Of a stretch of 64,000 nt of DNA, positions 1-64,000 are shown in pieces (position 1 is the first letter of the stretch; each line of letters begins with the position of its first letter). Under the pieces are notes generated by a model. The model saw nothing but the letters and a program-made list of their open reading frames with translations, was not told the origin of the DNA and made no database searches. Made by a program: the position numbers and the translations under genes. This DNA comes from Azoarcus sp. (GTDB lineage Bacteria > Pseudomonadota > Gammaproteobacteria > Burkholderiales > Rhodocyclaceae): contig JAUSOD010000049.1 in the NCBI GenBank assembly GCA_030656215.1, positions 1-64,000 on the forward strand. Direction: 5' to 3'.

Positions 1-34
1 TCGCGCCCTTCGAATTACGCTTGATCGTGGTCAT
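1..34 (-). CDS. 5' fragment of a gene running off the left edge (possibly RidA family)
   Basis: An ATG on the minus strand at 32-34 follows a strong ribosome binding site (GGAGGGGG about 5 bases upstream) and reads MTTIKRNSKGA before the window ends. RidA-family enamine/imine deaminases often begin in a similar way, but eleven residues are too few to assign a family. The start itself is well supported by the binding site; the identity is a guess. Confidence 0.45.
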   Translation of the reverse strand, partial: MTTIKRNSKGA

Positions 35-247
35 GGCTGCCCCCTCCACAGGGTTAAAGGTCGATCGGTAATCAACCTTAGCCATGGCCACCCGCGCCTT
101 CCAATCGAAGGCGCTTCTGCACACACTTCTGAACACTACCCTTGTTTCCCCGATGACACCTTTTCAGCGGGCGCTCTCGATAGCCCGCTGCCGGGACTCG
201 CCGGCGCACCTCATGCAAGTACCCCGAGCGCGGTTACGAAGGCGAGC

Positions 248-1252
248 TCACGATTGCCACAGCGGCGGCTCATCCATCAGCGCGATCTGCTCACGCAGTT
301 CGAGGATGCGGTCCTGCCAGTAGCGTTGGGTGTCGAACCAGGGGAAGGCGGCAGGAAAGGCCGGGTCGTCCCAGCGGCGGGCGATCCAGGCCGAATAGTG
401 GATCAGGCGCAGCGTGCGCAGCGCCTCGACCAGATGCAGTTCGCGCGGCGCGAAGGCCATGAAGTCTTCGTAGCCGGCAAGGATGTGGGCAAGTTGTGCG
501 CTTTGCTCCTCGCGCTCGCCCGACAGCAGCATCCACAGGTCCTGCACCGCGGGGCCGCTGCGTGCGTCGTCGAAGTCGACGAACTGTGGCCCGCCGCCTT
601 CGCCTTGTTGCCACAGCACATTGCCCATGTGACAGTCGCCATGCAGGCGCAACTTTCTGACCGCACCGGCACGCTCGAAACAGCGCCGAACGCCGTCGAG
701 TGCCTGTTCGGAGGTGCTCTTCCAGGCGGGCAGCAGGTCGGGCGGGATGAAGTCGTGGGCCAGCAACCAGCTGCGCGGCTCGTCGCCGAAGCTGGCGATG
801 TCCAGTGCAGGGCGTGCCTTGAACGGCTTGAGTGCGCCCACTGCGTGGATCCGACCGATGAAGCGCCCCAACCATTCGAGCGTGGCAGGGTCGGAAAGCT
901 CCGGTGCCCGTCCGGAAAGGCGCGGGAACAGCGCGAAACGCATCTCGCGATGGCAGTGCAGGGTGCGCCCGGCGATTTCGATCGGCTGCGCCACCGGGAT
1001 CTCGCGCTCGGCGAGTTCCGCGGTGTAGGTGTGCTCTTCCTGGATCGCCTGGTCGCTCCAGCGTGCCGGGCGATAGAACTTGACCACCTGCATCGGCCCG
1101 TCTTCGATACCGATCTGGTAGACGCGGTTCTCGTAGCTGTTGAGCGCCAGCAGGCGACCATCCGGTCGCAGGCCGACGCTCTCCAGTGCATCGAGTACAA
1201 AGTCGGGCGTCAGCCCCGAGAAGGGCGCCTTGCCGGCCGGCGCTTCCCGCAC
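248..1252 (-). CDS. srkA: Stress response kinase A (SrkA/RdoA/YihE)
   Basis: This 334-residue protein matches the SrkA family of protein kinases with a choline-kinase-like fold, which protect cells during envelope and oxidative stress. It shows the family N-terminus (LNSYENRVYQ, residues 38-46), the ATP-side lysine in VVKFYRPARW (about 57-65), the catalytic loop HGDCHMGNVLW (204-214, Asp206) and the metal-binding VDFDDARSGPAVQDLWML segment (from 225). Length is as expected. The start is a GTG directly abutting the stop of the upstream helicase gene (TGA then GTG), so the two are almost certainly co-transcribed and perhaps translationally coupled. No alternative ATG lies nearby. Confidence 0.93.
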   Translation of the reverse strand: MREAPAGKAPFSGLTPDFVLDALESVGLRPDGRLLALNSYENRVYQIGIEDGPMQVVKFYRPARWSDQAIQEEHTYTAELAEREIPVAQPIEIAGRTLHCHREMRFALFPRLSGRAPELSDPATLEWLGRFIGRIHAVGALKPFKARPALDIASFGDEPRSWLLAHDFIPPDLLPAWKSTSEQALDGVRRCFERAGAVRKLRLHGDCHMGNVLWQQGEGGGPQFVDFDDARSGPAVQDLWMLLSGEREEQSAQLAHILAGYEDFMAFAPRELHLVEALRTLRLIHYSAWIARRWDDPAFPAAFPWFDTQRYWQDRILELREQIALMDEPPLWQS

Positions 1253-3331
1253 TCAGTCTTCCTTGCGCTTCTTCGGTTTTCCGGCGGAGAAGGGCGATGA
1301 CGGACCGGCGCCGGGGCCCGAGCGTGGCGGGGCCCGATCGTCGCGGCGCGGTGCGCCCTGGTCCCACGGCTTCTTGCCCGGCGCGCCGGGCTTGCCGTAG
1401 GTGCCTGCGGGCTTGCTCCAGGCCGGCTTGCCTTCCTTGCCGGCGGCCGGGCGCGAAGCTCGCTCCGGTGGGGTCCCGGGTGCGCCTTCGGTACGACGCG
1501 AGCCATGTTCGCGGCGCGGCGCATCGTCGCGATACGGACTGTGCTCCTTGCGCGGGGCCTCGTCGCGGCGAGGCGCATCCTCACGCGGAGGACGTCGGTT
1601 TGCCGGGACCGTGGCCGCTTCGTCGTCGGTGAGCGGGCGGATGTTGAGTGCGCACTGACGAACGCGGGTGCGTTTGAGCAGGCCGATAAGGTCGTCGGGC
1701 AGATTGGCCGGCAGTTCGACGGTGGAAAAATCGTTGAACAGGTGGATCTGGCCGATGAAACGGCCGTCGATGCCACCTTCGTTGGCGATTGCGCCGACGA
1801 TTTCCTTCGGGCTCGCGCCCTGGTCGCGGCCGACCTCGATCCGGTAGCGCACCAGCGCGCCGTCGGCAAAGGAGCGGCGGCGGGCGAGAATTTCGTCGCG
1901 GTTCGGCCGCGGCGTGCGGTCGCGGGCCACACCGGTGGTGAAGAGTTCTTCACGCGGCGGGCGTCCGCCCGACTGCGTGGGCGCGGTGGCCAGATCCCAG
2001 CCACGTCCGGCCTCTTCGATCTGCAAGGGGCGTTCGCGCTGGGCAAGATAAGCCAGCGCCGCGGCGATTTCGTGGGCGTCGAGCGTATGCTCTTCGGCGA
2101 GGCTGTTGACCACGTCCATGAAGAAGCCGAGGTCCTGCCCGGCCAGCGTGTCGACGACGAGCTGCTTGAACTGGTTCACCCGCAGGCTGGAGACTTCCTC
2201 GCGGCTGGGCAGGGCGATCGGTTCGATCGGCTGGCGGGTGGCGCGCTCGATGACCTTGAGCATGCGCGTTTCGCGCGGGGCGACGAACAGGATCGCCGAA
2301 CCCTCGCGACCGGCACGGCCGGTGCGGCCGATGCGGTGTACATAGGCTTCGGTGTCGTATGGGATGTCGTAGTTGATGACGTGGCTCACGCGCGGCACAT
2401 CGATGCCGCGGGCGGCGACGTCGGTGGCAACGACGATGTCGAGCGCGCCGTTCTTGAGCTGCTCGATCACGCGTTCGCGCAGGCCTTGAGTCATGTCGCC
2501 GTTGAGCGCCGCTGCGGCGTAGCCGCGGGCAGCGAGCTTGTCGGCGAGCTCTTCGGTGGAAATCTTGGTGCGGACGAAAACGAGGGCGGCGTCGAAGGTT
2601 TCTTCGGCGTCGAGGATGCGGGTCAGCGCATCGAGTTTGTCCACGCCGCGCACCAGCCAGTAGCGCTGGCGGATCTTGGCGACGGTGGACGTTGCCGAAC
2701 GAATCTTGATTTCTTCCGGTTCGCGCAGGTGGCGGCGGGCGACGTCGCGGATCGCGCTCGGCATCGTGGCCGAGAACAGTGCGGTCTGCCGCGTCGCGGG
2801 GATGTGCTCGAGGATCCATTCGACGTCGTCGATGAAGCCCATGCGCAGCATCTCGTCGCCCTCGTCCAGCACCAGCGTCTTGAGCGCATCGAGCTTGAGG
2901 CTGCCACGCTCCAGGTGGTCCATGACCCGGCCCGGGGTGCCGACAATGACATGGGCGCCGCGTGTCAGCTGGCGCAGTTGGATCACCATGCTCTGGCCGC
3001 CGTAGATCGGCAGCACATGGAAGTTCTTCATGTGGTGCGCGTACTTGGCAAAAGCCTCGGCCACCTGGATCGCGAGTTCGCGGGTGGGAGTGAGCACCAG
3101 TACCTGCGGGCGGGTGTCGGCGAGGTCGAGCTTGGCCAGCAGTGGCAAGGCGAAGGCAGCGGTCTTTCCGGTGCCGGTCTGGGCTTCGCCGAGCAGGTCG
3201 CGGCCCTCGAGCAGGAGCGGAATACAGGCTGACTGGATGGGAGACGGGGTTTCGTAGCCGACTTCGGCGAGTGCCGAGAGCAGATTGTCGGGCAGGCCCA
3301 GTTGGGCAAAGGTTTCGATCGGTTCAGTCAT
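1253..3331 (-). CDS. deaD: DEAD-box ATP-dependent RNA helicase, DeaD/CsdA type
   Basis: A 692-residue DEAD-box helicase of the DeaD class, acting on structured RNA in ribosome assembly and mRNA turnover, notably in the cold. In order it has the Q motif near residues 8-37, Walker A AQTGTGKT (about 55), PTRELA, motif II, SAT, the HRIGRTGR motif VI (about 335), a DbpA-like RNA-binding domain (about 480-560), and a long Arg/Asp/Pro-rich basic tail of about 130 residues. Motif II reads VLDEGDEML instead of the usual DEAD, an Ala-to-Gly change visible in the DNA near 2850. It lies downstream of the csp gene and its terminator and runs directly into srkA. Confidence 0.93.
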   Translation of the reverse strand: MTEPIETFAQLGLPDNLLSALAEVGYETPSPIQSACIPLLLEGRDLLGEAQTGTGKTAAFALPLLAKLDLADTRPQVLVLTPTRELAIQVAEAFAKYAHHMKNFHVLPIYGGQSMVIQLRQLTRGAHVIVGTPGRVMDHLERGSLKLDALKTLVLDEGDEMLRMGFIDDVEWILEHIPATRQTALFSATMPSAIRDVARRHLREPEEIKIRSATSTVAKIRQRYWLVRGVDKLDALTRILDAEETFDAALVFVRTKISTEELADKLAARGYAAAALNGDMTQGLRERVIEQLKNGALDIVVATDVAARGIDVPRVSHVINYDIPYDTEAYVHRIGRTGRAGREGSAILFVAPRETRMLKVIERATRQPIEPIALPSREEVSSLRVNQFKQLVVDTLAGQDLGFFMDVVNSLAEEHTLDAHEIAAALAYLAQRERPLQIEEAGRGWDLATAPTQSGGRPPREELFTTGVARDRTPRPNRDEILARRRSFADGALVRYRIEVGRDQGASPKEIVGAIANEGGIDGRFIGQIHLFNDFSTVELPANLPDDLIGLLKRTRVRQCALNIRPLTDDEAATVPANRRPPREDAPRRDEAPRKEHSPYRDDAPRREHGSRRTEGAPGTPPERASRPAAGKEGKPAWSKPAGTYGKPGAPGKKPWDQGAPRRDDRAPPRSGPGAGPSSPFSAGKPKKRKED

Positions 3332-3422
3332 GGCTTAGGGGTCTGGCGTAGTGAGGCCGGGGCCGGGAGGGCGCGGTGATCTGCAGCCCGGACAATGTCC
3401 AAGTATGGCTGATCCGGCGCCA

Positions 3423-3454
3423 CAAAAACAAAAACGCGGCCCGAAGGCCGCGTT
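3423..3454 (-). terminator. Rho-independent terminator of the csp gene
   Basis: A perfect 9-bp stem (AACGCGGCC at 3433-3441 with GGCCGCGTT at 3446-3454) around a 4-base loop lies just downstream of the csp stop. On the minus strand it is followed by TTTTTGTTTTTG. It should limit read-through from csp into deaD. Confidence 0.9.
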
Positions 3455-3476
3455 CTGCTTAATCAGCTAGTGCTGA

Positions 3477-3686
3477 TCAGAGCGGGCGGATGTTAGCCGC
3501 TTGCAGGCCCTTGGGGCCGTTCTTGACTTCGAATTCGACGCGCTGGTTCTCGGCCAGGCTCTTGAAGCCCTTGCCTTGAATTTCGCTGAAGTGGGCGAAC
3601 AGGTCGTCACCACCTTGTTCCGGGGTGATGAAGCCGAAGCCCTTGGCGTCGTTGAACCACTTGACGGTACCGGTTTGAGTGCTCAT
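3477..3686 (-). CDS. Cold shock protein, CspA family
   Basis: A 69-residue single cold-shock domain protein, an RNA chaperone that melts mRNA secondary structure. RNP1 (KGFGFI, residues 15-20) and RNP2 (DLFAHF, about 28-33) are intact, as is the N-terminal GTVKWFN. The ATG is preceded by AAGGAAC at good spacing. It has its own strong terminator and a long AT-richer upstream region. Placement before a DeaD-type helicase fits a cold or RNA-structure role, though the terminator suggests mostly separate transcription. Which paralogue of the csp family it is cannot be told from sequence alone. Confidence 0.95.
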
Positions 3687-4001
3687 TTTGCGTTCCTTAA
3701 AAACATTTAAATAGGGCTTGCGCCCGGAGTGCAGGAACGATCAAGAAACGTATTGAGGGAATCAAACCGGAAAGTTCTTTGTACGAACACGCGGAAGCGA
3801 CACCACAAAAACAACTGCTTGAATCGACTGCGACGCCACAATACACGTTTTTGCTGGGGAGTGGGATTTTTTTTCATGCTGAACGCTTTGCTCCGATGCG
3901 GCTGTCGGGCTGCGCGAAGGTCAAATAGCTCGGGTCGCGGATTCAGGCACGCTCACAAGATGGGATAATGCGCGTCTTCAATTATCCAGTCCGGACTTCA
4001 G
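3687..4001. other. Intergenic region between divergent csp and rbgA genes
   Basis: About 315 bases with no convincing gene. The left part carries the csp ribosome binding site and probably a long csp leader; it is less GC-rich than its surroundings and contains a run of eight T at about 3868-3875. Toward the right, GATAAT at 3964-3969 with TTCAGG 16 bases upstream is a weak sigma-70-like candidate for the rbgA gene. I see no clear hairpin terminator here. Confidence 0.5.
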
Positions 4002-4931
4002 ATGCCCATCCAGTGGTTCCCCGGTCACATGAATTCGGCGCGCAGGAAAGCTGCCGAAACCCTGGCCGCGATCGATGTCGTCATCGAGGTGACCGATGCC
4101 CGCCTGCCCGAGGCCAGCAGCAACCCGATGATTGCGGAGTTGCGCCAGTTTCGTAATCGACCCTGCCTCAAGCTGCTGAACAAGGTGGATCTGGCCGACC
4201 CCGAGGCAACCCGGGCGTGGATGGATTTCTACAATCGTCAGCCCGGAGTCAAAGCGGTGGCGATCTCGGCCAAGAAGCCGGCCGATGTGAACCGCATTCC
4301 GGCCTTGTGCCGCCAGCTTGCACCCCACCGCAACGACGGCACCAAGCCCTTGCGCATGATCCTGATGGGCATTCCCAACGTGGGCAAGTCGACGCTGATG
4401 AATGCGCTCATCAAGCGCAAGGTGGCCAAGGTGGGTGATGAACCCGCGGTGACCAAGGGACAACAGACGCTCGACCTTGGCCCCGGCATGACGCTGACCG
4501 ACACGCCCGGCCTGATGTGGCCAAAGATCACCTACGATTCCGACGGCTTCATGCTCGCCGCCAGTCACGCGATCGGGCGCAATGCGGTAATCGACGAGGA
4601 GGTGGCGACCTTCCTCGGCGAGATCCTGCTTGCCCGCTACCCGGCGCTGCTTGCCGCGCGTTACCGCATCGACCCGAGCGCCTTCGATGGCCCGGCCCTG
4701 CTGGAGGAAGTGGGCCGGCGCCGCGGCTGCCTGCAAAAGGGTGGCGGACTCGATCTGGAAAAAGCCGCACAACTCCTGTTGCTCGACTATCGCAGTGGTG
4801 CGCTGGGCAAGATCAGCCTGGAGACGCCGGACACCCGTGCGCTGATGGTGGCAGAGGCGCTTGCCAACGGACCGACGCCGGTCAATCCGGATCTGGCGCC
4901 GGATGACGACGAGGACGACATGGAGGAGTGA
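4002..4931 (+). CDS. rbgA: Ribosome biogenesis GTPase, RbgA/YlqF family
   Basis: A 309-residue circularly permuted GTPase of the YlqF/RbgA family that acts in late assembly of the large ribosomal subunit. The motif order is permuted: G4 NKVD (about residues 60-63) and G5-like SAKK (about 88) come before G1 GIPNVGKST (about 123-131), then the G2 threonine region and G3 DTPG (about 167). The N-terminal IQWFPGHM is the family signature. The tail is acidic (DDDEDDMEE). It is a single gene convergent with the sensor kinase operon to its right. Confidence 0.9.
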   Translation: MPIQWFPGHMNSARRKAAETLAAIDVVIEVTDARLPEASSNPMIAELRQFRNRPCLKLLNKVDLADPEATRAWMDFYNRQPGVKAVAISAKKPADVNRIPALCRQLAPHRNDGTKPLRMILMGIPNVGKSTLMNALIKRKVAKVGDEPAVTKGQQTLDLGPGMTLTDTPGLMWPKITYDSDGFMLAASHAIGRNAVIDEEVATFLGEILLARYPALLAARYRIDPSAFDGPALLEEVGRRRGCLQKGGGLDLEKAAQLLLLDYRSGALGKISLETPDTRALMVAEALANGPTPVNPDLAPDDDEDDMEE

Positions 4932-5026
4932 GCGCGAGCACCGGGTGCGTCCGCGTCACGTTCGGGATGGGCGGAGATGGAGGTGAAAGGGGGTTGCAAG
5001 GCTCCCGGCGTTTCGCCTGTTGCGAC

Positions 5027-8000
5027 TCAGGCCGCCGTTCCAGGTTGCAGGCCCAGGACGGTGAGTAGTTCATTGATCGTGATCGGTTTGATCAGCAGGT
5101 CGTCAAAACCCCGTTCCATGATCCGGTTCTTCTCTTCTTTCATGGCATGGGCGGTGTAGGCAACGACATGCAGATCCTTGAGGCGTGGGTCCTGACGTAT
5201 GCGCTCACAGACCTCTTCGCCGGAGATGCCGGGCATGCTGATATCGAGCAGGACGCTGTCGGGCTTCTCGCGGCTTAGATAGTCGAGGGCCTCCTCACCG
5301 CTGGCGGCGAGCGTTACGGTGCATCCTTGCTTGCGGAGGATGGCCGAGGGCAGGAGCCGGTTTGCAGCCTGGTCATCAACGATGAGTACGTGCATGTTCT
5401 GTTTTGCCGGACGCGGTCGGGGCTGAGGTTGCAGGGGAAGATCAAGCCCCTGTTTCTTGCGGCTGGCGGCGAGCCAGCGGTTCACACAACTGGCCAATAA
5501 CTGGGGATTGATCGGTTTGGTCAGGTAATCGTCCATGCCGGCGGCAGCAGCCTCGTCGCGATCGCTGTCCATGGCGTTGGCGGTCATCGCAATGACGGGA
5601 ACGGCGGGGTCCAGGATTTTGCCCGAGCCGGCACGAATCGCCCGAGTTGCCTCCAGTCCGTCCATTACAGGCATTCTACAGTCCATCAGCACCAGGTCGT
5701 AGCGGCGCAATGCAAGCATCTGTAGCGCTTCCTGGCCGTCATTGGCGACCTCCACAGAGTGACCGAATTTCTTCAGCAGGAGCATTGCAAGGCGCTGGTT
5801 GATCGGCGTGTCCTCGACCAGCAGGATGTTGCCGCCATCTGTCGGGCTTGCGCCAGGCGATGAGCCCAGCGGGGAAGAGGCTGCGCCTGAAACCTGGGTC
5901 AGGCCGAAGATCGTCTGGAGACAGTTTTGCAAGGCCTTGTCTTTGACCGGCTTCGGAAGGCAGCCGGCAAACCCTTTCGCCATCAGGGCACCAGATTCGG
6001 CGCGCAGGCTTACGGGCAGGAGCAGCACCAGGGGCAAGGTGCTCAGCGCGGGGTCTGACTTGATCCGAAAACCGAGATCCTGGCCACTGATTTGCGGCAT
6101 CCGCATGTCGAGGATGGCTGCGTCCGGGAGCGTTCCCTGCGCAGTCGCGTCGCGTAGCAGCGCCAGTGCCTCCTCCGCTCCCGATGCCTGCAGGACGTCG
6201 CACTGCCAGCCGACCAGCAAGGTTTCGAGTACGCGGCGGCTTGTGGCGTTGTCGTCCACCACCAGCAGGCGTCGTCCGGCAAGTGCATTGCCTGCGCCTG
6301 CAGCGGCCTGACGCGGCTGCAGGCCAAGAGGCAGTTCCAGCCAGAACGTGGAGCCGCTGCCGACGCAACTTGTGACGCCGATTTCTCCCCCCATCAATTC
6401 CGTCAGCCGTTTTGCAATCGACAGGCCCAGCCCGGTGCCACCAAACCGGCGGGCAATTGAGCTGTCGGCTTGGGTGAATGGCGAAAACAGGGCGTTGAGG
6501 CGTTCGGGTGAAATGCCGACGCCGCTATCTCGAACCTCGAACCGCAGGCGAGCTGCGGTGCTGGCTCGGCTGACGACAGTGACAGAGAGTTCGACTTCGC
6601 CCTGCGCGGTGAATTTCACCGCGTTTCCGGTCAGATTCAGCAGGATCTGACGCAGCCGGCCAGGGTCGCTGCGCAACAGCACAGGGACATCGGGCTTCAC
6701 CCAGCAGGTCAGTTCGAGGTCTTTCTCTTCGGCGCGCAGTGCGAGGATGTTGCCGATATCGTTGATCAGCGCACCGAGGTCAAAATCGATAGTCTCGATG
6801 TCCAGTTTTCCCGCCTCGATCTTGGAAAAGTCGAGGATATCGTCGATCAATCCGAGGAGCGCTTCGGCGCTGGTCTTGACCGTTTCCGCGTAGTCCTTCT
6901 GCTCGTCGTCGAGTCGAGTGGCAAGAAGCAGGTCGGTCATGCCGATCACCCCGTTCATCGGGGTCCGGATTTCGTGGCTCATGTTGGCCAGGAAGTCGCC
7001 CTTGCTACGGTTGGCCGTTTCGGCTGCCTGGCTGGCAAGCTTAAGATCGGTGATGTCGATACAGAAGCCCACAACGTGTCCGGTTGCGGTTGGCCGGTCG
7101 ACGATGCGCAGCCACCGCCCGTCCTGGGTGTGGATTTCCATTGACTGCGGGTTAAGACGGCGTTCGTCGACCCAGCGGTTGATCCAGGCGTCTTCGGCAT
7201 CGGGAGGCGGGGGAAAAAGGCCCTTTGCAATCGCGCCGCGAATGATATCTGCGAAAGTGATGCCTTCCGGAATGGCACCGGCGGCGAGCCCGACGATTTG
7301 TCGGTACTTCTCGTTGCAGAAAAGCAGACTGTCGTCGGCGTCGTAAAGCACGAAGGCTTCGTCGATCGCTTCAATCGCGGTACTTAATGTTTCCTCGCTC
7401 TGATTGAGCGCCGCATTGGCGGCCGCACGCTCGCGCGCCCGCGATTCGGCCAACGAGCGCGCGAGCGTGTTGATTGCCTCAACGATCTCTCCGGTTTCAC
7501 CGCGCAGCGGGGGAATGCTGCGCGACAGGTCCTTCTCCATCTCGGTCAGCCCCGCCTTGATGAGATCGACGTCGCGGGTCAGTCGGGTGATGACGAAGTA
7601 AATGCAGATCAGCGAAATCAGCAAGGCGAGCGAAGTGAAACCATAGATCGTGGACTGCATGCTCGCCACTTCCCGATCGATGCTGTCGAGCAACTCGTTG
7701 GCCCAGATGTAGCCCACGACTTCGCCCTGCTCTCGAATCGGCATCATCGCGTTCATGATATTGCCGCGCACCTGGGGGCCGCTATGTACATCGGGCGCCC
7801 CGTTCTCCATTACGCGGCGTCCAGGATGGTCCAGGCCGATCGCCGTGCCGATCTTCTGGCCGTTCTCGGCCTCCGGCCCATAGGTCAGGATGGCGTCGAG
7901 CGTGCGGTGGTAATAGCCGACGCCGATGCCGGGAAATGCGCGCGCCACGTCCTCGGTGTAGCGCCAGAGCTTGTCGTGGAGTTGCCTGATGCGCTCGCTG

Positions 8001-8248
8001 CGGCTGGTGGCGGCGCCGCTGGGGTCCGCAGACAGCGCGGAAAATCCACCAGTGCTGTCGAGATGGATCTGCAGCAACTGGGTTGCACCATACAGATGAG
8101 ACCGCTTCTCGAGTAATAGCGCGTCCTTGCCGCTGAGCGTAAGAATGTAGCCGGCAATGATGATCGACAGGCTTACTGCAGGAATCATCAACAGCATCAG
8201 CCGCACGCGCAGGGTCTTCGGCCACCAGTTGCGCAGCACCTTGCTCAT
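5027..8248 (-). CDS. Hybrid sensor histidine kinase with three receiver domains
   Basis: A 1073-residue membrane-bound hybrid kinase. Visible in order: TM1 (about 16-38), a periplasmic Cache-like sensor (about 40-195), TM2 (about 200-222), a HAMP-like linker, a PAS domain (about 285-400), HisKA with phosphoacceptor His425 in MSHEIRTPMNG, HATPase with N box and GGTGLGLS (about 603-610), then three receivers. Phosphorylatable aspartates are Asp714 (weakest receiver, LLLP in place of the usual Thr region), Asp856 and Asp1002; each receiver keeps its lysine (766, 911, 1054). No Hpt or output domain is present. Its ATG overlaps the stop of the upstream kinase gene (ATGA), so the two form an operon. 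The ligand is unknown. Confidence 0.9.
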   Translation of the reverse strand: MSKVLRNWWPKTLRVRLMLLMIPAVSLSIIIAGYILTLSGKDALLLEKRSHLYGATQLLQIHLDSTGGFSALSADPSGAATSRSERIRQLHDKLWRYTEDVARAFPGIGVGYYHRTLDAILTYGPEAENGQKIGTAIGLDHPGRRVMENGAPDVHSGPQVRGNIMNAMMPIREQGEVVGYIWANELLDSIDREVASMQSTIYGFTSLALLISLICIYFVITRLTRDVDLIKAGLTEMEKDLSRSIPPLRGETGEIVEAINTLARSLAESRARERAAANAALNQSEETLSTAIEAIDEAFVLYDADDSLLFCNEKYRQIVGLAAGAIPEGITFADIIRGAIAKGLFPPPPDAEDAWINRWVDERRLNPQSMEIHTQDGRWLRIVDRPTATGHVVGFCIDITDLKLASQAAETANRSKGDFLANMSHEIRTPMNGVIGMTDLLLATRLDDEQKDYAETVKTSAEALLGLIDDILDFSKIEAGKLDIETIDFDLGALINDIGNILALRAEEKDLELTCWVKPDVPVLLRSDPGRLRQILLNLTGNAVKFTAQGEVELSVTVVSRASTAARLRFEVRDSGVGISPERLNALFSPFTQADSSIARRFGGTGLGLSIAKRLTELMGGEIGVTSCVGSGSTFWLELPLGLQPRQAAAGAGNALAGRRLLVVDDNATSRRVLETLLVGWQCDVLQASGAEEALALLRDATAQGTLPDAAILDMRMPQISGQDLGFRIKSDPALSTLPLVLLLPVSLRAESGALMAKGFAGCLPKPVKDKALQNCLQTIFGLTQVSGAASSPLGSSPGASPTDGGNILLVEDTPINQRLAMLLLKKFGHSVEVANDGQEALQMLALRRYDLVLMDCRMPVMDGLEATRAIRAGSGKILDPAVPVIAMTANAMDSDRDEAAAAGMDDYLTKPINPQLLASCVNRWLAASRKKQGLDLPLQPQPRPRPAKQNMHVLIVDDQAANRLLPSAILRKQGCTVTLAASGEEALDYLSREKPDSVLLDISMPGISGEEVCERIRQDPRLKDLHVVAYTAHAMKEEKNRIMERGFDDLLIKPITINELLTVLGLQPGTAA

Positions 8249-10806
8249 GTACTTGCCTCGGCTGGTGCGCTCCGGGGGTGTAACGGCAGATGCAAGCGGA
8301 ATGACGAGCCCTTGTCCGGTGCGGATTCGAGCGTGATCGAGCCGCCCATCATCGACGCAAATTCGGTGGCCAGTGCGAGGCCCAGGCCGGTACCGCCATG
8401 CCTGCGAGTGGTGAAGCTATCGGCCTGGCGGAACTTCTCGAAGATCAGCGCGTGCTGGGTCTGCGGAATTCCGCAGCCGGTATCGCTGACGGTGAATACG
8501 AGTTGATCCGCGTCTGCTTCGAGTGTCAGTCCGACGTGGCCATGAGCGGTGAACTTGATGGCGTTGTTGAGCAGGTTGTTGAGAATTTGCTTGAGCCGCA
8601 GCGGATCCGTCATCAATGTGAGCGGCAGATTGTCTTCCATGCCGAGTTCGAATCTAAGCCCTTTGCGTTCCGCGTCGGCGCGGTGCAGCCCGCAGACTTC
8701 CTCGACCAGGGGCCGGATCGGGACCGCTTCGGGGTTGAGCTCCAACCGTCCTGCTTCGATCTTCGACAGATCAAGGAGGTCATTGACCACGAGCAACAGG
8801 TGCTTGCCGCTGTCGTTGATGGTTCGGGCATATTCGGCGTGGGCTTCATCGCTGGCTTCCATTTCCAGCACTTCGGAGAACCCCAGGATGCCATTCAGCG
8901 GGGTGCGCAGTTCGTGCGACACCACGGCGAGAAACTCAGACTTGCTGCGGTTGGCATCCTCGGCTTTCATGCGTGCCTCGTCCAGCCGTTTGAACGACTC
9001 TTCCACGGTGTCCGCCATGGTGTTGAACGAGCGCGCAAGATCACCCATTTCGTCTTCCGACGTAGCCTGCAGGCGGTACTTCAGGTCGCCACCCTCGAAG
9101 CGGTGTATGCCCGCGATCATTCGGGTAATGCGGGTGGTCAGGAAGTTGGCCATCAGGATCGCGATCACGATCACGATGATCGTCATGGCAATCGTCGATC
9201 CGGCAAGCCCCCAGGCTGTTCGCGACAGGTTGTCCACCACGCCCTCCAGCATGTGGGAGCGCTGAGCTTTGAATTCGGTGTCCTTCTCGTCGATCAGGGT
9301 TGCGATACGTTGGCCGGATTCGGTGGCCGCCCGGTGAAAGTCATCCACGTTGGCGCCTATGGTGACAAAGCCAAAGCCCTGTCGGGTCGCGCCATACTGA
9401 CCGGTGTAGTAGGGAATCGCCGCCGCCGTAGTGAGCTTCCACAAACCACTGAAGTAAATCAGGAAGGAGCCAGAGCCGCCGTGTTCGGTCACCGCTTTCC
9501 AGCCCTCGCACTGGGGCGAGTAGTTCAGGTAGCGGCAGTCGAGCGCGACGGTGCGGGCCTTGATCATTTCCAGGGCGGGTTTTCGGGTCAGGTTCTGGTC
9601 ATGAAACGGCTCGACGTCGGCCAGAAACTGATGCGCCGGCAGTTTGCTCTGTTGCCATTGCGCATAGAGCTCGGTATCCAGCCACGGGGGTGCAGGGTCG
9701 CCGGTCTGAGGGTCGTAACCGACGATGAAGTAGTCCCGTGGGTGCGAGATGGAGCGGCTCTTGTGATCCCAGATGAAGGCGTAATTGCCCTTGATTGCAT
9801 CGATGATCGGCGTGTAGCGCTCTTCGGTCGGGACGATGCGGTCGGAGAATTGCCGGATGTGATCGTGGTCGAGTGCGAGCGTCACGTAGCCGGCAAGCTG
9901 GCCATTGGTGATAACCGGCGTTGCCCAACGGACAATGCCCTTGAAACGCTTGCCCACCGGGTTTTCGGTGCCGGCATACGCCGACTGCTCGGGTGCAAAA
10001 GGCACGCCAGCCTTTTCCGCCGAGGCCGGTGTGTACGGGCCGATCACCGGGCTGGGAACATAGGCGCCGATGACGTCGGACACGTAGATCTCGCCCGGCT
10101 TGAGTTTTTTCAGTTCCGGCCAGTAGGTTTCGGCGCGCACGAATGTATCGGAGCGTTCGGCGACATTCCCGAGCTTTGCGGGTATCAGGTCGTTGGTCGT
10201 GACTTTGACTTGCTCGCGTCCGTCCAGCCCGATGAAGGTCATCTCGACGAATAACGGGCGGCGTTCACGCTCTCCCAGGTACTCGGGCGCGCGAGCGTTG
10301 AAGTCTTTCGAGTTGTCGGGGGAGATGCGACGGGTGACCAGCGCTTCGCGCTCGATGGTTTGTACCGGTATCCAGGTCTTCTGATCCTCCGACAGCTGGT
10401 ACGCCCCGTGCTGGAACAGATCTCGCCGACGATGCTCAAGAAAGCGCCGATAACTCGCCGCTGTTGGTTCGAGTGACGAGGCGGACAGAATGTCTGCGTC
10501 ACGCTCGTACAGGAAGGTGGCAATCTGGCGCGCAGTTTCCGTGGTCAGCGATTCGATCGCTTCGCGTGAGCGTGCATCGAGGGCGCGAATGGCGTCCTCT
10601 GTGACCGAGTCGCCGACCGTGCGTATGGTGGACAGCATGCTGTCCGTCATGTTGGTGGCTTCGTCTGCGACCCGTTCGCCCAGGTTCTGGGCCGAGTGCC
10701 ACGCGAACCAGGCCAGTAACAACAGCGGGAGAACCTTGATCAGGACGAAAATCGTGATCAGCTTGCCACGTATGCCGCGAGGCATTGAAGACTTTAGCTT
10801 CAGCAT
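8245..10806 (-). CDS. Sensor histidine kinase with large periplasmic sensor domain
   Basis: An 853-residue histidine kinase. It has TM1 (about 16-36), an unusually long periplasmic region (about 40-530) that looks like a double-Cache sensor and carries two cysteines ten residues apart (424 and 433), TM2 (about 535-556), HAMP (about 556-610), HisKA with His631 in SHELRTPLNG, and HATPase with NNLLNNAIKF, DTGCGI and GGTGLGLAL. No receiver is attached, so phosphate must go to a separate protein; the co-transcribed three-receiver kinase is the obvious candidate. The open frame continues far upstream through the yitT region, but the protein-like sequence begins at this ATG (MLKLKSS). Confidence 0.88.
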   Translation of the reverse strand: MLKLKSSMPRGIRGKLITIFVLIKVLPLLLLAWFAWHSAQNLGERVADEATNMTDSMLSTIRTVGDSVTEDAIRALDARSREAIESLTTETARQIATFLYERDADILSASSLEPTAASYRRFLEHRRRDLFQHGAYQLSEDQKTWIPVQTIEREALVTRRISPDNSKDFNARAPEYLGERERRPLFVEMTFIGLDGREQVKVTTNDLIPAKLGNVAERSDTFVRAETYWPELKKLKPGEIYVSDVIGAYVPSPVIGPYTPASAEKAGVPFAPEQSAYAGTENPVGKRFKGIVRWATPVITNGQLAGYVTLALDHDHIRQFSDRIVPTEERYTPIIDAIKGNYAFIWDHKSRSISHPRDYFIVGYDPQTGDPAPPWLDTELYAQWQQSKLPAHQFLADVEPFHDQNLTRKPALEMIKARTVALDCRYLNYSPQCEGWKAVTEHGGSGSFLIYFSGLWKLTTAAAIPYYTGQYGATRQGFGFVTIGANVDDFHRAATESGQRIATLIDEKDTEFKAQRSHMLEGVVDNLSRTAWGLAGSTIAMTIIVIVIAILMANFLTTRITRMIAGIHRFEGGDLKYRLQATSEDEMGDLARSFNTMADTVEESFKRLDEARMKAEDANRSKSEFLAVVSHELRTPLNGILGFSEVLEMEASDEAHAEYARTINDSGKHLLLVVNDLLDLSKIEAGRLELNPEAVPIRPLVEEVCGLHRADAERKGLRFELGMEDNLPLTLMTDPLRLKQILNNLLNNAIKFTAHGHVGLTLEADADQLVFTVSDTGCGIPQTQHALIFEKFRQADSFTTRRHGGTGLGLALATEFASMMGGSITLESAPDKGSSFRLHLPLHPRSAPAEAST

Positions 10807-11033
10807 TGACGGTTTGCCTTGGTGTTGTGGCTGGCCAGGAGCTCTTGCTATCGGAGCGAGATCCCGCCGTTTTTTACGGCAGCGTAGGTATTTTATATGG
10901 CGTCGGATACTGTACCGCATCCGATTTACCGGTACCCGGCCTTCGTTCCGCTCCGGCGCAGAATTGGCAGCCCGGCCCAGTGCTGCCGGGCGGCTCAAGC
11001 GTACAGCGCGGCGATTGGCTTGCTCGCCCCTGG

Positions 11034-11657
11034 CTAAATGCCAAAGTAGCGATCCGGGCGGTGATTGACGCCGATCACCAGGTTCACCGCGACCGCGCCC
11101 AGCACTGACAGCGCAACCTTTTCCGGCGCCACCATGGTCAGCGCGCTGCCCAGGATGAAGCAGTCTGCAGTCATCTGCACCGTGCCGGCGCGCCAGCCCT
11201 TGCGCTTTTGCAAGTAGAGCGCCAGCACGCCGATACCGCCCAGGCTGGCGCGGTGGCGGATCAGCATCAGCAGGCCGGTGCCGGCGAGCAGGCCGCCCAT
11301 GATCGCGGCGAACACCGGATTGAGATGCTCGAAACCGATCAACAGGGGAATGAACTCGATGTAGAGCGAGAGTAGCGCGACCGCGCAGAAGGTCTTGATC
11401 GTGAATTCGCGCCCCATGGCGCGCAGCGCGAAAATATAGAAAGGGATGTTGATCGCAAACAGCACTGCGCCCAGCGACCAGCCACTGGCGTAGTGGATCA
11501 GGAAGCCGATCCCGGCGGTGCCGCCGGTCAGCAGGCCCGCCTCGCGAAACATCAGCACCGACACGGCGATGAACAGACTGCCGGCGACCAGGGCCTGTGC
11601 ATCTTCGAAGATGGAGTGGCGGGGGGGCAGGGCTGGAGCGGGAGGTGCAGACGACAT
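11034..11657 (-). CDS. YitT family integral membrane protein
   Basis: A 207-residue protein with about five hydrophobic segments and the YitT (DUF161) pattern: an early FREAGLLTGGTAGIGFLIHY segment (about residues 38-57), later GGLLAGTGLLMLIRHRASLGG. Family members are membrane proteins of unsettled transport function. It is a single gene divergent from slyX with an 80-bp shared upstream region, and followed by 227 bp before the sensor kinase operon. Confidence 0.85.
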   Translation of the reverse strand: MSSAPPAPALPPRHSIFEDAQALVAGSLFIAVSVLMFREAGLLTGGTAGIGFLIHYASGWSLGAVLFAINIPFYIFALRAMGREFTIKTFCAVALLSLYIEFIPLLIGFEHLNPVFAAIMGGLLAGTGLLMLIRHRASLGGIGVLALYLQKRKGWRAGTVQMTADCFILGSALTMVAPEKVALSVLGAVAVNLVIGVNHRPDRYFGI

Positions 11658-11778
11658 GGACGTGGAGCTCGTTTGAAAGTGACGGTCGGGGCCACAAGAT
11701 GTTTCAGAAAGGGCGGTTCATGCTTCGGGCGCCCGCCTGCCGGGATAGAATCGCCCACCCTGCCATCCGGTGAGCGCC

Positions 11779-11979
11779 ATGGAATCCCGTCTCGAAAAGC
11801 TGGAATCGAAGCTGATGTACGTCGAAGATCTGCTCGATGAGCTCAACCATACCGTCTATCGTCAGCAACAGCAGATCGACATGCTGCAAAAAAACATCCG
11901 GCTGCTCGCCCAGCAAGCACAAGCCGGTCAGCCCGCCGAGTCGCGACGGCCTGAGGACGAGATCCCGCCGCACTACTGA
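11779..11979 (+). CDS. slyX: SlyX family protein
   Basis: A 66-residue SlyX-type protein: a short coiled coil (ESRLEKLESKLMYVEDLLDEL, then HTVYRQQQQIDMLQ) ending in the family's characteristic charged tail with PPHY. The function of SlyX is poorly known. The ATG at 11779 is preferred because GGTGAG lies at proper distance; a GTG three codons upstream is the only alternative. Confidence 0.9.
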   Translation: MESRLEKLESKLMYVEDLLDELNHTVYRQQQQIDMLQKNIRLLAQQAQAGQPAESRRPEDEIPPHY

Positions 11980-12044
11980 GCTGGTTTTTCCGAAAGCAGG
12001 TGACTGAGCGAGCGCTTGCGGAAAGACCGGCGGCTCGCCCCTGC

Positions 12045-14030
12045 CTACTTGCCCCCGGCCCCAGCTGTCTGCGGCCGCATCTTGCCGGGCAGGCTGGGGA
12101 AAAACGTCACCTTCTGCGGCGCGACCTGTGCCTGCAGCTTTGCCACATGCGGTTTGAGCTGGCCGACCACATGCATCTCGCAGCGCTTGCAGTCGAAGCG
12201 CAGGGTCAGGGTTTCCTTGCCGTTGACCAGGGTCATCGGATCGGGCCGGATGCCCTTCACCTCTTTCGGGCACAGGTTGAAGCTGTAGCGCAGACAGTGC
12301 TTGGTGATCATCAGCGACACCTCGTCGCGCACTTCATTTTCCTCGTAGGCCGACTCGATCAGCTTGACCCCGTGTCTGGCGTAGAACTCGCGCGCCTTGT
12401 CGTTGAGCACGTTGGCCAGGTAGCTGAGTGCATCTTCCGGATAGGGCACGGGCGGCTCGACCGGTGCTGCACGCGGCGGCCGGGTATGGGCCAGGAGCCG
12501 GGCCGAGCTCAGGCGCTCGACCGCATCGCGGCGCAGCGCGTTCAGGCTCGAGGCCGGCAGGAAGGGCGCGTCAGCCAGGTCAAGGTGGATTTTTTCGGCG
12601 ACAAACGGGGTGCTGCCGAGCTTGCCGAGCTGCTCGCGAATGGTGTTCAGCGCGCGTTCGGCCTGCTGCGCGGGTTCGTGGGCGGCGGCGATGCTCGCGG
12701 TGGCGGTGACGCCGTCCTCGTCGGTCAGGGTCAGGGCGTAGCCATCGGGCGTGGTAAAGAAGCGGGCGGAGAGCCGAATGCGGCGTTCGGCGGACTTCTT
12801 CTCCAGCGCGCGTTCGAACTCCTGATCGTGGTTGCGGAACACCGAGGTGCCGGGCACGAGGTCCGCGGGCAGTGAGTCCGCCGGGAACAGCCGATCCACG
12901 CCAGCGCCTGCCGCATCCTGCTCGGCGCGGTTCACGCGCAGGCCGGTGAGGTCGCCCTGTGCGTCGTACCACGTGAGGCCGTCGCCGTTGTGGATGGGCG
13001 CGACGCGCTCGAGCTCGAAGAACTTGTGGCCCTTGGTGTCGATACGGGTGACGCGGCCGATCGCCTCGCCGACGAACTTGGGCGATTCGAACGCCTCGAT
13101 GCCGTGCTGGCGCTTGTTGGTGAAGTAGTCGGTGTAGCCGCGGTTGAAGGTTTTTTCGGCCTGCGGCGTGAACAGGAAGGTGCTGCGCCCGCTCGATGCG
13201 CGGTGGTAATCGGGGCCGTCGGCATCCGGATGTTCGATGACTTCGTCGAGCAGCTGGCGGTAGTGCGCGGTGATGTTCTTGACGTAGGAGAGATCCTTGT
13301 AGCGCCCCTCGATCTTGAACGAACTGACCCCGGCGGCAGCCAGCACGCGCAGGTTGGCGCTCTGGTTGTTGTCCTTCATCGACAGCATGTGCTGGTCGCG
13401 GGCGATCACATTGCCGTTCTGGTCGGCCAGGTCGTAGGGCAGGCGACAGGCCTGCGAGCACTCGCCGCGGTTTGCGCTGCGCCCGGTGTGCGCATGGCTG
13501 ATGTAGCACTGGCCGCTGAAGGCGACGCACAGCGCGCCGTGCACAAAGTACTCGAGCTGGCAGGTAGTGGCGGCGGCCACTTTTTTCACTTCGTCCAGCG
13601 TCAGTTCGCGTGCCAGCACGATCTGCGAAAAGCCGACGTCCTGCAGAAAGCGCGCCTTGGCCGCATCGCGGATGTCGGTCTGGGTGCTGGCGTGGAGCTG
13701 GATCGGCGGCAGATCGAGTTGTAGCAGGCCCATGTCCTGCACGATCAACGCATCCGCCCCGGCCTCGTACAACTGCCATATAAGCTGCCGGGCAGGTTCG
13801 AGCTCGTCGTCGCGCAGAATGGTGTTGAGCGCCACGAACACCCGGGCATGAAAACGGTGAGCATGGGCGGTGAGGCGCGCGATGTCGGCAACGGTGTTTT
13901 CTGCCGCCGACCGGGCACCAAAGGACGGCCCGCCGATATATACGGCGTCGGCCCCGTGGGTGACGGCTTCGATGCCGATGTCTGCATTCTTCGCCGGCGC
14001 GAGGAGTTCGAGGGTGTGACGGGGGTTCAT
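12045..14030 (-). CDS. rlhA: 23S rRNA 5-hydroxycytidine synthase RlhA (U32 peptidase family)
   Basis: A 661-residue member of the U32 'peptidase' family. It follows the E. coli RlhA (YdcP) pattern along its length: LELLAPAK and HGADAVYIGGPSFGAR at the N-terminus, HASTQTDIRDAAKA, the Cys-containing GQCYISHAHTGRSANRGEC-SQACRLPYDL segment (from about residue 170), FKIEGRYKD, and a C-terminal Cys block with MITKHCLRYSFNLCPKE and FDCKRCEMHV. RlhA hydroxylates C2501 of 23S rRNA using prephenate-dependent chemistry and probably an Fe-S cluster. The ATG at 14030 begins the family-like sequence; a TTG ten codons upstream is less likely. Confidence 0.9.
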   Translation of the reverse strand: MNPRHTLELLAPAKNADIGIEAVTHGADAVYIGGPSFGARSAAENTVADIARLTAHAHRFHARVFVALNTILRDDELEPARQLIWQLYEAGADALIVQDMGLLQLDLPPIQLHASTQTDIRDAAKARFLQDVGFSQIVLARELTLDEVKKVAAATTCQLEYFVHGALCVAFSGQCYISHAHTGRSANRGECSQACRLPYDLADQNGNVIARDQHMLSMKDNNQSANLRVLAAAGVSSFKIEGRYKDLSYVKNITAHYRQLLDEVIEHPDADGPDYHRASSGRSTFLFTPQAEKTFNRGYTDYFTNKRQHGIEAFESPKFVGEAIGRVTRIDTKGHKFFELERVAPIHNGDGLTWYDAQGDLTGLRVNRAEQDAAGAGVDRLFPADSLPADLVPGTSVFRNHDQEFERALEKKSAERRIRLSARFFTTPDGYALTLTDEDGVTATASIAAAHEPAQQAERALNTIREQLGKLGSTPFVAEKIHLDLADAPFLPASSLNALRRDAVERLSSARLLAHTRPPRAAPVEPPVPYPEDALSYLANVLNDKAREFYARHGVKLIESAYEENEVRDEVSLMITKHCLRYSFNLCPKEVKGIRPDPMTLVNGKETLTLRFDCKRCEMHVVGQLKPHVAKLQAQVAPQKVTFFPSLPGKMRPQTAGAGGK

Positions 14031-14102
14031 CGCAGGTCCAGGGTCGAGAGTCGACGTCAAGCGCTTGATCGGAAAGGCGCAATGATACCGGTTCGTGGTG
14101 GC

Positions 14103-14495
14103 TCAGGCTTGTGTGCGTGCGCTGTTTGGCGTGCGTGCGGCCCTGCGCGTCAGCCAGTGGCGGGCGGGAAACGCCATCGCCGCGACCCCGAGCGCATCGG
14201 CCACCCAGTCCCACACATCACCGACCCGGTAGCCGGTAAAGGATTGTGCGACCTCCATCGCCGCACCATAGGCGAGCAGACCGGCTGCCACCGTCAGCAG
14301 GTGGCGCGGCCAGGCCAGGGCGCCGAGCGCCATCAGCACGGCGAACAGGATTGCGTGCTCGATCTTGTCCTGCCAGCTGACGAGCTTGACGATGTCCGGT
14401 GCGGGCTGCAGCGCCAGCCAGAAGACGGCAATCAGCGCGGCGACGAATAGCGTGCGAAACAGGGTGCGGGTGTTTTGGAGTACGAGGTGGGGCAT
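14103..14495 (-). CDS. VanZ family membrane protein
   Basis: A 130-residue protein with four predicted membrane segments and the VanZ-like features DKIEHAILFAVLMALG (about residues 43-58) and a conserved Glu/Gln-rich AMEVAQSF followed by GDVWDWVADALG. Function in proteobacteria is unknown. It sits upstream of rlhA in the same direction with a 72-bp gap, so co-transcription is possible. Confidence 0.85.
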   Translation of the reverse strand: MPHLVLQNTRTLFRTLFVAALIAVFWLALQPAPDIVKLVSWQDKIEHAILFAVLMALGALAWPRHLLTVAAGLLAYGAAMEVAQSFTGYRVGDVWDWVADALGVAAMAFPARHWLTRRAARTPNSARTQA

Positions 14496-14628
14496 GAGCG
14501 TGAGGGCCGGGTGCGATGATGGCCGGACTGGGCGCCCGATGTTAGCAGGATGGCGCGAGACTGGTGCGAGGCTGGTGCGGAGATGCCCGCCCGCGACATG
14601 TCCGCGGGCAGTCCTCGCTGCGCCCGGA

Positions 14629-14970
14629 TCATTGTTCCTTGCTGTTCGTGTCGCCCATCAGCCCCGACAGCGCCAGTGGTGGCACTTTGGTGGCATCGCC
14701 CTGTTCGATCCGGTACAGCCACGCGAGCAGTTCGGCAATCACCACGTAGAGTTGCGGCGGTATGCGCGCGTCCAGGTCCACCTGCATCAGCAGCGAGACC
14801 AGCTCCGGCGATTCATGCACATACACACCGGCTTCCCGTGCGCGCTCGATGATCTCCTGTGCAATCAGGCCGCGGCCCTTCGCCACCACCCGCGGCGCGG
14901 CGTCGCCGGTGGAGTAGGTGAGCGCGACCGCCTCGCCACGGACGGGCAGCAGGGGATCATCCGCTGCCAT
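14629..14970 (-). CDS. FlhB C-terminal-like protein (FhlB; EscU/YscU/HrcU export switch family)
   Basis: A 113-residue soluble protein resembling only the cytoplasmic C-terminal domain of FlhB (GEAVALTYS, APRVVAKGRGLIAQEI, REAGVYVHESPELVSLLMQVDLDARIPPQLYVVIAELLAWLY). It lacks the autocleavage NPTH motif of FlhB, as is usual for these stand-alone proteins. It probably modulates substrate specificity of the flagellar export apparatus. It starts inside the 3' end of fliK (14-bp overlap) and ends the filament operon. A GTG one codon upstream is also possible. Confidence 0.85.
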   Translation of the reverse strand: MAADDPLLPVRGEAVALTYSTGDAAPRVVAKGRGLIAQEIIERAREAGVYVHESPELVSLLMQVDLDARIPPQLYVVIAELLAWLYRIEQGDATKVPPLALSGLMGDTNSKEQ

Positions 14971-16252
14971 CACGCAACTCCACCACCATCCCGGTCAGCG
15001 GCACTTCGGTCGCGGCCAGTGCGGCTTCCAGATCTGCGCGGCCGGCTTCGAGCGCGGCCATCGCGGCCGGTTCATCGGCGCGCAGGCGCAACGCAACGCC
15101 GGCCGGTGTCAGGTGCAACTGGGCTTCCATGCCGCCCAGCCGCGGCAGGCTCAGGCGCAGCGTGGTGTTCCAGTCGTCCGGGGTGTTGCCGTCCTCACCC
15201 TCGCGCTCGTCACGTGGATCCTCGATGACCCATTCGATCTTCTGCCCTGGCCATGCCATGCCATTCCATACGTACTGGTTGGTGGCGAGAGCGTCGAGTT
15301 GCTGGTGAACAAGGGGTAGCGCACGTTCGGATACCGCAGCAGGTCTGGTGGCGGCCGTTTCGGCGCCCGAGTTAGGGGCGCCACCCCTCACGGGCTCGCC
15401 GTCTGCCGCACCGGCCGCTGCGGCGAGCGATGCGTTACCCGCCGTGCTGCCGAGTGCTGCGTTTGCGGTGAGGGCAGGGTTGCCGCCCACGGTGGCGGGA
15501 CCGGGCCGCCCCGCAATCTGTGCGGCCTCACTGGCCGACTGCGCCGCCGGGCTCGCAGCCGGTAATGCTGTGGCGCCAGCTTGTGCCGCCAGGCCAGACG
15601 CCTGTGCAGCGGCCCCGCCCGGCTGCGCGGCCTGCCCTGCAATCTGCATTGCCAGCCGGGCCAGCGGCGCGGCGCCCTGGGGTTCGCGCTGCAGCGCGGC
15701 AAGGTCGGTCTTGCCCGAGAGCCACTGCGCCTGGTGCGACTCATAAAACAGCCCGCTCTGGGCCAGCGCCTGGCGCAGCGCGGGCGCCAGCGCTGCGCCA
15801 GTGGTGGGCGGGCTGCTAACCAGTGGCTGATTGTTGGCGAGGACGGTCGGTTTGGGCGGTGGCTGGCCGGTGAGCAAAAAGCTGATCAGCTTGCCCGCCT
15901 GGCTCAGGGTGGAGGGCGCAGAGCTGTTGGCCTGCGCCGCAGCCTCGGGGTTGGCCAGGCGGGCGAACACCGCTTTGGGCGTGGTCTGGGCGACGATCAA
16001 TTCCAGCGTGTCACCGGCCTTGGCTGCGGTATTGAGCGACAGTGTGACCTGCTGCCCGGCCACCAACGCGCGAAAGGTGCCGTCGGGCAGGGTGCGCTGC
16101 AGGGTGGCGAAAAAGCGTTGTCCGGGGACCAGTTCCGGCAGTTGTGACTGGATCTCGCGGGCGCGCTGCAGCCCGGCAACCGGCGGGTCAACGTTGAAAA
16201 AGCTTGCTTCGTTGAGCAGACGAAGCCGGGCGACGAGATCGACGGGAATCAT
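14957..16252 (-). CDS. fliK: Flagellar hook-length control protein FliK
   Basis: A 431-residue FliK-like protein. The first 130 residues are structured (residues such as PELVPGQRFFATLQ and TLELIVAQTTP), the middle (about 150-310) is Ala/Gln/Gly-rich and of low complexity, and the C-terminal about 90 residues match the Flg_hook domain (EAQLHLTPAGVALRLRAD, ending near LTGMVVELRDG). FliK measures hook length and switches export specificity. The sequence is divergent from enteric FliK and may be a second FliK-like copy in this genome. It follows fliT by 41 bp and overlaps the next gene. Confidence 0.8.
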   Translation of the reverse strand: MIPVDLVARLRLLNEASFFNVDPPVAGLQRAREIQSQLPELVPGQRFFATLQRTLPDGTFRALVAGQQVTLSLNTAAKAGDTLELIVAQTTPKAVFARLANPEAAAQANSSAPSTLSQAGKLISFLLTGQPPPKPTVLANNQPLVSSPPTTGAALAPALRQALAQSGLFYESHQAQWLSGKTDLAALQREPQGAAPLARLAMQIAGQAAQPGGAAAQASGLAAQAGATALPAASPAAQSASEAAQIAGRPGPATVGGNPALTANAALGSTAGNASLAAAAGAADGEPVRGGAPNSGAETAATRPAAVSERALPLVHQQLDALATNQYVWNGMAWPGQKIEWVIEDPRDEREGEDGNTPDDWNTTLRLSLPRLGGMEAQLHLTPAGVALRLRADEPAAMAALEAGRADLEAALAATEVPLTGMVVELRDGSG

Positions 16253-16293
16253 GTTGTGTGCCCCTGTCGGCAGCCCTGGTCAGCCGGCCCGCG

Positions 16294-16635
16294 TCAGGGC
16301 ACGAGCGCGCCGTAAGCGTTGCGCATCGCCCGGCTGCGGGTGTCGGTCGACAACAGCTTGCGCACGCTCACCAGGAATGGGTCGGTGTGGGCGCGAATCT
16401 CGCCATCGAGCACAAGAATGCGTTCGATCCGGCTACGCAAGGCGTCGGCTTCCGGTGCGGCGAGAGCGGCCATGGTGTCGGGGTCGGTGCTCTGGTCACG
16501 TGCGCGAAATGCACTGCGCAGCGTGGCGGCCTCGCGCTCGAGCGTTGCGAGCGTGTCCCACGCATTGGCCTGAGCCGCGTCGGCCATCGCCTCGTAGAGT
16601 GCGAGGAGGGTGTCGAGCTCGGTTTGGGTCAGCAT
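16294..16635 (-). CDS. fliT: Flagellar protein FliT (FliD chaperone-like)
   Basis: A 113-residue mostly helical protein directly downstream of fliS, the usual place for fliT. It has an N-terminal LTQTELDTLLALYEAM helix and ILVLDGEIRAHTDPFL typical of betaproteobacterial FliT. FliT acts as export chaperone for the cap protein FliD and, in enterics, restrains FlhDC. The ATG at 16635 (MLTQTEL) follows GGAG at good distance; upstream extension of the frame is not protein-like. Identity rests on both composition and position. Confidence 0.8.
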   Translation of the reverse strand: MLTQTELDTLLALYEAMADAAQANAWDTLATLEREAATLRSAFRARDQSTDPDTMAALAAPEADALRSRIERILVLDGEIRAHTDPFLVSVRKLLSTDTRSRAMRNAYGALVP

Positions 16636-16654
16636 TGCAGGCTCCGTGCGCGGT

Positions 16655-17065
16655 TCAGGCAGCGACGCTTTGGGCCTGATCGGAGATACTGGCCCAAGCC
16701 TCGCGTAGCGTGACAATCAGTTCGGACACTTCCTTGAGCGCTGCCGGGTTGTTGTGCAGGTTGGCGTAGAGCAGGCGCTCGCTCATGTAATCGTAGAGCG
16801 CGGACAGGCGATCGGCGAGCTCGCCGCCGGCCTCGGTATCGAGGCTGACTTTCAAGCCGTTGATGATGATCTCGATGGCTTTGGAGATTGCCATACCCTT
16901 GGCCGGAATGTCCCCGCTCTGCATCGAGATGCCCGCCGTACGAACCTGAAGCAAGGCGCCGTCAAACAGCATCAGGATCAACTTGTGCGGATCTGCGGTG
17001 GAGACACCGGTTTCAACTGCCACCTGGGCATAAGCATTGGCACGGTTCGCTGGTGAGCCAAACAT
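16655..17065 (-). CDS. fliS: Flagellin export chaperone FliS
   Basis: A 136-residue FliS. Family features are the N-terminal NAYAQVAVETGVSTADPHKLI stretch, LMLFDGAL (about residues 31-38), KAIEIIINGL and the C-terminal REAW. FliS binds the flagellin C-terminus in the cytosol and prevents premature polymerisation. GAGGAAC precedes the ATG. It lies 26 bp downstream of fliD and 19 bp upstream of fliT, in the filament operon. Confidence 0.95.
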   Translation of the reverse strand: MFGSPANRANAYAQVAVETGVSTADPHKLILMLFDGALLQVRTAGISMQSGDIPAKGMAISKAIEIIINGLKVSLDTEAGGELADRLSALYDYMSERLLYANLHNNPAALKEVSELIVTLREAWASISDQAQSVAA

Positions 17066-17091
17066 GGTCGGCGTTCCTCGTTAGGTGCGGA

Positions 17092-18528
17092 TTATCGGGA
17101 GTTCATGGTGGGCAGATTGGCCAACTGCCCGGCAAGGTAGTCACTCGTTTGCGACATGCTCGCCATTGCGACATCGAGTGCAGTGAATTGAGCGCGGTAA
17201 CGTGCCTCGATCGACTCCATTCGCAAGTTCAGCGAGGTGCGCTGTATTCCGATTGACTTGATCGAGGCGCTGATACCATCGGTGCGGCCGTTGATCAGCC
17301 CGTCGCTGCCCACATAGCCGGCGAGCCCCGCGGAGATGGTTTCGGCAAAGCCCTTCACGCTGCCGTTGCCGGCAAAGAAGGACGCCACGTCACGGCTGGG
17401 GTCACGCAGGGCGGCCTCGAGCTTGGTCGAGTCGATCGCCAGTCCCCCCTCACGCTGCATGGTGATGCCGAGCTCGGACAGACGCGAGGTGCTGCCCAGT
17501 CCGCTCAGGGCCGCGCCCATCAGGTTGCGAATCTGCGTCTGCGCACCACGTGCAGTGGCGTCGCCGGTGAGCGTCGATGCCTTCTTGTTGTCGGCATCGT
17601 AATTGGTCAGGCTCTTGATCGTGTTGTTGACGTCGTTGTAGGCCTTGACGAAGGCATCGATCGCAGCGCGCGCGGTGCTCGTGTCCTGATTGATGGTCAG
17701 GCTACCGCTCACAGCTTCGCCACCGACGCCGCCCTTGGTCAGGGTAAGGGTGACGCCATCGAGCACGTCCGAGATGGTGTTGGTGGCGCGTTCGATGGCA
17801 ATGCCGTCAACACTGAATCTGGCGTTTTGCGCGGCTTGAACTTCGGTGGTGGAGCTCGATCCCGTCGGGTTAGCTGGGTCATAGGTAAGGCCAACGTCGC
17901 CGCCAATGCTGAAAGCCTTTTCGGCGCCGCCATCCTTGCCAGTAAACACGAGCTGTTTGGCGGTGCCATTGAAAATGATGCTGGCGCTTACGCCCATGTC
18001 GCCACTGTTGATCGCATCCCGCAACTCTTCCAGCGTACTGCCGGTAAATTCGAGGGTCTTGATCTTGGGGACACTCACCTCGTTTTCGTCGAGCTCCTCC
18101 TCGCCCGTGAAAACACCGGCCGTCACCTTGCCAAACTGGATCTCCAGCGTGCGCGGGGTCACGGTGCCATCTGCGGGCACGAACTCGGTGGTGGCATTGG
18201 TGGATACGCGCTGCGTTTTGGCGAGGTCGAAAACCTCGATCGCATGATTGCCGACCGCTGCGGCGCTGGTGGTAGTGGCGCTGAAGCCCGCATTGGTACT
18301 GACGGCTGACGCGGTGGCCGAAAACTTGGTGGCATCCTTCAAACCGTTGGCAGCGGTCTGCAGCGCAGAGAGGGCGCCCTTGAGCTGGCCAAACGCCGAC
18401 AGCTTGGCCTGAAAACTGGCCTCGCGGGTGGCGAGCGCCGTCAGTGGCTGACGCTCAGCCGTCATCAGCTGCGACACCAGGCTGCTGATGTCGAGCCCGG
18501 AGCCGAGTCCGGTTAGTGTCAATGCCAT
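17092..18528 (-). CDS. fliD: Flagellar filament capping protein FliD
   Basis: A 478-residue FliD (HAP2) with the N-terminal signature LTGLGSGLDISSLVSQLM, the matching Gln-rich and coiled N-terminal helix, a variable central domain with a flagellin IN-type stretch, and a C-terminal coiled coil (RMESIEARYRAQFTALDVAM, then SQTSDYLAGQL). It forms the cap at the filament tip where flagellin folds. The ATG follows an AGGAGG site. It is third in the fliC-flaG-fliD-fliS-fliT series. Confidence 0.95.
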   Translation of the reverse strand: MALTLTGLGSGLDISSLVSQLMTAERQPLTALATREASFQAKLSAFGQLKGALSALQTAANGLKDATKFSATASAVSTNAGFSATTTSAAAVGNHAIEVFDLAKTQRVSTNATTEFVPADGTVTPRTLEIQFGKVTAGVFTGEEELDENEVSVPKIKTLEFTGSTLEELRDAINSGDMGVSASIIFNGTAKQLVFTGKDGGAEKAFSIGGDVGLTYDPANPTGSSSTTEVQAAQNARFSVDGIAIERATNTISDVLDGVTLTLTKGGVGGEAVSGSLTINQDTSTARAAIDAFVKAYNDVNNTIKSLTNYDADNKKASTLTGDATARGAQTQIRNLMGAALSGLGSTSRLSELGITMQREGGLAIDSTKLEAALRDPSRDVASFFAGNGSVKGFAETISAGLAGYVGSDGLINGRTDGISASIKSIGIQRTSLNLRMESIEARYRAQFTALDVAMASMSQTSDYLAGQLANLPTMNSR

Positions 18529-18554
18529 GATGGCCTCCTGTTGGGTCGAACTGC

Positions 18555-18956
18555 TCAGGCTTCCTGCTTGAGCAGCAGGCCCTGCAGTTTGTCCAGCGCC
18601 TTCGATATGGCCAGCAGCTCCTTGGACGGAATCTGCCGGATCACTTCATCGGTGGACGAATCCACCACCTTCACTACTGTACGACCGCTGTCATCATCAA
18701 TCGAGAACAGCAAATCCTGTGCCACCGGTTTGATGGCGTTTCGAACCTCATCCACTGCCTGCAGCAGGGTCGCGCGATCCGGTTCTGCCTGGGCACGCTG
18801 CGCTTCTTCCGCTGCGCCGGCCTTGCCCACCGCACCGGTGCTTGCCGCTGCGCCGGCAGATTTTGCCGCTTCGCCAGGCGAATTCTGTGTGGCAGGCGGT
18901 CGTGCTGCCGTCGCGGCAAACTCGACGGCCGACGCGCTGGCGGTTACTGATGACAT
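18555..18956 (-). CDS. flaG: FlaG family protein
   Basis: A 133-residue protein with an Ala-rich, low-complexity first half and a FlaG domain in the second (LLFSIDDDSGRTVVKVVDSS, then EVIRQIPSKELLAIS). FlaG proteins influence filament length by an unclear mechanism. The start is uncertain: the ATG at 18956 lies 12 bases after GAGGAGG, while a GTG two codons upstream (18962) lies at the ideal 6 bases and may be the true start. It is between fliC and fliD. Confidence 0.9.
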   Translation of the reverse strand: MSSVTASASAVEFAATAARPPATQNSPGEAAKSAGAAASTGAVGKAGAAEEAQRAQAEPDRATLLQAVDEVRNAIKPVAQDLLFSIDDDSGRTVVKVVDSSTDEVIRQIPSKELLAISKALDKLQGLLLKQEA

Positions 18957-18980
18957 ATTCACGATAAACCTCCTCAAAGG

Positions 18981-19014
18981 GAAACGGCGCGTGACCCCTG
19001 CGAGCCCCGCGCCG
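18981..19014 (-). terminator. Possible attenuator or terminator between fliC and flaG
   Basis: CGGCGCG (18985-18991) and CGCGCCG (19008-19014) can pair into a 7-bp stem; on the minus strand the stem is followed by TTTCCCTTT. It could cause partial termination after fliC, giving more flagellin than FlaG/FliD, as in many flagellar operons. The loop is large (16 bases) and the T-run is interrupted, so this is tentative. Confidence 0.4.
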
Positions 19015-19039
19015 ATCGATTTACGCCGTCAGACCGAGC

Positions 19040-20806
19040 TTAACGGAGCAGGGACAACACATTCTGCGGAATCGAGTTGGCCTGCGCCAGCATCGCGGTA
19101 CCCGCCTGTTGCAGAATCTGCGCCCGGCTCAGGTTCGCCGTTTCGGCCGCGAAGTCGGCATCCAGGATGCGACTGCGCGAGGCCGAGATGTTCTCCGAGC
19201 TGACCTGCAAGTTCGATACTGCTGAACTGAAGCGGTTCTGGATCGCACCCAGCGAGGCCCGACTGCTGTTGATGTTCTGCAGTGCGGAGTCGATGGTCGA
19301 GATCGCGTTTTGGGCGCCGCTGGCAGTGGAGATGTCGATCGTCGAGATGCCTGCACCGAACTTGCTTTCAGCGGTGGTCACACCAGAGGTAAGTCCTGCG
19401 AGCGCGAAATCTGCGCCGCCGATGGTGATGCCGCTAGTGCTCGTCGAGCTGAGGGCCAGACCACCCCGCGTAACAGTGGCAAGGCTCTGGAAGGTCAGGC
19501 CGGTGGCCGTTTGTGTCGCGGCTTTGTTGGTGTTGTTGCCACCAATGGTGATGTCCTGTCCGGTCTTACCGGTAAGGGCAATCACGCCTGCAGTATTGAC
19601 GGCAGTGACGCCGGTCTTTTCGGCGATCGCGTTGATGGCCGCGGCGACGTTGTCACCCTGGGTGGTGGCATTGGTACCTGCCGTCACTGCACCGATATCG
19701 ACACCGTTGATCGTGAGGTCACCCGCTTTCAGCGCAGTTTGCGTTGTGTTAGCGACAGCAGCCGTCCCGAAGGTTGCTCCGCTAGTGACTGTCAGACCGG
19801 TGTTGGCTACCGCGGCACCCGTACCGCCACCCATCAGGCTGATGTTGCGACCATCCGCTGCGCTGAGCGACACTGCACCGGTCGCCGAGTCGAACGAAGC
19901 GCGAACGCCGGTCTGGTCCGAGACCGCATTGAAGGCTGCTGCAACGTTTGAGCCCTGGGCGGTCACGTCTCCGCCAGCTGCAATGGCGCCCAGCTTGACG
20001 TTATTGACGTAGATGTAGTTTGTGGTACCGCCGTCGATTGCGGTGGGAGTTGTGGGTGCTACGCCCGAAACCGTGGTCTTGGTTGCCGTTGCAGTTACAC
20101 CGGTTTCGCCGGATACGGCGTTGAACGCGGCTGCTTTGGAAATCGCACTGTCGTTGCTGCCGGCGGCGGATACGCCATCGGACTTGCTCGGACCGACACC
20201 GAAGCCATTGACGGTAATGCCGGCTGCAGAGATTGCGCCGCCGGTAACTGCAGTGGCATTGACGCTGGTTGAGTAGGAAGAGGTGGTGCCTACGCCCAAA
20301 GCATCAGCCTTCGCGCTGGAAATGGAAGCGATGTCGATCTTCTCGCCCGCGTTGGCGCCAACCTGGAAGGACTGGGAATTGAACGAGCCATCAAGCAACT
20401 TGATGCCGTTGAACGAAGTCTGGGAGGCGACCGTGTTGATCTGCTCGACGAGCTGGTTGACTTCAGCCTGCAGTGCGGCGCGGTCTTGTGCGCTGTTGGT
20501 GGCGTTGGAGGCCTGCACGGCCAGTTCGCGCATCCGCTGCAGCGATTCGCCGACGTTGTTGAGCGCGCCTTCTGCGGTCTGCGCCAGCGAGATGCCGTCG
20601 TTGGCGTTACGCGTGGCTTGGTTCAGGCCCTTGATCTGGGCGGTCATGCGCTGCGAGATCGCAAGCCCGGCCGCGTCGTCCTTGGCGCTGTTGATGCGCA
20701 GGCCGGAGGACAGGCGCTGCAGGGAGCTCGCGAGGCCGGTACCGGAAGAATTGAGGTTACGTTGCGCATTCATCGAAGCAACGTTGGTGTTGATAACTTG
20801 GGACAT
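19040..20806 (-). CDS. fliC: Flagellin
   Basis: A 588-residue flagellin with intact conserved ends: N-terminal D0/D1 (VINTNVASMNAQRNLN, LSSGLRINSAKDDAAGLAI) and C-terminal D1/D0 (about 500-588, ending in IPQNVLSLLR). The central domain is long and contains three imperfect repeats of the Flagellin_IN type (about residues 197-245, 264-325 and 364-423). Ser/Thr are abundant there, which fits O-glycosylation by the transferase encoded next door. A sigma-28 promoter lies about 95 bases upstream. Confidence 0.97.
   Translation of the reverse strand: MSQVINTNVASMNAQRNLNSSGTGLASSLQRLSSGLRINSAKDDAAGLAISQRMTAQIKGLNQATRNANDGISLAQTAEGALNNVGESLQRMRELAVQASNATNSAQDRAALQAEVNQLVEQINTVASQTSFNGIKLLDGSFNSQSFQVGANAGEKIDIASISSAKADALGVGTTSSYSTSVNATAVTGGAISAAGITVNGFGVGPSKSDGVSAAGSNDSAISKAAAFNAVSGETGVTATATKTTVSGVAPTTPTAIDGGTTNYIYVNNVKLGAIAAGGDVTAQGSNVAAAFNAVSDQTGVRASFDSATGAVSLSAADGRNISLMGGGTGAAVANTGLTVTSGATFGTAAVANTTQTALKAGDLTINGVDIGAVTAGTNATTQGDNVAAAINAIAEKTGVTAVNTAGVIALTGKTGQDITIGGNNTNKAATQTATGLTFQSLATVTRGGLALSSTSTSGITIGGADFALAGLTSGVTTAESKFGAGISTIDISTASGAQNAISTIDSALQNINSSRASLGAIQNRFSSAVSNLQVSSENISASRSRILDADFAAETANLSRAQILQQAGTAMLAQANSIPQNVLSLLR
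19538..20218 (-). repeat. Three imperfect Flagellin_IN repeats inside fliC
   Basis: At protein level the three units share a VNG/ING start, a gap, then a GxNVAAAxNA or similar helix and TGVxA (FNAVSGETGV, FNAVSDQTGV, INAIAEKTGV), followed by a strand segment. The DNA copies are strongly diverged, so this is an old internal duplication forming the surface-exposed domains of the filament. Confidence 0.8.
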
Positions 20807-20900
20807 GATGGTCTCCTGGGTAGGTCAGGTGGGTCACGAGCCCGGTCGGATCAACGTTTGATTCGGCGGGCGCCGAGCATTTGCTGTGCTCTTGCCATCA

Positions 20901-20927
20901 TTTACGACCGCTGCGCAAAAAACTTTA
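20901..20927 (-). promoter_or_regulatory. Sigma-28 (FliA) promoter of fliC
   Basis: On the minus strand TAAAGTTT (20920-20927, full match to the -35 consensus), an 11-base spacer, then GTCGTAAA (20901-20908, against GCCGATAA). Position about 95 bases before the fliC ATG and exact spacing make this a strong class III promoter. Confidence 0.85.
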
Positions 20928-21023
20928 GCCATTAATTGCGTGACTCGCGTGTGTCGGGGCTGGCGGTCACGGATTCAGGCCAATGCCGCTATCCCCGGTA
21001 TCATGTGCGCTCCGAAGTTTCGC

Positions 21024-23705
21024 ATGATATTCGCCATGTTGCCTGCTACGCTGCATCCCGCCTCTCCCGGGCATGACGCCCCGTTGAACGCTGCCGACAT
21101 ACTGAATCAGGCCGTCGCCTGCCATCAGGAAGGTCGTCTGATCGACGCCGAGCGTCTGTATCAGTCCATTCTGCAGGTGGAGCCTGCCAACGTCGATGCG
21201 CTACACAACATGGGATTGCTGCAGATTCAGTGCAGCAATCCGGTGGCGGCCTTGCCCTGGTTCAAGGCCGCACTGGAAGCGCAGCCCGAGAACCCTCAGT
21301 GCTGGCAGAGTTATGCAGGTGCCTTGCTTGAAGCCGGGGTGCCGGACCAGGCTCGACAGGTGTTGCTGAGTGGCCGCTCGGCAGGACTCGAGGGGCCCGA
21401 GGTGGATCTGCTCGAAGCACGGGTGACCGCAGCCTGGGCCAGGCAGCCGGACATCGCGTCCTTGCAGGCATTAGCGGAAATGGGTCAGTTTGAGGGTCTT
21501 GCCGAGCAGGCCACAGAGCAGCTTGCGCGCTTCGGTGATGACATCACCTTGTTGGGCCTGCTCGCCGAGGCGCTGCTGCATCTCCAACGGCCGGCTGAGG
21601 CACTTCCATGCTTGGAAAGGGCATGCGCCGCCGTATCGGGGGCCGATGACGTATGGCTGCTCTATGGACTTGCTTTGCGTCGGCTGGGGCGCGTCGAAGA
21701 AGCCTACGGTGCTTATCTGAAAGTCTGGGTGCAGCGGCCGAATGATGCGTATGTTCGGGCCAGCCTGGGCCGGAATCTGCTCGATGGCGGATACCTGGAG
21801 GAGGCCTGCGTCTGGCTTGCGCTTGGATTTGAGAAGGCGCCGGACGACGAGTCTTTGCGCGATGACTTGACCAATGCGCTGAGTCGCTTGGGCTACCAGG
21901 AGCAGGCACAAGCGGTGCAGGAGTGGCGTGAGGACGTCGCCGGTGTTTTCGACACGCCGTCAGTGATGCTTGCGGCGCTTGGTCTTGGCCGGACGACTTC
22001 AGGCTCACCGCCTCGTCGCAAGAAGCGGATTGTTGCTGGGCCTGGCGCGACTGAACGCAATCGGGCTATGGCCTTGTTTTCTGGTGGTCACAATGCCGAT
22101 CTCGCCCAGTTTGCTTGGGAACTGGTCGAGCGCTACCCTCTGGACGCCTTCGGCTGGAAGGCGCTCGGTGTGGTGATGGCGCTGGAGGCACGCATAGACC
22201 GGGCATTTATTGCAAGACTGTTGTGTGTGGCCGCGGCACCCGACGATGTGGAAGCCTTGTGTAACTTGGCTACCCTGTTGAAGGATCTTGGCCGTCAGGA
22301 AGACGTGGAGATTGAAGCCTGCGTGGCTCGAGCGATTTCGATCGATCCGGACTGCGCGGCTGCATACCGTCTGATGGGAGGTACGCTGGCGCGCCGGAAT
22401 CGTCTTACAGAGTCGGATGCCGCGTTCCAGAAAGCGCTCGAGTTGAAACCAGAGCTGCATGAGGTGCGTTCTGCGCTGTTGTTCGCGATGAGTCGCAGCG
22501 AGACCGGTACGCATGCACAGCGTTTGGAGAAGGCGTGTGAGTTCGGTCATCGGGTTCAGGTGCGGCCGACGAAGCGCTTCGACTCATGGGGGGGCGAGGC
22601 CCACCCGCAGCGCCTGCGTGTCGGCATGGTGTCGGGTGACTTGCGCGTCCACCCTGTGGGGCACTTTCTTGAGAATGTGCTTGCGCACCTCGACCCCGCC
22701 CGATTGGAGTTGTTTACCTATTCATCGACCGATGAAGCCGATGCGCTGACTGAGCGTATTCGCCCGCGATTCGCTTCATGGAAGGGCGTGAAAGGCATGA
22801 GTGATGAGGCGGCCGCACGCCTGATTCATGATGATGGCGTGCATGTGCTGCTGGATCTGGCCGGGCATACTTCTGATAATCGGCTGCCGGTTTTTGCGTA
22901 CAAACCTGCGCCGGTGCAGGCTAGCTGGCTTGGCTATTTCGCAACCACCGGCGTGCGGCAGATGGACTATGTGCTGGCCGACCCTTTTGTCGCTCCGTTT
23001 GAGGATGGCGGACATTTCGTCGAGCAATTCTGGCGGTTACCGGAGAGTTATCTGTGCTTCACTCCGCCTGAATATTCGATCGAGCCTGGCGATCTGCCCG
23101 CCCTAGGAAATGGCTTCGTTACCTTCGGATGCTTCAATAACCTGAGCAAGATGAATGATGCGGTCGTGGCGCAACGGGCGAGGGTGCTGCAGGCGGTGCC
23201 GGACTCACGGCTGTTGCTGAAAACGAAATTGCTCGATAACCCTGCGGTACGCCAGGCTACATATGACCGCTTTGCAGCTCACGGTATTGATCCTGCGCGC
23301 TTGATACTCGAGGGCCATGCGCCCAGAGCGGAGTTGCTGGCAGCCTATAAGCGCGTAGATATTGCGCTCGATCCCTTCCCCTACCCTGGCGGGACGACAA
23401 GCGTCGAGGCGCTTTGGATGGCGGTACCGGTGCTGACAAAGCGCGGTGACAGTTTTCTGTCGCGGATGGGGGTGAGTATCTGCAGCAATGCAGGCTTGCC
23501 CGACTGGATAGCTGAAGACGAAGATGATTATGTGGACAGGGCCGCCGCATTTGCGCAGGACTTGTCCAGCCTTGCCCGTTTGCGCGGGGGCTTGCGTGCT
23601 CAGGTCTTGGCGTCGCCGCTATTTGATGCTCCGCGGTTTGCGCGGCACTTCGAGGATGCGATGTGGGGAATGTGGCGAGGCTGGGCCGAGAAGAAGGGAA
23701 AATGA
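21024..23705 (+). CDS. TPR-containing O-linked GlcNAc transferase-like protein (GT41, SPINDLY type)
   Basis: About 893 residues. The N-terminal half holds several TPR units (for example [36 protein letters not shown]). The C-terminal half is a GT41 catalytic domain: [78 protein letters not shown], and [27 protein letters not shown]. These enzymes transfer a sugar to Ser/Thr. Divergent placement beside fliC suggests flagellin as substrate. The start is uncertain: ATG at 21024 has GAAG six bases upstream; 21003 and 21036 are alternatives. Confidence 0.88.
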
Positions 23706-24655
23706 TCATGAGCCTCTCGTATCCCACGACGCTCATCACCGGCGGTGCTGGCTTCCTCGGTTCGCACCTGTGTGACCGCCTGATTGCGGACGGACAGGAA
23801 GTCCTGTGCGTCGATAACTTCTACACGGGGAGCAAGGACAACATCCGTCACCTTCTTGACCACAAACACTTTGAGCTTGTACGTCATGATGTGTGGTTGC
23901 CCTTGTACGTTGAGGTGGACCGTATATTCAATCTGGCGTGTCCGGCCAGCCCGGTGCACTATCAGAACAACCCCGTAGCCACGACCAAGACCTCCGTCCT
24001 CGGTGCAATCAACATGCTGGGTCTGGCAAAGCGCAGAAGCGCACGCATCCTGCAGGCGTCGACCAGTGAAGTGTATGGCGATCCGCTGGAGCACCCGCAA
24101 ACCGAGAGCTACTGGGGGCACGTGAACCCCATTGGTTCGCGCGCCTGTTACGACGAGGGGAAGCGCTGCGCGGAAACGCTGTTCTTCGACTATCACCGGC
24201 AGTCCGGAGTCGATATCCGCGTAGTGCGGATTTTCAATACCTACGGTCCGCGGATGCATCCCAACGATGGTCGGGTAGTAAGTAACTTTATCGTGCAGGC
24301 GCTGCAGGGACTGCCGATTACGATATACGGTGATGGGCAGCAGACGCGGTCCTTCTGCTATGTGGAGGACTTGATCGAGGGCATGGTGCGGATGATGGAT
24401 CAGGATGCGACCATCGGGCCGCTCAACCTCGGCAATCCGGTGGAAGTCACGATACTGGAGCTCGCAGAGACAATTTTGCGCCTGACGGGTTCACGCAGTG
24501 CACTAGTCCGCAAGCCACTGCCGGCTGATGATCCTGTGCAGCGCCAGCCTGACATCACGCAGGCACGATCGGTGTTGGGATGGGAGCCGAAAGTGGCGCT
24601 GGAAGATGGATTGCGCGAAACGATAGCGTATTTTCGCGGCCTGTTAATTGTTTGA
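23702..24655 (+). CDS. UDP-glucuronate decarboxylase-like SDR (UDP-xylose synthase family)
   Basis: A 317-residue extended short-chain dehydrogenase. It has the NAD-binding [15 protein letters not shown] (near the N-terminus), an [13 protein letters not shown] block typical of UDP-glucuronate decarboxylases, [14 protein letters not shown], catalytic Tyr-x3-Lys in CYDEGKR, and [11 protein letters not shown]. Such enzymes turn UDP-glucuronate into UDP-xylose (or the 4-keto intermediate). The ATG overlaps the stop of the glycosyltransferase gene (ATGA), so it probably supplies a nucleotide sugar for the same pathway. A second ATG at 23708 has better spacing from AAGGG. Confidence 0.88.
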
Positions 24656-24676
24656 TCTTTGAGTGGGACAACAGTC

Positions 24677-25351
24677 ATGCGAGGTTTGACCGCATTCAAT
24701 TTAAAAATTGTCTCGGAGGTGCTTGGAAGCAAGGCCTATCCTCTGGCGATGCTTGAACTACTTGGTGACGCCCCGTTGCTGTTGGATCTCGGCGCGAACA
24801 TCGGCTCTTTTTCCCTCGCTTGCCACGCTTTGCGTCCGGACGCACGCATCATCGCGATGGAACCTGATCCCGACAACTTTTGCGCCCTGAAAGCGAATGT
24901 CGGATCGATCTCGACTGAATTGCACCAAGCTGCGCTCGCCGGGCAGGACGGTGTACTCGATCTATTTCTGGGGGAGAAGGATGCCGTTGCCAACTCGACC
25001 TTTATCGGAAAGATGGCGTCGGGGCAGAAGCGTGTCGAGGTGAGGGGCTTTGATGCACGGAGCTTTCTCGAAGGTGTCGAACGACGCTATGGAGAGATAG
25101 CACTGCTGAAGTCCGATATTGAGGGAGGAGAGTGGCACCTTCTAAATGTGCCAGATGGCGCCTTGGAGAAAATCCCCGTGATTTTCATCGAGTACCATTC
25201 ATCTGATTTTCTGGCCCGATTTTTAGGGCGTCTGCTCGCTTCGCATGTGATTTACAGCGGTGTGGTGCGCTTCCCGCACCGGGGTGAAATTGCCCTGTTA
25301 CGCAAGGATCTTGTGCCGCAGGACCAGAGCGAATACGAAATCAAGGGCTGA
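24677..25351 (+). CDS. FkbM family methyltransferase
   Basis: A 224-residue SAM-dependent methyltransferase. LLLDLGANIGSFSLACHAL is the SAM-binding motif I, IIAMEPDPDNF follows as motif II, and LLKSDIEGGEW is the FkbM KxDIEGxE signature. FkbM enzymes O-methylate sugars, polyketides or other small groups. Its position 21 bp after the UDP-sugar decarboxylase gene suggests it methylates a glycan residue attached by the neighbouring transferase. The DNA here is less GC-rich than the surroundings. The ribosome binding site is weak. Confidence 0.85.
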   Translation: MRGLTAFNLKIVSEVLGSKAYPLAMLELLGDAPLLLDLGANIGSFSLACHALRPDARIIAMEPDPDNFCALKANVGSISTELHQAALAGQDGVLDLFLGEKDAVANSTFIGKMASGQKRVEVRGFDARSFLEGVERRYGEIALLKSDIEGGEWHLLNVPDGALEKIPVIFIEYHSSDFLARFLGRLLASHVIYSGVVRFPHRGEIALLRKDLVPQDQSEYEIKG

Positions 25352-25440
25352 TGCCGCGCAAGCGGGCCAAACGAGGTAGCCGGGTAGCTACTTCGTGACC
25401 ACACCTCTATGCCTGAAAGGGCTGTGGACTTTCCAAACGC

Positions 25441-25563
25441 TCAGTTTTCGGCGAAGACGTCGTCAAGGCTATCGGCGTCGAGCACTCTGTCAGCCCAGAG
25501 CTCAAGCTGCTCGGGGGTGGCTTGGGCAAGGCGATCGGTAGCCGGTTTGGGCAGTGGACGCGC
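25441..25563 (-). pseudogene. C-terminal remnant of a DUF4351/Rpn-type protein
   Basis: The minus strand reads RLAQATPEQLELWADRVLDADSLDDVF and a stop. This is the typical C-terminal end of DUF4351/Rpn-like putative recombination-promoting nuclease proteins. No matching upstream domain is present: the frame soon runs into the 3' end of the PilZ gene. It is a degraded leftover and probably not translated. Confidence 0.6.
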
Positions 25564-25606
25564 ACCAGCTTGCCGCCATGTGTGGCGCCTCAGATACAGG
25601 CAGCGC

Positions 25607-26506
25607 TCAATTCGCTTCCTCAAACAGCTTCTGATAAACAAACGCCGTCAGCACCAGCTGCTGCGCGGGTGACACATCGATGAACTGGATGCCATGCACG
25701 AAACGGCGGGCGCTGCCGTCCTCGGGCTGCTCTTCCTGGGTGCTGCGCACCGCTCCGTCCAGGTTGAGGTAGTGCTCGGTGTCGCCGACCAGCGCCCGGA
25801 ACTTGATGGTCAGGTGGTCGCCCTTGGGTGCGAGCGACTGTTTGGCGGTCAGCGAGCAGCCACCGGTGCTGAGGTTGCTCAGTGTCGCGCCATGGGTCTG
25901 GCCTTTTTCGTTCAGGGCAGCTGCGATCAGTGAAACCTTGGCGCGGGCGCCGTGACGCACCAGCAGGCCGCGCACCTGGCTGGGGTAGCTCAGATGGAGG
26001 TGCGGGTAGGGGACGTTGGTGACCTTGATGATCGAAGTGGCGAAGGCATAGGCGCTGCGCCCGGAGAACAGTCGGGCGATAAAGGTTTGCCCCTCACGCA
26101 TCAGCAGTATCTTGCCGTCTTCGGTGGGCGTGGAGACGATGATGCCTTTGGGTTTTAAGTAGCCGATCAGCTTCACGTAGTAACGGAGTTGAGCAGTGCC
26201 GCTTTGGGACTGGATCTGCAGCTGGTCGCCGACGACGAGCTTGAGTTCGTCGAGCTCGCGGGTCTCTTGCTGAGGTTTGCTTTCGGCATGCGCTTTGCTG
26301 GCGGACGGCGATGGCTCGAGCGAAGCAGTTGCGGTGCCGGACGATGCCTGTCGAAAAAGCCCTAGCAGGCTGAGCTCGGCCAGCCGCTGGTCCGATTCGA
26401 TGACCTGACCCTTTTCGAGGAGTACGAGCCCCTCATAGTTGTATACCGGCCAAGGTAACGGCTGTGCAGCGCGCAATTCACCTTGCAGGACGGGTTCCAG
26501 TTTCAC
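25607..26506 (-). CDS. PilZ domain protein, YcgR-like flagellar brake
   Basis: A 299-residue protein with a YcgR-N-like beta domain (about residues 90-180: ELKLVVGDQLQIQ, YYVKLIGYL) and a C-terminal PilZ domain. The c-di-GMP-binding residues are visible: an RxxxR stretch in LLVRHGARAKV (about 181-191) and the (D/N)xSxxG motif NLSTGGCSL (about 211-219). YcgR proteins bind the motor when c-di-GMP is high and slow rotation. The low-complexity stretch at about 55-85 is unusual. It stands alone between two gene remnants; no sigma-28 promoter is visible upstream. Confidence 0.8.
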   Translation of the reverse strand: MKLEPVLQGELRAAQPLPWPVYNYEGLVLLEKGQVIESDQRLAELSLLGLFRQASSGTATASLEPSPSASKAHAESKPQQETRELDELKLVVGDQLQIQSQSGTAQLRYYVKLIGYLKPKGIIVSTPTEDGKILLMREGQTFIARLFSGRSAYAFATSIIKVTNVPYPHLHLSYPSQVRGLLVRHGARAKVSLIAAALNEKGQTHGATLSNLSTGGCSLTAKQSLAPKGDHLTIKFRALVGDTEHYLNLDGAVRSTQEEQPEDGSARRFVHGIQFIDVSPAQQLVLTAFVYQKLFEEAN

Positions 26507-26621
26507 CGGTGTGCTCGACTTGGTGTCGTTGAGGAAGGGCGATAGTAAACCCTCGGCGGTGCTTGTGCATATTGCCTGGTGGGGCTGAAGCTGTTCTCAA
26601 GTTTGCACGGTGGGTCTAGGG

Positions 26622-26816
26622 TCAGTCGACGTTCCTGAACACCCGATCCCAGCCGACTTCGATCTCGAGGCTGGCGAGCCGCAGGGGCTGGCCTTCGGCG
26701 ATGTCGTGGAGTTCCCAGATACCGTGCTCGGCGCGGCGGAAGAGTTCGATGCGCTTGAGGTCGGGGTCGATCAGCACGTATTCGCGTAGCGAGGCGATCC
26801 GGCGGTAGGCGGCGAA
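26622..26816 (-). pseudogene. C-terminal remnant of a Uma2 family endonuclease (DUF820)
   Basis: The minus strand reads FAAYRRIASLREYVLIDPD, then IELFRRAEHGIWELHDI and EVGWDRVFRNVD before a stop. This 64-residue stretch is the usual C-terminal third of Uma2 (DUF820) proteins. It is cut off upstream by an in-frame TAG right before the Phe, and no start exists. The break is at about 26817, only 37 bases from the end of the permease gene. Confidence 0.75.
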
Positions 26817-26852
26817 CTATTCGCCGCATCGGCAAGCCACGCTTGCAGGCGT

Positions 26853-27785
26853 TTAACCCTCGGCCCGATACGGCTTGCCCAGCGAAACCGGCGAATTCAA
26901 GCGGATGGTATTTACATTGCGTGAGATCACGACCAGCACGATGATCGTTGCCCAATAAGGCAGTGACGACAGGAATTGCGCCGGGAAGTCGAGCTGCATG
27001 CCCGAGCCCTGGATGAAGAGCTGGGTGATCATCACCCCGCCGAACAGGTAGGCGCCGATCATCACCCGCAGTGGGCGCCAGGTGGCGAACACGACCAGCG
27101 CAAGCGCGATCCAGCCGCGGCCGGCGACCATGCCTTCGACCCACATCGGGGTGTAGAACACCGACAGGAAAGCGCCGCCGATGCCGGCCATGGCGCCGCC
27201 GAACAGCACCGCGAGGTAGCGGATGCGGATCACCGGGTGGCCGATGGCGTGGGCCGAGGCGGGGGATTCGCCCACCGCGCGCAGCACCAGGCCGGCACGG
27301 CTGCGGTAGAGGAACCACACCACCGCCCAGAACAGCGCCCACGACAAATACACCAGCGCCTGCTGGTTGTAGAGCGCCTCGCCGATCAGCGGCAGGTCGG
27401 CAATGAACGGGATGCGGATGGCCGGCACCGCGGGCAGGGCGATGGATTCGAAAGGCTTGCCGATGAAGGCCGACAGGCCGACCCCAAAGATCGAAAGCGC
27501 GAGCCCGGCGGCGACCTGATTGGCCTGCAGGGTCAGGGTCAGGAAGCCGAAGATCAGCGCCACCGCCATCGCCGCGAACATGCCGGCGAGCACGCCCAGC
27601 CACGGGTTGCCGCTGTGGTGGGTGACGGCGAAGGCGGCGACGGCGCCCATCGCCATCATGCCTTCGGCGCCGAGGTTGAGCACGCCGGCCTTCTCGCTTA
27701 CCAGCAGGCCGAGGGCGACGATGATCAGCGGGGTGCCGGCCACCACGGTGGCGAACAGCATCGAGCTAAACAGGGATGCGTCCAT
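26853..27785 (-). CDS. Nucleoside/purine-type ABC transporter permease (second subunit)
   Basis: A 310-residue polytopic permease of the BPD_transp_2 family (NupQ/YufQ-like). The N-terminal part has EKAGVLNLGAEGMMAMGAV (about residues 31-49), the signature of BmpA-class transporter permeases, followed by about eight more hydrophobic segments, and AHAIGHPVIRIRYLAVLFGGAMAGIGGA near the cytoplasmic coupling region. With the partner permease and ATPase upstream it should form an inner-membrane importer for nucleosides or purines. It is the last gene of the xdh-ABC operon, 9 bp after the other permease gene. Confidence 0.9.
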   Translation of the reverse strand: MDASLFSSMLFATVVAGTPLIIVALGLLVSEKAGVLNLGAEGMMAMGAVAAFAVTHHSGNPWLGVLAGMFAAMAVALIFGFLTLTLQANQVAAGLALSIFGVGLSAFIGKPFESIALPAVPAIRIPFIADLPLIGEALYNQQALVYLSWALFWAVVWFLYRSRAGLVLRAVGESPASAHAIGHPVIRIRYLAVLFGGAMAGIGGAFLSVFYTPMWVEGMVAGRGWIALALVVFATWRPLRVMIGAYLFGGVMITQLFIQGSGMQLDFPAQFLSSLPYWATIIVLVVISRNVNTIRLNSPVSLGKPYRAEG

Positions 27786-27794
27786 GGCGGGGCC

Positions 27795-28859
27795 TCAGGC
27801 GGTGGCGCGGCTGAAGCTCAGCCGGTAGTGGATGAAGACGTCCGAGCCGAGCAGGAAGAACAGCAGCAGACCCTGGAACACCATCGAGATCGAGCTTGGC
27901 AGGTTCATGTATTGCTGTACCTGTTCGCCGCCGAGGAAGAGCAGCGCCATCAGCAGGCTGGCGAGCAGGATGCCGAAGGGGTTGAGGCGGCCGACGAAGG
28001 CGACGATGATCGCGGCGAAGCCGTAGCCGAGGTTGACCTTGTCGGTGAGCTGACCCATCGGCCCGGCGACCTCGCTCATGCCGGCAATGCCAGCCGCGGC
28101 GCCGCCGGTGAGCAGACCGATCCAGATCATCCGATTGGCCGAGAAGCCGGCATAGCGTGCGGCGTCGGCCGCCTCGCCGGCGACCCGCATCTTGAAGCCG
28201 GTGTAGCTGCGGTTCATGAAGGCGTAGCCTGCCACCAGCGCAGTCAGCGCGATGATGAAACCGGCATGCAGGCGGGTGCCCTCGATCAGGATCGGCAGCA
28301 GGGCCGAGTCGCCGAACATGGCCGTCTGCGGGAAGTTGAAGCCGTCCGGATCCTTCCACGGCCCGAACACCAGCCACGATACGAAGAGCTGGGCGACATA
28401 GACCAGCATCAGCGACACCAGGATTTCATTGGCGTTGAACTTTGTTTTCAGCAGTGCGGGGATCGCGGCCCAGGCCGCACCGGCTACCGCGCCGGCCACC
28501 ACCATCGCCGGCAGGATCAGCCCGCTGTCGGACTCCTGGAAGTAGAGCGCAACCCCGGTGGCGCCCACCGTGCCGAGCATGAACTGGCCCTCGGCACCGA
28601 TGTTCCATACATTGGCGCGAAAACCCACCGCGAGGCCGATCGCGCACAGCATCAGCGGCGTTGCCTTGAGCAGCAGTTCGGAGACGCCGTAGAGATCCTT
28701 GACCGGGCTCAGCAGGAACAGCCGCAGCCCTTCGATCGGGTCCTTGCCCAGCGCGGAGAAGACCGCCATGCCGGCAATCAGGGTCAACGCCGCGGCGAGC
28801 ACGGGCGACAGGTAGCTCATCAGGCGCGAGGCCTCGGCGCGCGGTTCAAGCCGGAGCAT
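27795..28859 (-). CDS. Nucleoside/purine-type ABC transporter permease (first subunit)
   Basis: A 354-residue polytopic permease of the same family (NupP/YufP-like). It has the matching GFRANVWNIGAEGQFMLG (about residues 80-97) and AGEAADAARYAGFSANRMIW coupling segment. The start MLRLEPRAE overlaps the end of the ATPase gene by 14 bp and follows GGAGG six bases upstream. It pairs with the permease encoded next. Confidence 0.9.
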   Translation of the reverse strand: MLRLEPRAEASRLMSYLSPVLAAALTLIAGMAVFSALGKDPIEGLRLFLLSPVKDLYGVSELLLKATPLMLCAIGLAVGFRANVWNIGAEGQFMLGTVGATGVALYFQESDSGLILPAMVVAGAVAGAAWAAIPALLKTKFNANEILVSLMLVYVAQLFVSWLVFGPWKDPDGFNFPQTAMFGDSALLPILIEGTRLHAGFIIALTALVAGYAFMNRSYTGFKMRVAGEAADAARYAGFSANRMIWIGLLTGGAAAGIAGMSEVAGPMGQLTDKVNLGYGFAAIIVAFVGRLNPFGILLASLLMALLFLGGEQVQQYMNLPSSISMVFQGLLLFFLLGSDVFIHYRLSFSRATA

Positions 28860-30438
28860 GGGACACCTCCGCCGACGGGGTCGCGTGCGGTTCGCCCAGC
28901 TCGGAGCCCGGCCACAGGCCGCTCATCCATACCCCGATGTCCTCCACCGTGGTCTCTGCCGCTGGCCGTGGCGGCGACAGCCGGCCCTTGGCGATGACCG
29001 CGATGCGGTCGCAGATCTCGAACAATTCGTCCAGCTCCTCGGAGATCACCAGCACAGCACAACCGCGGTTGCGCAGGTCGATGAGGGACTGGCGGATGAA
29101 GGCGGCGGCGCCCACATCCACCCCCCAGGTGGGCTGGGCACACACCAGCAGCTTGGGTGCCTGAAGGATTTCGCGGCCCATGATGAACTTTTGCAGGTTG
29201 CCGCCGGACAGCGACTTGGCCGCCGCCGAGGCGCCGCCACACTTGACGCTGAAGGCCTGGATGCAGTTCTCGGCAAAGGCGCGTGCGCGCCAGAATGCGA
29301 GAAAGCCGCCGCTGACGAAATGCTGCGACTTGGCGGCGGTGAGGATGGCGTTGTCGGCCAGCGACATGCCGGGTACGGCGCCGCGGCCGAGGCGCTCTTC
29401 GGGCACGAAGCACATGCCGAGCTTGCGCCGCTGGCCCGGATTCATGCGCCCCGACTCGACGCCGAGGATCTGTACCGGGAATTTTTCCGCCAGCGGCTCC
29501 TCGCCCGAAATCGCGCGCAGCAACTCCTGCTGGCCGTTGCCGGAGACGCCGGCGATGCCGACGATTTCGCCCGCATGCACATCGAGGTGGATGTCGCGCA
29601 GATCGGTGGCAAAGGGGTCTGCGGTGGCGTGCGACAGGCCGGCCAGGCGCAGACGGATCTCGCCCGCGCTGTGGCTGCTGCCGTGCTCGCACACTGGCAG
29701 GTCCTTGCCTATCATCAGCCGCGCCATGGATGCCGGGGTTTCCTCAGCCGGCTGGCAGTGGCCGGTGACACGCCCGCCGCGCAGCACGGTGGCGGTGTGG
29801 CAGAGCGCCTGGATCTCATCGAGCTTGTGGCTGATGTAGAGGATGGAGCAGCCCTCGGCGGCGAGCTGGCGCAGGGTTTCAAACAGCTTGCGCACCGCCT
29901 GCGGGGTGAGCACCGAGGTGGGCTCGTCCATGATCAGCAGGCGCGGGTTCTGCAGCAGGCAGCGCACGATCTCGACTCGCTGACGCTCGCCCACCGATAG
30001 CGCGTGCACATGGCGGCGCGGATCCACCGGCAGGCCGTAGCGCTTGGATACCTCTTCGATGCGCTGCGCCAGCTCGCCCAGGTCGGGTTTGCCGGGCAGG
30101 GCCAGCGCCACGTTCTCGACCACGGTCAGGGTCTCGAACAGCGAAAAATGCTGGAACACCATGCCGATGCCCAGCTCGCGGGCGTGCGCCGGGCTGTCCA
30201 CCGTGACCGCCTTGCCTTCCCAATGCATCTCGCCCGAGCTCGGGCGGGTGACGCCGTAGATGATCTTCATCAGCGTGGATTTGCCCGCCCCGTTTTCGCC
30301 CAGCACGGCGTGGATCTCGCCGGGTGTGACCTCGAGATTGACCCCATCGTTGGCGACCACGCTCGGGTAGACCTTGCGGATGTCCTTGAGCACGAGCCGG
30401 GGCGGCGTGCTTGCGGCTGGAGGAATGGGCTGGGTCAT
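28846..30438 (-). CDS. Nucleoside/purine-type ABC transporter ATP-binding protein
   Basis: A 530-residue double-ABC ATPase as in nucleoside and sugar importers of the BmpA/RbsA type. First domain: Walker A GENGAGKSTLMK (about residues 45-56), ABC signature SVGERQRVEI, Walker B LLIMDEPTS. Second domain: degenerate Walker A GVSGNGQQELLR, signature SGGNLQKFIMGRE, then LLVCAQPTWGVDVG where the usual catalytic Glu position is altered, as is common in the second site. The ATG overlaps the stop of xdhC (ATGA). No periplasmic binding protein gene is in the operon. Confidence 0.9.
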   Translation of the reverse strand: MTQPIPPAASTPPRLVLKDIRKVYPSVVANDGVNLEVTPGEIHAVLGENGAGKSTLMKIIYGVTRPSSGEMHWEGKAVTVDSPAHARELGIGMVFQHFSLFETLTVVENVALALPGKPDLGELAQRIEEVSKRYGLPVDPRRHVHALSVGERQRVEIVRCLLQNPRLLIMDEPTSVLTPQAVRKLFETLRQLAAEGCSILYISHKLDEIQALCHTATVLRGGRVTGHCQPAEETPASMARLMIGKDLPVCEHGSSHSAGEIRLRLAGLSHATADPFATDLRDIHLDVHAGEIVGIAGVSGNGQQELLRAISGEEPLAEKFPVQILGVESGRMNPGQRRKLGMCFVPEERLGRGAVPGMSLADNAILTAAKSQHFVSGGFLAFWRARAFAENCIQAFSVKCGGASAAAKSLSGGNLQKFIMGREILQAPKLLVCAQPTWGVDVGAAAFIRQSLIDLRNRGCAVLVISEELDELFEICDRIAVIAKGRLSPPRPAAETTVEDIGVWMSGLWPGSELGEPHATPSAEVSHAPA

Positions 30439-31556
30439 GGTGTCGTGGTGTCCGCGCGGGTGACTGTCGCAAGAGGCGATTTGTGTTGCTTCGGTCCGAT
30501 GGCGGCCGATGTACGGCGTAGCGCCATCAACTGCGCGGCAATCGCGATGGCGATCACCTCGGGTTCCTTGCCGATCACGCCGGGATCGCCCACCGGGCAA
30601 ACCAGCCGTTGCAGTTGTGCGTTGTCATGACCGCGTGCACGCAGTCTGGCCTCGAAGCTGGCCCGTTTCGAGCGCGAGCCGATCAGGCCGAGGAAGCGGA
30701 AATCGCCGCGCTCGAGCCAGGCCCGCAGCAACTCCAGATCGAGCGCATGGCTGTGGGTGGCGATCAGCACCGCGCTGTCGGCGGGCAGGTGGCGGATCTC
30801 GGCCGCGGGGCAGTCGGCGACGATCGGTCGCGTGTTGCGCGGCATCCATGCCAGGAATTCGGATTCGCGCGGATCGATCCAGCTCACCCGGATCGGCAGG
30901 CGGGCGAGGACTTCGACCAGCGCGCGGCCCACGTGGCCGGCGCCGAACAGGGCCAGGTGCAGTTCGGGCGGGCGAAAGAGCTCGATCAGATGGGTGTGGC
31001 CAGATTCCTGATCGTTCGCGATTGCGGCACTGTCGCCGGGCAGGTCGGAAAGGCGGTTCAGCGTGGCGGCCAGCGCCGGCCGGGTGGTATCGCCGGATGG
31101 CGCTTGGGAAAGCTTGGCCAGCGGAGCCACCGATACCGAGCGCCCGCCGAGCTCGATCAGGCGGACCCAGTCGCACTGCAATTGCTCCAGCCGGCGTGCT
31201 TCATTCACCCACGCGCGCTCGGCCGGGGTAACGAGGTCGAAGGCGAGCTTCACCACCCCGCCACAGCACTGGCCGACACTGGCGCCGAGTGGAAAGCGTT
31301 CGAGCCGGGCGGGCGGCAGTGCAGCGGCATTTGCGATTGCTTCAGCATCAGCAAGCATCTGGCGGGCGATTTCGATCGCGCGCAATTCGAGGTGGCCCCC
31401 GCCGATGGTGCCGCACAGGGTGGCGCGGGTGACCAGCATGCGTGCACCGGGTGCGCGTGGTGCCGAGCCGCGCACCTCGGCCACGCCCACCCACACCGCG
31501 GTCGCACCGGTGTCGAGATGGCCAGCGAGGGTGTCGAGCAGACGCACGCTTGTCAT
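30435..31556 (-). CDS. xdhC: Xanthine dehydrogenase accessory protein XdhC
   Basis: A 373-residue XdhC. The N-terminal domain has RGSAPRAPGARMLV and GTIGGGHLE, and ASVGQCCGGVVKL with the paired cysteines; the C-terminal Rossmann domain has LALFGAGHVGRALVEVLA and IGSRSKRASFEARL, CPVG-DPGVIGKEPEVIAIAIAAQL. XdhC binds the molybdenum cofactor, promotes its sulfuration and inserts it into XdhB. The open frame extends upstream but protein-like sequence begins at MTSVRLLD (ATG 31556); another ATG at 31583 is possible. It lies between xdhB and the ABC ATPase gene. Confidence 0.92.
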   Translation of the reverse strand: MTSVRLLDTLAGHLDTGATAVWVGVAEVRGSAPRAPGARMLVTRATLCGTIGGGHLELRAIEIARQMLADAEAIANAAALPPARLERFPLGASVGQCCGGVVKLAFDLVTPAERAWVNEARRLEQLQCDWVRLIELGGRSVSVAPLAKLSQAPSGDTTRPALAATLNRLSDLPGDSAAIANDQESGHTHLIELFRPPELHLALFGAGHVGRALVEVLARLPIRVSWIDPRESEFLAWMPRNTRPIVADCPAAEIRHLPADSAVLIATHSHALDLELLRAWLERGDFRFLGLIGSRSKRASFEARLRARGHDNAQLQRLVCPVGDPGVIGKEPEVIAIAIAAQLMALRRTSAAIGPKQHKSPLATVTRADTTTP

Positions 31557-31644
31557 CGGGCGTGCGCCGGACGACGGCGCCATGCGGCGATGACCGGGGC
31601 GCTGCGCTGCGTCGGATGGGTGTGGCCTGCGAGCCGGGCGTTGC

Positions 31645-34065
31645 TCATGCTGCGTCTCCGGCCCGCTGGCGGGCGTCATCGACGCTACGCAGGATTTCCT
31701 CTGCGGTGGCCGGGGCGTCGAGCTGCGGCGTGACGCCGTAATCGGCCGCCGCGGCCACCGCATCCTTGATTGCGTGCCACACCGACAGCGCCAGCATCAG
31801 GGGTGGTTCGCCGACCGCCTTGGAGCGGAAAATCGAATCCTCGGCGTTGATGCCACGCTCCCACAGGCGCACGTTGAACACCGGCGGCAGGTCCGACACC
31901 GCGGGGATCTTGTAAGTCGACGGGGCGTGGGTGCGCAGCCGTCCGTCCGCATCCCAGCACAGTTCTTCTGTCGTCAGCCAGCCCATGCCCTGGATGAATC
32001 CGCCTTCGACCTGGCCGAGATCGATCGCCGGGTTCAGCGAGTGACCGACGTCGTGCACGATGTCGACGCGCAGCACCTTCGATTCGCCGGTCAGGGTATC
32101 GATCGCCACTTCGCTGCAGGCCACGCCGTAGGCGTAGTAATAGAACGGGCGGCCGGACAGGGTGCTGCGGTCGTAGGCGATCTTGGGCGTACGGTAGTAG
32201 CCGGTGGCCGATAGCGAGACCCGACCCATCCACGCGGCGTGCACCAGTTCGGCGAAGCCGAGCACGGTGTCGCCGGCATGCACCCGGTTGGCGCGGAATT
32301 CCACCTGGTCCTCGCGGCAGCCGTACTTTGCCGCGGCGAATTCGGTCAGTCGTGCCTTGATCTTGCGCGCCGCGTCCTGCGCCGCCTTGCCGTTGAGGTC
32401 GGCACCACTCGAAGCTGCGGTGGCCGAGGCATTGGGCACGCGCGCGGTGTCGGATGCGGTGACGCGGATGCGGTCGATGTCGATCTGCAGTTCGCGCGCC
32501 ACCACCTGGGCGACCTTGGTGAATAGCCCCTGACCCATTTCGGTGCCGCCGTGGTTGAGCATTACCGTGCCGTCGGTATACACATGCAGCAGTGCGCCGG
32601 CCTGATTGAGGTGGGTGGCGGTGAAGGAGATGCCGAACTTCACCGGGGTCAGCGCAATGCCCTTCTTGATCACCGGGCTGGTGGCGTTCCAGGCGCGGAG
32701 CGCCGCGCGCCGGGCGTGATAGTCGCAGTCGGCCTCGAGTTCGGCGGTGAGTTCGTGGAGGACGTTGTCCTCGATCAACTGGCCGTAGTGGGTGGTGTTG
32801 CGCTCGGTGATGCCGTAGTAGTTGAGCTTGCGCACCTCGAGCGGGTCGCGCCCGAGGTGGTGGGCGATGGCGTCGACGACCTCCTCGATGCCGAACATGC
32901 CCTGTGGCCCGCCGAACCCGCGAAAGGCGGTGTTGGAGACGGTGTTGGTCTTGCACCGCTGCGAGTCGATCGCGACATTGGCCAGATGATAGGCGTTGTC
33001 GGCGTGGAACATTGCGCGGTCGGCAATGGCGCCGGTGAGGTCAGCCGAATAGCCGGCGCGGGTCGCCTGGCGAAAGCGCACGCCGAGCATGCGCCCGTCG
33101 TCGTCGAAGCCGACCTCCCAGTCGATGCGAAAGTCGTGGCGCTTGCCGGTCAGGATCATGTCGTCGTCGCGGTCCAGGCGCAGCTTGACCGGGCGCCCGG
33201 TGCGCATGGCGCCGATTGCGGCGATGGCAGCGATCTGGCCCGGCTGGCTCTCCTTGCCGCCGAAGCCGCCACCCATGCGGCGGCATTCGACCACCACGTC
33301 CTTGGCCTCGCGTCCGAGGGCATGGGCCACCTGGAGCTGGACCTCGCCCGGATGCTGGCTGGACGAATACACCTTCATGGTGTCGTCTTCCTGCGGGATG
33401 GCGTAGGCGATATGGGTTTCGAGGTAGAAGTGGTCTTGCCCGCCCAGACGTATGCTGCCGGCAAGTCGATGCGGCGCGGTGGCGAGGGCGGCGTCGGCGT
33501 CGCCGTGGCGCAGGGCGGTGTCCGGCAGCACCCGGGTGCCGGCTTGCAGCGCATCGTCTACCGAGAGTGCGGCTGGCAGCCGGTTGTAGTCGACGCGGGC
33601 GAGGCGGGCGGCGGCGCGGGCGGCGCGCATGTCGTCGGCAAGCACCGCGAACAGGGCCTGGCCGTGGAACTGGACTTCGTCGGTGGCAAAGATCGGGTCG
33701 TCGTGCACTACCGGGCCGAAGTCGTTGATGCCGGGGATGTCGTCCGCGGTGAGCACCGCGACCACGCCGGGTGCCGAACGCACGGCGCTGAGGTCGAGCG
33801 CGGTGATGCGGGCGTGCGCCTCGGTGGCGAGGCCGATCGCGGCGTGCAGGGTGCGGCGCAATTCGGGCAGATCGTCGATGTAGGTGGCGCTGCCTGTAAC
33901 GTGCAGCACTGCGGATTCGTGGGGCAGGGCGGTGCCGGCCGCACCACGGGGTTCGGCGTCCGGCCGCTTGTTACCTTGGCCCGCGTTGAGGTGAGCGGCA
34001 AGCGCGGGTTCGGCCGCAGGCTCAACTAGGGACTGAACTGCGGACGGTGCTTCAGGCTTGTCCAT
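31645..34065 (-). CDS. xdhB: Xanthine dehydrogenase large, molybdopterin-binding subunit XdhB
   Basis: An 806-residue molybdenum hydroxylase subunit. Seen are the start of the Mo domain with HVTGSATYIDDLPEL (about residues 54-68), GGQDHFYLETH, GGGFGGKESQPG, AFRGFGGPQGMF, LNHGGTEMGQGLFTKVAQVV, and the C-terminal KAVGEPPLMLALSVW with the active-site Glu region. It oxidises hypoxanthine and xanthine to urate with XdhA. GGAGG lies six bases before the ATG, inside the xdhA 3' end (14-bp overlap). Confidence 0.95.
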   Translation of the reverse strand: MDKPEAPSAVQSLVEPAAEPALAAHLNAGQGNKRPDAEPRGAAGTALPHESAVLHVTGSATYIDDLPELRRTLHAAIGLATEAHARITALDLSAVRSAPGVVAVLTADDIPGINDFGPVVHDDPIFATDEVQFHGQALFAVLADDMRAARAAARLARVDYNRLPAALSVDDALQAGTRVLPDTALRHGDADAALATAPHRLAGSIRLGGQDHFYLETHIAYAIPQEDDTMKVYSSSQHPGEVQLQVAHALGREAKDVVVECRRMGGGFGGKESQPGQIAAIAAIGAMRTGRPVKLRLDRDDDMILTGKRHDFRIDWEVGFDDDGRMLGVRFRQATRAGYSADLTGAIADRAMFHADNAYHLANVAIDSQRCKTNTVSNTAFRGFGGPQGMFGIEEVVDAIAHHLGRDPLEVRKLNYYGITERNTTHYGQLIEDNVLHELTAELEADCDYHARRAALRAWNATSPVIKKGIALTPVKFGISFTATHLNQAGALLHVYTDGTVMLNHGGTEMGQGLFTKVAQVVARELQIDIDRIRVTASDTARVPNASATAASSGADLNGKAAQDAARKIKARLTEFAAAKYGCREDQVEFRANRVHAGDTVLGFAELVHAAWMGRVSLSATGYYRTPKIAYDRSTLSGRPFYYYAYGVACSEVAIDTLTGESKVLRVDIVHDVGHSLNPAIDLGQVEGGFIQGMGWLTTEELCWDADGRLRTHAPSTYKIPAVSDLPPVFNVRLWERGINAEDSIFRSKAVGEPPLMLALSVWHAIKDAVAAAADYGVTPQLDAPATAEEILRSVDDARQRAGDAA

Positions 34066-35593
34066 GGCTGGCCTCCGCAGCGTCGATACGGGTCGGGGTG
34101 CCGGCAATATCCAGTTGCAGGCGGGTCAGGAGGTTCTGGGCGACACGCATGCGATAGTCGGCGGAGGCACGCATGTCGGACAGCGGCTGAAAATCCCGGG
34201 CCAGCGCCGCGCGGGCGTCGGCCAGTGCCGCCGCATCGAAGGGGCGGCCGGTGAGGGCGGCCTCGGCATGGCGGGCGCGCTGCGGCGTGGCGGCCATGCC
34301 GCCGAACGCCAGCCGCGCCTCGGTGACCACGCCCTCATCCAGTGTCAGCGCAAACCCGGCGAAAACCGCCGAGATGTCCTGATCCTGCCGTTTGGAAATC
34401 TTCCACGCCCGAATGATGCGCTTGCCCGCGGCGGCGTCTCGCAGCGGGATACGCACCGCCTGCACGAACTCCCCCGGGGCCAGATCCTTCTTCTGATAGC
34501 CAAGGTAGAGCGCCTTGAGCGGCAGCACGCGGACGGTGGTGTCGCGGCGCAGCACGATTTCGGCACCGATCGCTATCAGCGCAGGCATGGCGTCGCCGAT
34601 CGGACTGCCGTTGGCAATGTTGCCGCACAGCGTGCCGGCATTGCGGATCGGGCGTGAGGCGAAGCGGCGCCACAGTTCGGTGAGTTCCGGGTAATGCGGC
34701 AGGATGGCGGCGAAGGCATCCTCCAGCGGCACGGCGGCGGCGATCTCGAGCTGGTCGGCGGTGTGCTCGATGCGGTGCAGTTCGCGCACCCGGCCGAGGT
34801 GGATCAGGACCTGCAGCACGCGGAACTGCTTGGTGATCCACAGTCCGATGTCGGTGCCGCCGGCGAGCAGGGTGGCGAGCGGGTGGGTAGCGACCAGGGT
34901 GGCGAATTCGGCGAGTGAGCACGGGGCGATGAAGCGGCCCCGAGGGTGGCTGATGTCGAGCGTGCGCCCGTCGTCCAGCGCGACGAGGCGGGCGAGCAGC
35001 GCGTTTGACGCAGAGTCGGTTTCGCGCTGCCATAGTGGCGCAGGCAGTGGCGCAGGCAGTGAGTCTGGCTGTGGCGAAGACAGGGTGCCGCCCGCCGCGG
35101 GCAACTGGTACATCCGGTGTGCGGCGTCGATGATCGGCCGGTAGCCGGTGCAGCGGCACAGATTGCCCGACAGGGCGTCCGCAATCGCAGCGTCATCCGG
35201 CGTGGGGTCGGTCTGATACAACCCGAACAGCGACATGACGAAGCCGGGGGTGCAGAAGCCGCACTGCGACCCGTGGCAGTCGACCATGGCCTGCTGTGCC
35301 GGATGCAGGACGCCGTCGCGCGCGCGCAGGCTTTCGACCGTAAACAAGGCCTTGCCATGCAGAGTAGGCAGCAACTGGATGCAGGCATTCACGCTGCGCC
35401 ACTTGAGTTGGCCATTGCGCGCTTCTGCGACCACCACCGTGCATGCGCCGCAGTCGCCTTCGGCACAGCCTTCCTTGGTGCCGGTGCGTGCCTGATCCTC
35501 GCGCAGCCAGTTGAGCAGGGTGGTGGTCGGGGCGACCTGGCTCAGCCGGATGTCGCGGCCGTCGAGCAGGAAGTGGAGTTCTGCAGTGTTCAT
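34052..35593 (-). CDS. xdhA: Xanthine dehydrogenase small subunit XdhA (2Fe-2S and FAD domains)
   Basis: A 513-residue subunit. The N-terminal plant-type [2Fe-2S] site has GCAEGDCGACTVV (about residues 42-54) and a further cysteine at about 76; the second [2Fe-2S] domain has GSQCGFCTPGFVMSL and GNLCRCTGYRPI. After a linker at about 170-190, an FAD-binding domain follows with LLAGGTDIGLWITK and CGNIANGSPIGD. Electrons pass from the Mo centre on XdhB through the clusters to FAD and NAD+. It is the first gene of the purine operon. Confidence 0.95.
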   Translation of the reverse strand: MNTAELHFLLDGRDIRLSQVAPTTTLLNWLREDQARTGTKEGCAEGDCGACTVVVAEARNGQLKWRSVNACIQLLPTLHGKALFTVESLRARDGVLHPAQQAMVDCHGSQCGFCTPGFVMSLFGLYQTDPTPDDAAIADALSGNLCRCTGYRPIIDAAHRMYQLPAAGGTLSSPQPDSLPAPLPAPLWQRETDSASNALLARLVALDDGRTLDISHPRGRFIAPCSLAEFATLVATHPLATLLAGGTDIGLWITKQFRVLQVLIHLGRVRELHRIEHTADQLEIAAAVPLEDAFAAILPHYPELTELWRRFASRPIRNAGTLCGNIANGSPIGDAMPALIAIGAEIVLRRDTTVRVLPLKALYLGYQKKDLAPGEFVQAVRIPLRDAAAGKRIIRAWKISKRQDQDISAVFAGFALTLDEGVVTEARLAFGGMAATPQRARHAEAALTGRPFDAAALADARAALARDFQPLSDMRASADYRMRVAQNLLTRLQLDIAGTPTRIDAAEASHGQA

Positions 35594-35637
35594 GCGCCGA
35601 ATTTAACACCAGTGTGAGCGGTGAGTGCGACGCTGCG

Positions 35638-35665
35638 TTTATACAAAATATTGATGTTTATGGAA
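35638..35665 (-). promoter_or_regulatory. Candidate promoter of the xdh operon
   Basis: In an AT-rich patch on the minus strand, TTCCAT (35660-35665) and TATAAA (35638-35643) are 16 bases apart, the latter about 45 bases before the xdhA ATG. The -35 match is poor, so this is a weak candidate. Confidence 0.35.
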
Positions 35666-35724
35666 TTCGGGTGCCAAGCTGGTGCAGTGCGCAAAAACGT
35701 GCCCCATCCTGGCGCAAGAAGCCT

Positions 35725-36360
35725 TCAGGGGATGTCCAGCAAGCGGCTCTGGCGCGGCAGGTGGCGGGTGAGAAAGTCCATCTGGTCGGCCAGGATGTTG
35801 CGATTGCACAGAATCAGGTACTCGGCCTTGTTCGGTACATAGGGCGCATACAGCAAGGCCATGCGTGCCTGTTCGGGGGTGCGGCCGCTCTTGCGCTGAT
35901 TGCACGGGCGGCAGGCGGTGACCACGTTCATCCAGATGTCGCGTCCGCCCTGCGATACCGGCATCACGTGGTCGCGGGTGAGCTGGCTGCCCGGCAGACG
36001 GTGTCCGCAGTAGCCGCACAGATGGCGGTCGCGGCGAAACAGTTCGCGATTGTTGAGCGGCGGGACCTGTGCCAGTGCGCCCGGGCGCAGCGCCCGGCCC
36101 TTGATCGCGATGATGCTCTGGGTGGTGATCTGGGAGCGCAATCCGGTCATGCGTGAGGTGCCGCCGAGAAAGCGGAACTCGTTGTCGCCGATGCTCCACG
36201 CGACCAGGTCGCGGGCGTGGTAGTGACAGGCGGCCTGCCACGAGATCCAGCGGTGCGGGGTGCCATTCATGTCGAGCGAGAGTATCCACGGATACTGACC
36301 ATCGTCGTGGATGGCCACTCCGTCCGCGCCCAGCAGCATCAATCCATGATCGATCAGCAC
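35725..36360 (-). CDS. HNH endonuclease domain protein
   Basis: About 211 residues. The C-terminal half is an HNH nuclease: a zinc-like CGYCG pair, TRDHVMPVSQGG (His-metal region), WMNVVTACRPCNQRKSGRTPEQA. Betaproteobacterial genomes often carry this lone HNH protein as a chromosomal gene, with no mobile element features here. Its role is unknown. The start is uncertain: GTG at 36360 (after GGAG) gives VLIDHGLMLLG; ATG at 36339 is possible, and the frame stays open to 36405. It is the same direction as xdhA, 131 bp upstream of it. Confidence 0.75.
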   Translation of the reverse strand: MLIDHGLMLLGADGVAIHDDGQYPWILSLDMNGTPHRWISWQAACHYHARDLVAWSIGDNEFRFLGGTSRMTGLRSQITTQSIIAIKGRALRPGALAQVPPLNNRELFRRDRHLCGYCGHRLPGSQLTRDHVMPVSQGGRDIWMNVVTACRPCNQRKSGRTPEQARMALLYAPYVPNKAEYLILCNRNILADQMDFLTRHLPRQSRLLDIP

Positions 36361-36487
36361 GCTCCCTCCATCACCCTCGGAATAGCGCGCCGGAACGCGA
36401 CGCACCCCGTGTGCGAATGAAAACAGACATCAACCCGCAGCGCAAGCACACCCCACGCGGTCGGCCCGCTACGGGGCCGGCTGGCAC

Positions 36488-37033
36488 TCAGCGCGGTGGG
36501 TTGAGGGGACCAATGCTGCCGGTGTGGAACGACCACTTGCCGTTGCGGCGATCCTCGAAGAAGTGGCGCAGACTCAGTGCGATGGTGCGGAAGGCGATCT
36601 CGTCCCACGGGATGTCGGCTTCATCGAACAGCGCAACCTCGAGCGATTCTTCGCCAGCGCGAAAATCCAGATCAAGGAGTCTGGCACGGTACACGATGTG
36701 CACCTGGCTGATATGGGGGACGTCGATCAGGGTGTATATCTCGCCGACTGTGATGCGGGCACATGCTTCTTCCAGCGTTTCGCGCGCGGCTGCCTCGGCG
36801 GTGGTTTCGCTGTTTTCCATGAAACCCGCGGGCAGGGTCCATTTGCCATAGCAGGGCTCGATGGCACGCTTGCACAGCAGGATCTGTTCGCCCCATTCGG
36901 CGATTGCGCCCACGACGAGCTTGGGGTTCTGGTAATGGATGCTGCCGCAGCTGTCGCAGACGTGACGCGGCAGCGCATCGCCGGGCGGGATGCGTAAGGT
37001 GACCGTGGCGCCGCAACTGGAGCAGTAGTTCAT
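36488..37033 (-). CDS. NUDIX hydrolase with N-terminal zinc ribbon
   Basis: A 181-residue NudC-like/ADP-ribose pyrophosphatase-related protein. The N-terminal zinc ribbon is CSSCG (residues 3-7) and CDSCG (about 25-29). The Nudix box is GFMENSETTAEAAARETLEEAC, with REU-EE intact but the Gly that usually follows EEA replaced by Cys. It should hydrolyse a nucleoside diphosphate linked to another group; the substrate cannot be told. MNYCSSC at 37033 is the preferred start; ATG 37042 is three codons upstream. Confidence 0.85.
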   Translation of the reverse strand: MNYCSSCGATVTLRIPPGDALPRHVCDSCGSIHYQNPKLVVGAIAEWGEQILLCKRAIEPCYGKWTLPAGFMENSETTAEAAARETLEEACARITVGEIYTLIDVPHISQVHIVYRARLLDLDFRAGEESLEVALFDEADIPWDEIAFRTIALSLRHFFEDRRNGKWSFHTGSIGPLNPPR

Positions 37034-37155
37034 CGGCAACATTTTCTTGATGGCAAGCCCTGATTCTAATCCGCAAAGCCCAATCTGGCGTCGCTTAGCT
37101 GGCAGTGTCAAGGCGGTCACGGTAAAGTGATGCGATCAGACCGTCAGACGAAACC

Positions 37156-39138
37156 ATGTCCCCTCCGATTGAAATGAACCGTTTCGCGCAGCTCAAGGCA
37201 ACCGGTGAGCTTCCCTCGCCCCGCGGGGTGGCACTTGCCGTGATCCGCATGACGCAGGATGAAGAGGTGTCGATGTCGGAGCTCGCTCGGGCGATCAAGG
37301 GTGATCCCGCGTTTGTCGGACGGCTGGTGAAGGCGGCAAACGGGCTGGTGGGGCGGCAGCGGCGGGCTGTCGTTTCGGTGAACGACGCCCTGATGGTGCT
37401 CGGTCTGCCGGCGGTGCGGAGCATGGCGCTCGGCTTCTCCTTGTTGTCGAACTATCGCAAGGGGAGTTGTGCCGGTTTTGACTACGACCGGTTCTGGTCC
37501 TCTTCCTTGCTGATGGCGCTTTCGATGCAGACGCTGGTTCAGCGTTTGCGCGTCGGTGCTGCCGACGAAGCTTTCAGCGTCGGGTTGATGGCCCGAATCG
37601 GCGAGCTTGCGCTTGCTTCGGTTTATCCGGCTGAGTACGCGCGGCTGCTGAAAGAGGTTCAGCGTTCCCCGGAACTTCGCCTGCTCGACCTTGAGCAGAA
37701 AGTGCTGGCATTGACGCATCGTGAGCTGGGTGCCGCCATGCTGGCCGACTGGGGACTGCCTGCCGTCTTTACCGGGCCGGTATGTTTTTTTGAGCAACCC
37801 GATAAGGCTGCCTTCGCGCAGGATAGTCGCGAGTCGTCCTTGATACAGTGCCTCATTCTGGCGCGGGCGATCGCCGAGATCTGTCTGGCTCCCGAAGCGG
37901 AGCAGCCTGCGCTGATGGGCATGGTGCTGAAGATGGCATTGCGGCTGGGTTATACCCGGGAGTCTTTTGTCGAGACCTGCATCAAGGTTGCACAGCAATG
38001 GGTGGAGTGGGGGCAGTTGCTGCACTTGAAGACAGCTCAGCCGCCCGCGTTTTCTGAACTTGGTCTGGAGCGCGAGGCGGTTGTCGCCCTCCGCGATGAA
38101 CGCCCGTTTGCAGAGAAGGTGACGGAGGCCTTGCTCGAGCCGGTACCCGGGGTGATTACGTCCGGTCTGCGCATTCTGGTGGCGGTCGACGATCTTCGCG
38201 ATCGCGATCTGCTCAGAGACCTGCTTGCCGAAGCCGGGCATCAGGTTTTCGAGACTGCAGGCGCGGCCTCGTTGATGGAGCGGGTCGTCGAAATACAGCC
38301 GCACCTGATGGTGCTCGACTGCAGCGCGCAAAGTGGCGAGTATGCCGGGCTGGTCCGGTCGCTGCGTGCGACCCGCGTTGGACGTGGCGTCTACCTTCTG
38401 CTGCTCACGCCCGCGAATGACGAAGCAGTCGCGCTCGAGATGTTCGAGTCCGGTGCCGATGATTTTGTCGGCAAGCCGGTAAATCCGAGGATGCTGATGG
38501 CGCGGCTGCATGCCGGGGAGCGTGTTGTGCGCTTGCAGCAGGAGCTTGAGCGTGATCGTGAAGAGGTTCGGCACTTCGCCGCCGAGCTGGCTATTTCAAA
38601 TCGGCGCCTTCAGGAAGCAGCCTTGACCGACGCCCTGACCGGATTTCCGAATCGGCGTTATGCAATCGACCGGGTCCAGCAAGAGTGGACGGCTTCTACC
38701 CGCAACCGTCGGCCGCTGTCGTGCATGGTGATTGATCTCGATGGCTTCAAGTTGATCAACGATACGCATGGGCACGATGTAGGTGACATGGTGCTGCGTC
38801 AGGTTGCCGATGCGCTGCGGGGGGCCGTGCGTGGTCAGGATGTCATCTGCCGGACCGGTGGCGATGAGTTTCTGGTGATTTGCCCCGAGACCGAGCTTGC
38901 AGCGGCAAAGGTTTGCGCAGAGCGTTTGCGGGCGGCCGTGGACAAGCTCTCGATCGAAACGGGCGGTCCGCTGCTGGCCTTGACGATCAGCGTGGGGGTG
39001 GCGGTGCGCGACGACTCGATGGCCGACCTGGATGCGCTGATCAAGCAGGCAGACCGATCTGCCTATATGGCCAAGCGGGAGGGGCGGAACCGGGTGGCAT
39101 CGATTCAGGTTGCCCGGTCTGGCGAACTGAACACCTGA
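37156..39138 (+). CDS. HDOD-receiver-GGDEF protein (probable diguanylate cyclase)
   Basis: A 660-residue cytoplasmic protein with three parts: an HDOD domain (about residues 15-215, starting LKATGELPSPRGVALAVIRM), a receiver-like domain (about 325-445; phosphoacceptor candidate Asp in LMVLDCSAQS and KPVNP near the end), and GGDEF. The GGDEF motif is intact at 568-572 (RTGGDEFLV), and the inhibitory RxxD site (RGQD, 559-562) lies the canonical five residues before it, so active c-di-GMP synthesis with feedback is likely. It stands right upstream of flhDC, in the same direction, and could link c-di-GMP to motility. Confidence 0.88.
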   Translation: MSPPIEMNRFAQLKATGELPSPRGVALAVIRMTQDEEVSMSELARAIKGDPAFVGRLVKAANGLVGRQRRAVVSVNDALMVLGLPAVRSMALGFSLLSNYRKGSCAGFDYDRFWSSSLLMALSMQTLVQRLRVGAADEAFSVGLMARIGELALASVYPAEYARLLKEVQRSPELRLLDLEQKVLALTHRELGAAMLADWGLPAVFTGPVCFFEQPDKAAFAQDSRESSLIQCLILARAIAEICLAPEAEQPALMGMVLKMALRLGYTRESFVETCIKVAQQWVEWGQLLHLKTAQPPAFSELGLEREAVVALRDERPFAEKVTEALLEPVPGVITSGLRILVAVDDLRDRDLLRDLLAEAGHQVFETAGAASLMERVVEIQPHLMVLDCSAQSGEYAGLVRSLRATRVGRGVYLLLLTPANDEAVALEMFESGADDFVGKPVNPRMLMARLHAGERVVRLQQELERDREEVRHFAAELAISNRRLQEAALTDALTGFPNRRYAIDRVQQEWTASTRNRRPLSCMVIDLDGFKLINDTHGHDVGDMVLRQVADALRGAVRGQDVICRTGGDEFLVICPETELAAAKVCAERLRAAVDKLSIETGGPLLALTISVGVAVRDDSMADLDALIKQADRSAYMAKREGRNRVASIQVARSGELNT

Positions 39139-39287
39139 AGTGGCTGATGAACGCTCGAGTGTCGATATCTTGAGTTGTTGTTTTTTAACGACAGCTCAAA
39201 CCCCTCTGCGAGAAGGGGAAAACTTGCGATTGTTCATGAATTACTTTAACTTCAAACCCGCTTGTCCCTGAAAGGGAACCTTATTTC

Positions 39288-39605
39288 ATGAAACGCCCCG
39301 ATTTTCAAGATGAGATACGCGAACTGAATCTTGCCTATCTCATGCTCGCGCAGCAAATGCTGCGCAGTGACTACGAGACCGCGATGTTCCGGCTGGGGCT
39401 GGACAAGGAAGTTGCCGATTTTGTCGAAGGGCTTTCGGCGGCCAAGCTGGTGCGTATGGCGGGAAGCCAGATGCTGGTGCCGCAATTCCGTTTCAATGAC
39501 GAGCAGCTCGCCCGTCTGATGGCGGGTGAAGGTCGTGACCCAGCCACCTCAAGTCTGCATGCAGCGATCATTGCTGCGGGCAAGGCTGCCGAGGGTGCGA
39601 CCTGA
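39288..39605 (+). CDS. flhD: Flagellar transcriptional regulator FlhD
   Basis: A 105-residue FlhD, partner of FlhC in the class I flagellar master regulator FlhD4C2 that activates class II promoters. The N-terminal EIRELNLAYLMLAQQMLRSD is the conserved segment; the middle has AKLVRMAGSQMLVPQFRF. AAGGGAAC lies before the ATG. It is 149 bp downstream of the HDOD-GGDEF gene, and no confident promoter could be picked in the gap. Confidence 0.95.
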   Translation: MKRPDFQDEIRELNLAYLMLAQQMLRSDYETAMFRLGLDKEVADFVEGLSAAKLVRMAGSQMLVPQFRFNDEQLARLMAGEGRDPATSSLHAAIIAAGKAAEGAT

Positions 39606-39615
39606 GGAGATGAAT

Positions 39616-40170
39616 ATGAAGAACAAACGAATCATCGACGAAGCTGCCGACATTGACCGTGCGGTGGAAATGGTCCAGCTGGGCGCCCGCATGCAGATGC
39701 TTGAGGTGGAAACCCAGCTTAGCCGTGAGAAGCTGCTCAAGATTTACAAAGAGGTCCGCGGTGTCTCCCCCCCGAAGGGGATGTTGCCGTTTTCAACCGA
39801 CTGGTTCATGACCTGGCAGCCGAACGTACATGCATCACTGTTCATGGGCTTTCATCGCTTCTTTGAGCAGCGTGCGGGTATGAGCGGGCTCGATGCCATC
39901 ATCAAGTCTTACCACCTCTATCTCGATCAGATTGAATCGGGGCAGATGGAGCCGGTGCTGAGCCTGACGCGTGCCTGGACCCTGGTGCGTTTCTTCGACG
40001 CTGATCTGCTGGACCTGGCCTCATGTACTTGCTGTGGCGGGCGTTTTGTGGCGCATGCCTACGACCCGACCCACGCCTTTGTCTGCGGTCTGTGCAACAT
40101 GCCTTCACGTGCGGGCAAGTCCAAGCGCGCGGTGGTACGAAAAACCAAGGTGCGTGAAGTGGTCGTCTGA
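39616..40170 (+). CDS. flhC: Flagellar transcriptional regulator FlhC
   Basis: A 184-residue FlhC. It has RAVEMVQLGARMQMLEVETQLSREKLLKIYKEV-like helices at the N-terminus and the C-terminal zinc-binding cysteines in CTCCG and CGLC. It is 10 bp after flhD. The ATG at 39616 is preferred because GAGGAG lies six bases upstream; the ATG at 39610 would sit right against that site. A strong terminator follows. Confidence 0.95.
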   Translation: MKNKRIIDEAADIDRAVEMVQLGARMQMLEVETQLSREKLLKIYKEVRGVSPPKGMLPFSTDWFMTWQPNVHASLFMGFHRFFEQRAGMSGLDAIIKSYHLYLDQIESGQMEPVLSLTRAWTLVRFFDADLLDLASCTCCGGRFVAHAYDPTHAFVCGLCNMPSRAGKSKRAVVRKTKVREVVV

Positions 40171-40189
40171 CCGTCCACTGCCGCATCCA

Positions 40190-40220
40190 AAGGCTGCCGC
40201 GTATTCGGCAGCCTTTTTTT
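40190..40220 (+). terminator. Rho-independent terminator after flhC
   Basis: A 10-bp stem (AAGGCTGCCG at 40190-40199 with CGGCAGCCTT at 40206-40215) followed by T's to 40220. It separates flhDC from motAB. Confidence 0.93.
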
Positions 40221-40232
40221 CGTACCTCGCGT

Positions 40233-40259
40233 TCAAGTTTTGCCGGCCTCGGCCGTTAC
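40233..40259 (+). promoter_or_regulatory. Sigma-28 (FliA) promoter of motA
   Basis: TCAAGTTT (40233-40240, one mismatch to TAAAGTTT), 11-base spacer, GCCGTTAC (40252-40259, two mismatches to GCCGATAA). It is 46 bases before the motA start. Confidence 0.75.
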
Positions 40260-40305
40260 AATCTGACAACTATCAATGCTTGTGGCACGTTGCCTGGAGT
40301 AAGCA

Positions 40306-41160
40306 GTGTATTTGATCATCGGCTACGTCATCGTTCTTGCGGCATCGCTGGGAACCTATGCGATGCACGGCAGTTTGCTGGCGCTTTGGGTGCCGCTCGA
40401 GTACGTCGCCATATTCGGTTTGATGATCGGTGGTTTTGTGGCGGGCAATGGCCCTAAGGCGATAAAGGCAACGCTCGGCTCCCTGAGTCTGGCGGTCAAA
40501 GGCTCCAAGTACAACCGCGCCCTCTATGTCGATCTGCTGGCGATGATGTTCGAGATTCTGGCCAAGGTGCGCAAGGAAGGCCTGATGTCGATTGAAAACG
40601 ACATCGAGAATCCGGATGCCAGCCCGATTTTCTCCAAGTATCCGAGCGTGACCTCCGATCACCACGTGGTCGAATTCCTGTGCGATTACCTGCGCATGAT
40701 GGTGGGCGGCAACCTGAATGCGTTCGAGATCGAGAGCCTGATGGACATGGAGATCGAAACCCATCACCAGGAGGCACACGTGGCGCCGCACATCGTGTCC
40801 AAGGTGGCCGATGCGGTGCCGGCATTCGGTATCGTGGTGGCGGTGATGGGGGTGGTGAACGTGATGGGTTCGGTCGGCGAGCCGCCTGCCGTGCTCGGCA
40901 AGATGATTGGCGGTGCGCTGGTCGGTACTTTCCTCGGTATTCTGGTGTCGTATGGCTTCGTGGCTCCGCTTGCGAGTCAGATCGAGCAGAAGGTCGAGGA
41001 GGGCGGCAAGATCTATCAGGTGATGAAGGTGGTGCTGCTCGCGAGCATGAACGGCTACGCGCCGCAGGTTGCGGTCGAGTTCGGGCGCAAGGTGCTTTAC
41101 TCGACCGATCGTCCGACCTTCATCGAGATGGAAGAAGAAATCAAGAGTCGCAAGGGTTGA
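40306..41160 (+). CDS. motA: Flagellar motor stator protein MotA
   Basis: A 284-residue MotA with four membrane segments (N-terminal two near residues 1-50, later two near 170-225) and a large cytoplasmic loop with charged residues. The stretch VADAVPAFGIVVAVMGVVNVMG holds the conserved proline residues. With MotB it forms the proton channel that drives rotation. Starts at GTG (reading MYLIIGY) with GGAG seven bases upstream. Confidence 0.96.
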   Translation: MYLIIGYVIVLAASLGTYAMHGSLLALWVPLEYVAIFGLMIGGFVAGNGPKAIKATLGSLSLAVKGSKYNRALYVDLLAMMFEILAKVRKEGLMSIENDIENPDASPIFSKYPSVTSDHHVVEFLCDYLRMMVGGNLNAFEIESLMDMEIETHHQEAHVAPHIVSKVADAVPAFGIVVAVMGVVNVMGSVGEPPAVLGKMIGGALVGTFLGILVSYGFVAPLASQIEQKVEEGGKIYQVMKVVLLASMNGYAPQVAVEFGRKVLYSTDRPTFIEMEEEIKSRKG

Positions 41161-41233
41161 GGCGAGGCATGACAAGGTCCTGCTTCCTGTCGCTGGTTTG
41201 TGGTGTGGGCTCCGCCCGGCCCGGGGGTGAGGT

Positions 41234-42250
41234 GTGAGCGACGACTCCCAGCAACCCATTATCGTCAAGCGCATCAAGAAGGGCGGCGGTGGCGCGCATG
41301 GTGGCGCGTGGAAGATTGCCTATGCCGACTTCGTGACTGCGATGATGGCCTTCTTCCTCCTCATGTGGCTGCTGGGCTCGACCGCACAGGGTGATCTCCA
41401 GGGCATTGCCGACCACTTCCAGAATCCGCTCAAGCTGGCGATGTCGGGTGGTTCGGGCTCTGGCGACAGCTCCAGTATTCTGCAGGGGGGTGGCGAGGAT
41501 CTGTCGCGCAAGGTCGGCCAGGTCAAGCGGGGGGATACGCCCAGTACAAGGGCGATCAACGTCGATGCGGGGCGGCAGCGGGAGATGGCGGCGGCTCCTG
41601 ATCGGGACGCCGAGGCCAGCGAGCTGCGGCGCGAGCGCTCGCGGCTGATCGACCTCAAGGGACGTATCGAGGCCATCATTGAGGCCGATCCGCAGCTGCG
41701 CGAGTTCAAGAACCAGATCCTGATGGACATCACCACTGAAGGTTTGCGAATTCAGCTGGTCGATGAGCAGAACCGGCCGATGTTCATGTCCGCGAGTGCA
41801 GAGCTACGCCCCTATACCCGTGACCTGCTGCGCGCCATCGGGCGAGCGCTCAATGACGTGGGAAATCGGGTGAGTCTGTCCGGTCATACCGACTCGTCGC
41901 AGTATGCAGGTGGGGACCGCGGCTTCTCCAACTGGGAGCTGTCGAGCAACCGGGCCAATTCGTCGCGTCGGGAGCTGGTGCTGGGCGGGCTGGAGATGGC
42001 CAAAGTGGTTCGGGTCGTCGGGCTGGCCGATACCATCCCGATGAAGAAGGAAGATCCGTTCGATCCAATCAACCGGCGGATCAGTATCATCGTGCTCAAC
42101 AAGCGCGCCGAGGAGGCGATTCGCGGTGAGAGCGGGCAACTCGATGTGGATGCCTCTGCGCCCGTTGATACGAGCGGACTCACCGATCGTATTCAGCGTG
42201 AAGCGTCGCCCGGCGCTCGACCGGGTATCGTTCTTCCACCGATACGCTAG
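41234..42250 (+). CDS. motB: Flagellar motor stator protein MotB
   Basis: A 338-residue MotB. N-terminal basic stretch, one membrane segment (AYADFVTAMMAFFLLMWLLG) with the proton-accepting Asp (Asp32 in YADF), a linker, and a C-terminal OmpA-like peptidoglycan-binding domain (HTDSSQYAGGDRGFSNWELSSNRA). Start is a GTG at 41234 after GGTGAG. A 73-bp gap separates it from motA. Confidence 0.95.
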   Translation: MSDDSQQPIIVKRIKKGGGGAHGGAWKIAYADFVTAMMAFFLLMWLLGSTAQGDLQGIADHFQNPLKLAMSGGSGSGDSSSILQGGGEDLSRKVGQVKRGDTPSTRAINVDAGRQREMAAAPDRDAEASELRRERSRLIDLKGRIEAIIEADPQLREFKNQILMDITTEGLRIQLVDEQNRPMFMSASAELRPYTRDLLRAIGRALNDVGNRVSLSGHTDSSQYAGGDRGFSNWELSSNRANSSRRELVLGGLEMAKVVRVVGLADTIPMKKEDPFDPINRRISIIVLNKRAEEAIRGESGQLDVDASAPVDTSGLTDRIQREASPGARPGIVLPPIR

Positions 42251-42318
42251 CCGGCTGGCAACGCTGCCTGTTGCTCGCTGACTGCGGGTCTGTCCCACGT
42301 CTTTGACGAGGTTTGCCC

Positions 42319-43269
42319 ATGTCCTTGCCATCTTCCTCTCGTGGTCTGCTCCCTCCGGCTGGTGGCGGTATCGACCCGTTGAAACGTACCACCGGGACAT
42401 CGGCCACCCTGCAAAGCAGTGCTGCTCCGCAGAGCATGAGCGTTCGCGACCGTGAGTTTGAGTTCACCGCCGGTGACTTCGAGCGGGTCCGCAAGCTGAT
42501 CCATGATCACGCCGGCATCGCCCTGTCGCCGGCCAAGCAGGACATGGTGTACAGCCGTCTTGCCCGGCGTTTGCGTGCGTGCGGCGACCGTACCTTTGCC
42601 CAGTACCTTGCACGCCTCGAGCGTGACCGAGGCGAGTGGGAAACCTTCGTTAACTCCCTGACCACCAATCTCACATCCTTCTTTCGCGAGGCACACCATT
42701 TCGACATTCTTGCCGAGCAACTGAAGGCGATTGGCGAGAAGCGCAGCATCCGCATCTGGTGCTGTGCGGCTTCAACCGGTGAAGAGCCGTATTCCCTCGC
42801 TATCACTGCCTGCGAGGCCTTCAATACGCTGACGCCGCCGGTCCAGATTCTGGCGAGCGACATCGATACCGCCGTGCTCGCCCAGGGTGAGGCGGGGGTG
42901 TATCGAAAGGACCGCGTCGATCGGTTGTCGCCCGAACGTCTGAGCCGCTACTTCTCGCGCCTGGGTGGGGCGCAGGACGGCAGCTTCTCGGTTCGCCCCG
43001 AGTTGCGCCGGTTGCTGTCGTTCCGGCGCATCAACCTGCTCGATTCCCTGTGGTCGGTGCAGGGCGGGCTGGATGCGATCTTTTGCCGCAACGTGATGAT
43101 CTACTTTGACAAGCCCACCCAATATGGAATCCTGAAGCGCTTCGCACCCCTGTTGCGCCCCGATGGGCAACTGTTTGCCGGGCATTCGGAGAGCTTCATG
43201 CACGCAGCGGACATTCTGCGTTCGCGGGGGCGCACCGTGTATGTTCGTCTCGATTCGCCCCTGCGCTGA
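42319..43269 (+). CDS. cheR: Chemotaxis protein methyltransferase CheR
   Basis: A 316-residue CheR. After about 45 residues of extra N-terminal sequence comes the CheR N-terminal domain ([33 protein letters not shown]) and the SAM domain with [26 protein letters not shown], and [12 protein letters not shown]. It methylates glutamates on chemoreceptors. ATG at 42319 follows GAGG seven bases upstream. No pentapeptide-binding extension can be judged. Confidence 0.95.
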
Positions 43270-43280
43270 GATCGACGCGC

Positions 43281-43892
43281 TTGATCTCCGCCCCCTCTTC
43301 CTTGCCATCTGGCAGCATCGTTTTCATCGGCGCGTCCACCGGTGGCACCGAAGCGATCAAGGACGTACTGCTTGGTCTGCCGGCGACCATGCCGCCGGTG
43401 CTGATCGTCCAGCACATGCCTGAGATGTTCACCGGGTCGTTTGCGCGCAGGCTCGACGGCCTGTGTGCGATGAGGGTCAAGGAGGCCGCGCACGGCGAGC
43501 GTGTCGAATCCGGTACCGTCTATCTGGCCCCGGGACACTCCCATCTGTCGATTCGCCGTGTCGGAGCCGGATTCCAGTGCGAACTGGCGAAGTCGGAACC
43601 CGTGAATCGGCACAGACCCTCGGTGGATGTGCTGTTCCGCTCTGCCGCGGAACAACTTGGACGTGCTGCGATTGGCGTACTCCTCACCGGCATGGGCAAG
43701 GATGGCGCCAATGGGCTGCTGCAGATGCTGAAGGCGGGCGCGTGGACCCTCGCCCAGGACGAGGCCTCCTGTGTGGTGTTCGGGATGCCGCGCGAGGCGG
43801 TGCTGCTCGGTGCGGCGCGTGAGGTCGTTCCGCTGCGCGATATCGCAGCACGCATCCTGTTGCGTCTTTCGACCCAGTCTGGTCGCAGCTGA
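43281..43892 (+). CDS. cheB: CheB-type protein-glutamate methylesterase without receiver domain
   Basis: A 203-residue protein made only of the CheB catalytic domain, whereas typical CheB is about 350 residues with an N-terminal receiver. The catalytic Ser-His-Asp residues are visible in [24 protein letters not shown] and [12 protein letters not shown]. It should remove methyl groups from chemoreceptors or deamidate them, but cannot be activated by CheA phosphotransfer through its own receiver. The only start in frame is a TTG at 43281, 11 bp after cheR; a second TTG is at 43299. No ATG or GTG fits. Confidence 0.9.
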
Positions 43893-43974
43893 ACGAGCCT
43901 CCTCCCGAGTTGCCCTCTACGCTCCCCCGGATGGGAGGGCTTGCGTTCAATTCGGGCAAATGTTCGGCTTGGGC

Positions 43975-44001
43975 TAAAGAACGGCTCAGGCTCGCCGATA
44001 A
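43975..44001 (+). promoter_or_regulatory. Sigma-28 (FliA) promoter of the MCP gene
   Basis: TAAAGAAC (43975-43982), 11-base spacer, GCCGATAA (43994-44001, perfect -10). It lies 81 bases before the MCP start and after the cheB stop, so the MCP can be transcribed apart from motAB-cheRB. Confidence 0.85.
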
Positions 44002-44082
44002 GTCGGACGTGGAGACGGCGCGCACATCGTGTTGGTGGCAGGTGAAAGATTGCTGCGGCTCAGGCCGCAATGGGAGCAGGAA

Positions 44083-45759
44083 ATGGGGATCTGGTCGATT
44101 TGCATCATGCTGGGTGTCGGAGCCGGGTTGGGAGGTGTCGGAGCGACGGCCCTTGCTTCGACTCTCACCTGGCCCGTGGTGGCTGCGCATCTGGCGGTGG
44201 GGGTGGTGATCGCGCTGCTGGCGCGGGTGATTCTGACGAGCCGCTTCGGTGCTCCACTCGAGGCCTTCGCGGCGACACTCAAGGCGACCTTTCAGGATGG
44301 CGATCTGTCACGTCGTGCGGCTTCGGGCGCGGGTGCGCTCGAAGGCTGTGTCAGCCACTACAATCAGCTTATCGCCAGCTTTCAGGGGATAGTCGGCAAG
44401 GTCATCTTCGACGCGCAGCGTGTTGCCGAGAAATCGGAGGCACTCTCGGGTCATGCCCGCAGCGTGGCCGATGGATCGAATGCGCAGCGGGAGGCATCCG
44501 GGCAGATGGTCCGAGCCATCGAGGAGATGACGGCCGGGGTCAATGCGGTTGCCGCGCATGCAACCCAGACCGCACAAAACGCGCAACAGGCGCGCGAGTT
44601 GTCGCTCGACGGCGCGCGTGTGGTCTCCGAGGCGTCTCAGGAGATCGACCATATCGCGCGCTCCGTCGAACAGTCTGCGAATGTCATTTCTGCCCTTGGG
44701 GAGCGCTCGCAGGCGATCAGCGGCATCGTCAAGGTCATCCGCGAGATCGCCGATCAGACCAACCTCCTGGCGCTCAATGCGGCGATCGAGGCGGCGCGTG
44801 CCGGTGAGCAGGGACGCGGCTTCGCCGTGGTCGCCGACGAAGTGCGCAAGCTTGCCGAGCGGACCTCGGCGGCAACCTCCGAGATCAGCGGCATGATTGC
44901 GGCGATCCAGGAAGAGACCGGGGTGGCGATCGTTTCCATCCGACGGGGCAGCGAACAGGCGCATGCAGGCGCCAGGCTGGCGCAGCGCGCGGCAGGCACG
45001 CTGGAGCAGATCACGCTGGGCGCGCAGCAAACCATGGAGCGGATCGACGAGATCGCAGTGTCGATCGCGCAGCAAAGCCGTGAGGCGGACAGCGTGGTTG
45101 GCCATGTGCGCCAGATCATGTCCATGGTGGAGCGCAATGCTCATGGCGCATCGCAGACCTTGAGCGAGGCTCAGGAGCTCGACAGCCTGGCGGTCAATCT
45201 GCACGAAATCAGCAATGTGTTCAGGCTCGGCGCCGAGGGCGAGTTGGCCATGAGCACCCACAAACGGATGCCTGAGATCGTCCAGCAGGCGGCAGGCGAG
45301 ATCGGGCGGCTGCTGGAGCAGGCAATCGCCTCGGGGCAGATTTCCGAGGGGGCTCTGTTCGATCAGTCGTATCAGCCGATTCCCAACACCCGTCCGCAGA
45401 AATTCACCACGAAATTCGACACTTTTACCGACAAGGCCTTTCCACGCGTACAGGAAGGTATCGTCAAGCAGCATGGTGAGATCGTCTACGCCATCGGCTG
45501 TGATCGCCGCGGTTATGTGCCGACTCACAACGCACGCTTCTCGCAGCCGCTCACCGGTGACTACGCCAGAGATTTTGTCGGCAACCGGACCAAGCGTGTG
45601 TTTGACGATCCGGTCGGCAAGCGCTGCGGGGCCCACGAATTGCAGTTTCTGATCCAGACCTATCGTCGCGACACCGGAGAGATCATGCACGACATCTCGG
45701 CACCCATTCATGTCAAGGGGCGGCATTGGGGCGGATTCCGCATGGGTTACCAAGCTTGA
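44083..45759 (+). CDS. Methyl-accepting chemotaxis protein with C-terminal Cache-like domain
   Basis: A 558-residue receptor. Two closely spaced membrane segments near residues 3-27 and 31-51 leave almost no periplasmic loop. The signalling hairpin is canonical (about 215-265: [20 protein letters not shown] then [16 protein letters not shown]). After it comes a C-terminal domain (about 400-558), with [38 protein letters not shown] and [14 protein letters not shown], resembling Cache-like sensor folds but placed in the cytoplasm. It probably senses an internal signal. The ATG follows GGAG by seven bases. Confidence 0.88.
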
Positions 45760-45823
45760 CGCTGTATCGACGGCGGCCCAGATGAGAGAATGCGCGATTC
45801 CCGATTGCTCTGCAGGTTCTTGC

Positions 45824-45850
45824 TAAAGTTCGGTTGAGCAGGGTCGATAA
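45824..45850 (+). promoter_or_regulatory. Sigma-28 (FliA) promoter of the cheV-cheV-cheY-cheZ-cheA operon
   Basis: TAAAGTTC (45824-45831, one mismatch), 11-base spacer, GTCGATAA (45843-45850, one mismatch). It is 62 bases before the first cheV start. This is the closest overall match of the four in the window together with that of fliC. Confidence 0.88.
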
Positions 45851-45912
45851 GCTATCTATATCGCTACCGGTCGCGTTGACCGGGCAAGCAGCCGCCCGAT
45901 GCGGAGAACCCA

Positions 45913-46884
45913 ATGTCTGACTTATTGAAGAACATAGATGCACGAACCCGGCTGGCCGGGACCAACAAGCTGGAGATCCTGCTGTTTACGCTGGGCATGG
46001 ATCAGCGTACCGGACGCCGGGAAACCTTCGGCATCAATGTGTTCAAGGTGCGTGAGGTGATGCGTACGCCCGGGATCACGGCGGCGCCGGACATGCCATC
46101 CTCGGTTGAGGGCATGGTGAGTCTGCGTGGGGTGCTGGTGCCGGTGGTCGATCTTGCAAAGTATGTCAACGTGGGAACCGATACCCCGCGCGAGATCATG
46201 ATCGTGACTGAATACAACGGTCATACTCAGGGTTTCCTGGTGGAGGCGGTGGATACCATCCTGCGTCTCGACTGGTCGCAGATGCGGGTGCCGCCCGAGA
46301 TGCTGACCGCCAACATGGGCGGTCTGGTAACTGCCGTGACCGAGTTGCCCGGCAACAAGCTGGTGATGATGCTCGACGTCGAGAAAGTGTTGTCCGAAAC
46401 CACGCGCTACGACGATAGCTTCATGTTCAAGGATATCGATCCGATTGACGATGGTAGTCGGCACACCGTGCTTTTTGCCGACGACTCGTCGGTGGCGCGC
46501 AAGCAGATCACCCAGACACTGGATGTACTGGGCGTGCGCTACATCGCAGCGATCAATGGTCGCCAGGCTTGGGAAGAGTTGAAGAAGCTCGCCAATCATG
46601 CCGAGAACTCCGGGCGCAAGGTGCGCGACATGCTCAGTCTGGTGCTGACCGACGTCGAGATGCCGGAGATGGACGGCTATATCCTGACCCGCAACATCAA
46701 GTCCGATCCGCGCTTCGAGGGCGTTCCAGTGGTCATGCATTCATCCCTTTCGGGCATGTCGAATCAGCAACTGGGCAAGTCGGTCGGCGTCGATGAATAC
46801 GTGCCCAAGTTCGAGCCGCAGCGTTTGTCCCAGACGCTGCGACGCCTGATGAGCGGCGACTCCAACACTGCTGACAAGAAATGA
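45913..46884 (+). CDS. cheV: Chemotaxis coupling protein CheV (first copy)
   Basis: A 323-residue CheV: a CheW-like domain (about residues 15-170: LEILLFTLG, FGINVFKVREVMRTPGI, LRGVLVPVVDLAKY) and a receiver (about 183-310: VLFADDSSVARKQ, phosphoacceptor in LTDVEMPEMDGY, VMHSSLSG, VPKFEP). CheV couples receptors to CheA and its receiver lets signalling be damped. Two copies in a row with no cheW nearby suggest they do the coupling here. Confidence 0.95.
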   Translation: MSDLLKNIDARTRLAGTNKLEILLFTLGMDQRTGRRETFGINVFKVREVMRTPGITAAPDMPSSVEGMVSLRGVLVPVVDLAKYVNVGTDTPREIMIVTEYNGHTQGFLVEAVDTILRLDWSQMRVPPEMLTANMGGLVTAVTELPGNKLVMMLDVEKVLSETTRYDDSFMFKDIDPIDDGSRHTVLFADDSSVARKQITQTLDVLGVRYIAAINGRQAWEELKKLANHAENSGRKVRDMLSLVLTDVEMPEMDGYILTRNIKSDPRFEGVPVVMHSSLSGMSNQQLGKSVGVDEYVPKFEPQRLSQTLRRLMSGDSNTADKK

Positions 46885-46893
46885 GGTGAGATC

Positions 46894-47850
46894 ATGCTGA
46901 GTCTTGATCAGAAAGATACGGCCTTGCTCGATGCGGTGGACGGCCGCACGATGCTGGCGGGTTCCAACCGGATGGAGATCCTGCTGTTTTCGCTGGGTAC
47001 CAGCGAGGTTTTCGGGATCAATGTGTTCAAGGTACGCGAGGTGTCAACGACCCCGTTCATCACCAAGGCACCCAATATGCCCAAGGGCGTCGAGGGGCTG
47101 ATTTCGCTACGGGGCAACGTCATCCCCGTGCTTTCGCTGGCCAAGATCCTCGGGCTGGACGGCTACGGCGATCCGTTGGGCGGCTCCATGATGGTGACCG
47201 AGTACAGCAAACGGACGCTGGGCTTCCTGGTCAATGAGGTGGACCGGATTATCCGCGTCGAGTGGGACAAGGTCCGCACGCCCGACAATGTCTCGCCGAG
47301 CATCCACAGTTTCATTACAGCGATCACCGAACTGTCCGATGGCAAGCTGGTGTCGATCCTGGATGTCGAGACCATCCTGTCCAACACTTTTGGTGAGGCG
47401 ATCGTCGGCAACATTGCACCCCTGCATGGGGGTGACGAGGTCAATGTCTTCTTCGTCGACGACTCGTCGGTGGCCCGACGCAAGATTGCCGAGGTGCTCG
47501 ATAAACTCGGTGTGCGCCACAAGCACGCGCAGAACGGGCTCGAGGCCTGGACGCGGCTCGAAGGCATGGCGGCACATGCACAGCAGATGGGACGTCAGGT
47601 AAACGACGAGATCGACCTCATCATGGTCGATGCCGAAATGCCGGAAATGGACGGCTATGTGCTGACGCGCAATATCAAGAACGACACCCGTTTCGATGGC
47701 ATCCCGGTGGTAATGCACTCCTCGCTGTCATCGGATGCGAATCGTGCGATGGGTAAACGGGTCGGAGTCGATTCTTACGTGGCAAAATTCGACGCTGATG
47801 TTCTCGCCGAAACCCTGCGTCCGCTGCTGCAGCGCGCGCGCCAGGGTTGA
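46894..47850 (+). CDS. cheV: Chemotaxis coupling protein CheV (second copy)
   Basis: A 318-residue CheV, clearly paralogous to the copy just upstream (NRMEILLFSLG, FGINVFKVREVSTTPFI, LRGNVIPVLSLAKI; receiver with VFFVDDSSVARRK, MVDAEMPEMDGY, VMHSSLSSDANRAMGK and VAKFDA). The two copies differ throughout, so the duplication is old. It follows by 9 bp and should be co-translated. Confidence 0.95.
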   Translation: MLSLDQKDTALLDAVDGRTMLAGSNRMEILLFSLGTSEVFGINVFKVREVSTTPFITKAPNMPKGVEGLISLRGNVIPVLSLAKILGLDGYGDPLGGSMMVTEYSKRTLGFLVNEVDRIIRVEWDKVRTPDNVSPSIHSFITAITELSDGKLVSILDVETILSNTFGEAIVGNIAPLHGGDEVNVFFVDDSSVARRKIAEVLDKLGVRHKHAQNGLEAWTRLEGMAAHAQQMGRQVNDEIDLIMVDAEMPEMDGYVLTRNIKNDTRFDGIPVVMHSSLSSDANRAMGKRVGVDSYVAKFDADVLAETLRPLLQRARQG

Positions 47851-47880
47851 GCGCCGGGAACGGGCACAACGGAGAATGAG

Positions 47881-48282
47881 ATGGGTGATGCAAAACTGAA
47901 ATTCCTGGTCGTCGATGATTTTTCGACCATGAGGCGCATCGTGCGCAATCTGCTCAAGGAGCTGGGCTACGTCAACGTTGAAGAGGCCGAGGACGGCGTC
48001 GCGGCGCTGCAGAAGCTCAATTCATCGCAGTTCGACTTTGTCGTGACCGACTGGAACATGCCGAACATGGATGGCCTGACCTTGCTGCAGACCATCCGGC
48101 GGACACCGCAGCTGAAGCATCTGCCGGTGCTGATGATTACGGCGGAGGCAAAGAAGGAAAACATCATTGCCGCTGCACAGGCAGGCGCCCATGGCTACAT
48201 CGTCAAGCCCTTCACCGCGGCGACGATGGCGGAAAAGCTGGAAAAAATCTTCGAACGGCTCAACAAGAGCACGGCCACCTGA
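47881..48282 (+). CDS. cheY: Chemotaxis response regulator CheY
   Basis: A 133-residue single receiver. Acidic residues in [14 protein letters not shown], phosphorylated Asp in [11 protein letters not shown], conserved Thr in MITAEA, Lys in VKPF, and the CheY-type [14 protein letters not shown] helix. Phospho-CheY binds the flagellar switch to change rotation. Preceded by GGAGAATGAG and placed between cheV and cheZ. Confidence 0.97.
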
Positions 48283-48317
48283 CCAGGTGGCAAGAACCAG
48301 AGACAGGGAGCCAGATA

Positions 48318-49199
48318 ATGGCGAAGCGGATGAAATTTGACGAAGAGAATGATTCGGATGAGCTCCAGGCACTGTTCGACAGCATCGCATCGACTCAGTC
48401 CGCGCCCGGGCCCCTTACTCAACGTCCGGCGCCGGTGCTCGCGCCCGCAGCGCAAGCCGACGATAGCGATGAGCTGCAGGCGCTGTTCGACTCGGTCGCG
48501 GCTGAGTTCGATGCGCCAGATGTCGTTGCAGCAGTTGCGGTAAGCCCGGTCCCGGTTGTCGTTGCCAGGCCGGTCGAGGAGCCCAAGTCGGAAAATGCCG
48601 ATGCGGTGTTTACCCGGATTGGGCAGATGACCCGTCAGGTGCACGACACCCTTCGGGAGCTGGGATTCGATAGCGCCATGCAGGAAATGGTCCAAGCCAT
48701 CCCTGATGCGCGTCAGCGGCTGACCTATATCGCGCAGATGACCGAACAGGCTGCAAGCCGGGTGTTGAATGCCACTGACATCGCCAAGCCGATCCAGGAC
48801 AAGGTGGAAGCCGATGCCGTGGTGCTGCGCGCGAAGTGGGAAAGACTTTACGCCAACGAGCTCTCGATCGAGGAGTTCAAGATCCTTGCCGGCGAAACGC
48901 GCGGTTTCCTCGGTGGCGTGGTCGACAGTAGCCGGGCGACCAATGCGCAGTTGCTCGAGATCATGATGGCGCAGGACTTTCAGGATTTGACCGGTCAGGT
49001 CATCAAGAAAGTGGTTGAAATGGCGCAGACGCTGGAAACACAGTTGCTGGAAGTGCTGATCGAGGTGGCGCCGGCCGCGGTGCGTACCGACATGAATGCC
49101 GGGCTGATGAATGGTCCGGTGGTAAATAGCGAGGGCCGCGACGACGTAGTCACAACCCAGGGGCAGGTCGACGACCTGCTCGAAAGCCTGGGTTTTTGA
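48318..49199 (+). CDS. cheZ: CheY phosphatase CheZ with duplicated N-terminal motif
   Basis: A 293-residue CheZ, much longer than the 214-residue E. coli protein. The conserved helical core includes the catalytic segment AQDFQDLTGQVIKKV (the Asp and Gln residues that act on phospho-CheY). The last residues, QVDDLLESLGF, match the CheY-binding C-terminal peptide. In addition, the N-terminal extension holds two identical copies of DSDELQALFDS (residues 12-22 and 49-59), and these resemble the C-terminal peptide in pattern. They are linked by Pro/Ala-rich sequence. Confidence 0.93.
   Translation: MAKRMKFDEENDSDELQALFDSIASTQSAPGPLTQRPAPVLAPAAQADDSDELQALFDSVAAEFDAPDVVAAVAVSPVPVVVARPVEEPKSENADAVFTRIGQMTRQVHDTLRELGFDSAMQEMVQAIPDARQRLTYIAQMTEQAASRVLNATDIAKPIQDKVEADAVVLRAKWERLYANELSIEEFKILAGETRGFLGGVVDSSRATNAQLLEIMMAQDFQDLTGQVIKKVVEMAQTLETQLLEVLIEVAPAAVRTDMNAGLMNGPVVNSEGRDDVVTTQGQVDDLLESLGF
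48351..48494 (+). repeat. Duplicated DSDELQALFDS coding motif in cheZ
   Basis: Copies at 48351-48383 and 48462-48494 encode the same 11 residues with four synonymous codon differences, including both serine codons switched between the TCN and AGY boxes. Protein identity with codon divergence indicates selection on the peptide. Confidence 0.85.
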
Positions 49200-49263
49200 T
49201 CGCGCGCTGCGCCGGACAGGGTTTGCCCTGCCCGGTTCGAAAGTGAATGGGAGCGAGTGAGCC

Positions 49264-51189
49264 ATGAGTGACTTTGGTGGAATGGAAGAACTGCTGCAGG
49301 ACTTCCTGATCGAGGCCGGAGACCTGTTGTCTGGCGTTGACAACAAGCTGGTCGATTTGGAGCGCTTCCCTGATGACAGGAACCTGCTCAACGAGATTTT
49401 TCGTGGATTTCACACCATCAAGGGCGGGGCGGGGTTTCTCAACGCCACCGAACTCGTGACCCTGTGCCACCTTACGGAAAACCTGTTCGACAAGTTGCGC
49501 AACGGCGAGCTCGCAGTAACGTCCGAGATGATGGATGTCATTCTCGAAGCGACCGGTTCGGTGCGGGAGATGTTCAATCATCTCGAGCATGGCAGTCAGC
49601 CACCGGCGGCGGATCCCGGCCTGATCACGGCGCTCAGGGTGGCAATTGCCGGCGAAGCGATTCCGCCGGTGACGCCCAAGGCTTCGGCACAGTCCACTCC
49701 CTTTACCGCTGGAAGTGGGGCGGGTGGCAAGGGCGCCGGAGGTGAGTCCGCGGCAGGGGCTCACGAGCCCGACTGGAACCTTCTTTACAGTGCCGTCGCG
49801 GTGGTGCCTGCCGCTCGAGTGGCAGAACCGATGGTGATCGAGCCTGCAGCGCCAATCGACGACCCCGACGAGGTCATTACCCGTGCGGTTGGCCGTCGAA
49901 CGGCGGATCGTCCGGGCGCGGCGGCGGCGGCGCCGACCGGCCGGCGTGAGGGCGAACGTCAGCGCGACAATTCGATCCGGGTCGATACTGCCCGCCTCGA
50001 TCAGGTGCTCAATTTGTCGGGCGAGATCGGGCTCACCAAGAACCGTCTCAATGCACTGCGCAGCGATATCCTGAGCGGTCGTAACGATACCGAAACCCTG
50101 CACGCGCTCGATCTGGCGGTCAGCCAGCTCGACCTGCTGGTATCCGATCTGCAGAACGCGGTGATGAAGACCCGCATGCAGCCGATCGGGCGTCTGTTCC
50201 AGAAATACCCCCGGATTGCCCGCGATCTGGCGCGGAATCTGGGCAAGGACGTCGAACTCGTGCTGGCCGGCGAGGAGACCGAGATCGACAAGACGATGAT
50301 CGAGGATCTTGCCGATCCGATCATCCACCTCATCCGCAATGCGGTCGATCATGGCGTCGAGAACGAGCAGGAGCGCCGTGCAAGCGGCAAGCCCGAGAAG
50401 TCGGCACTACGTCTTGAGGCGCGTCAGGAGGGCGATCATATCGTGATCCTGGTGGCTGACGACGGGCGCGGCATGAGTGCCGAGAAGTTGCGCGCCAAAG
50501 CCTTGCAGAAGGGCCTCATCACCGATGAAGAGGCCAACACCATGGACGAGCGGCAGAGCTTCAACCTGATTTTCCTGCCTGGCTTTTCACTTGCGGCCCA
50601 GGTTTCCGATGTGTCGGGCCGCGGTGTGGGAATGGACGTGGTCCGGACCAACATCCAGAAGCTCAACGGCTCGATCGAGATCCGCTCGACCCAGGGCAAG
50701 GGCACGACCTTCGTCATCAGTTTGCCGCTGACGCTGGCCATTCTGCCGGTGCTCCTCGTTCGCCTTGGGGATCAGCCCTTTGCAGTGCCCTTGTCGATGG
50801 TCCGCGAAATCCTGCCGATCGACGCGAAGGAAGTCCAGGAGGTCGGCGGCCGCGCAACGATGGTGGTGCGAGGCGAGGTGTTGCCCATCCTGCCGCTCGC
50901 GAACTTGCTGGGCTGGGATCAGGAGCGGGTCCCGGAGTATGGGGTGCTGATGCAGACCGCCGACCTGTCTTTCATCCTTGCGATCGACAGCTTTGCCGGG
51001 CGGGAGGACGCGGTGATCAAGTCACTCGACGATTTCCGGCCCAAGGGCGTGGCGGGGGTGACAACCCTGTCCAACGGCCAGATCGTTCTGATCCTGGACA
51101 TGAAAGAAGTGCTGGGGGCCGCCGGAGAGCAGCGCGGTGTGGCGCGATCGGCCTTGATGAGAAAGCCCCCGGTCCCGGCATTGGCCTGA
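49264..51189 (+). CDS. cheA: Chemotaxis histidine kinase CheA
   Basis: A 641-residue CheA. Hpt domain with phosphorylated His50 in FHTIKGGAGF; a 125-residue variable Ala/Pro/Gly-rich linker (about 110-235); the P3 dimerisation helices from DNSIRVDTARLDQVLNLSGE; P4 kinase with HLIRNAVDHGVE, VADDGRGM and GRGVGMDVV; P5 CheW-like regulatory domain to the end. No recognisable P2 (CheY/CheB docking) domain is seen between Hpt and P3. It is last in the cheV-cheV-cheY-cheZ-cheA operon. Confidence 0.94.
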   Translation: MSDFGGMEELLQDFLIEAGDLLSGVDNKLVDLERFPDDRNLLNEIFRGFHTIKGGAGFLNATELVTLCHLTENLFDKLRNGELAVTSEMMDVILEATGSVREMFNHLEHGSQPPAADPGLITALRVAIAGEAIPPVTPKASAQSTPFTAGSGAGGKGAGGESAAGAHEPDWNLLYSAVAVVPAARVAEPMVIEPAAPIDDPDEVITRAVGRRTADRPGAAAAAPTGRREGERQRDNSIRVDTARLDQVLNLSGEIGLTKNRLNALRSDILSGRNDTETLHALDLAVSQLDLLVSDLQNAVMKTRMQPIGRLFQKYPRIARDLARNLGKDVELVLAGEETEIDKTMIEDLADPIIHLIRNAVDHGVENEQERRASGKPEKSALRLEARQEGDHIVILVADDGRGMSAEKLRAKALQKGLITDEEANTMDERQSFNLIFLPGFSLAAQVSDVSGRGVGMDVVRTNIQKLNGSIEIRSTQGKGTTFVISLPLTLAILPVLLVRLGDQPFAVPLSMVREILPIDAKEVQEVGGRATMVVRGEVLPILPLANLLGWDQERVPEYGVLMQTADLSFILAIDSFAGREDAVIKSLDDFRPKGVAGVTTLSNGQIVLILDMKEVLGAAGEQRGVARSALMRKPPVPALA

Positions 51190-51225
51190 AAGACTGATCG
51201 ACGTAACCGGGCTGCCGGTTTTCGG

Positions 51226-51378
51226 AGGGCCGACATCAGTCGGCCGCTTTTGCCGCGGACCGGCACTGGTGCCCGATCAACGCAAAAGCGGCGGGTTGAA
51301 ACCCGCCCTACGGCGGCTGTGCAGGCAGCGGAGGTAGGGGCGCGAGGGTTCTTGTAGGGCCGACTTCAGTCTGCCACG
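51226..51378. repeat. REP-like cluster of palindromes between cheA and tal
   Basis: GGCCGAC-ATCA-GTCGGCC (51228-51245) is a perfect hairpin; a variant, GGCCGACTTCAGTCTGCC, recurs at 51358-51375. Between them is the perfect GGCGGGTT/AACCCGCC palindrome (51290-51307) and a 10-bp inverted pair CCGCTTTTGC (51244-51253) / GCAAAAGCGG (51282-51291). This nested arrangement looks like a repetitive extragenic palindrome cluster; the first hairpin may also end cheA transcription. Confidence 0.6.
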
Positions 51379-51446
51379 GCAGCCCGGGCCTAGGTACTCG
51401 TGCCCAAATCGCCCCCGCGGGGCGCCTCCACTCCGCAGTTTCGTTT

Positions 51447-52526
51447 TCAGTCGCCGGTCAGTTCCAGCAGCTTGGCGAACGCTTCTTCGAACTGGCGGAG
51501 TCCGTCTGCCTGCAGCTTTTCACCCACGGCGTTCATATCGATCGAGTAGCGGGCCAGGTCGTCGAACACGGCCCGTGCCTGGTCGACGTCCAGTTCCAGC
51601 GTATTGGCGACCTTGCCGTGATCGCGCAAGGCATCCAGGGTGCCGTCCGGCAGCGTGTTGACCGTTTCCGGGCCGATCAGCGGCTCCACATACAGCAGGT
51701 CGCTGTAGGCGGGGTTCTTGGTGCCGGTGCTGGCCCACAGCATGAACTGGGGGCGTGCGCCGGCTGCGCGCAGCGCAGCGAAGGCGGGGCCGTGGAAGCG
51801 CTCGCGATAGCGTTGGTAGGCCAGTCGCGCGGTGGCCACTGCGGCTTTACCGCGCAGGCTGAGTGCCTCACCGCCGGTCTCGTCGAGTTGCGTGTCGATC
51901 AGACTGTCCACCCGCGACAGGAACAGGCTGGCGACCGACATGACCCGTGACAGGTCACCACCGGCAGCCTGCAGGCGTTCCAGGCCGCGTACGTATGCCG
52001 CGGCCACCGCCTCAACATGGGCGAGCGAGAACATCAGTGTGACGTTGACACTCACCCCTGCACCGATCAAACGTTCGATCGCCACCAACCCGGCGGCAGT
52101 CGCGGGGACTTTGATCAGCACATTGGGACGATCGACGGCAGCCTTGAGCCGCAGGCCGGCGGCCACGGTGCCTTCCGCATCGTCGGCCAGCGCGGGTGAG
52201 ACTTCGAGGCTCACATAGCCGGCGTTACCGTTGCTCTGGTGATGAAGCGGCAGCAGGAGGTCGCAGGCACGCTGCACATCCGGGATTACCAATCGTTCGT
52301 AACGCGACTCGGCACCGATAGCCTGGGTCTTGAGCGCAGCGAGATCGTCCTCGTAGTAGCGCCCACCCGAGATGGCCTTGTAGAAGATCGCCGGATTGGT
52401 GGTCACGCCGGCCACGCCGTCCTCGGCGATGAAGCGCGCCAGGTGGCCTTCGTTGAGCAGTGTGCGGGAAAGGTTGTCGAGCCAGATTTGCTGACCCTGT
52501 TCGCGGACTTGCAGCAGCGGATTCAT
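51447..52526 (-). CDS. tal: Transaldolase
   Basis: A 359-residue transaldolase of the long bacterial type, which moves a dihydroxyacetone unit between sugar phosphates in the pentose phosphate pathway. The Schiff-base Lys is in NVLIKVPAT (about residue 138), and GVTTNPAIF and LWASTGTKNPAYSD are family signatures. It is convergent with cheA and stands near truC and sodB without overlap. Confidence 0.95.
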   Translation of the reverse strand: MNPLLQVREQGQQIWLDNLSRTLLNEGHLARFIAEDGVAGVTTNPAIFYKAISGGRYYEDDLAALKTQAIGAESRYERLVIPDVQRACDLLLPLHHQSNGNAGYVSLEVSPALADDAEGTVAAGLRLKAAVDRPNVLIKVPATAAGLVAIERLIGAGVSVNVTLMFSLAHVEAVAAAYVRGLERLQAAGGDLSRVMSVASLFLSRVDSLIDTQLDETGGEALSLRGKAAVATARLAYQRYRERFHGPAFAALRAAGARPQFMLWASTGTKNPAYSDLLYVEPLIGPETVNTLPDGTLDALRDHGKVANTLELDVDQARAVFDDLARYSIDMNAVGEKLQADGLRQFEEAFAKLLELTGD

Positions 52527-52567
52527 GAGCTCTGGATGCCGGTTTGACGAAATGGGCCCTTATTTTG

Positions 52568-53317
52568 CTATGAATTGCCCGTGGCCGATAGCGCTGCCGC
52601 GTTGAACCTCCAGCCGAGTGCATCGAGAACGCGGGTGAAGTCTTCAGCCAGTGGGCATTCGATGCTCAGGTCGCCGCCCGTTACAGGGTGGATGAAGCTC
52701 AGTCCGGTGCAGGCGAGCAGCAGGCGCTGGCAGCCGAAGAGGGTCTGAAACAGGCGATTGTGGCGTCCCTTGCCGAAGGTGGCATCGCCCACGATCGGGT
52801 GCGACAGGTGCTTCAGGTGGCGGCGGAGTTGATGTCGGCGTCCGGTCTCGGGTCGCAGTTCGACCAGCGCATAGCGGCTGGTCGGGTAGCGGTCCACCCG
52901 ATGTGGCAACTCTGTGATGGCCAGGCGGCAAAAGCGGGTGACGGCCGATTGTGGCGTGAGGTCGACTTTGCCCGACAGGCGTTCCACCGGGTCGAAGCGG
53001 CGTATCAGTGGGTGGTCGATCACGCCGTCTTGCGGCGGATGCCCGCGAACCACGGCCAGGTAGCGCTTGGACACCTGCTGGCGTTCGAAGAGTGTGCCCA
53101 TGCGGCCGGCCGTTTCGCGATCGAGCGCAAATAGCAGGATACCGGAGGTTCCCTTGTCCAGCCGGTGGGCCGGATGGACATGACGTCCGATCTGGTCACG
53201 CAGCAACTGCACCGCAAAACGCTCTTCGTGCGCGTCGAGTGCGGTGCGATGAACCAGCAGGCCCGAGGGCTTGTGGATCGCCACCAGGTAATCATCGCGA
53301 TAAAGGATGTCGAGCAT
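52568..53317 (-). CDS. truC: tRNA pseudouridine(65) synthase TruC
   Basis: A 249-residue RluA-family pseudouridine synthase with the TruC pattern: LDILYRDDYLVAIHKPSGLLVHR at the start, the catalytic Asp in HRLDKGTSG, PQSAVTRF, YALVELRPETGRRHQLRRHL and GDATFGKGRHNRLF. It modifies U65 in tRNA. The ATG at 53317 matches the family start; another ATG at 53332 is possible. It follows the sodB terminator. Confidence 0.9.
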   Translation of the reverse strand: MLDILYRDDYLVAIHKPSGLLVHRTALDAHEERFAVQLLRDQIGRHVHPAHRLDKGTSGILLFALDRETAGRMGTLFERQQVSKRYLAVVRGHPPQDGVIDHPLIRRFDPVERLSGKVDLTPQSAVTRFCRLAITELPHRVDRYPTSRYALVELRPETGRRHQLRRHLKHLSHPIVGDATFGKGRHNRLFQTLFGCQRLLLACTGLSFIHPVTGGDLSIECPLAEDFTRVLDALGWRFNAAALSATGNS

Positions 53318-53350
53318 TGGGTTGTCGAACATTTCGCCGGCGGTAGTCCA

Positions 53351-53386
53351 GAAAACAAAAAGCGACTCCGGATCCCGGAGTCGCTT
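53351..53386 (-). terminator. Rho-independent terminator of sodB
   Basis: Perfect 12-bp stem: AAGCGACTCCGG (53360-53371) with CCGGAGTCGCTT (53375-53386), loop ATC. On the minus strand it is followed by TTTTGTTTTC. It lies 39 bases beyond the sodB stop. Confidence 0.93.
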
Positions 53387-53425
53387 CAATTGCCAAGGCT
53401 CCCGTTCGGAGCCGGCAGGAGGAGA

Positions 53426-54010
53426 TCAGGCGAAGTTCTTTGCAGCAAAGTCCCAGTTGGCCAACTTGTCAAGGAAGGTGGCAACGAAATCGGGGCGACG
53501 GTTGCGGTAGTCGATGTAGTAGGCATGCTCCCACACGTCGATACAGAGCAGCGCGGTGTCGCCCGTAGTCAGCGGGGTGCCGGCGGCACCCATGTTGACG
53601 ATGTCGATGGCGCCATCGGCCTTCTTCACCAGCCAGGTCCAGCCCGAACCGAAGTTGCCCACTGCCGAGGCGGCAAAGGCCTTCTTGAAGTCGTCGAAGG
53701 AGCCCCACTTGGCCTTGATCGCGTCAGCCAGCGCGCCGTTCGGCTCGCCGCCGCCGTTGGGCTTCATGCTGTTCCAGAAGAAGGTGTGATTCCAGACCTG
53801 TGCGGAGTTGTTGTAGATGCCGCCGGCCGGGGCCTTCTTGACGATGGCCTCGAGGTCGAGGTTTTCGAACTCGGTACCCTTGATCAGGTTGTTCAGGTTG
53901 GTGACATAGGCTTGATGGTGCTTGCCATAGTGGAATTCCAGCGTTTCGGCGGAAATGTGCGGAGCCAGGGCGTCCTTGGCAAAGGGCAGGGCGGGCAGAG
54001 TGTGTTCCAT
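53426..54010 (-). CDS. sodB: Superoxide dismutase [Fe], SodB
   Basis: A 194-residue iron/manganese superoxide dismutase. Metal ligands lie in [21 protein letters not shown] and [11 protein letters not shown]. The Gln before VWNHTFFW is typical of the iron form. It disproportionates superoxide in the cytosol. AAAGGAG precedes the ATG (MEHTLPAL). Monocistronic between a strong terminator and xseA. Confidence 0.96.
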
Positions 54011-54186
54011 CGAAATCTCCTTTCTGTATTCGTGAAGTACCAAACGCGTCCGGGTGTCGGGGTTTGGCGCTGAATAAAAGCTTGACTATTCTAGTCGGGA
54101 TTGACCGTGGATGACAATCTTGCAGGGCGTGATCTTAAGCCTATCCGCGGGGCATGCAAACCTCCTTGCGTAAGCGCACCTGTCCT

Positions 54187-55554
54187 TCAAGCCCTCCCGG
54201 TGACGACACTGTCCAAGGTGCCGTCCGCGAGTTGGACGTGCACCGTGTCGCCAAGGTTCGCATCCATTGCGGAGCGCAGGATCCGGCCCTCTGCGTTACG
54301 GGTGATGCTGTAGCCGCGAGCAAGGACTGCACCGGGGGCCAGGTGCTGCAGGTTTGCACCAAGGGCTTCGAGGCGCTGCGAATGTCCCTGAAGCCGGGTT
54401 TGCGTGGCGCGGTGCAGCCGCCCGGCAAGCTGGTCGAGGTTTAGTCGCAAGCTCCCCGTGTCGGGGCGCCGCGCCTGCAGGCGAAGCCCGAACTGCGCCT
54501 GGCGCTGCCTGGCGCGGTCGAGCTGCTTGCCCATTGCCTGCTGCAGGCGTAGCGCCAATGCATTCAAGGTGTCATTGGCCTGGCGCACGCGTTCGCGTGG
54601 ATGCACCAGCCGAAGTGCGCAGCGATCCAGGCGCTGGTCGAGGGTTTCCAGCCGACGTTGCATTGCTCGCTGCAAGCGGTGTCTGCGCGTCTCCAGTTCG
54701 GCAGGCGCGGCGTGATAGCCGGTGCTGACCAGTTCTGCGGCGCCCGTGGGCGTGGCGGCGCGCAGGTCGGCGGCGAAATCGGCGATGGTGAAGTCGGTCT
54801 CGTGGCCGACGCCGCTGACCACCGGAACCGGACAGGCGCGAATGGCTCGGGCCAGCGCTTCGTCGTTGAATGCCCACAGGTCTTCGATGCTGCCACCACC
54901 ACGAACCAGCAGGATCAACTCGATATCGTCCCGGGCTGCACGCTGGCCTGCGGTGCGCAAGGCCGCGGTCAGGCGAGCCGGCGCGTCGGCGCCCTGTACC
55001 GGCGCGGGGTAGAGCACGATCGGCAGGCCGGGGCTGCGCCTACGCAGGGTGGCGATTACATCACGCAGGGCGGCCGCGGCAAGCGAAGTCACGATACCGA
55101 TCGCACGCGGATAGCGGGGCAAGGGGCGATGTTGCGCGGGGTCGAACAGGCCTTCGGCAGCGAGCTTCTCCTTGAGCCGGTTGAAGGCTTCAAACAGATT
55201 GCCGATACCTGCGGGCCGCAGCGCCTCGATGTTCAACTGGTAGTCGCCGCGTGCTTCATACAGCGTCACCAGCGCCCGGGCCTCGACCCGCATGCCATTT
55301 TCCGGGCGAAAGGGAAGCAGTTGCGCACGATTGCGCCACATTGCACAACGTACCTGTGCCTGTGCGTCCTTGAGGGTGAAATACAGATGGCCCGAACTTG
55401 CGCGCGTGAGGTTCGAGATCTCTCCGCCGACCCACAGAAGCGGCAAACATGCCTCGAGGGCCTCGCGTGCGAGCCGATTGAGCGCAGTGACGCTAAGGAC
55501 CTGTGCGGCAAGGTTTTCGGTGGCGCCCGCGACGCCGGGGAAGTCGGTTTGCAT
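54187..55554 (-). CDS. xseA: Exodeoxyribonuclease VII large subunit
   Basis: A 455-residue XseA. N-terminal OB fold (LWVGGEISNLTRASSGHLYFTLKD), then the catalytic domain (PRYPRAIGIVTS, LILLVRGGGSIEDLWAFNDE, PVVSGVGHETDFTIADFAADLRAATPTGAAEL), then long helices. With XseB it degrades single-stranded DNA. The start at MQTDFPG fits the family; upstream sequence is not protein-like. No xseB is in the window, as often in betaproteobacteria. Confidence 0.94.
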   Translation of the reverse strand: MQTDFPGVAGATENLAAQVLSVTALNRLAREALEACLPLLWVGGEISNLTRASSGHLYFTLKDAQAQVRCAMWRNRAQLLPFRPENGMRVEARALVTLYEARGDYQLNIEALRPAGIGNLFEAFNRLKEKLAAEGLFDPAQHRPLPRYPRAIGIVTSLAAAALRDVIATLRRRSPGLPIVLYPAPVQGADAPARLTAALRTAGQRAARDDIELILLVRGGGSIEDLWAFNDEALARAIRACPVPVVSGVGHETDFTIADFAADLRAATPTGAAELVSTGYHAAPAELETRRHRLQRAMQRRLETLDQRLDRCALRLVHPRERVRQANDTLNALALRLQQAMGKQLDRARQRQAQFGLRLQARRPDTGSLRLNLDQLAGRLHRATQTRLQGHSQRLEALGANLQHLAPGAVLARGYSITRNAEGRILRSAMDANLGDTVHVQLADGTLDSVVTGRA

Positions 55555-55732
55555 GGCTGGATTGTAGCGGAATCCACAGCGTCGAAGCGCTGTCAAGCGC
55601 TCGTTCGCAAGTCCTTGATCATCCAAGGGCTAATTTTAAGTTGCTGATTTTTAAGGATAAAATAGTTGCACAATTTTGCATCGGAGCAAGAAAAGCCGCG
55701 CCGTTAGCGGGATTCGGGGCTGCATTCACGAA

Positions 55733-55767
55733 TGATCCACAAACTTATCCACAGCTTCTGTGGATTG
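55733..55767. promoter_or_regulatory. Cluster of three DnaA-box-like sequences upstream of exbB
   Basis: TTATCCACA (55745-55753) is a perfect DnaA box. TGATCCACA (55733-55741) differs at one base, and TGTGGATTG (55759-55767) is an inverted box with two mismatches. They fall within 35 bases, about 80 bases before exbB. An AT-rich stretch with GATAAAAT lies at about 55630-55680. It resembles a small DnaA regulatory or titration site. Confidence 0.55.
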
Positions 55768-55843
55768 CTTGTGCGCATGCCGGCTTGCCCTGCATGGCGG
55801 GCAAGGCTAGAGTTCCGCCTTTGGTGATTCTAGGTAGGTACGC

Positions 55844-56452
55844 GTGTTCGCGATCATTCAGGCCGCAGGCTGGCCCATGTGGCCATTGTTGTTTGCTTCG
55901 GTCATTGCCGTCGCGTTGATTATCGAGCGTTCGGTTTCCCTTCGTCGTGCGCGTGTGGTGCCGGTGGGGCTGCTCGAGAACGTGATCGCCGATTTGCGCC
56001 AGCATGGCGCCTCCGGCGAAATGGTGAGCCGAGTCGCCGGGCACTCGCCGCTTGGGCGCGTGCTGGCCGCCGGCCTTCGCAATGTCTCGAGTTCGCGTGT
56101 GGTCATGAGGGAGTCGATCGAGGAGACGGGGCGCGCGGTGGCGCACGACCTCGAGCGATTCCTCACCACGTTGGGCACGATCGCCGCAATCAGCCCCCTG
56201 CTCGGGCTTTTTGGCACCATCGTCGGCATGATCGACATCTTTGCCTCGCAAGGCGTCAGCGGCGCCAATCCGGCGCAGCTGGCCAAAGGCATCTCGATCG
56301 CGCTCTACACGACCGGACTGGGCCTGATCATCGCCATTCCCGCAACCATCTTCTGGCGCCATTTCCGCCGCCTGATCGACGACTTCATCATCGACATGGA
56401 GCAGCAGGCAATCAAACTGGTCGAAGTGGCGCACGGCGAGCGGCGCAGCTGA
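55844..56452 (+). CDS. exbB: ExbB/TolQ/MotA-type proton channel protein
   Basis: A 202-residue inner membrane protein with TM1 near residues 8-27, a cytoplasmic loop, and TM2 and TM3 about 105-130 and 153-175. The family motif GLFGTIVGMIDIF is present. With ExbD it harvests the proton gradient, for TonB energisation or an envelope function. It starts at GTG. It heads the exbB-exbD-lpxK-Trm112-kdsB group, a typical betaproteobacterial order. Confidence 0.88.
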   Translation: MFAIIQAAGWPMWPLLFASVIAVALIIERSVSLRRARVVPVGLLENVIADLRQHGASGEMVSRVAGHSPLGRVLAAGLRNVSSSRVVMRESIEETGRAVAHDLERFLTTLGTIAAISPLLGLFGTIVGMIDIFASQGVSGANPAQLAKGISIALYTTGLGLIIAIPATIFWRHFRRLIDDFIIDMEQQAIKLVEVAHGERRS

Positions 56453-56462
56453 GTATCACATC

Positions 56463-56885
56463 GTGAACTTTCGCCGTGGAAACCGTCGGGAAGAACCCGA
56501 GATCAACCTGATTCCGCTGATCGACGTGGTGCTGGTGATCATCATCTTCCTGATGCTGACCACCACCTTCACCAAAACCAGCGGGCTGGAGATCAATCTG
56601 CCCATGGCAGAATCAGAAAGCGGGCAGACGGTAAACAACGAAATCGTGGTGGCGGTAACCGCGTCCGGTGACGTGATCGTCAATAGCCAGCCGGTAGCGG
56701 ACAAGGGCATCGACGCGATTGCGGCCGCACTCGGCAAGGCGATTCCGGCCGGGCAGCAAGATCCGGTGGTGGTGATCAATGCCGATGCCAAGGCGGCGCA
56801 CCAGAGCGTGGTCGACGTGATGCAGGCAGCGCAGCGCGCCGGGCTGGGTCACATCACCTTCGCCACCCAGTCTCCCTCACGGTAA
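56463..56885 (+). CDS. exbD: ExbD/TolR-type protein
   Basis: A 140-residue protein with one N-terminal membrane segment holding the essential Asp (LIDVVLVIIIFLML, Asp21) and a periplasmic domain. It starts at GTG 56463, 10 bp after exbB. Partner of ExbB. Confidence 0.88.
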   Translation: MNFRRGNRREEPEINLIPLIDVVLVIIIFLMLTTTFTKTSGLEINLPMAESESGQTVNNEIVVAVTASGDVIVNSQPVADKGIDAIAAALGKAIPAGQQDPVVVINADAKAAHQSVVDVMQAAQRAGLGHITFATQSPSR

Positions 56886-56892
56886 GCCCGCA

Positions 56893-57906
56893 ATGGCTGC
56901 GCGCGCGCCGGCTTTCTGGCTGCAGCGAAAGGGTCTGGCCCGGCTGTTGTTTCCGCTTTCACTCCTGTTTGGGGCGCTTGCCGCCTTGAGACGCGTGCTT
57001 TTCAGCGCCGGCTGGCTCGCCACGGTGCGTTTGCCGGTGCCGGTGATCGTGGTCGGGAATATTGCCGTTGGCGGTAGCGGGAAGACGCCGACAGTTGAAT
57101 GGCTGGTGTCGATGTTGCGATCCGCGGGCTGGTCGCCGGGCATCGTGTCGCGCGGTTACGGCGGGACGGTGGACGGCGTCGCGCTGGTGATGGCGGTCAG
57201 CGACCCGGCGCAATTCGGCGATGAACCGGTGCTGCTCGCGCGCCTGACCGGATGCCCTGTGGCCGTGGGGCGTGACCGTCCTGCCGCCGCGCGGGCGCTG
57301 CTCGCCGCGCATCCCGAGTGCGACCTGATCGTGGCCGATGACGGCATGCAGCACTACCGTCTGGCACGCGACATCGAGATTGCGGTGGTCGACCAGGCCA
57401 CGCTCGGCAACGGCTGGCTGCTCCCCGCCGGTCCTCTGCGTGAGCCGCTGAGTCGACTGGCCAGGGTCGATCTGGTGATTGCGCACGGTCCGCTCTCCGC
57501 CTCAAGCCGGCGGGCCGCAGGCGCGGTTCCGGTGGTTGGCATGGCACTGTCCGGGGGTACGCTGCGGCGGCTGCGCAATCCCGCCGAGTCACTGCCGGTA
57601 TCCGCATTCAGCGGGCAGCGCATTCATGCGTTGGCAGGCATCGGCCGCCCGGAACGCTTTTTTGATCAGCTGCGCGCAATGGGGCTGGACGTGGTGGAGC
57701 ATCCCTTTCCCGACCATCATCGCTACACCGCGGCGGATCTCGACTTCGCCCCCGGTGAAGCAAAGCTGATGACGAGCAAGGATGCGGTAAAATGCGCTTC
57801 TTTCGCGCCTGACAATGCCTGGGAGTTCCCGGTGCAGGCCACAATCGGTTCGGGTGCCGCCGACCGCATCCTGGAGAAGCTGAACAATGGACGCCAGACT
57901 GCTTGA
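56893..57906 (+). CDS. lpxK: Tetraacyldisaccharide 4'-kinase LpxK
   Basis: A 337-residue LpxK, which phosphorylates the lipid A precursor at the 4' position on the inner membrane. N-terminal hydrophobic helix, then Walker [13 protein letters not shown] (about residues 61-72), [21 protein letters not shown] and HYLF-like [11 protein letters not shown]. Its 3' end overlaps the Trm112-like gene by 20 bp. Confidence 0.95.
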
Positions 57907-58075
57907 GATTCTCGTCTGCCCGATCTGCAAGGGACCGCTGGATTATCTGAAGGACAGGCAGGAACTGGTGTGCAAGCCGGATCGCCTCGCCTACCCGATT
58001 CGCGACGGCATCCCGGTGATGCTCGAAGAAGAGGCGCGCGCGATGAGCGCCGAAGAAGTCGACGCGTTGCGCTGA
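57887..58075 (+). CDS. Trm112 family protein (YcaR-like)
   Basis: A 62-residue zinc-ribbon-like protein: [17 protein letters not shown] at the start, then [20 protein letters not shown]. The family is common between lpxK and kdsB in proteobacteria. Its molecular role there is unknown. Confidence 0.92.
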
Positions 58076-58087
58076 GGCGGGCCTGCC

Positions 58088-58855
58088 ATGACCGCCGTGT
58101 TCCGTGCCGTCGTCCCCGCGCGCTACGCCTCGACCCGCTTGCCGGGCAAGCCGCTGGCCGACATCGGCGGCAAGCCGATGGTGGTGCGCGTGCTGGAGCG
58201 TGCTCTGGCTGCGGGTGCGAGTGAGGTGTGGGTGGCGACCGACCACGAAGCCGTGCGCGATGCCGTTCTTGCCGCCGGCGGCAAGGTGGTGATGACCCGC
58301 GCTGATCACCCGAGCGGCACCGACCGCCTCGCCGAGGTGGCGATCACCCTGGGCTGGGCCGACGAGGATATCGTGGTCAATGTTCAGGGTGACGAGCCAC
58401 TGATCGATCCCGCGTTGGTGGCAGCCGTTGCCGCGGCGCTGGCCGACGATGCGGAGGCTGCGATTGCCACTGCGGCACACCCGATCCACGATGTGGCCGA
58501 GGTCTTCAATCCGAACGTGGTCAAGGTGGTGTGCGACGCCCGCGAGCGGGCGCTGTACTTCTCCCGTGCGCCGATTCCCTGGGCCCGCGACACCTGGGCC
58601 GAGCGACGCGACGTACTGCCCGCGGGCCTGCCGATGCTGCGCCATGTGGGTCTCTATGCCTATCGTGTGGGTTTTCTCAAGCGCTATGCGACGCTGGCCC
58701 CGGCGCCGCTCGAACAGTGGGAGGCACTGGAGCAGTTGCGTGCCTTGTGGCATGGATTTCCGATCAAGGTGTTGCGCCTCGATGCGGCGCCGGCAGCCGG
58801 GGTGGACACCGCTGAAGACCTGGCTCGGGTCAGGGCCGTATTTGCTGCCGGATAA
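58088..58855 (+). CDS. kdsB: 3-deoxy-manno-octulosonate cytidylyltransferase
   Basis: A 255-residue KdsB that activates Kdo as CMP-Kdo for lipopolysaccharide. The nucleotide-binding [20 protein letters not shown] is near the N-terminus, NVQGDEPLI and [12 protein letters not shown] are conserved. The gene is 12 bp after the Trm112-like one. Confidence 0.95.
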
Positions 58856-58919
58856 TGAGTTCATGATGGTGTTTGACCGGTCGTGACTTGTCGGTTAAGT
58901 TTCGGCCTTCAATCAATAA

Positions 58920-59612
<693 letters not shown>

Positions 59613-59731
59613 TCGTTTCATCGCGGTGATCAATGCGGTCGGTACCGTCATGCGGTGCCGGCCGCGTCTGTTTTTCAAGCGCCATTTTTGATATTCCTTC
59701 TCCATTCCGTCTGTCGTCAGGAACGCGCTCC

Positions 59732-60976
59732 ATGAATTTGCTCTATGCCCAGTCCGGCGGCGTGACTGCCGTCATCAATGCGAGTGCCGCCGGTGTGATC
59801 GAGGCCGCGCGTGCTCAATCGGGGCGCATCGGCCGGGTGCTGGCCGCTCGTCGGGGCATCCTCGGGGTGCTGGCAGAGGACTTGTACGACACCGAGGGTA
59901 TCGACCTGACGCGACTCGCGGCGACACCCGGCGGGGCGTTCGGGTCGTCTCGTTTCGATCTCCCGGAGGAGGCGGCACAACCTGCCTTGTATGACCGGAT
60001 TTTTGCGGTTTTTGAGGCCCACGGCATCAGCATGCTGCTGTACAACGGCGGCAATGGCTCGATGGATGTGATCGGACGCCTCTCGGCCTCGGCCCGCCGC
60101 CGTGCTTATCCGCTGGTATGTGTCGGGGTGCCGAAGACAGTGGATAACGACATCGAAGGTAGCGACTGCTGCCCCGGCTTCGGCTCTGCCGCCAAGTATC
60201 TGGCGACGTCGATGCGCGAAGCTGGGCGGGATGTTGCGTCGATGGCAAGCCCCAAGGGCAGCCTGTTCGTCATGGAAGTCATGGGGCGCAACGTCGGCTG
60301 GCTGGCTGCGGCCACCGCTCTGGCGGCGCGCCATCCGGACGAGGCCCCTCATCTCGTGCTGTTTCCCGAGGTGCCGTTTGACGAGGCCGCGTTCCTGGAG
60401 CGGGTGCAGGCGGTGGTCGCGCGTCTCGGCTATTGTGCGGTGACCGTGGCCGAGGGAATCCGGCGCGCGGATGGGGCCTTGATGATGGAGCAGGACCGCG
60501 ACGACAAGGGCTACGTCCAGCTCGGTGGTGCCGGCGAGGCGATCGTCCGGCTGGTGTACGAAGGGCTCGGTTACAAGCACCATTACGCAAGCCCCGATTA
60601 TCTGCAGCGGGCGGCGGGGCACTGGGTTTCAGCAGTTGATCGCGATCAGGCGCTGGCCGTTGGCAGGGTGGCGGTCGAGCTGGCGCTGGCCGGGCGGGAC
60701 GGCACGATGGCGGCGATCAGACGTCTGTCCGAACAGCCGTACACCTGGGATGTGGTGGGTGTGGATGCCGCAGGAATCGCCAATCTTGAGCGGCGCGTAC
60801 CCAGGGCCTTCATTTCTGCCGACGGCATGCAGCTGAGCGAGGCCGGCCGGCGCTATCTGAGCCCGCTGATCGTCGGTGAGGTTCCAGTCCAGTGTGTTGA
60901 TGGGTTGCCCGACCATCTGGTGCTGGATTGCCCGCTGTTGCAGAAAGAGCTCGCGCCCTACGCCAGCCTGGAATAG
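59732..60976 (+). CDS. 6-phosphofructokinase (phosphoryl donor uncertain)
   Basis: A 414-residue phosphofructokinase of the PfkA superfamily, of the clade where many proteobacterial members use pyrophosphate. Sequence near the donor site reads YNGGNGSMD (about residues 105-112) and PKTVDNDIEG (134-143). The Lys in PKTVDND is seen in PPi-dependent and non-enteric enzymes; the Gly in GGNGS matches ATP-type enzymes where PPi types often have Asp. The donor therefore cannot be decided. ATG at 59732 begins MNLLYAQSGG. The gene lies 119 bp after adk. Confidence 0.88.
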   Translation: MNLLYAQSGGVTAVINASAAGVIEAARAQSGRIGRVLAARRGILGVLAEDLYDTEGIDLTRLAATPGGAFGSSRFDLPEEAAQPALYDRIFAVFEAHGISMLLYNGGNGSMDVIGRLSASARRRAYPLVCVGVPKTVDNDIEGSDCCPGFGSAAKYLATSMREAGRDVASMASPKGSLFVMEVMGRNVGWLAAATALAARHPDEAPHLVLFPEVPFDEAAFLERVQAVVARLGYCAVTVAEGIRRADGALMMEQDRDDKGYVQLGGAGEAIVRLVYEGLGYKHHYASPDYLQRAAGHWVSAVDRDQALAVGRVAVELALAGRDGTMAAIRRLSEQPYTWDVVGVDAAGIANLERRVPRAFISADGMQLSEAGRRYLSPLIVGEVPVQCVDGLPDHLVLDCPLLQKELAPYASLE

Positions 60977-61002
60977 GGCACGTAAGGCCAGGAGGAGTGT
61001 GC

Positions 61003-62742
61003 GTGCGCCCCTATGCCTGGTGCCAGATTGCCTTGATGGTGGCCCTTTCCTCAGGGCCTTCCACGCTGGTGGCGCAGAACCCGGACCCGCCCGAAGCTGC
61101 CACCGGTTTTCTGCCCCGGCCGGCCGTTGTGGCGCGCCAAGCCATGGTGGTGACCGCCAATCCGCATGCAACGGAGGCGGCGCTTGGCGTGCTGCAGGCG
61201 GGCGGCAATGCCGTGGATGCGGCCGTGGCGGCGGCGCTGGTGTTGAACGTGGTCGAGCCGCAATCGTCCGGCTTGGGTGGTGGTGGATTTCTGCTTCATT
61301 TCGATGCCGCAACTGCCAGGGTGTCCGCCTGGGACGGGCGCGAGACGGCGCCTGCTGCGGCCGACGAATCCCTTTTCATCGATGATGCCGGCAAGCCGAC
61401 AGGCTTTCATGCCGCAGCCGTCGGCGGACGTGCGGTTGGCGTGCCGGGTCTGCCGCTGCTGCTGGCCGAGGTGCATCGACGTCACGGCCACCTGCAGTGG
61501 GCGAGCCTGTTTGAACCCGCGATCCGTCTTGCCGAAGACGGCTTTCCGGTGTCGCCGCGGCTGCATGCGCTGATTGCAAGAGATCGTTTTCTGGCGGGCG
61601 ATGCCGGCTCCCGTCGGCTGTTTTACGACGATACGGGGGCGCCGCTGGCGGTTGGCACTTCGCTACGCAATCCCGAATTGGCCGCGTTGTTGAGTGTTCT
61701 CGCTACCGAGGGCGCGGAGGCGTTCTACCGTGGCGGGGTTGCTGCAGGCATCGTGCGCACCGTTTCTGCAGAGCCCAATCCCGGTCGCCTGTCAATGGAC
61801 GATCTCGAGCGTTATCGGGTGATCGAGCGTGAGGCTTTATGCGGCGCATACCGTCGCTGGCAGGTGTGCGGCATGCCGCCGCCCAGTTCCGGCGGCGGCT
61901 CGGTGCTGGCGATGCTCGGGTTGTTGTCCCGCTTTCCCTTGGCGGATATCGATCCGGATAGTGCCTTTTCATCGCACCTGTTCGCTGAGGCGGGGCGCCT
62001 GACCTATGCCGATCGCGACGCCTGGTATGGCGACCCGCGCGCGATGCCGCTCACCCCCGCGCGCTTGATCGATCCTGGCTACCTTGAGCGGCGTGGCGCA
62101 GAGATTTCGCTCAAGTCGAGCATCGGACGGGCGCAAGCGGGCCATCCGATGCTCGACTTGCCGCCAGTGGACGCGGCTAGCCTGGAGCGGCCTTCTACCA
62201 CCCATCTCTCGATCGTCGACGCAGAAGGCAATGCGGTGTCGCTTACCGCGTCGATCGAGGATGCCTTCGGCAGTCGGCGCATGGTGCACGGCATGCTGCT
62301 CAACAATCAGCTCACCGATTTTTCTTTCGTTCCGGACAACGAGCACGGTGTCCATCCCAATCGGGTGGGGCCGGGCAAGCGCCCGCGCAGCGCGATGGCC
62401 CCGACCCTGATATTTGCGCCGGACGGGCGCTTGCATGCGGTGCTGGGCTCGCCGGGCGGCAGTGCGATCATCAACTACGTTGTCAGCGCGGTGGTCGGCC
62501 TGATCGACTGGAAGATGGCGCCAGATGCCATCCTTGCCCGACCGCATGTCGGCAGCCGTAACGGGCCGACCGAGGTGGAGGATTCATCCGTGGGCCGTGA
62601 CCTGGAGGCGCGACTCGGGCTGTTCGGTCACGAAACGGTGTTGCGTGATCAGACCAGCGGTACCAGCCTGGTGGTGCGCGCCCCGCAGGGCTGGGCTGGC
62701 GCGGCCGACCCCCGACGCGAGGGCAAGGCCGCGGGATACTGA
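61003..62742 (+). CDS. ggt: Gamma-glutamyltransferase (glutathione hydrolase)
   Basis: A 579-residue Ggt. A short hydrophobic N-terminus (about residues 5-24, ending near LVAQ) looks like a signal peptide for the periplasm. The nucleophile Thr is in RPSTTHLSIVDAEGNAVSLT; autocleavage occurs before it. GSPGGSAIINYVV is the small-subunit signature. It starts at GTG 61003, seven bases after GGAGG; a GTG at 60997 is too close to it. Glutathione hydrolysis or transfer of the gamma-glutamyl group is the expected reaction. Confidence 0.93.
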   Translation: MRPYAWCQIALMVALSSGPSTLVAQNPDPPEAATGFLPRPAVVARQAMVVTANPHATEAALGVLQAGGNAVDAAVAAALVLNVVEPQSSGLGGGGFLLHFDAATARVSAWDGRETAPAAADESLFIDDAGKPTGFHAAAVGGRAVGVPGLPLLLAEVHRRHGHLQWASLFEPAIRLAEDGFPVSPRLHALIARDRFLAGDAGSRRLFYDDTGAPLAVGTSLRNPELAALLSVLATEGAEAFYRGGVAAGIVRTVSAEPNPGRLSMDDLERYRVIEREALCGAYRRWQVCGMPPPSSGGGSVLAMLGLLSRFPLADIDPDSAFSSHLFAEAGRLTYADRDAWYGDPRAMPLTPARLIDPGYLERRGAEISLKSSIGRAQAGHPMLDLPPVDAASLERPSTTHLSIVDAEGNAVSLTASIEDAFGSRRMVHGMLLNNQLTDFSFVPDNEHGVHPNRVGPGKRPRSAMAPTLIFAPDGRLHAVLGSPGGSAIINYVVSAVVGLIDWKMAPDAILARPHVGSRNGPTEVEDSSVGRDLEARLGLFGHETVLRDQTSGTSLVVRAPQGWAGAADPRREGKAAGY

Positions 62743-62754
62743 CCAGCCGCGGGA

Positions 62755-63384
62755 TCAGCCGCGGACGGCCGGATTGAGGCTGTAGGTGCCGGTAAGACTG
62801 GCTTCGGCCAGCACATGGCCCGCGATGGCCGCGCGTACCTCGGGCCCGCCAAAGCGCCCCTCGATCGGGCAGCGTTCCTTGTCGAGCGCGTACAGCGTGA
62901 ATACGTAGTGGTGCAGCACCTCGTCATTCCATGGTGGGCAGGGGCCGTCGTAGCCATGGTAGTCGCCGCGCATCGACTCGTCGCCGGCAAACCATTCGGT
63001 GTAGTTGTTGACGCCCTGACGGGTGCCGTAAGCCGCGTCCGGTCCCGGTTTGCCAGCGGGCGTTACCTCGCCCGAGAAGCTGCCTGCCGAGATCTCGTTC
63101 AGGTTTGGCGGGATGTCCACTAGCACCCAGTGGAAGAAATCGACTCGCGGCAGGCTGGCCGGCACAGTGCGCCCTTCCTGGTTCACATCGTCACCACGGC
63201 TCGGAACATCAGGGTCGTGGCAGATCAGCACGAACGAACGGGTACCGTCGGGTACGTCCGACCACGCCAGGTGCGGATTGCGGTTTGCACCGAGGCAGAC
63301 GTGGCCTTCGGCTGCGGGAATACAGAAAGCGAATTCACCGTCAATACGGGCGCCATCGGTAATGCTGTGGCTGGTGAGCTTCAT
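62755..63384 (-). CDS. YbhB/YbcL family Raf kinase inhibitor-like (PEBP) protein
   Basis: A 209-residue phosphatidylethanolamine-binding-like protein. It has NPHLAWSDVPDGTRSFVLICHDPDVPS and DFFHWVLVDIPPNL, then GYDGPCPPWNDEVLHHYVFTLYALD. Function in bacteria is unclear. GGAGGAAG precedes the ATG. It is convergent with ggt, with 12 bp between stops. Confidence 0.9.
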   Translation of the reverse strand: MKLTSHSITDGARIDGEFAFCIPAAEGHVCLGANRNPHLAWSDVPDGTRSFVLICHDPDVPSRGDDVNQEGRTVPASLPRVDFFHWVLVDIPPNLNEISAGSFSGEVTPAGKPGPDAAYGTRQGVNNYTEWFAGDESMRGDYHGYDGPCPPWNDEVLHHYVFTLYALDKERCPIEGRFGGPEVRAAIAGHVLAEASLTGTYSLNPAVRG

Positions 63385-63457
63385 GAGGCTTCCTCCGGGG
63401 TGATGAACAGATCCAATTCTAGCGGACTGTCAGTATGCTGGAATGTGCCGTGCTTTC

Positions 63458-64000
63458 TCAGCCTGCTGCCCGGCGGCGAAAATCGCGCGGACGAAAACCG
63501 AGCGCGAACAAGGTGGCGAAGTAGGCGAGGGCGCCGGCCACAACCACGCCGGCCAGCCAGCCCACCCGCTCAAGACCACCACGTGCCAGCCAGACCGCGT
63601 CTGCGCTCGATCCGAACCACAGCACCACCCCCATCACCACCAACGCAGCTATCAGCTTCAGCCAGAAGCCGCCCCAGCCCGGCTGTGGCACATATACCTT
63701 GCGTCTGCGCAGGCCATGGTAGAGCAGGCCGGCGTTGAGGCAGGCGGCAATGCCGATCGACAGCGCCAGCCCGGCATGCTTCAGCGGCACGATGAAGGCG
63801 AGGTTCATCAGCTGGGTCGCGGCCAGGGTGACCAGTGCGATTTTTACCGGCGTGCGGATGTCCTGACGGGCATAGAAGCCGGGCGCCAGCACCTTTACCA
63901 GGATCATGCCGGTCAGGCCCACGCTGTAGGCCAGCAGCGCGTTGCGGGTCTGCAGGACATCATTCGCGGCAAAGGCGCCATAGTGGAATAGCGTGGTGAT
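63458..64000 (-). CDS. murJ: Lipid II flippase MurJ, C-terminal part (runs off right edge)
   Basis: The minus-strand frame is open to the window end and reads the C-terminal about 180 residues of Mur[21 protein letters not shown] (near the edge), [36 protein letters not shown], and more hydrophobic segments. MurJ flips lipid II for peptidoglycan. The N-terminal part lies beyond the window. Confidence 0.93.

Follow-up and report, generated by a model that had tools for sequence, protein, structure and literature searches.

The closest described counterparts of the peptides considered here come from the flagellar motor, from CheZ itself and from CheA. The EIDALL helix of FliM binds phosphorylated CheY (CheY-P) in a groove formed by helices alpha4 and alpha5 (PMC9126983, PMC6700473); the peptide, LSQxEIDALL (structure 1f4v), belongs to a FliM N-terminus that is reportedly disordered until CheY-P binds (PMC6700473). 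The main CheY-P affinity of CheZ resides in its C-terminal helix, and a model of CheZ oligomers bridged by CheY-P via the C-terminal tether puts the tethered peptides on one dimer and the active sites on another (PMC1447658). The DxxxQ and AXXFQ motifs of CheZ are named in PMC7750401. A known CheY-docking element of the pathway is the P2 domain of CheA (PF09078), which is a folded domain, unlike the motifs described below. We found no report of these N-terminal CheZ motifs in the open-licence literature, a partial source and hence weak evidence of absence.

The window, by which we mean the whole stretch of 64,000 nucleotides analysed here, from Azoarcus sp. (family Rhodocyclaceae, order Burkholderiales), contains a chemotaxis locus with the gene order receptor, cheV, cheV, cheY, cheZ, cheA. 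The features discussed are as follows.

45913..46884, forward strand: first cheV (CheW plus receiver)
46894..47850, forward strand: second cheV (CheW plus receiver)
47881..48282, forward strand: cheY, the presumed partner, with an alpha4-beta5-alpha5 face close to that of the 2fka CheY chain
48318..49199, forward strand: cheZ, 293 aa, phosphatase core from about residue 96 and catalytic DLTGQ from residue 223
48318..48602, forward strand: residues 1-95 of CheZ, an N-terminal tail that the Pfam CheZ model does not cover
48351..48389, forward strand: motif N1, DSDELQALFDS (residues 12-22, 48351-48383) plus IA to residue 24, FliM-like
48462..48500, forward strand: motif N2, DSDELQALFDS (residues 49-59, 48462-48494) plus VA to residue 61, FliM-like
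49161..49196, forward strand: CheZ C-terminal peptide GQVDDLLESLGF, residues 282-293, by alignment to 1kmi chain Z the putative counterpart of the known CheY-binding peptide in that CheZ
49264..51189, forward strand: cheA, with Hpt, dimerisation, ATPase and CheW-like domains and a linker containing EPDWNLLYSAV

The CheZ of this locus exceeds the curated cut-offs of both PF04344 (250.3 bits against 30.7) and NF008368 (311.6 against 257), carries the catalytic DxxxQ as DLTGQ, and has AQDFQ preceding it, which fits the AXXFQ motif; among the listed matches with a name, its nearest relative is CheZ from Azoarcus sp. L1K30, at 73% identity. The Pfam match spans residues 96-293 and the NCBIfam match residues 86-293, so that both copies of the N-terminal motif lie outside the known domain. 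The protein ends in QGQVDDLLESLGF, as a sequence-only reading of this DNA had given it, and as this stretch aligns to SQDQVDDLLDSLGF of 1kmi chain Z the C-terminal CheY-binding peptide is, judged by sequence, present; it is also kept in relatives. The same reading had pointed to the two occurrences of DSDELQALFDS, and these indeed have the same amino acids, with differences at four of their 11 codons, all synonymous (S13/S50 TCG/AGC, L16/L53 CTC/CTG, A18/A55 GCA/GCG and S22/S59 AGC/TCG). At each of the two serines one copy uses TCG and the other AGC, a change of codon box which suggests that the duplication is old and has been kept by selection. At the DNA level the repeat amounts to 24 nt at 92% identity. 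Chance is ruled out as a source of the protein identity, since shuffling residues 1-95 of CheZ 1000 times gave, at best, an internal 11-residue match with 7 identities against the 11 observed.

The two motifs resemble the N-terminal peptide of FliM. The FliM of this genome begins MSSDFLSQEEVDALLRGVSGE, and the peptides fall into a common register: EE-VDALLRGVSG in FliM, DE-LQALFDSIAS in N1, DE-LQALFDSVAA in N2 and GQ-VDDLLESLGF at the CheZ C-terminus. With a weight matrix built solely from 14 distinct FliM N-termini (from 25 FliM genes), N2 scores 11.6, N1 9.5 and the C-terminal peptide 3.5, everything else in CheZ scoring 2.8 or less. The background comprised 60,975 segments from open frames of at least 100 residues in the window, genuine genes or not, with cheZ excluded; no segment reaches the score of N2, four reach that of N1 and 242 that of the C-terminal peptide. 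By that measure the N-terminal motif is nearer to the FliM peptide than the CheZ C-terminal peptide is. In the reverse direction, a matrix of the N-terminal motifs ranks the FliM N-terminal site first in 15 of the 25 FliM proteins and second in the other 10. By a matrix of CheZ C-termini, N1 and N2 score only weakly, with 56 and 62 background segments respectively scoring as well, and another CheZ stretch, from residue 106 on, ranks above both. A matrix comparison with another cut of the peptides gave a similar outcome. The likeness to FliM is looser elsewhere than in the window's CheZ, as among 210 distinct N-terminal motifs 32% have at most 10 background segments as good by the FliM matrix, and 60% at most 60.

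The earlier description of the repeat as a CheY-binding-like peptide likened to the CheZ C-terminus thus stands in part: by sequence the motifs do look like a CheY-docking peptide, and the closest such peptide is the FliM N-terminus. Likeness to the CheZ C-terminus, being the weaker of the two by matrix scoring, was dropped as the chief argument. N1 and N2 fit the sequence pattern of the EIDALL helix by the FliM-only matrix, sharing with the FliM peptide the acidic pair, hydrophobic, x, A, L, hydrophobic and turn, as well as a disordered tail and a helix-forming character. Unlike that peptide, they sit in CheZ rather than the motor, occur in tandem, and have F for the second L and DS for KG or RG after the helix; the LSQ ahead of the helix is absent from both, NDSDE and DDSDE standing in its place, and for this reason we call the motifs FliM-like and not a FliM peptide. 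With the CheZ C-terminal peptide of 1kmi they share register, protein and flexible tether, and differ from it in lying at the opposite end of the chain and in lacking the terminal LGF. A PDB sequence search with the N1 stretch returned no match.

We favour, as fairly probable, an explanation in which N1 and N2 serve as additional docking peptides for CheY, with a preference for CheY-P. As short helix-forming peptides they would bind CheY at the alpha4-beta5-alpha5 groove, the one used by the FliM N-terminus and by CheZ's own C-terminal peptide, and they would hang on flexible Ala/Pro-rich tethers. Together with the C-terminal peptide there would be three docking peptides per CheZ chain, where the oligomer model of PMC1447658 has one tether, and six per dimer around two active sites. 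The predicted effects are a higher local concentration of CheY-P, competition with FliM, and bridging of CheZ dimers by CheY-P. The analysis establishes the motifs, how widely they occur, the constraint on them, their likeness to FliM and the intact face of CheY; binding of CheY, preference for its phosphorylated form and an effect on dephosphorylation are what we infer.

The motifs might instead anchor CheZ at the cell pole or the receptor array through a protein other than CheY, such as CheA, a CheW-like protein of the ParP kind or a polar hub. In favour of this, the long N-terminal helical region of Azorhizobium CheZ suffices for polar localisation without CheA (PMC7750401), and the LID region of Vibrio CheA binds ParP (PMC5706961, PMC7534058). 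Anchoring predicts neither the likeness to FliM in both directions of the matrix comparison nor the placement of the motifs in a protein that has CheY as its known substrate, however, and we consider it rather unlikely.

Structure prediction bears on a role within CheZ itself. At 26 distinct motif-bearing loci cheY and cheZ share a reading frame and are separated by just one stop, and a CheY-linker-tail chain was obtained as a read-through of this natural stop; AlphaFold was run on one such locus of a relative (L013) with the 26-row alignment. In this chain helices are predicted over the motifs at 156-170 and 194-207, with block pLDDT of 73 for N1 and 63 for N2, whereas in free CheZ of the same locus the helices are at 10-23 and 48-63, with 74 for N1, 75 for N2 and 82 for the C-terminal helix. 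Modelling CheY with the N-terminal motifs, as the sequence-only reading had proposed, thus brought no rise in confidence as judged by pLDDT, and AlphaFold gives no support for docking; it was rejected as proof of it. A structure comparison of the CheY-tail model matched the CheY part alone. What the free CheZ model does support is a pair of short helices within a tail otherwise predicted with low confidence: the motifs are predicted as isolated helices with pLDDT of about 75 between stretches below 50, in keeping with a peptide that becomes folded when it binds. Amphipathic helices that share their pattern with the C-terminal peptide could in principle pack on the core, or mimic that peptide inhibitorily, and so act inside CheZ. 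Against such an internal role, long low-confidence linkers part both helices from the core in this model of a relative, and copy number across the surveyed CheZ proteins ranges from none to four; we judge it improbable.

Docking of CheY is compatible with the state of the presumed partner. We take 18 positions of CheY as its presumed peptide-binding face. In an alignment of the window's CheY with the 2fka CheY chain, which covers 128 residues and was read by eye, 16 of these 18 positions are the same, and the two changes, I107/V and M116/L, are conservative. The best CheY match at each of the 140 motif-bearing loci keeps A90, I95, A99, Y106, V108, F111 and K119 without exception. The face is equally intact at 21 motif-less loci, with one A90S, so that it permits docking and does not discriminate between loci with and without the motif. 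The two adjacent cheV genes in this one gene cluster encode receivers that are strongly unlike CheY at the presumed output face. Their presence in the cluster speaks for an earlier suggestion that the N-terminal copies recruit another receiver, CheV; both CheV receivers, however, retain only 3 of the 18 CheY residues at the presumed face, and we hold such recruitment to be very unlikely.

To follow the motif in other genomes we surveyed one CheZ per genome in 191 genomes, leaving aside the second CheZ copies of a few, and counted motifs that scored above the best background score of a weight matrix; this matrix was trained on the motifs themselves, and borderline rows (for example L248 and L251) are counted as one copy. 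The sample of the window's family was non-random, consisting of 80 of 129 matching genomes (the top 30 by score and a manual selection of others) plus two more; all 80 matching genomes from other families of the order were covered, and the best-scoring 29 of 43 from other orders of the class. The sequence-only reading had made its case depend on conservation in related CheZ proteins, and the motif is kept there: it is present in 81 of 82 CheZ from the window's family (none in 1, one copy in 3, two in 74, three in 4) and in 59 of the 80 that belong to the order's other families (none in 21, one in 52, two in 4, three in 3), or 140 of 162 in the order, across 30 family groups. It was found in none of the best-scoring 29 of 43 genomes from other orders. 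The CheZ of L118 really has four copies, its matrix count of three arising because the scan ended at 150 residues. Its family group (f49), which is separate from the window's family, has CheZ tails with four copies (L118, G235) and with at least three (L221, G267). Among the named relatives, a looser pattern finds at least one copy in all 69 that could be parsed of the 80 listed, the other 11 being unrecognised by the pattern and hence uncounted; named carriers include Azoarcus, Aromatoleum, Thauera, Zoogloea, Dechloromonas and one Nitrosomonadales genome. In the window's own genome the pattern [DE][LF]xA[LF]F[DE] occurs at 8 places, two of them in CheZ; five of the six others have a long frame with the pattern, and none looks like CheV, CheA or FliM.

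The two positions in the tail are old and distinct, as in the two-copy CheZ of the window's family the residue after DS is I in the first copy in 72 of 74 proteins and V in the second in 63 of 74. On a CheZ core tree of 138 rows, drawn by a quick method and with many weak branches, the order's motif-less proteins fall among motif-bearing ones, and the minimum number of changes is 6 for motif presence and 19 for copy number. Ala makes up 27% and Pro 21% of the linkers that separate copies; copies are spaced by 27-64 residues in the window's family (median 35), and the last copy stands 27-61 residues before the core in CheZ with at least two copies. Five genomes of the same genus, compared in ten pairs, differ non-synonymously at a fraction of 0.069 of motif codons, 0.502 of codons in the remaining tail and 0.150 of core codons, whereas at codons for the same residue synonymous change is similar throughout (0.463, 0.399 and 0.417, respectively); the motif is constrained at the protein level while the surrounding tail drifts. 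That the motifs are a chance or drifting repeat in an acidic low-complexity tail with no specific role, as the drift of the Ala/Pro-rich linker around them might suggest, is scarcely credible given their presence in 30 family groups and this codon pattern.

Unexpectedly, motifs of this kind are also found in CheA. When the N-motif matrix was run over 4370 other open frames at the loci, 55 hits exceeded a score of 12; several top hits are in CheA, the gene next to cheZ, of genomes from other orders, and the rest are scattered, two of them in CheB-looking frames. The CheA linkers of the other orders have two to four tandem EI[ST]DDEFEALLDELHG-like motifs in 29 of 29 genomes (L143-L171). Counted as EF[ED]x[LIM][LMV][DN], they number three in 15 genomes, two in 11 and four in 3, with a spacing of mostly 30-50 residues, and this pattern is present in none of 55 CheA beside motif-bearing betaproteobacterial CheZ. 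FliM-matrix hits of 8 or more occur at least once in 27 of 27 sufficiently long CheA of other orders and at least twice in 24 of 27; the corresponding numbers for betaproteobacterial CheA are 9 and 1 of 55, so that the latter are not wholly free of look-alikes. A PDB sequence search with the CheA-linker stretch returned no match. These FliM-like repeats may belong to the LID region known from Vibrio, or may stand in for P2. A PDWxxLY site is present in 34 of 55 betaproteobacterial CheA linkers, including that of the window (EPDWNLLYSAV), and in 0 of 27 CheA of other orders; it may represent a docking motif that has diverged while keeping this register.

The P2 domain offers a second comparison. 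PF07194, another P2 model, was set aside as the wrong one, having been silent in an E. coli control and in all 80 genomes (0/80), and PF09078 was used instead; it has no match in the window's own genome, and none is listed for the window's CheA. The search covered genomes of the order only, namely the 80 from other families and 80 of the 82 from the window's family (all but G056 and G059). Among the other families of the order, PF09078 matches over its cut-off in 13 of 21 motif-less genomes versus 0 of 59 motif-bearing ones (Fisher 6e-10), an association at genome level in which the P2 match is not tied to the CheA working with that CheZ, and which on the tree comes down to 2 to 5 independent pairs (sign test, p = 1). 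Of the 13, G172 exceeds the cut-off only when its neighbours in the frame are included, and motif-bearing G268 and motif-less G183 fall just below it. In the window's family PF09078 is present in the lone motif-less genome, G052 (63.8 bits), and weakly over the cut-off in 2 of 79 motif-bearing genomes (G053, G077). Motif-less CheZ tends to occur in genomes with a P2-type CheA, an association that is backed by few independent events and is probably one of operon types. The motif-less CheZ of G052 (L016 / L314) groups with P2-bearing rows on the tree, and the chemotaxis genes of this genome were perhaps replaced by transfer.

A wider reading, which we offer tentatively, is that where CheA has no folded P2 a reiterated FliM-like array for docking CheY would be carried elsewhere, in the CheA linker (two to four copies) in gammaproteobacterial orders outside this one and in the CheZ N-terminal tail (one to four copies) in betaproteobacteria, and would have been lost where P2-type CheA took over. 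CheZ might then be a multivalent trap for CheY-P, with a valence tuned by copy number that sets the sharpness of signal clearing. As all the parts are short peptides, tests of these proposals would be simple. If the proposals are true, the single CheY-binding peptide that textbooks give each CheZ chain would be a special case, and the range of copy number from none to four would be a natural series relating docking valence to signal shut-off. The question of how a P2-less CheA meets CheY would likewise have a testable answer, namely linear FliM-like motifs in the CheA linker.
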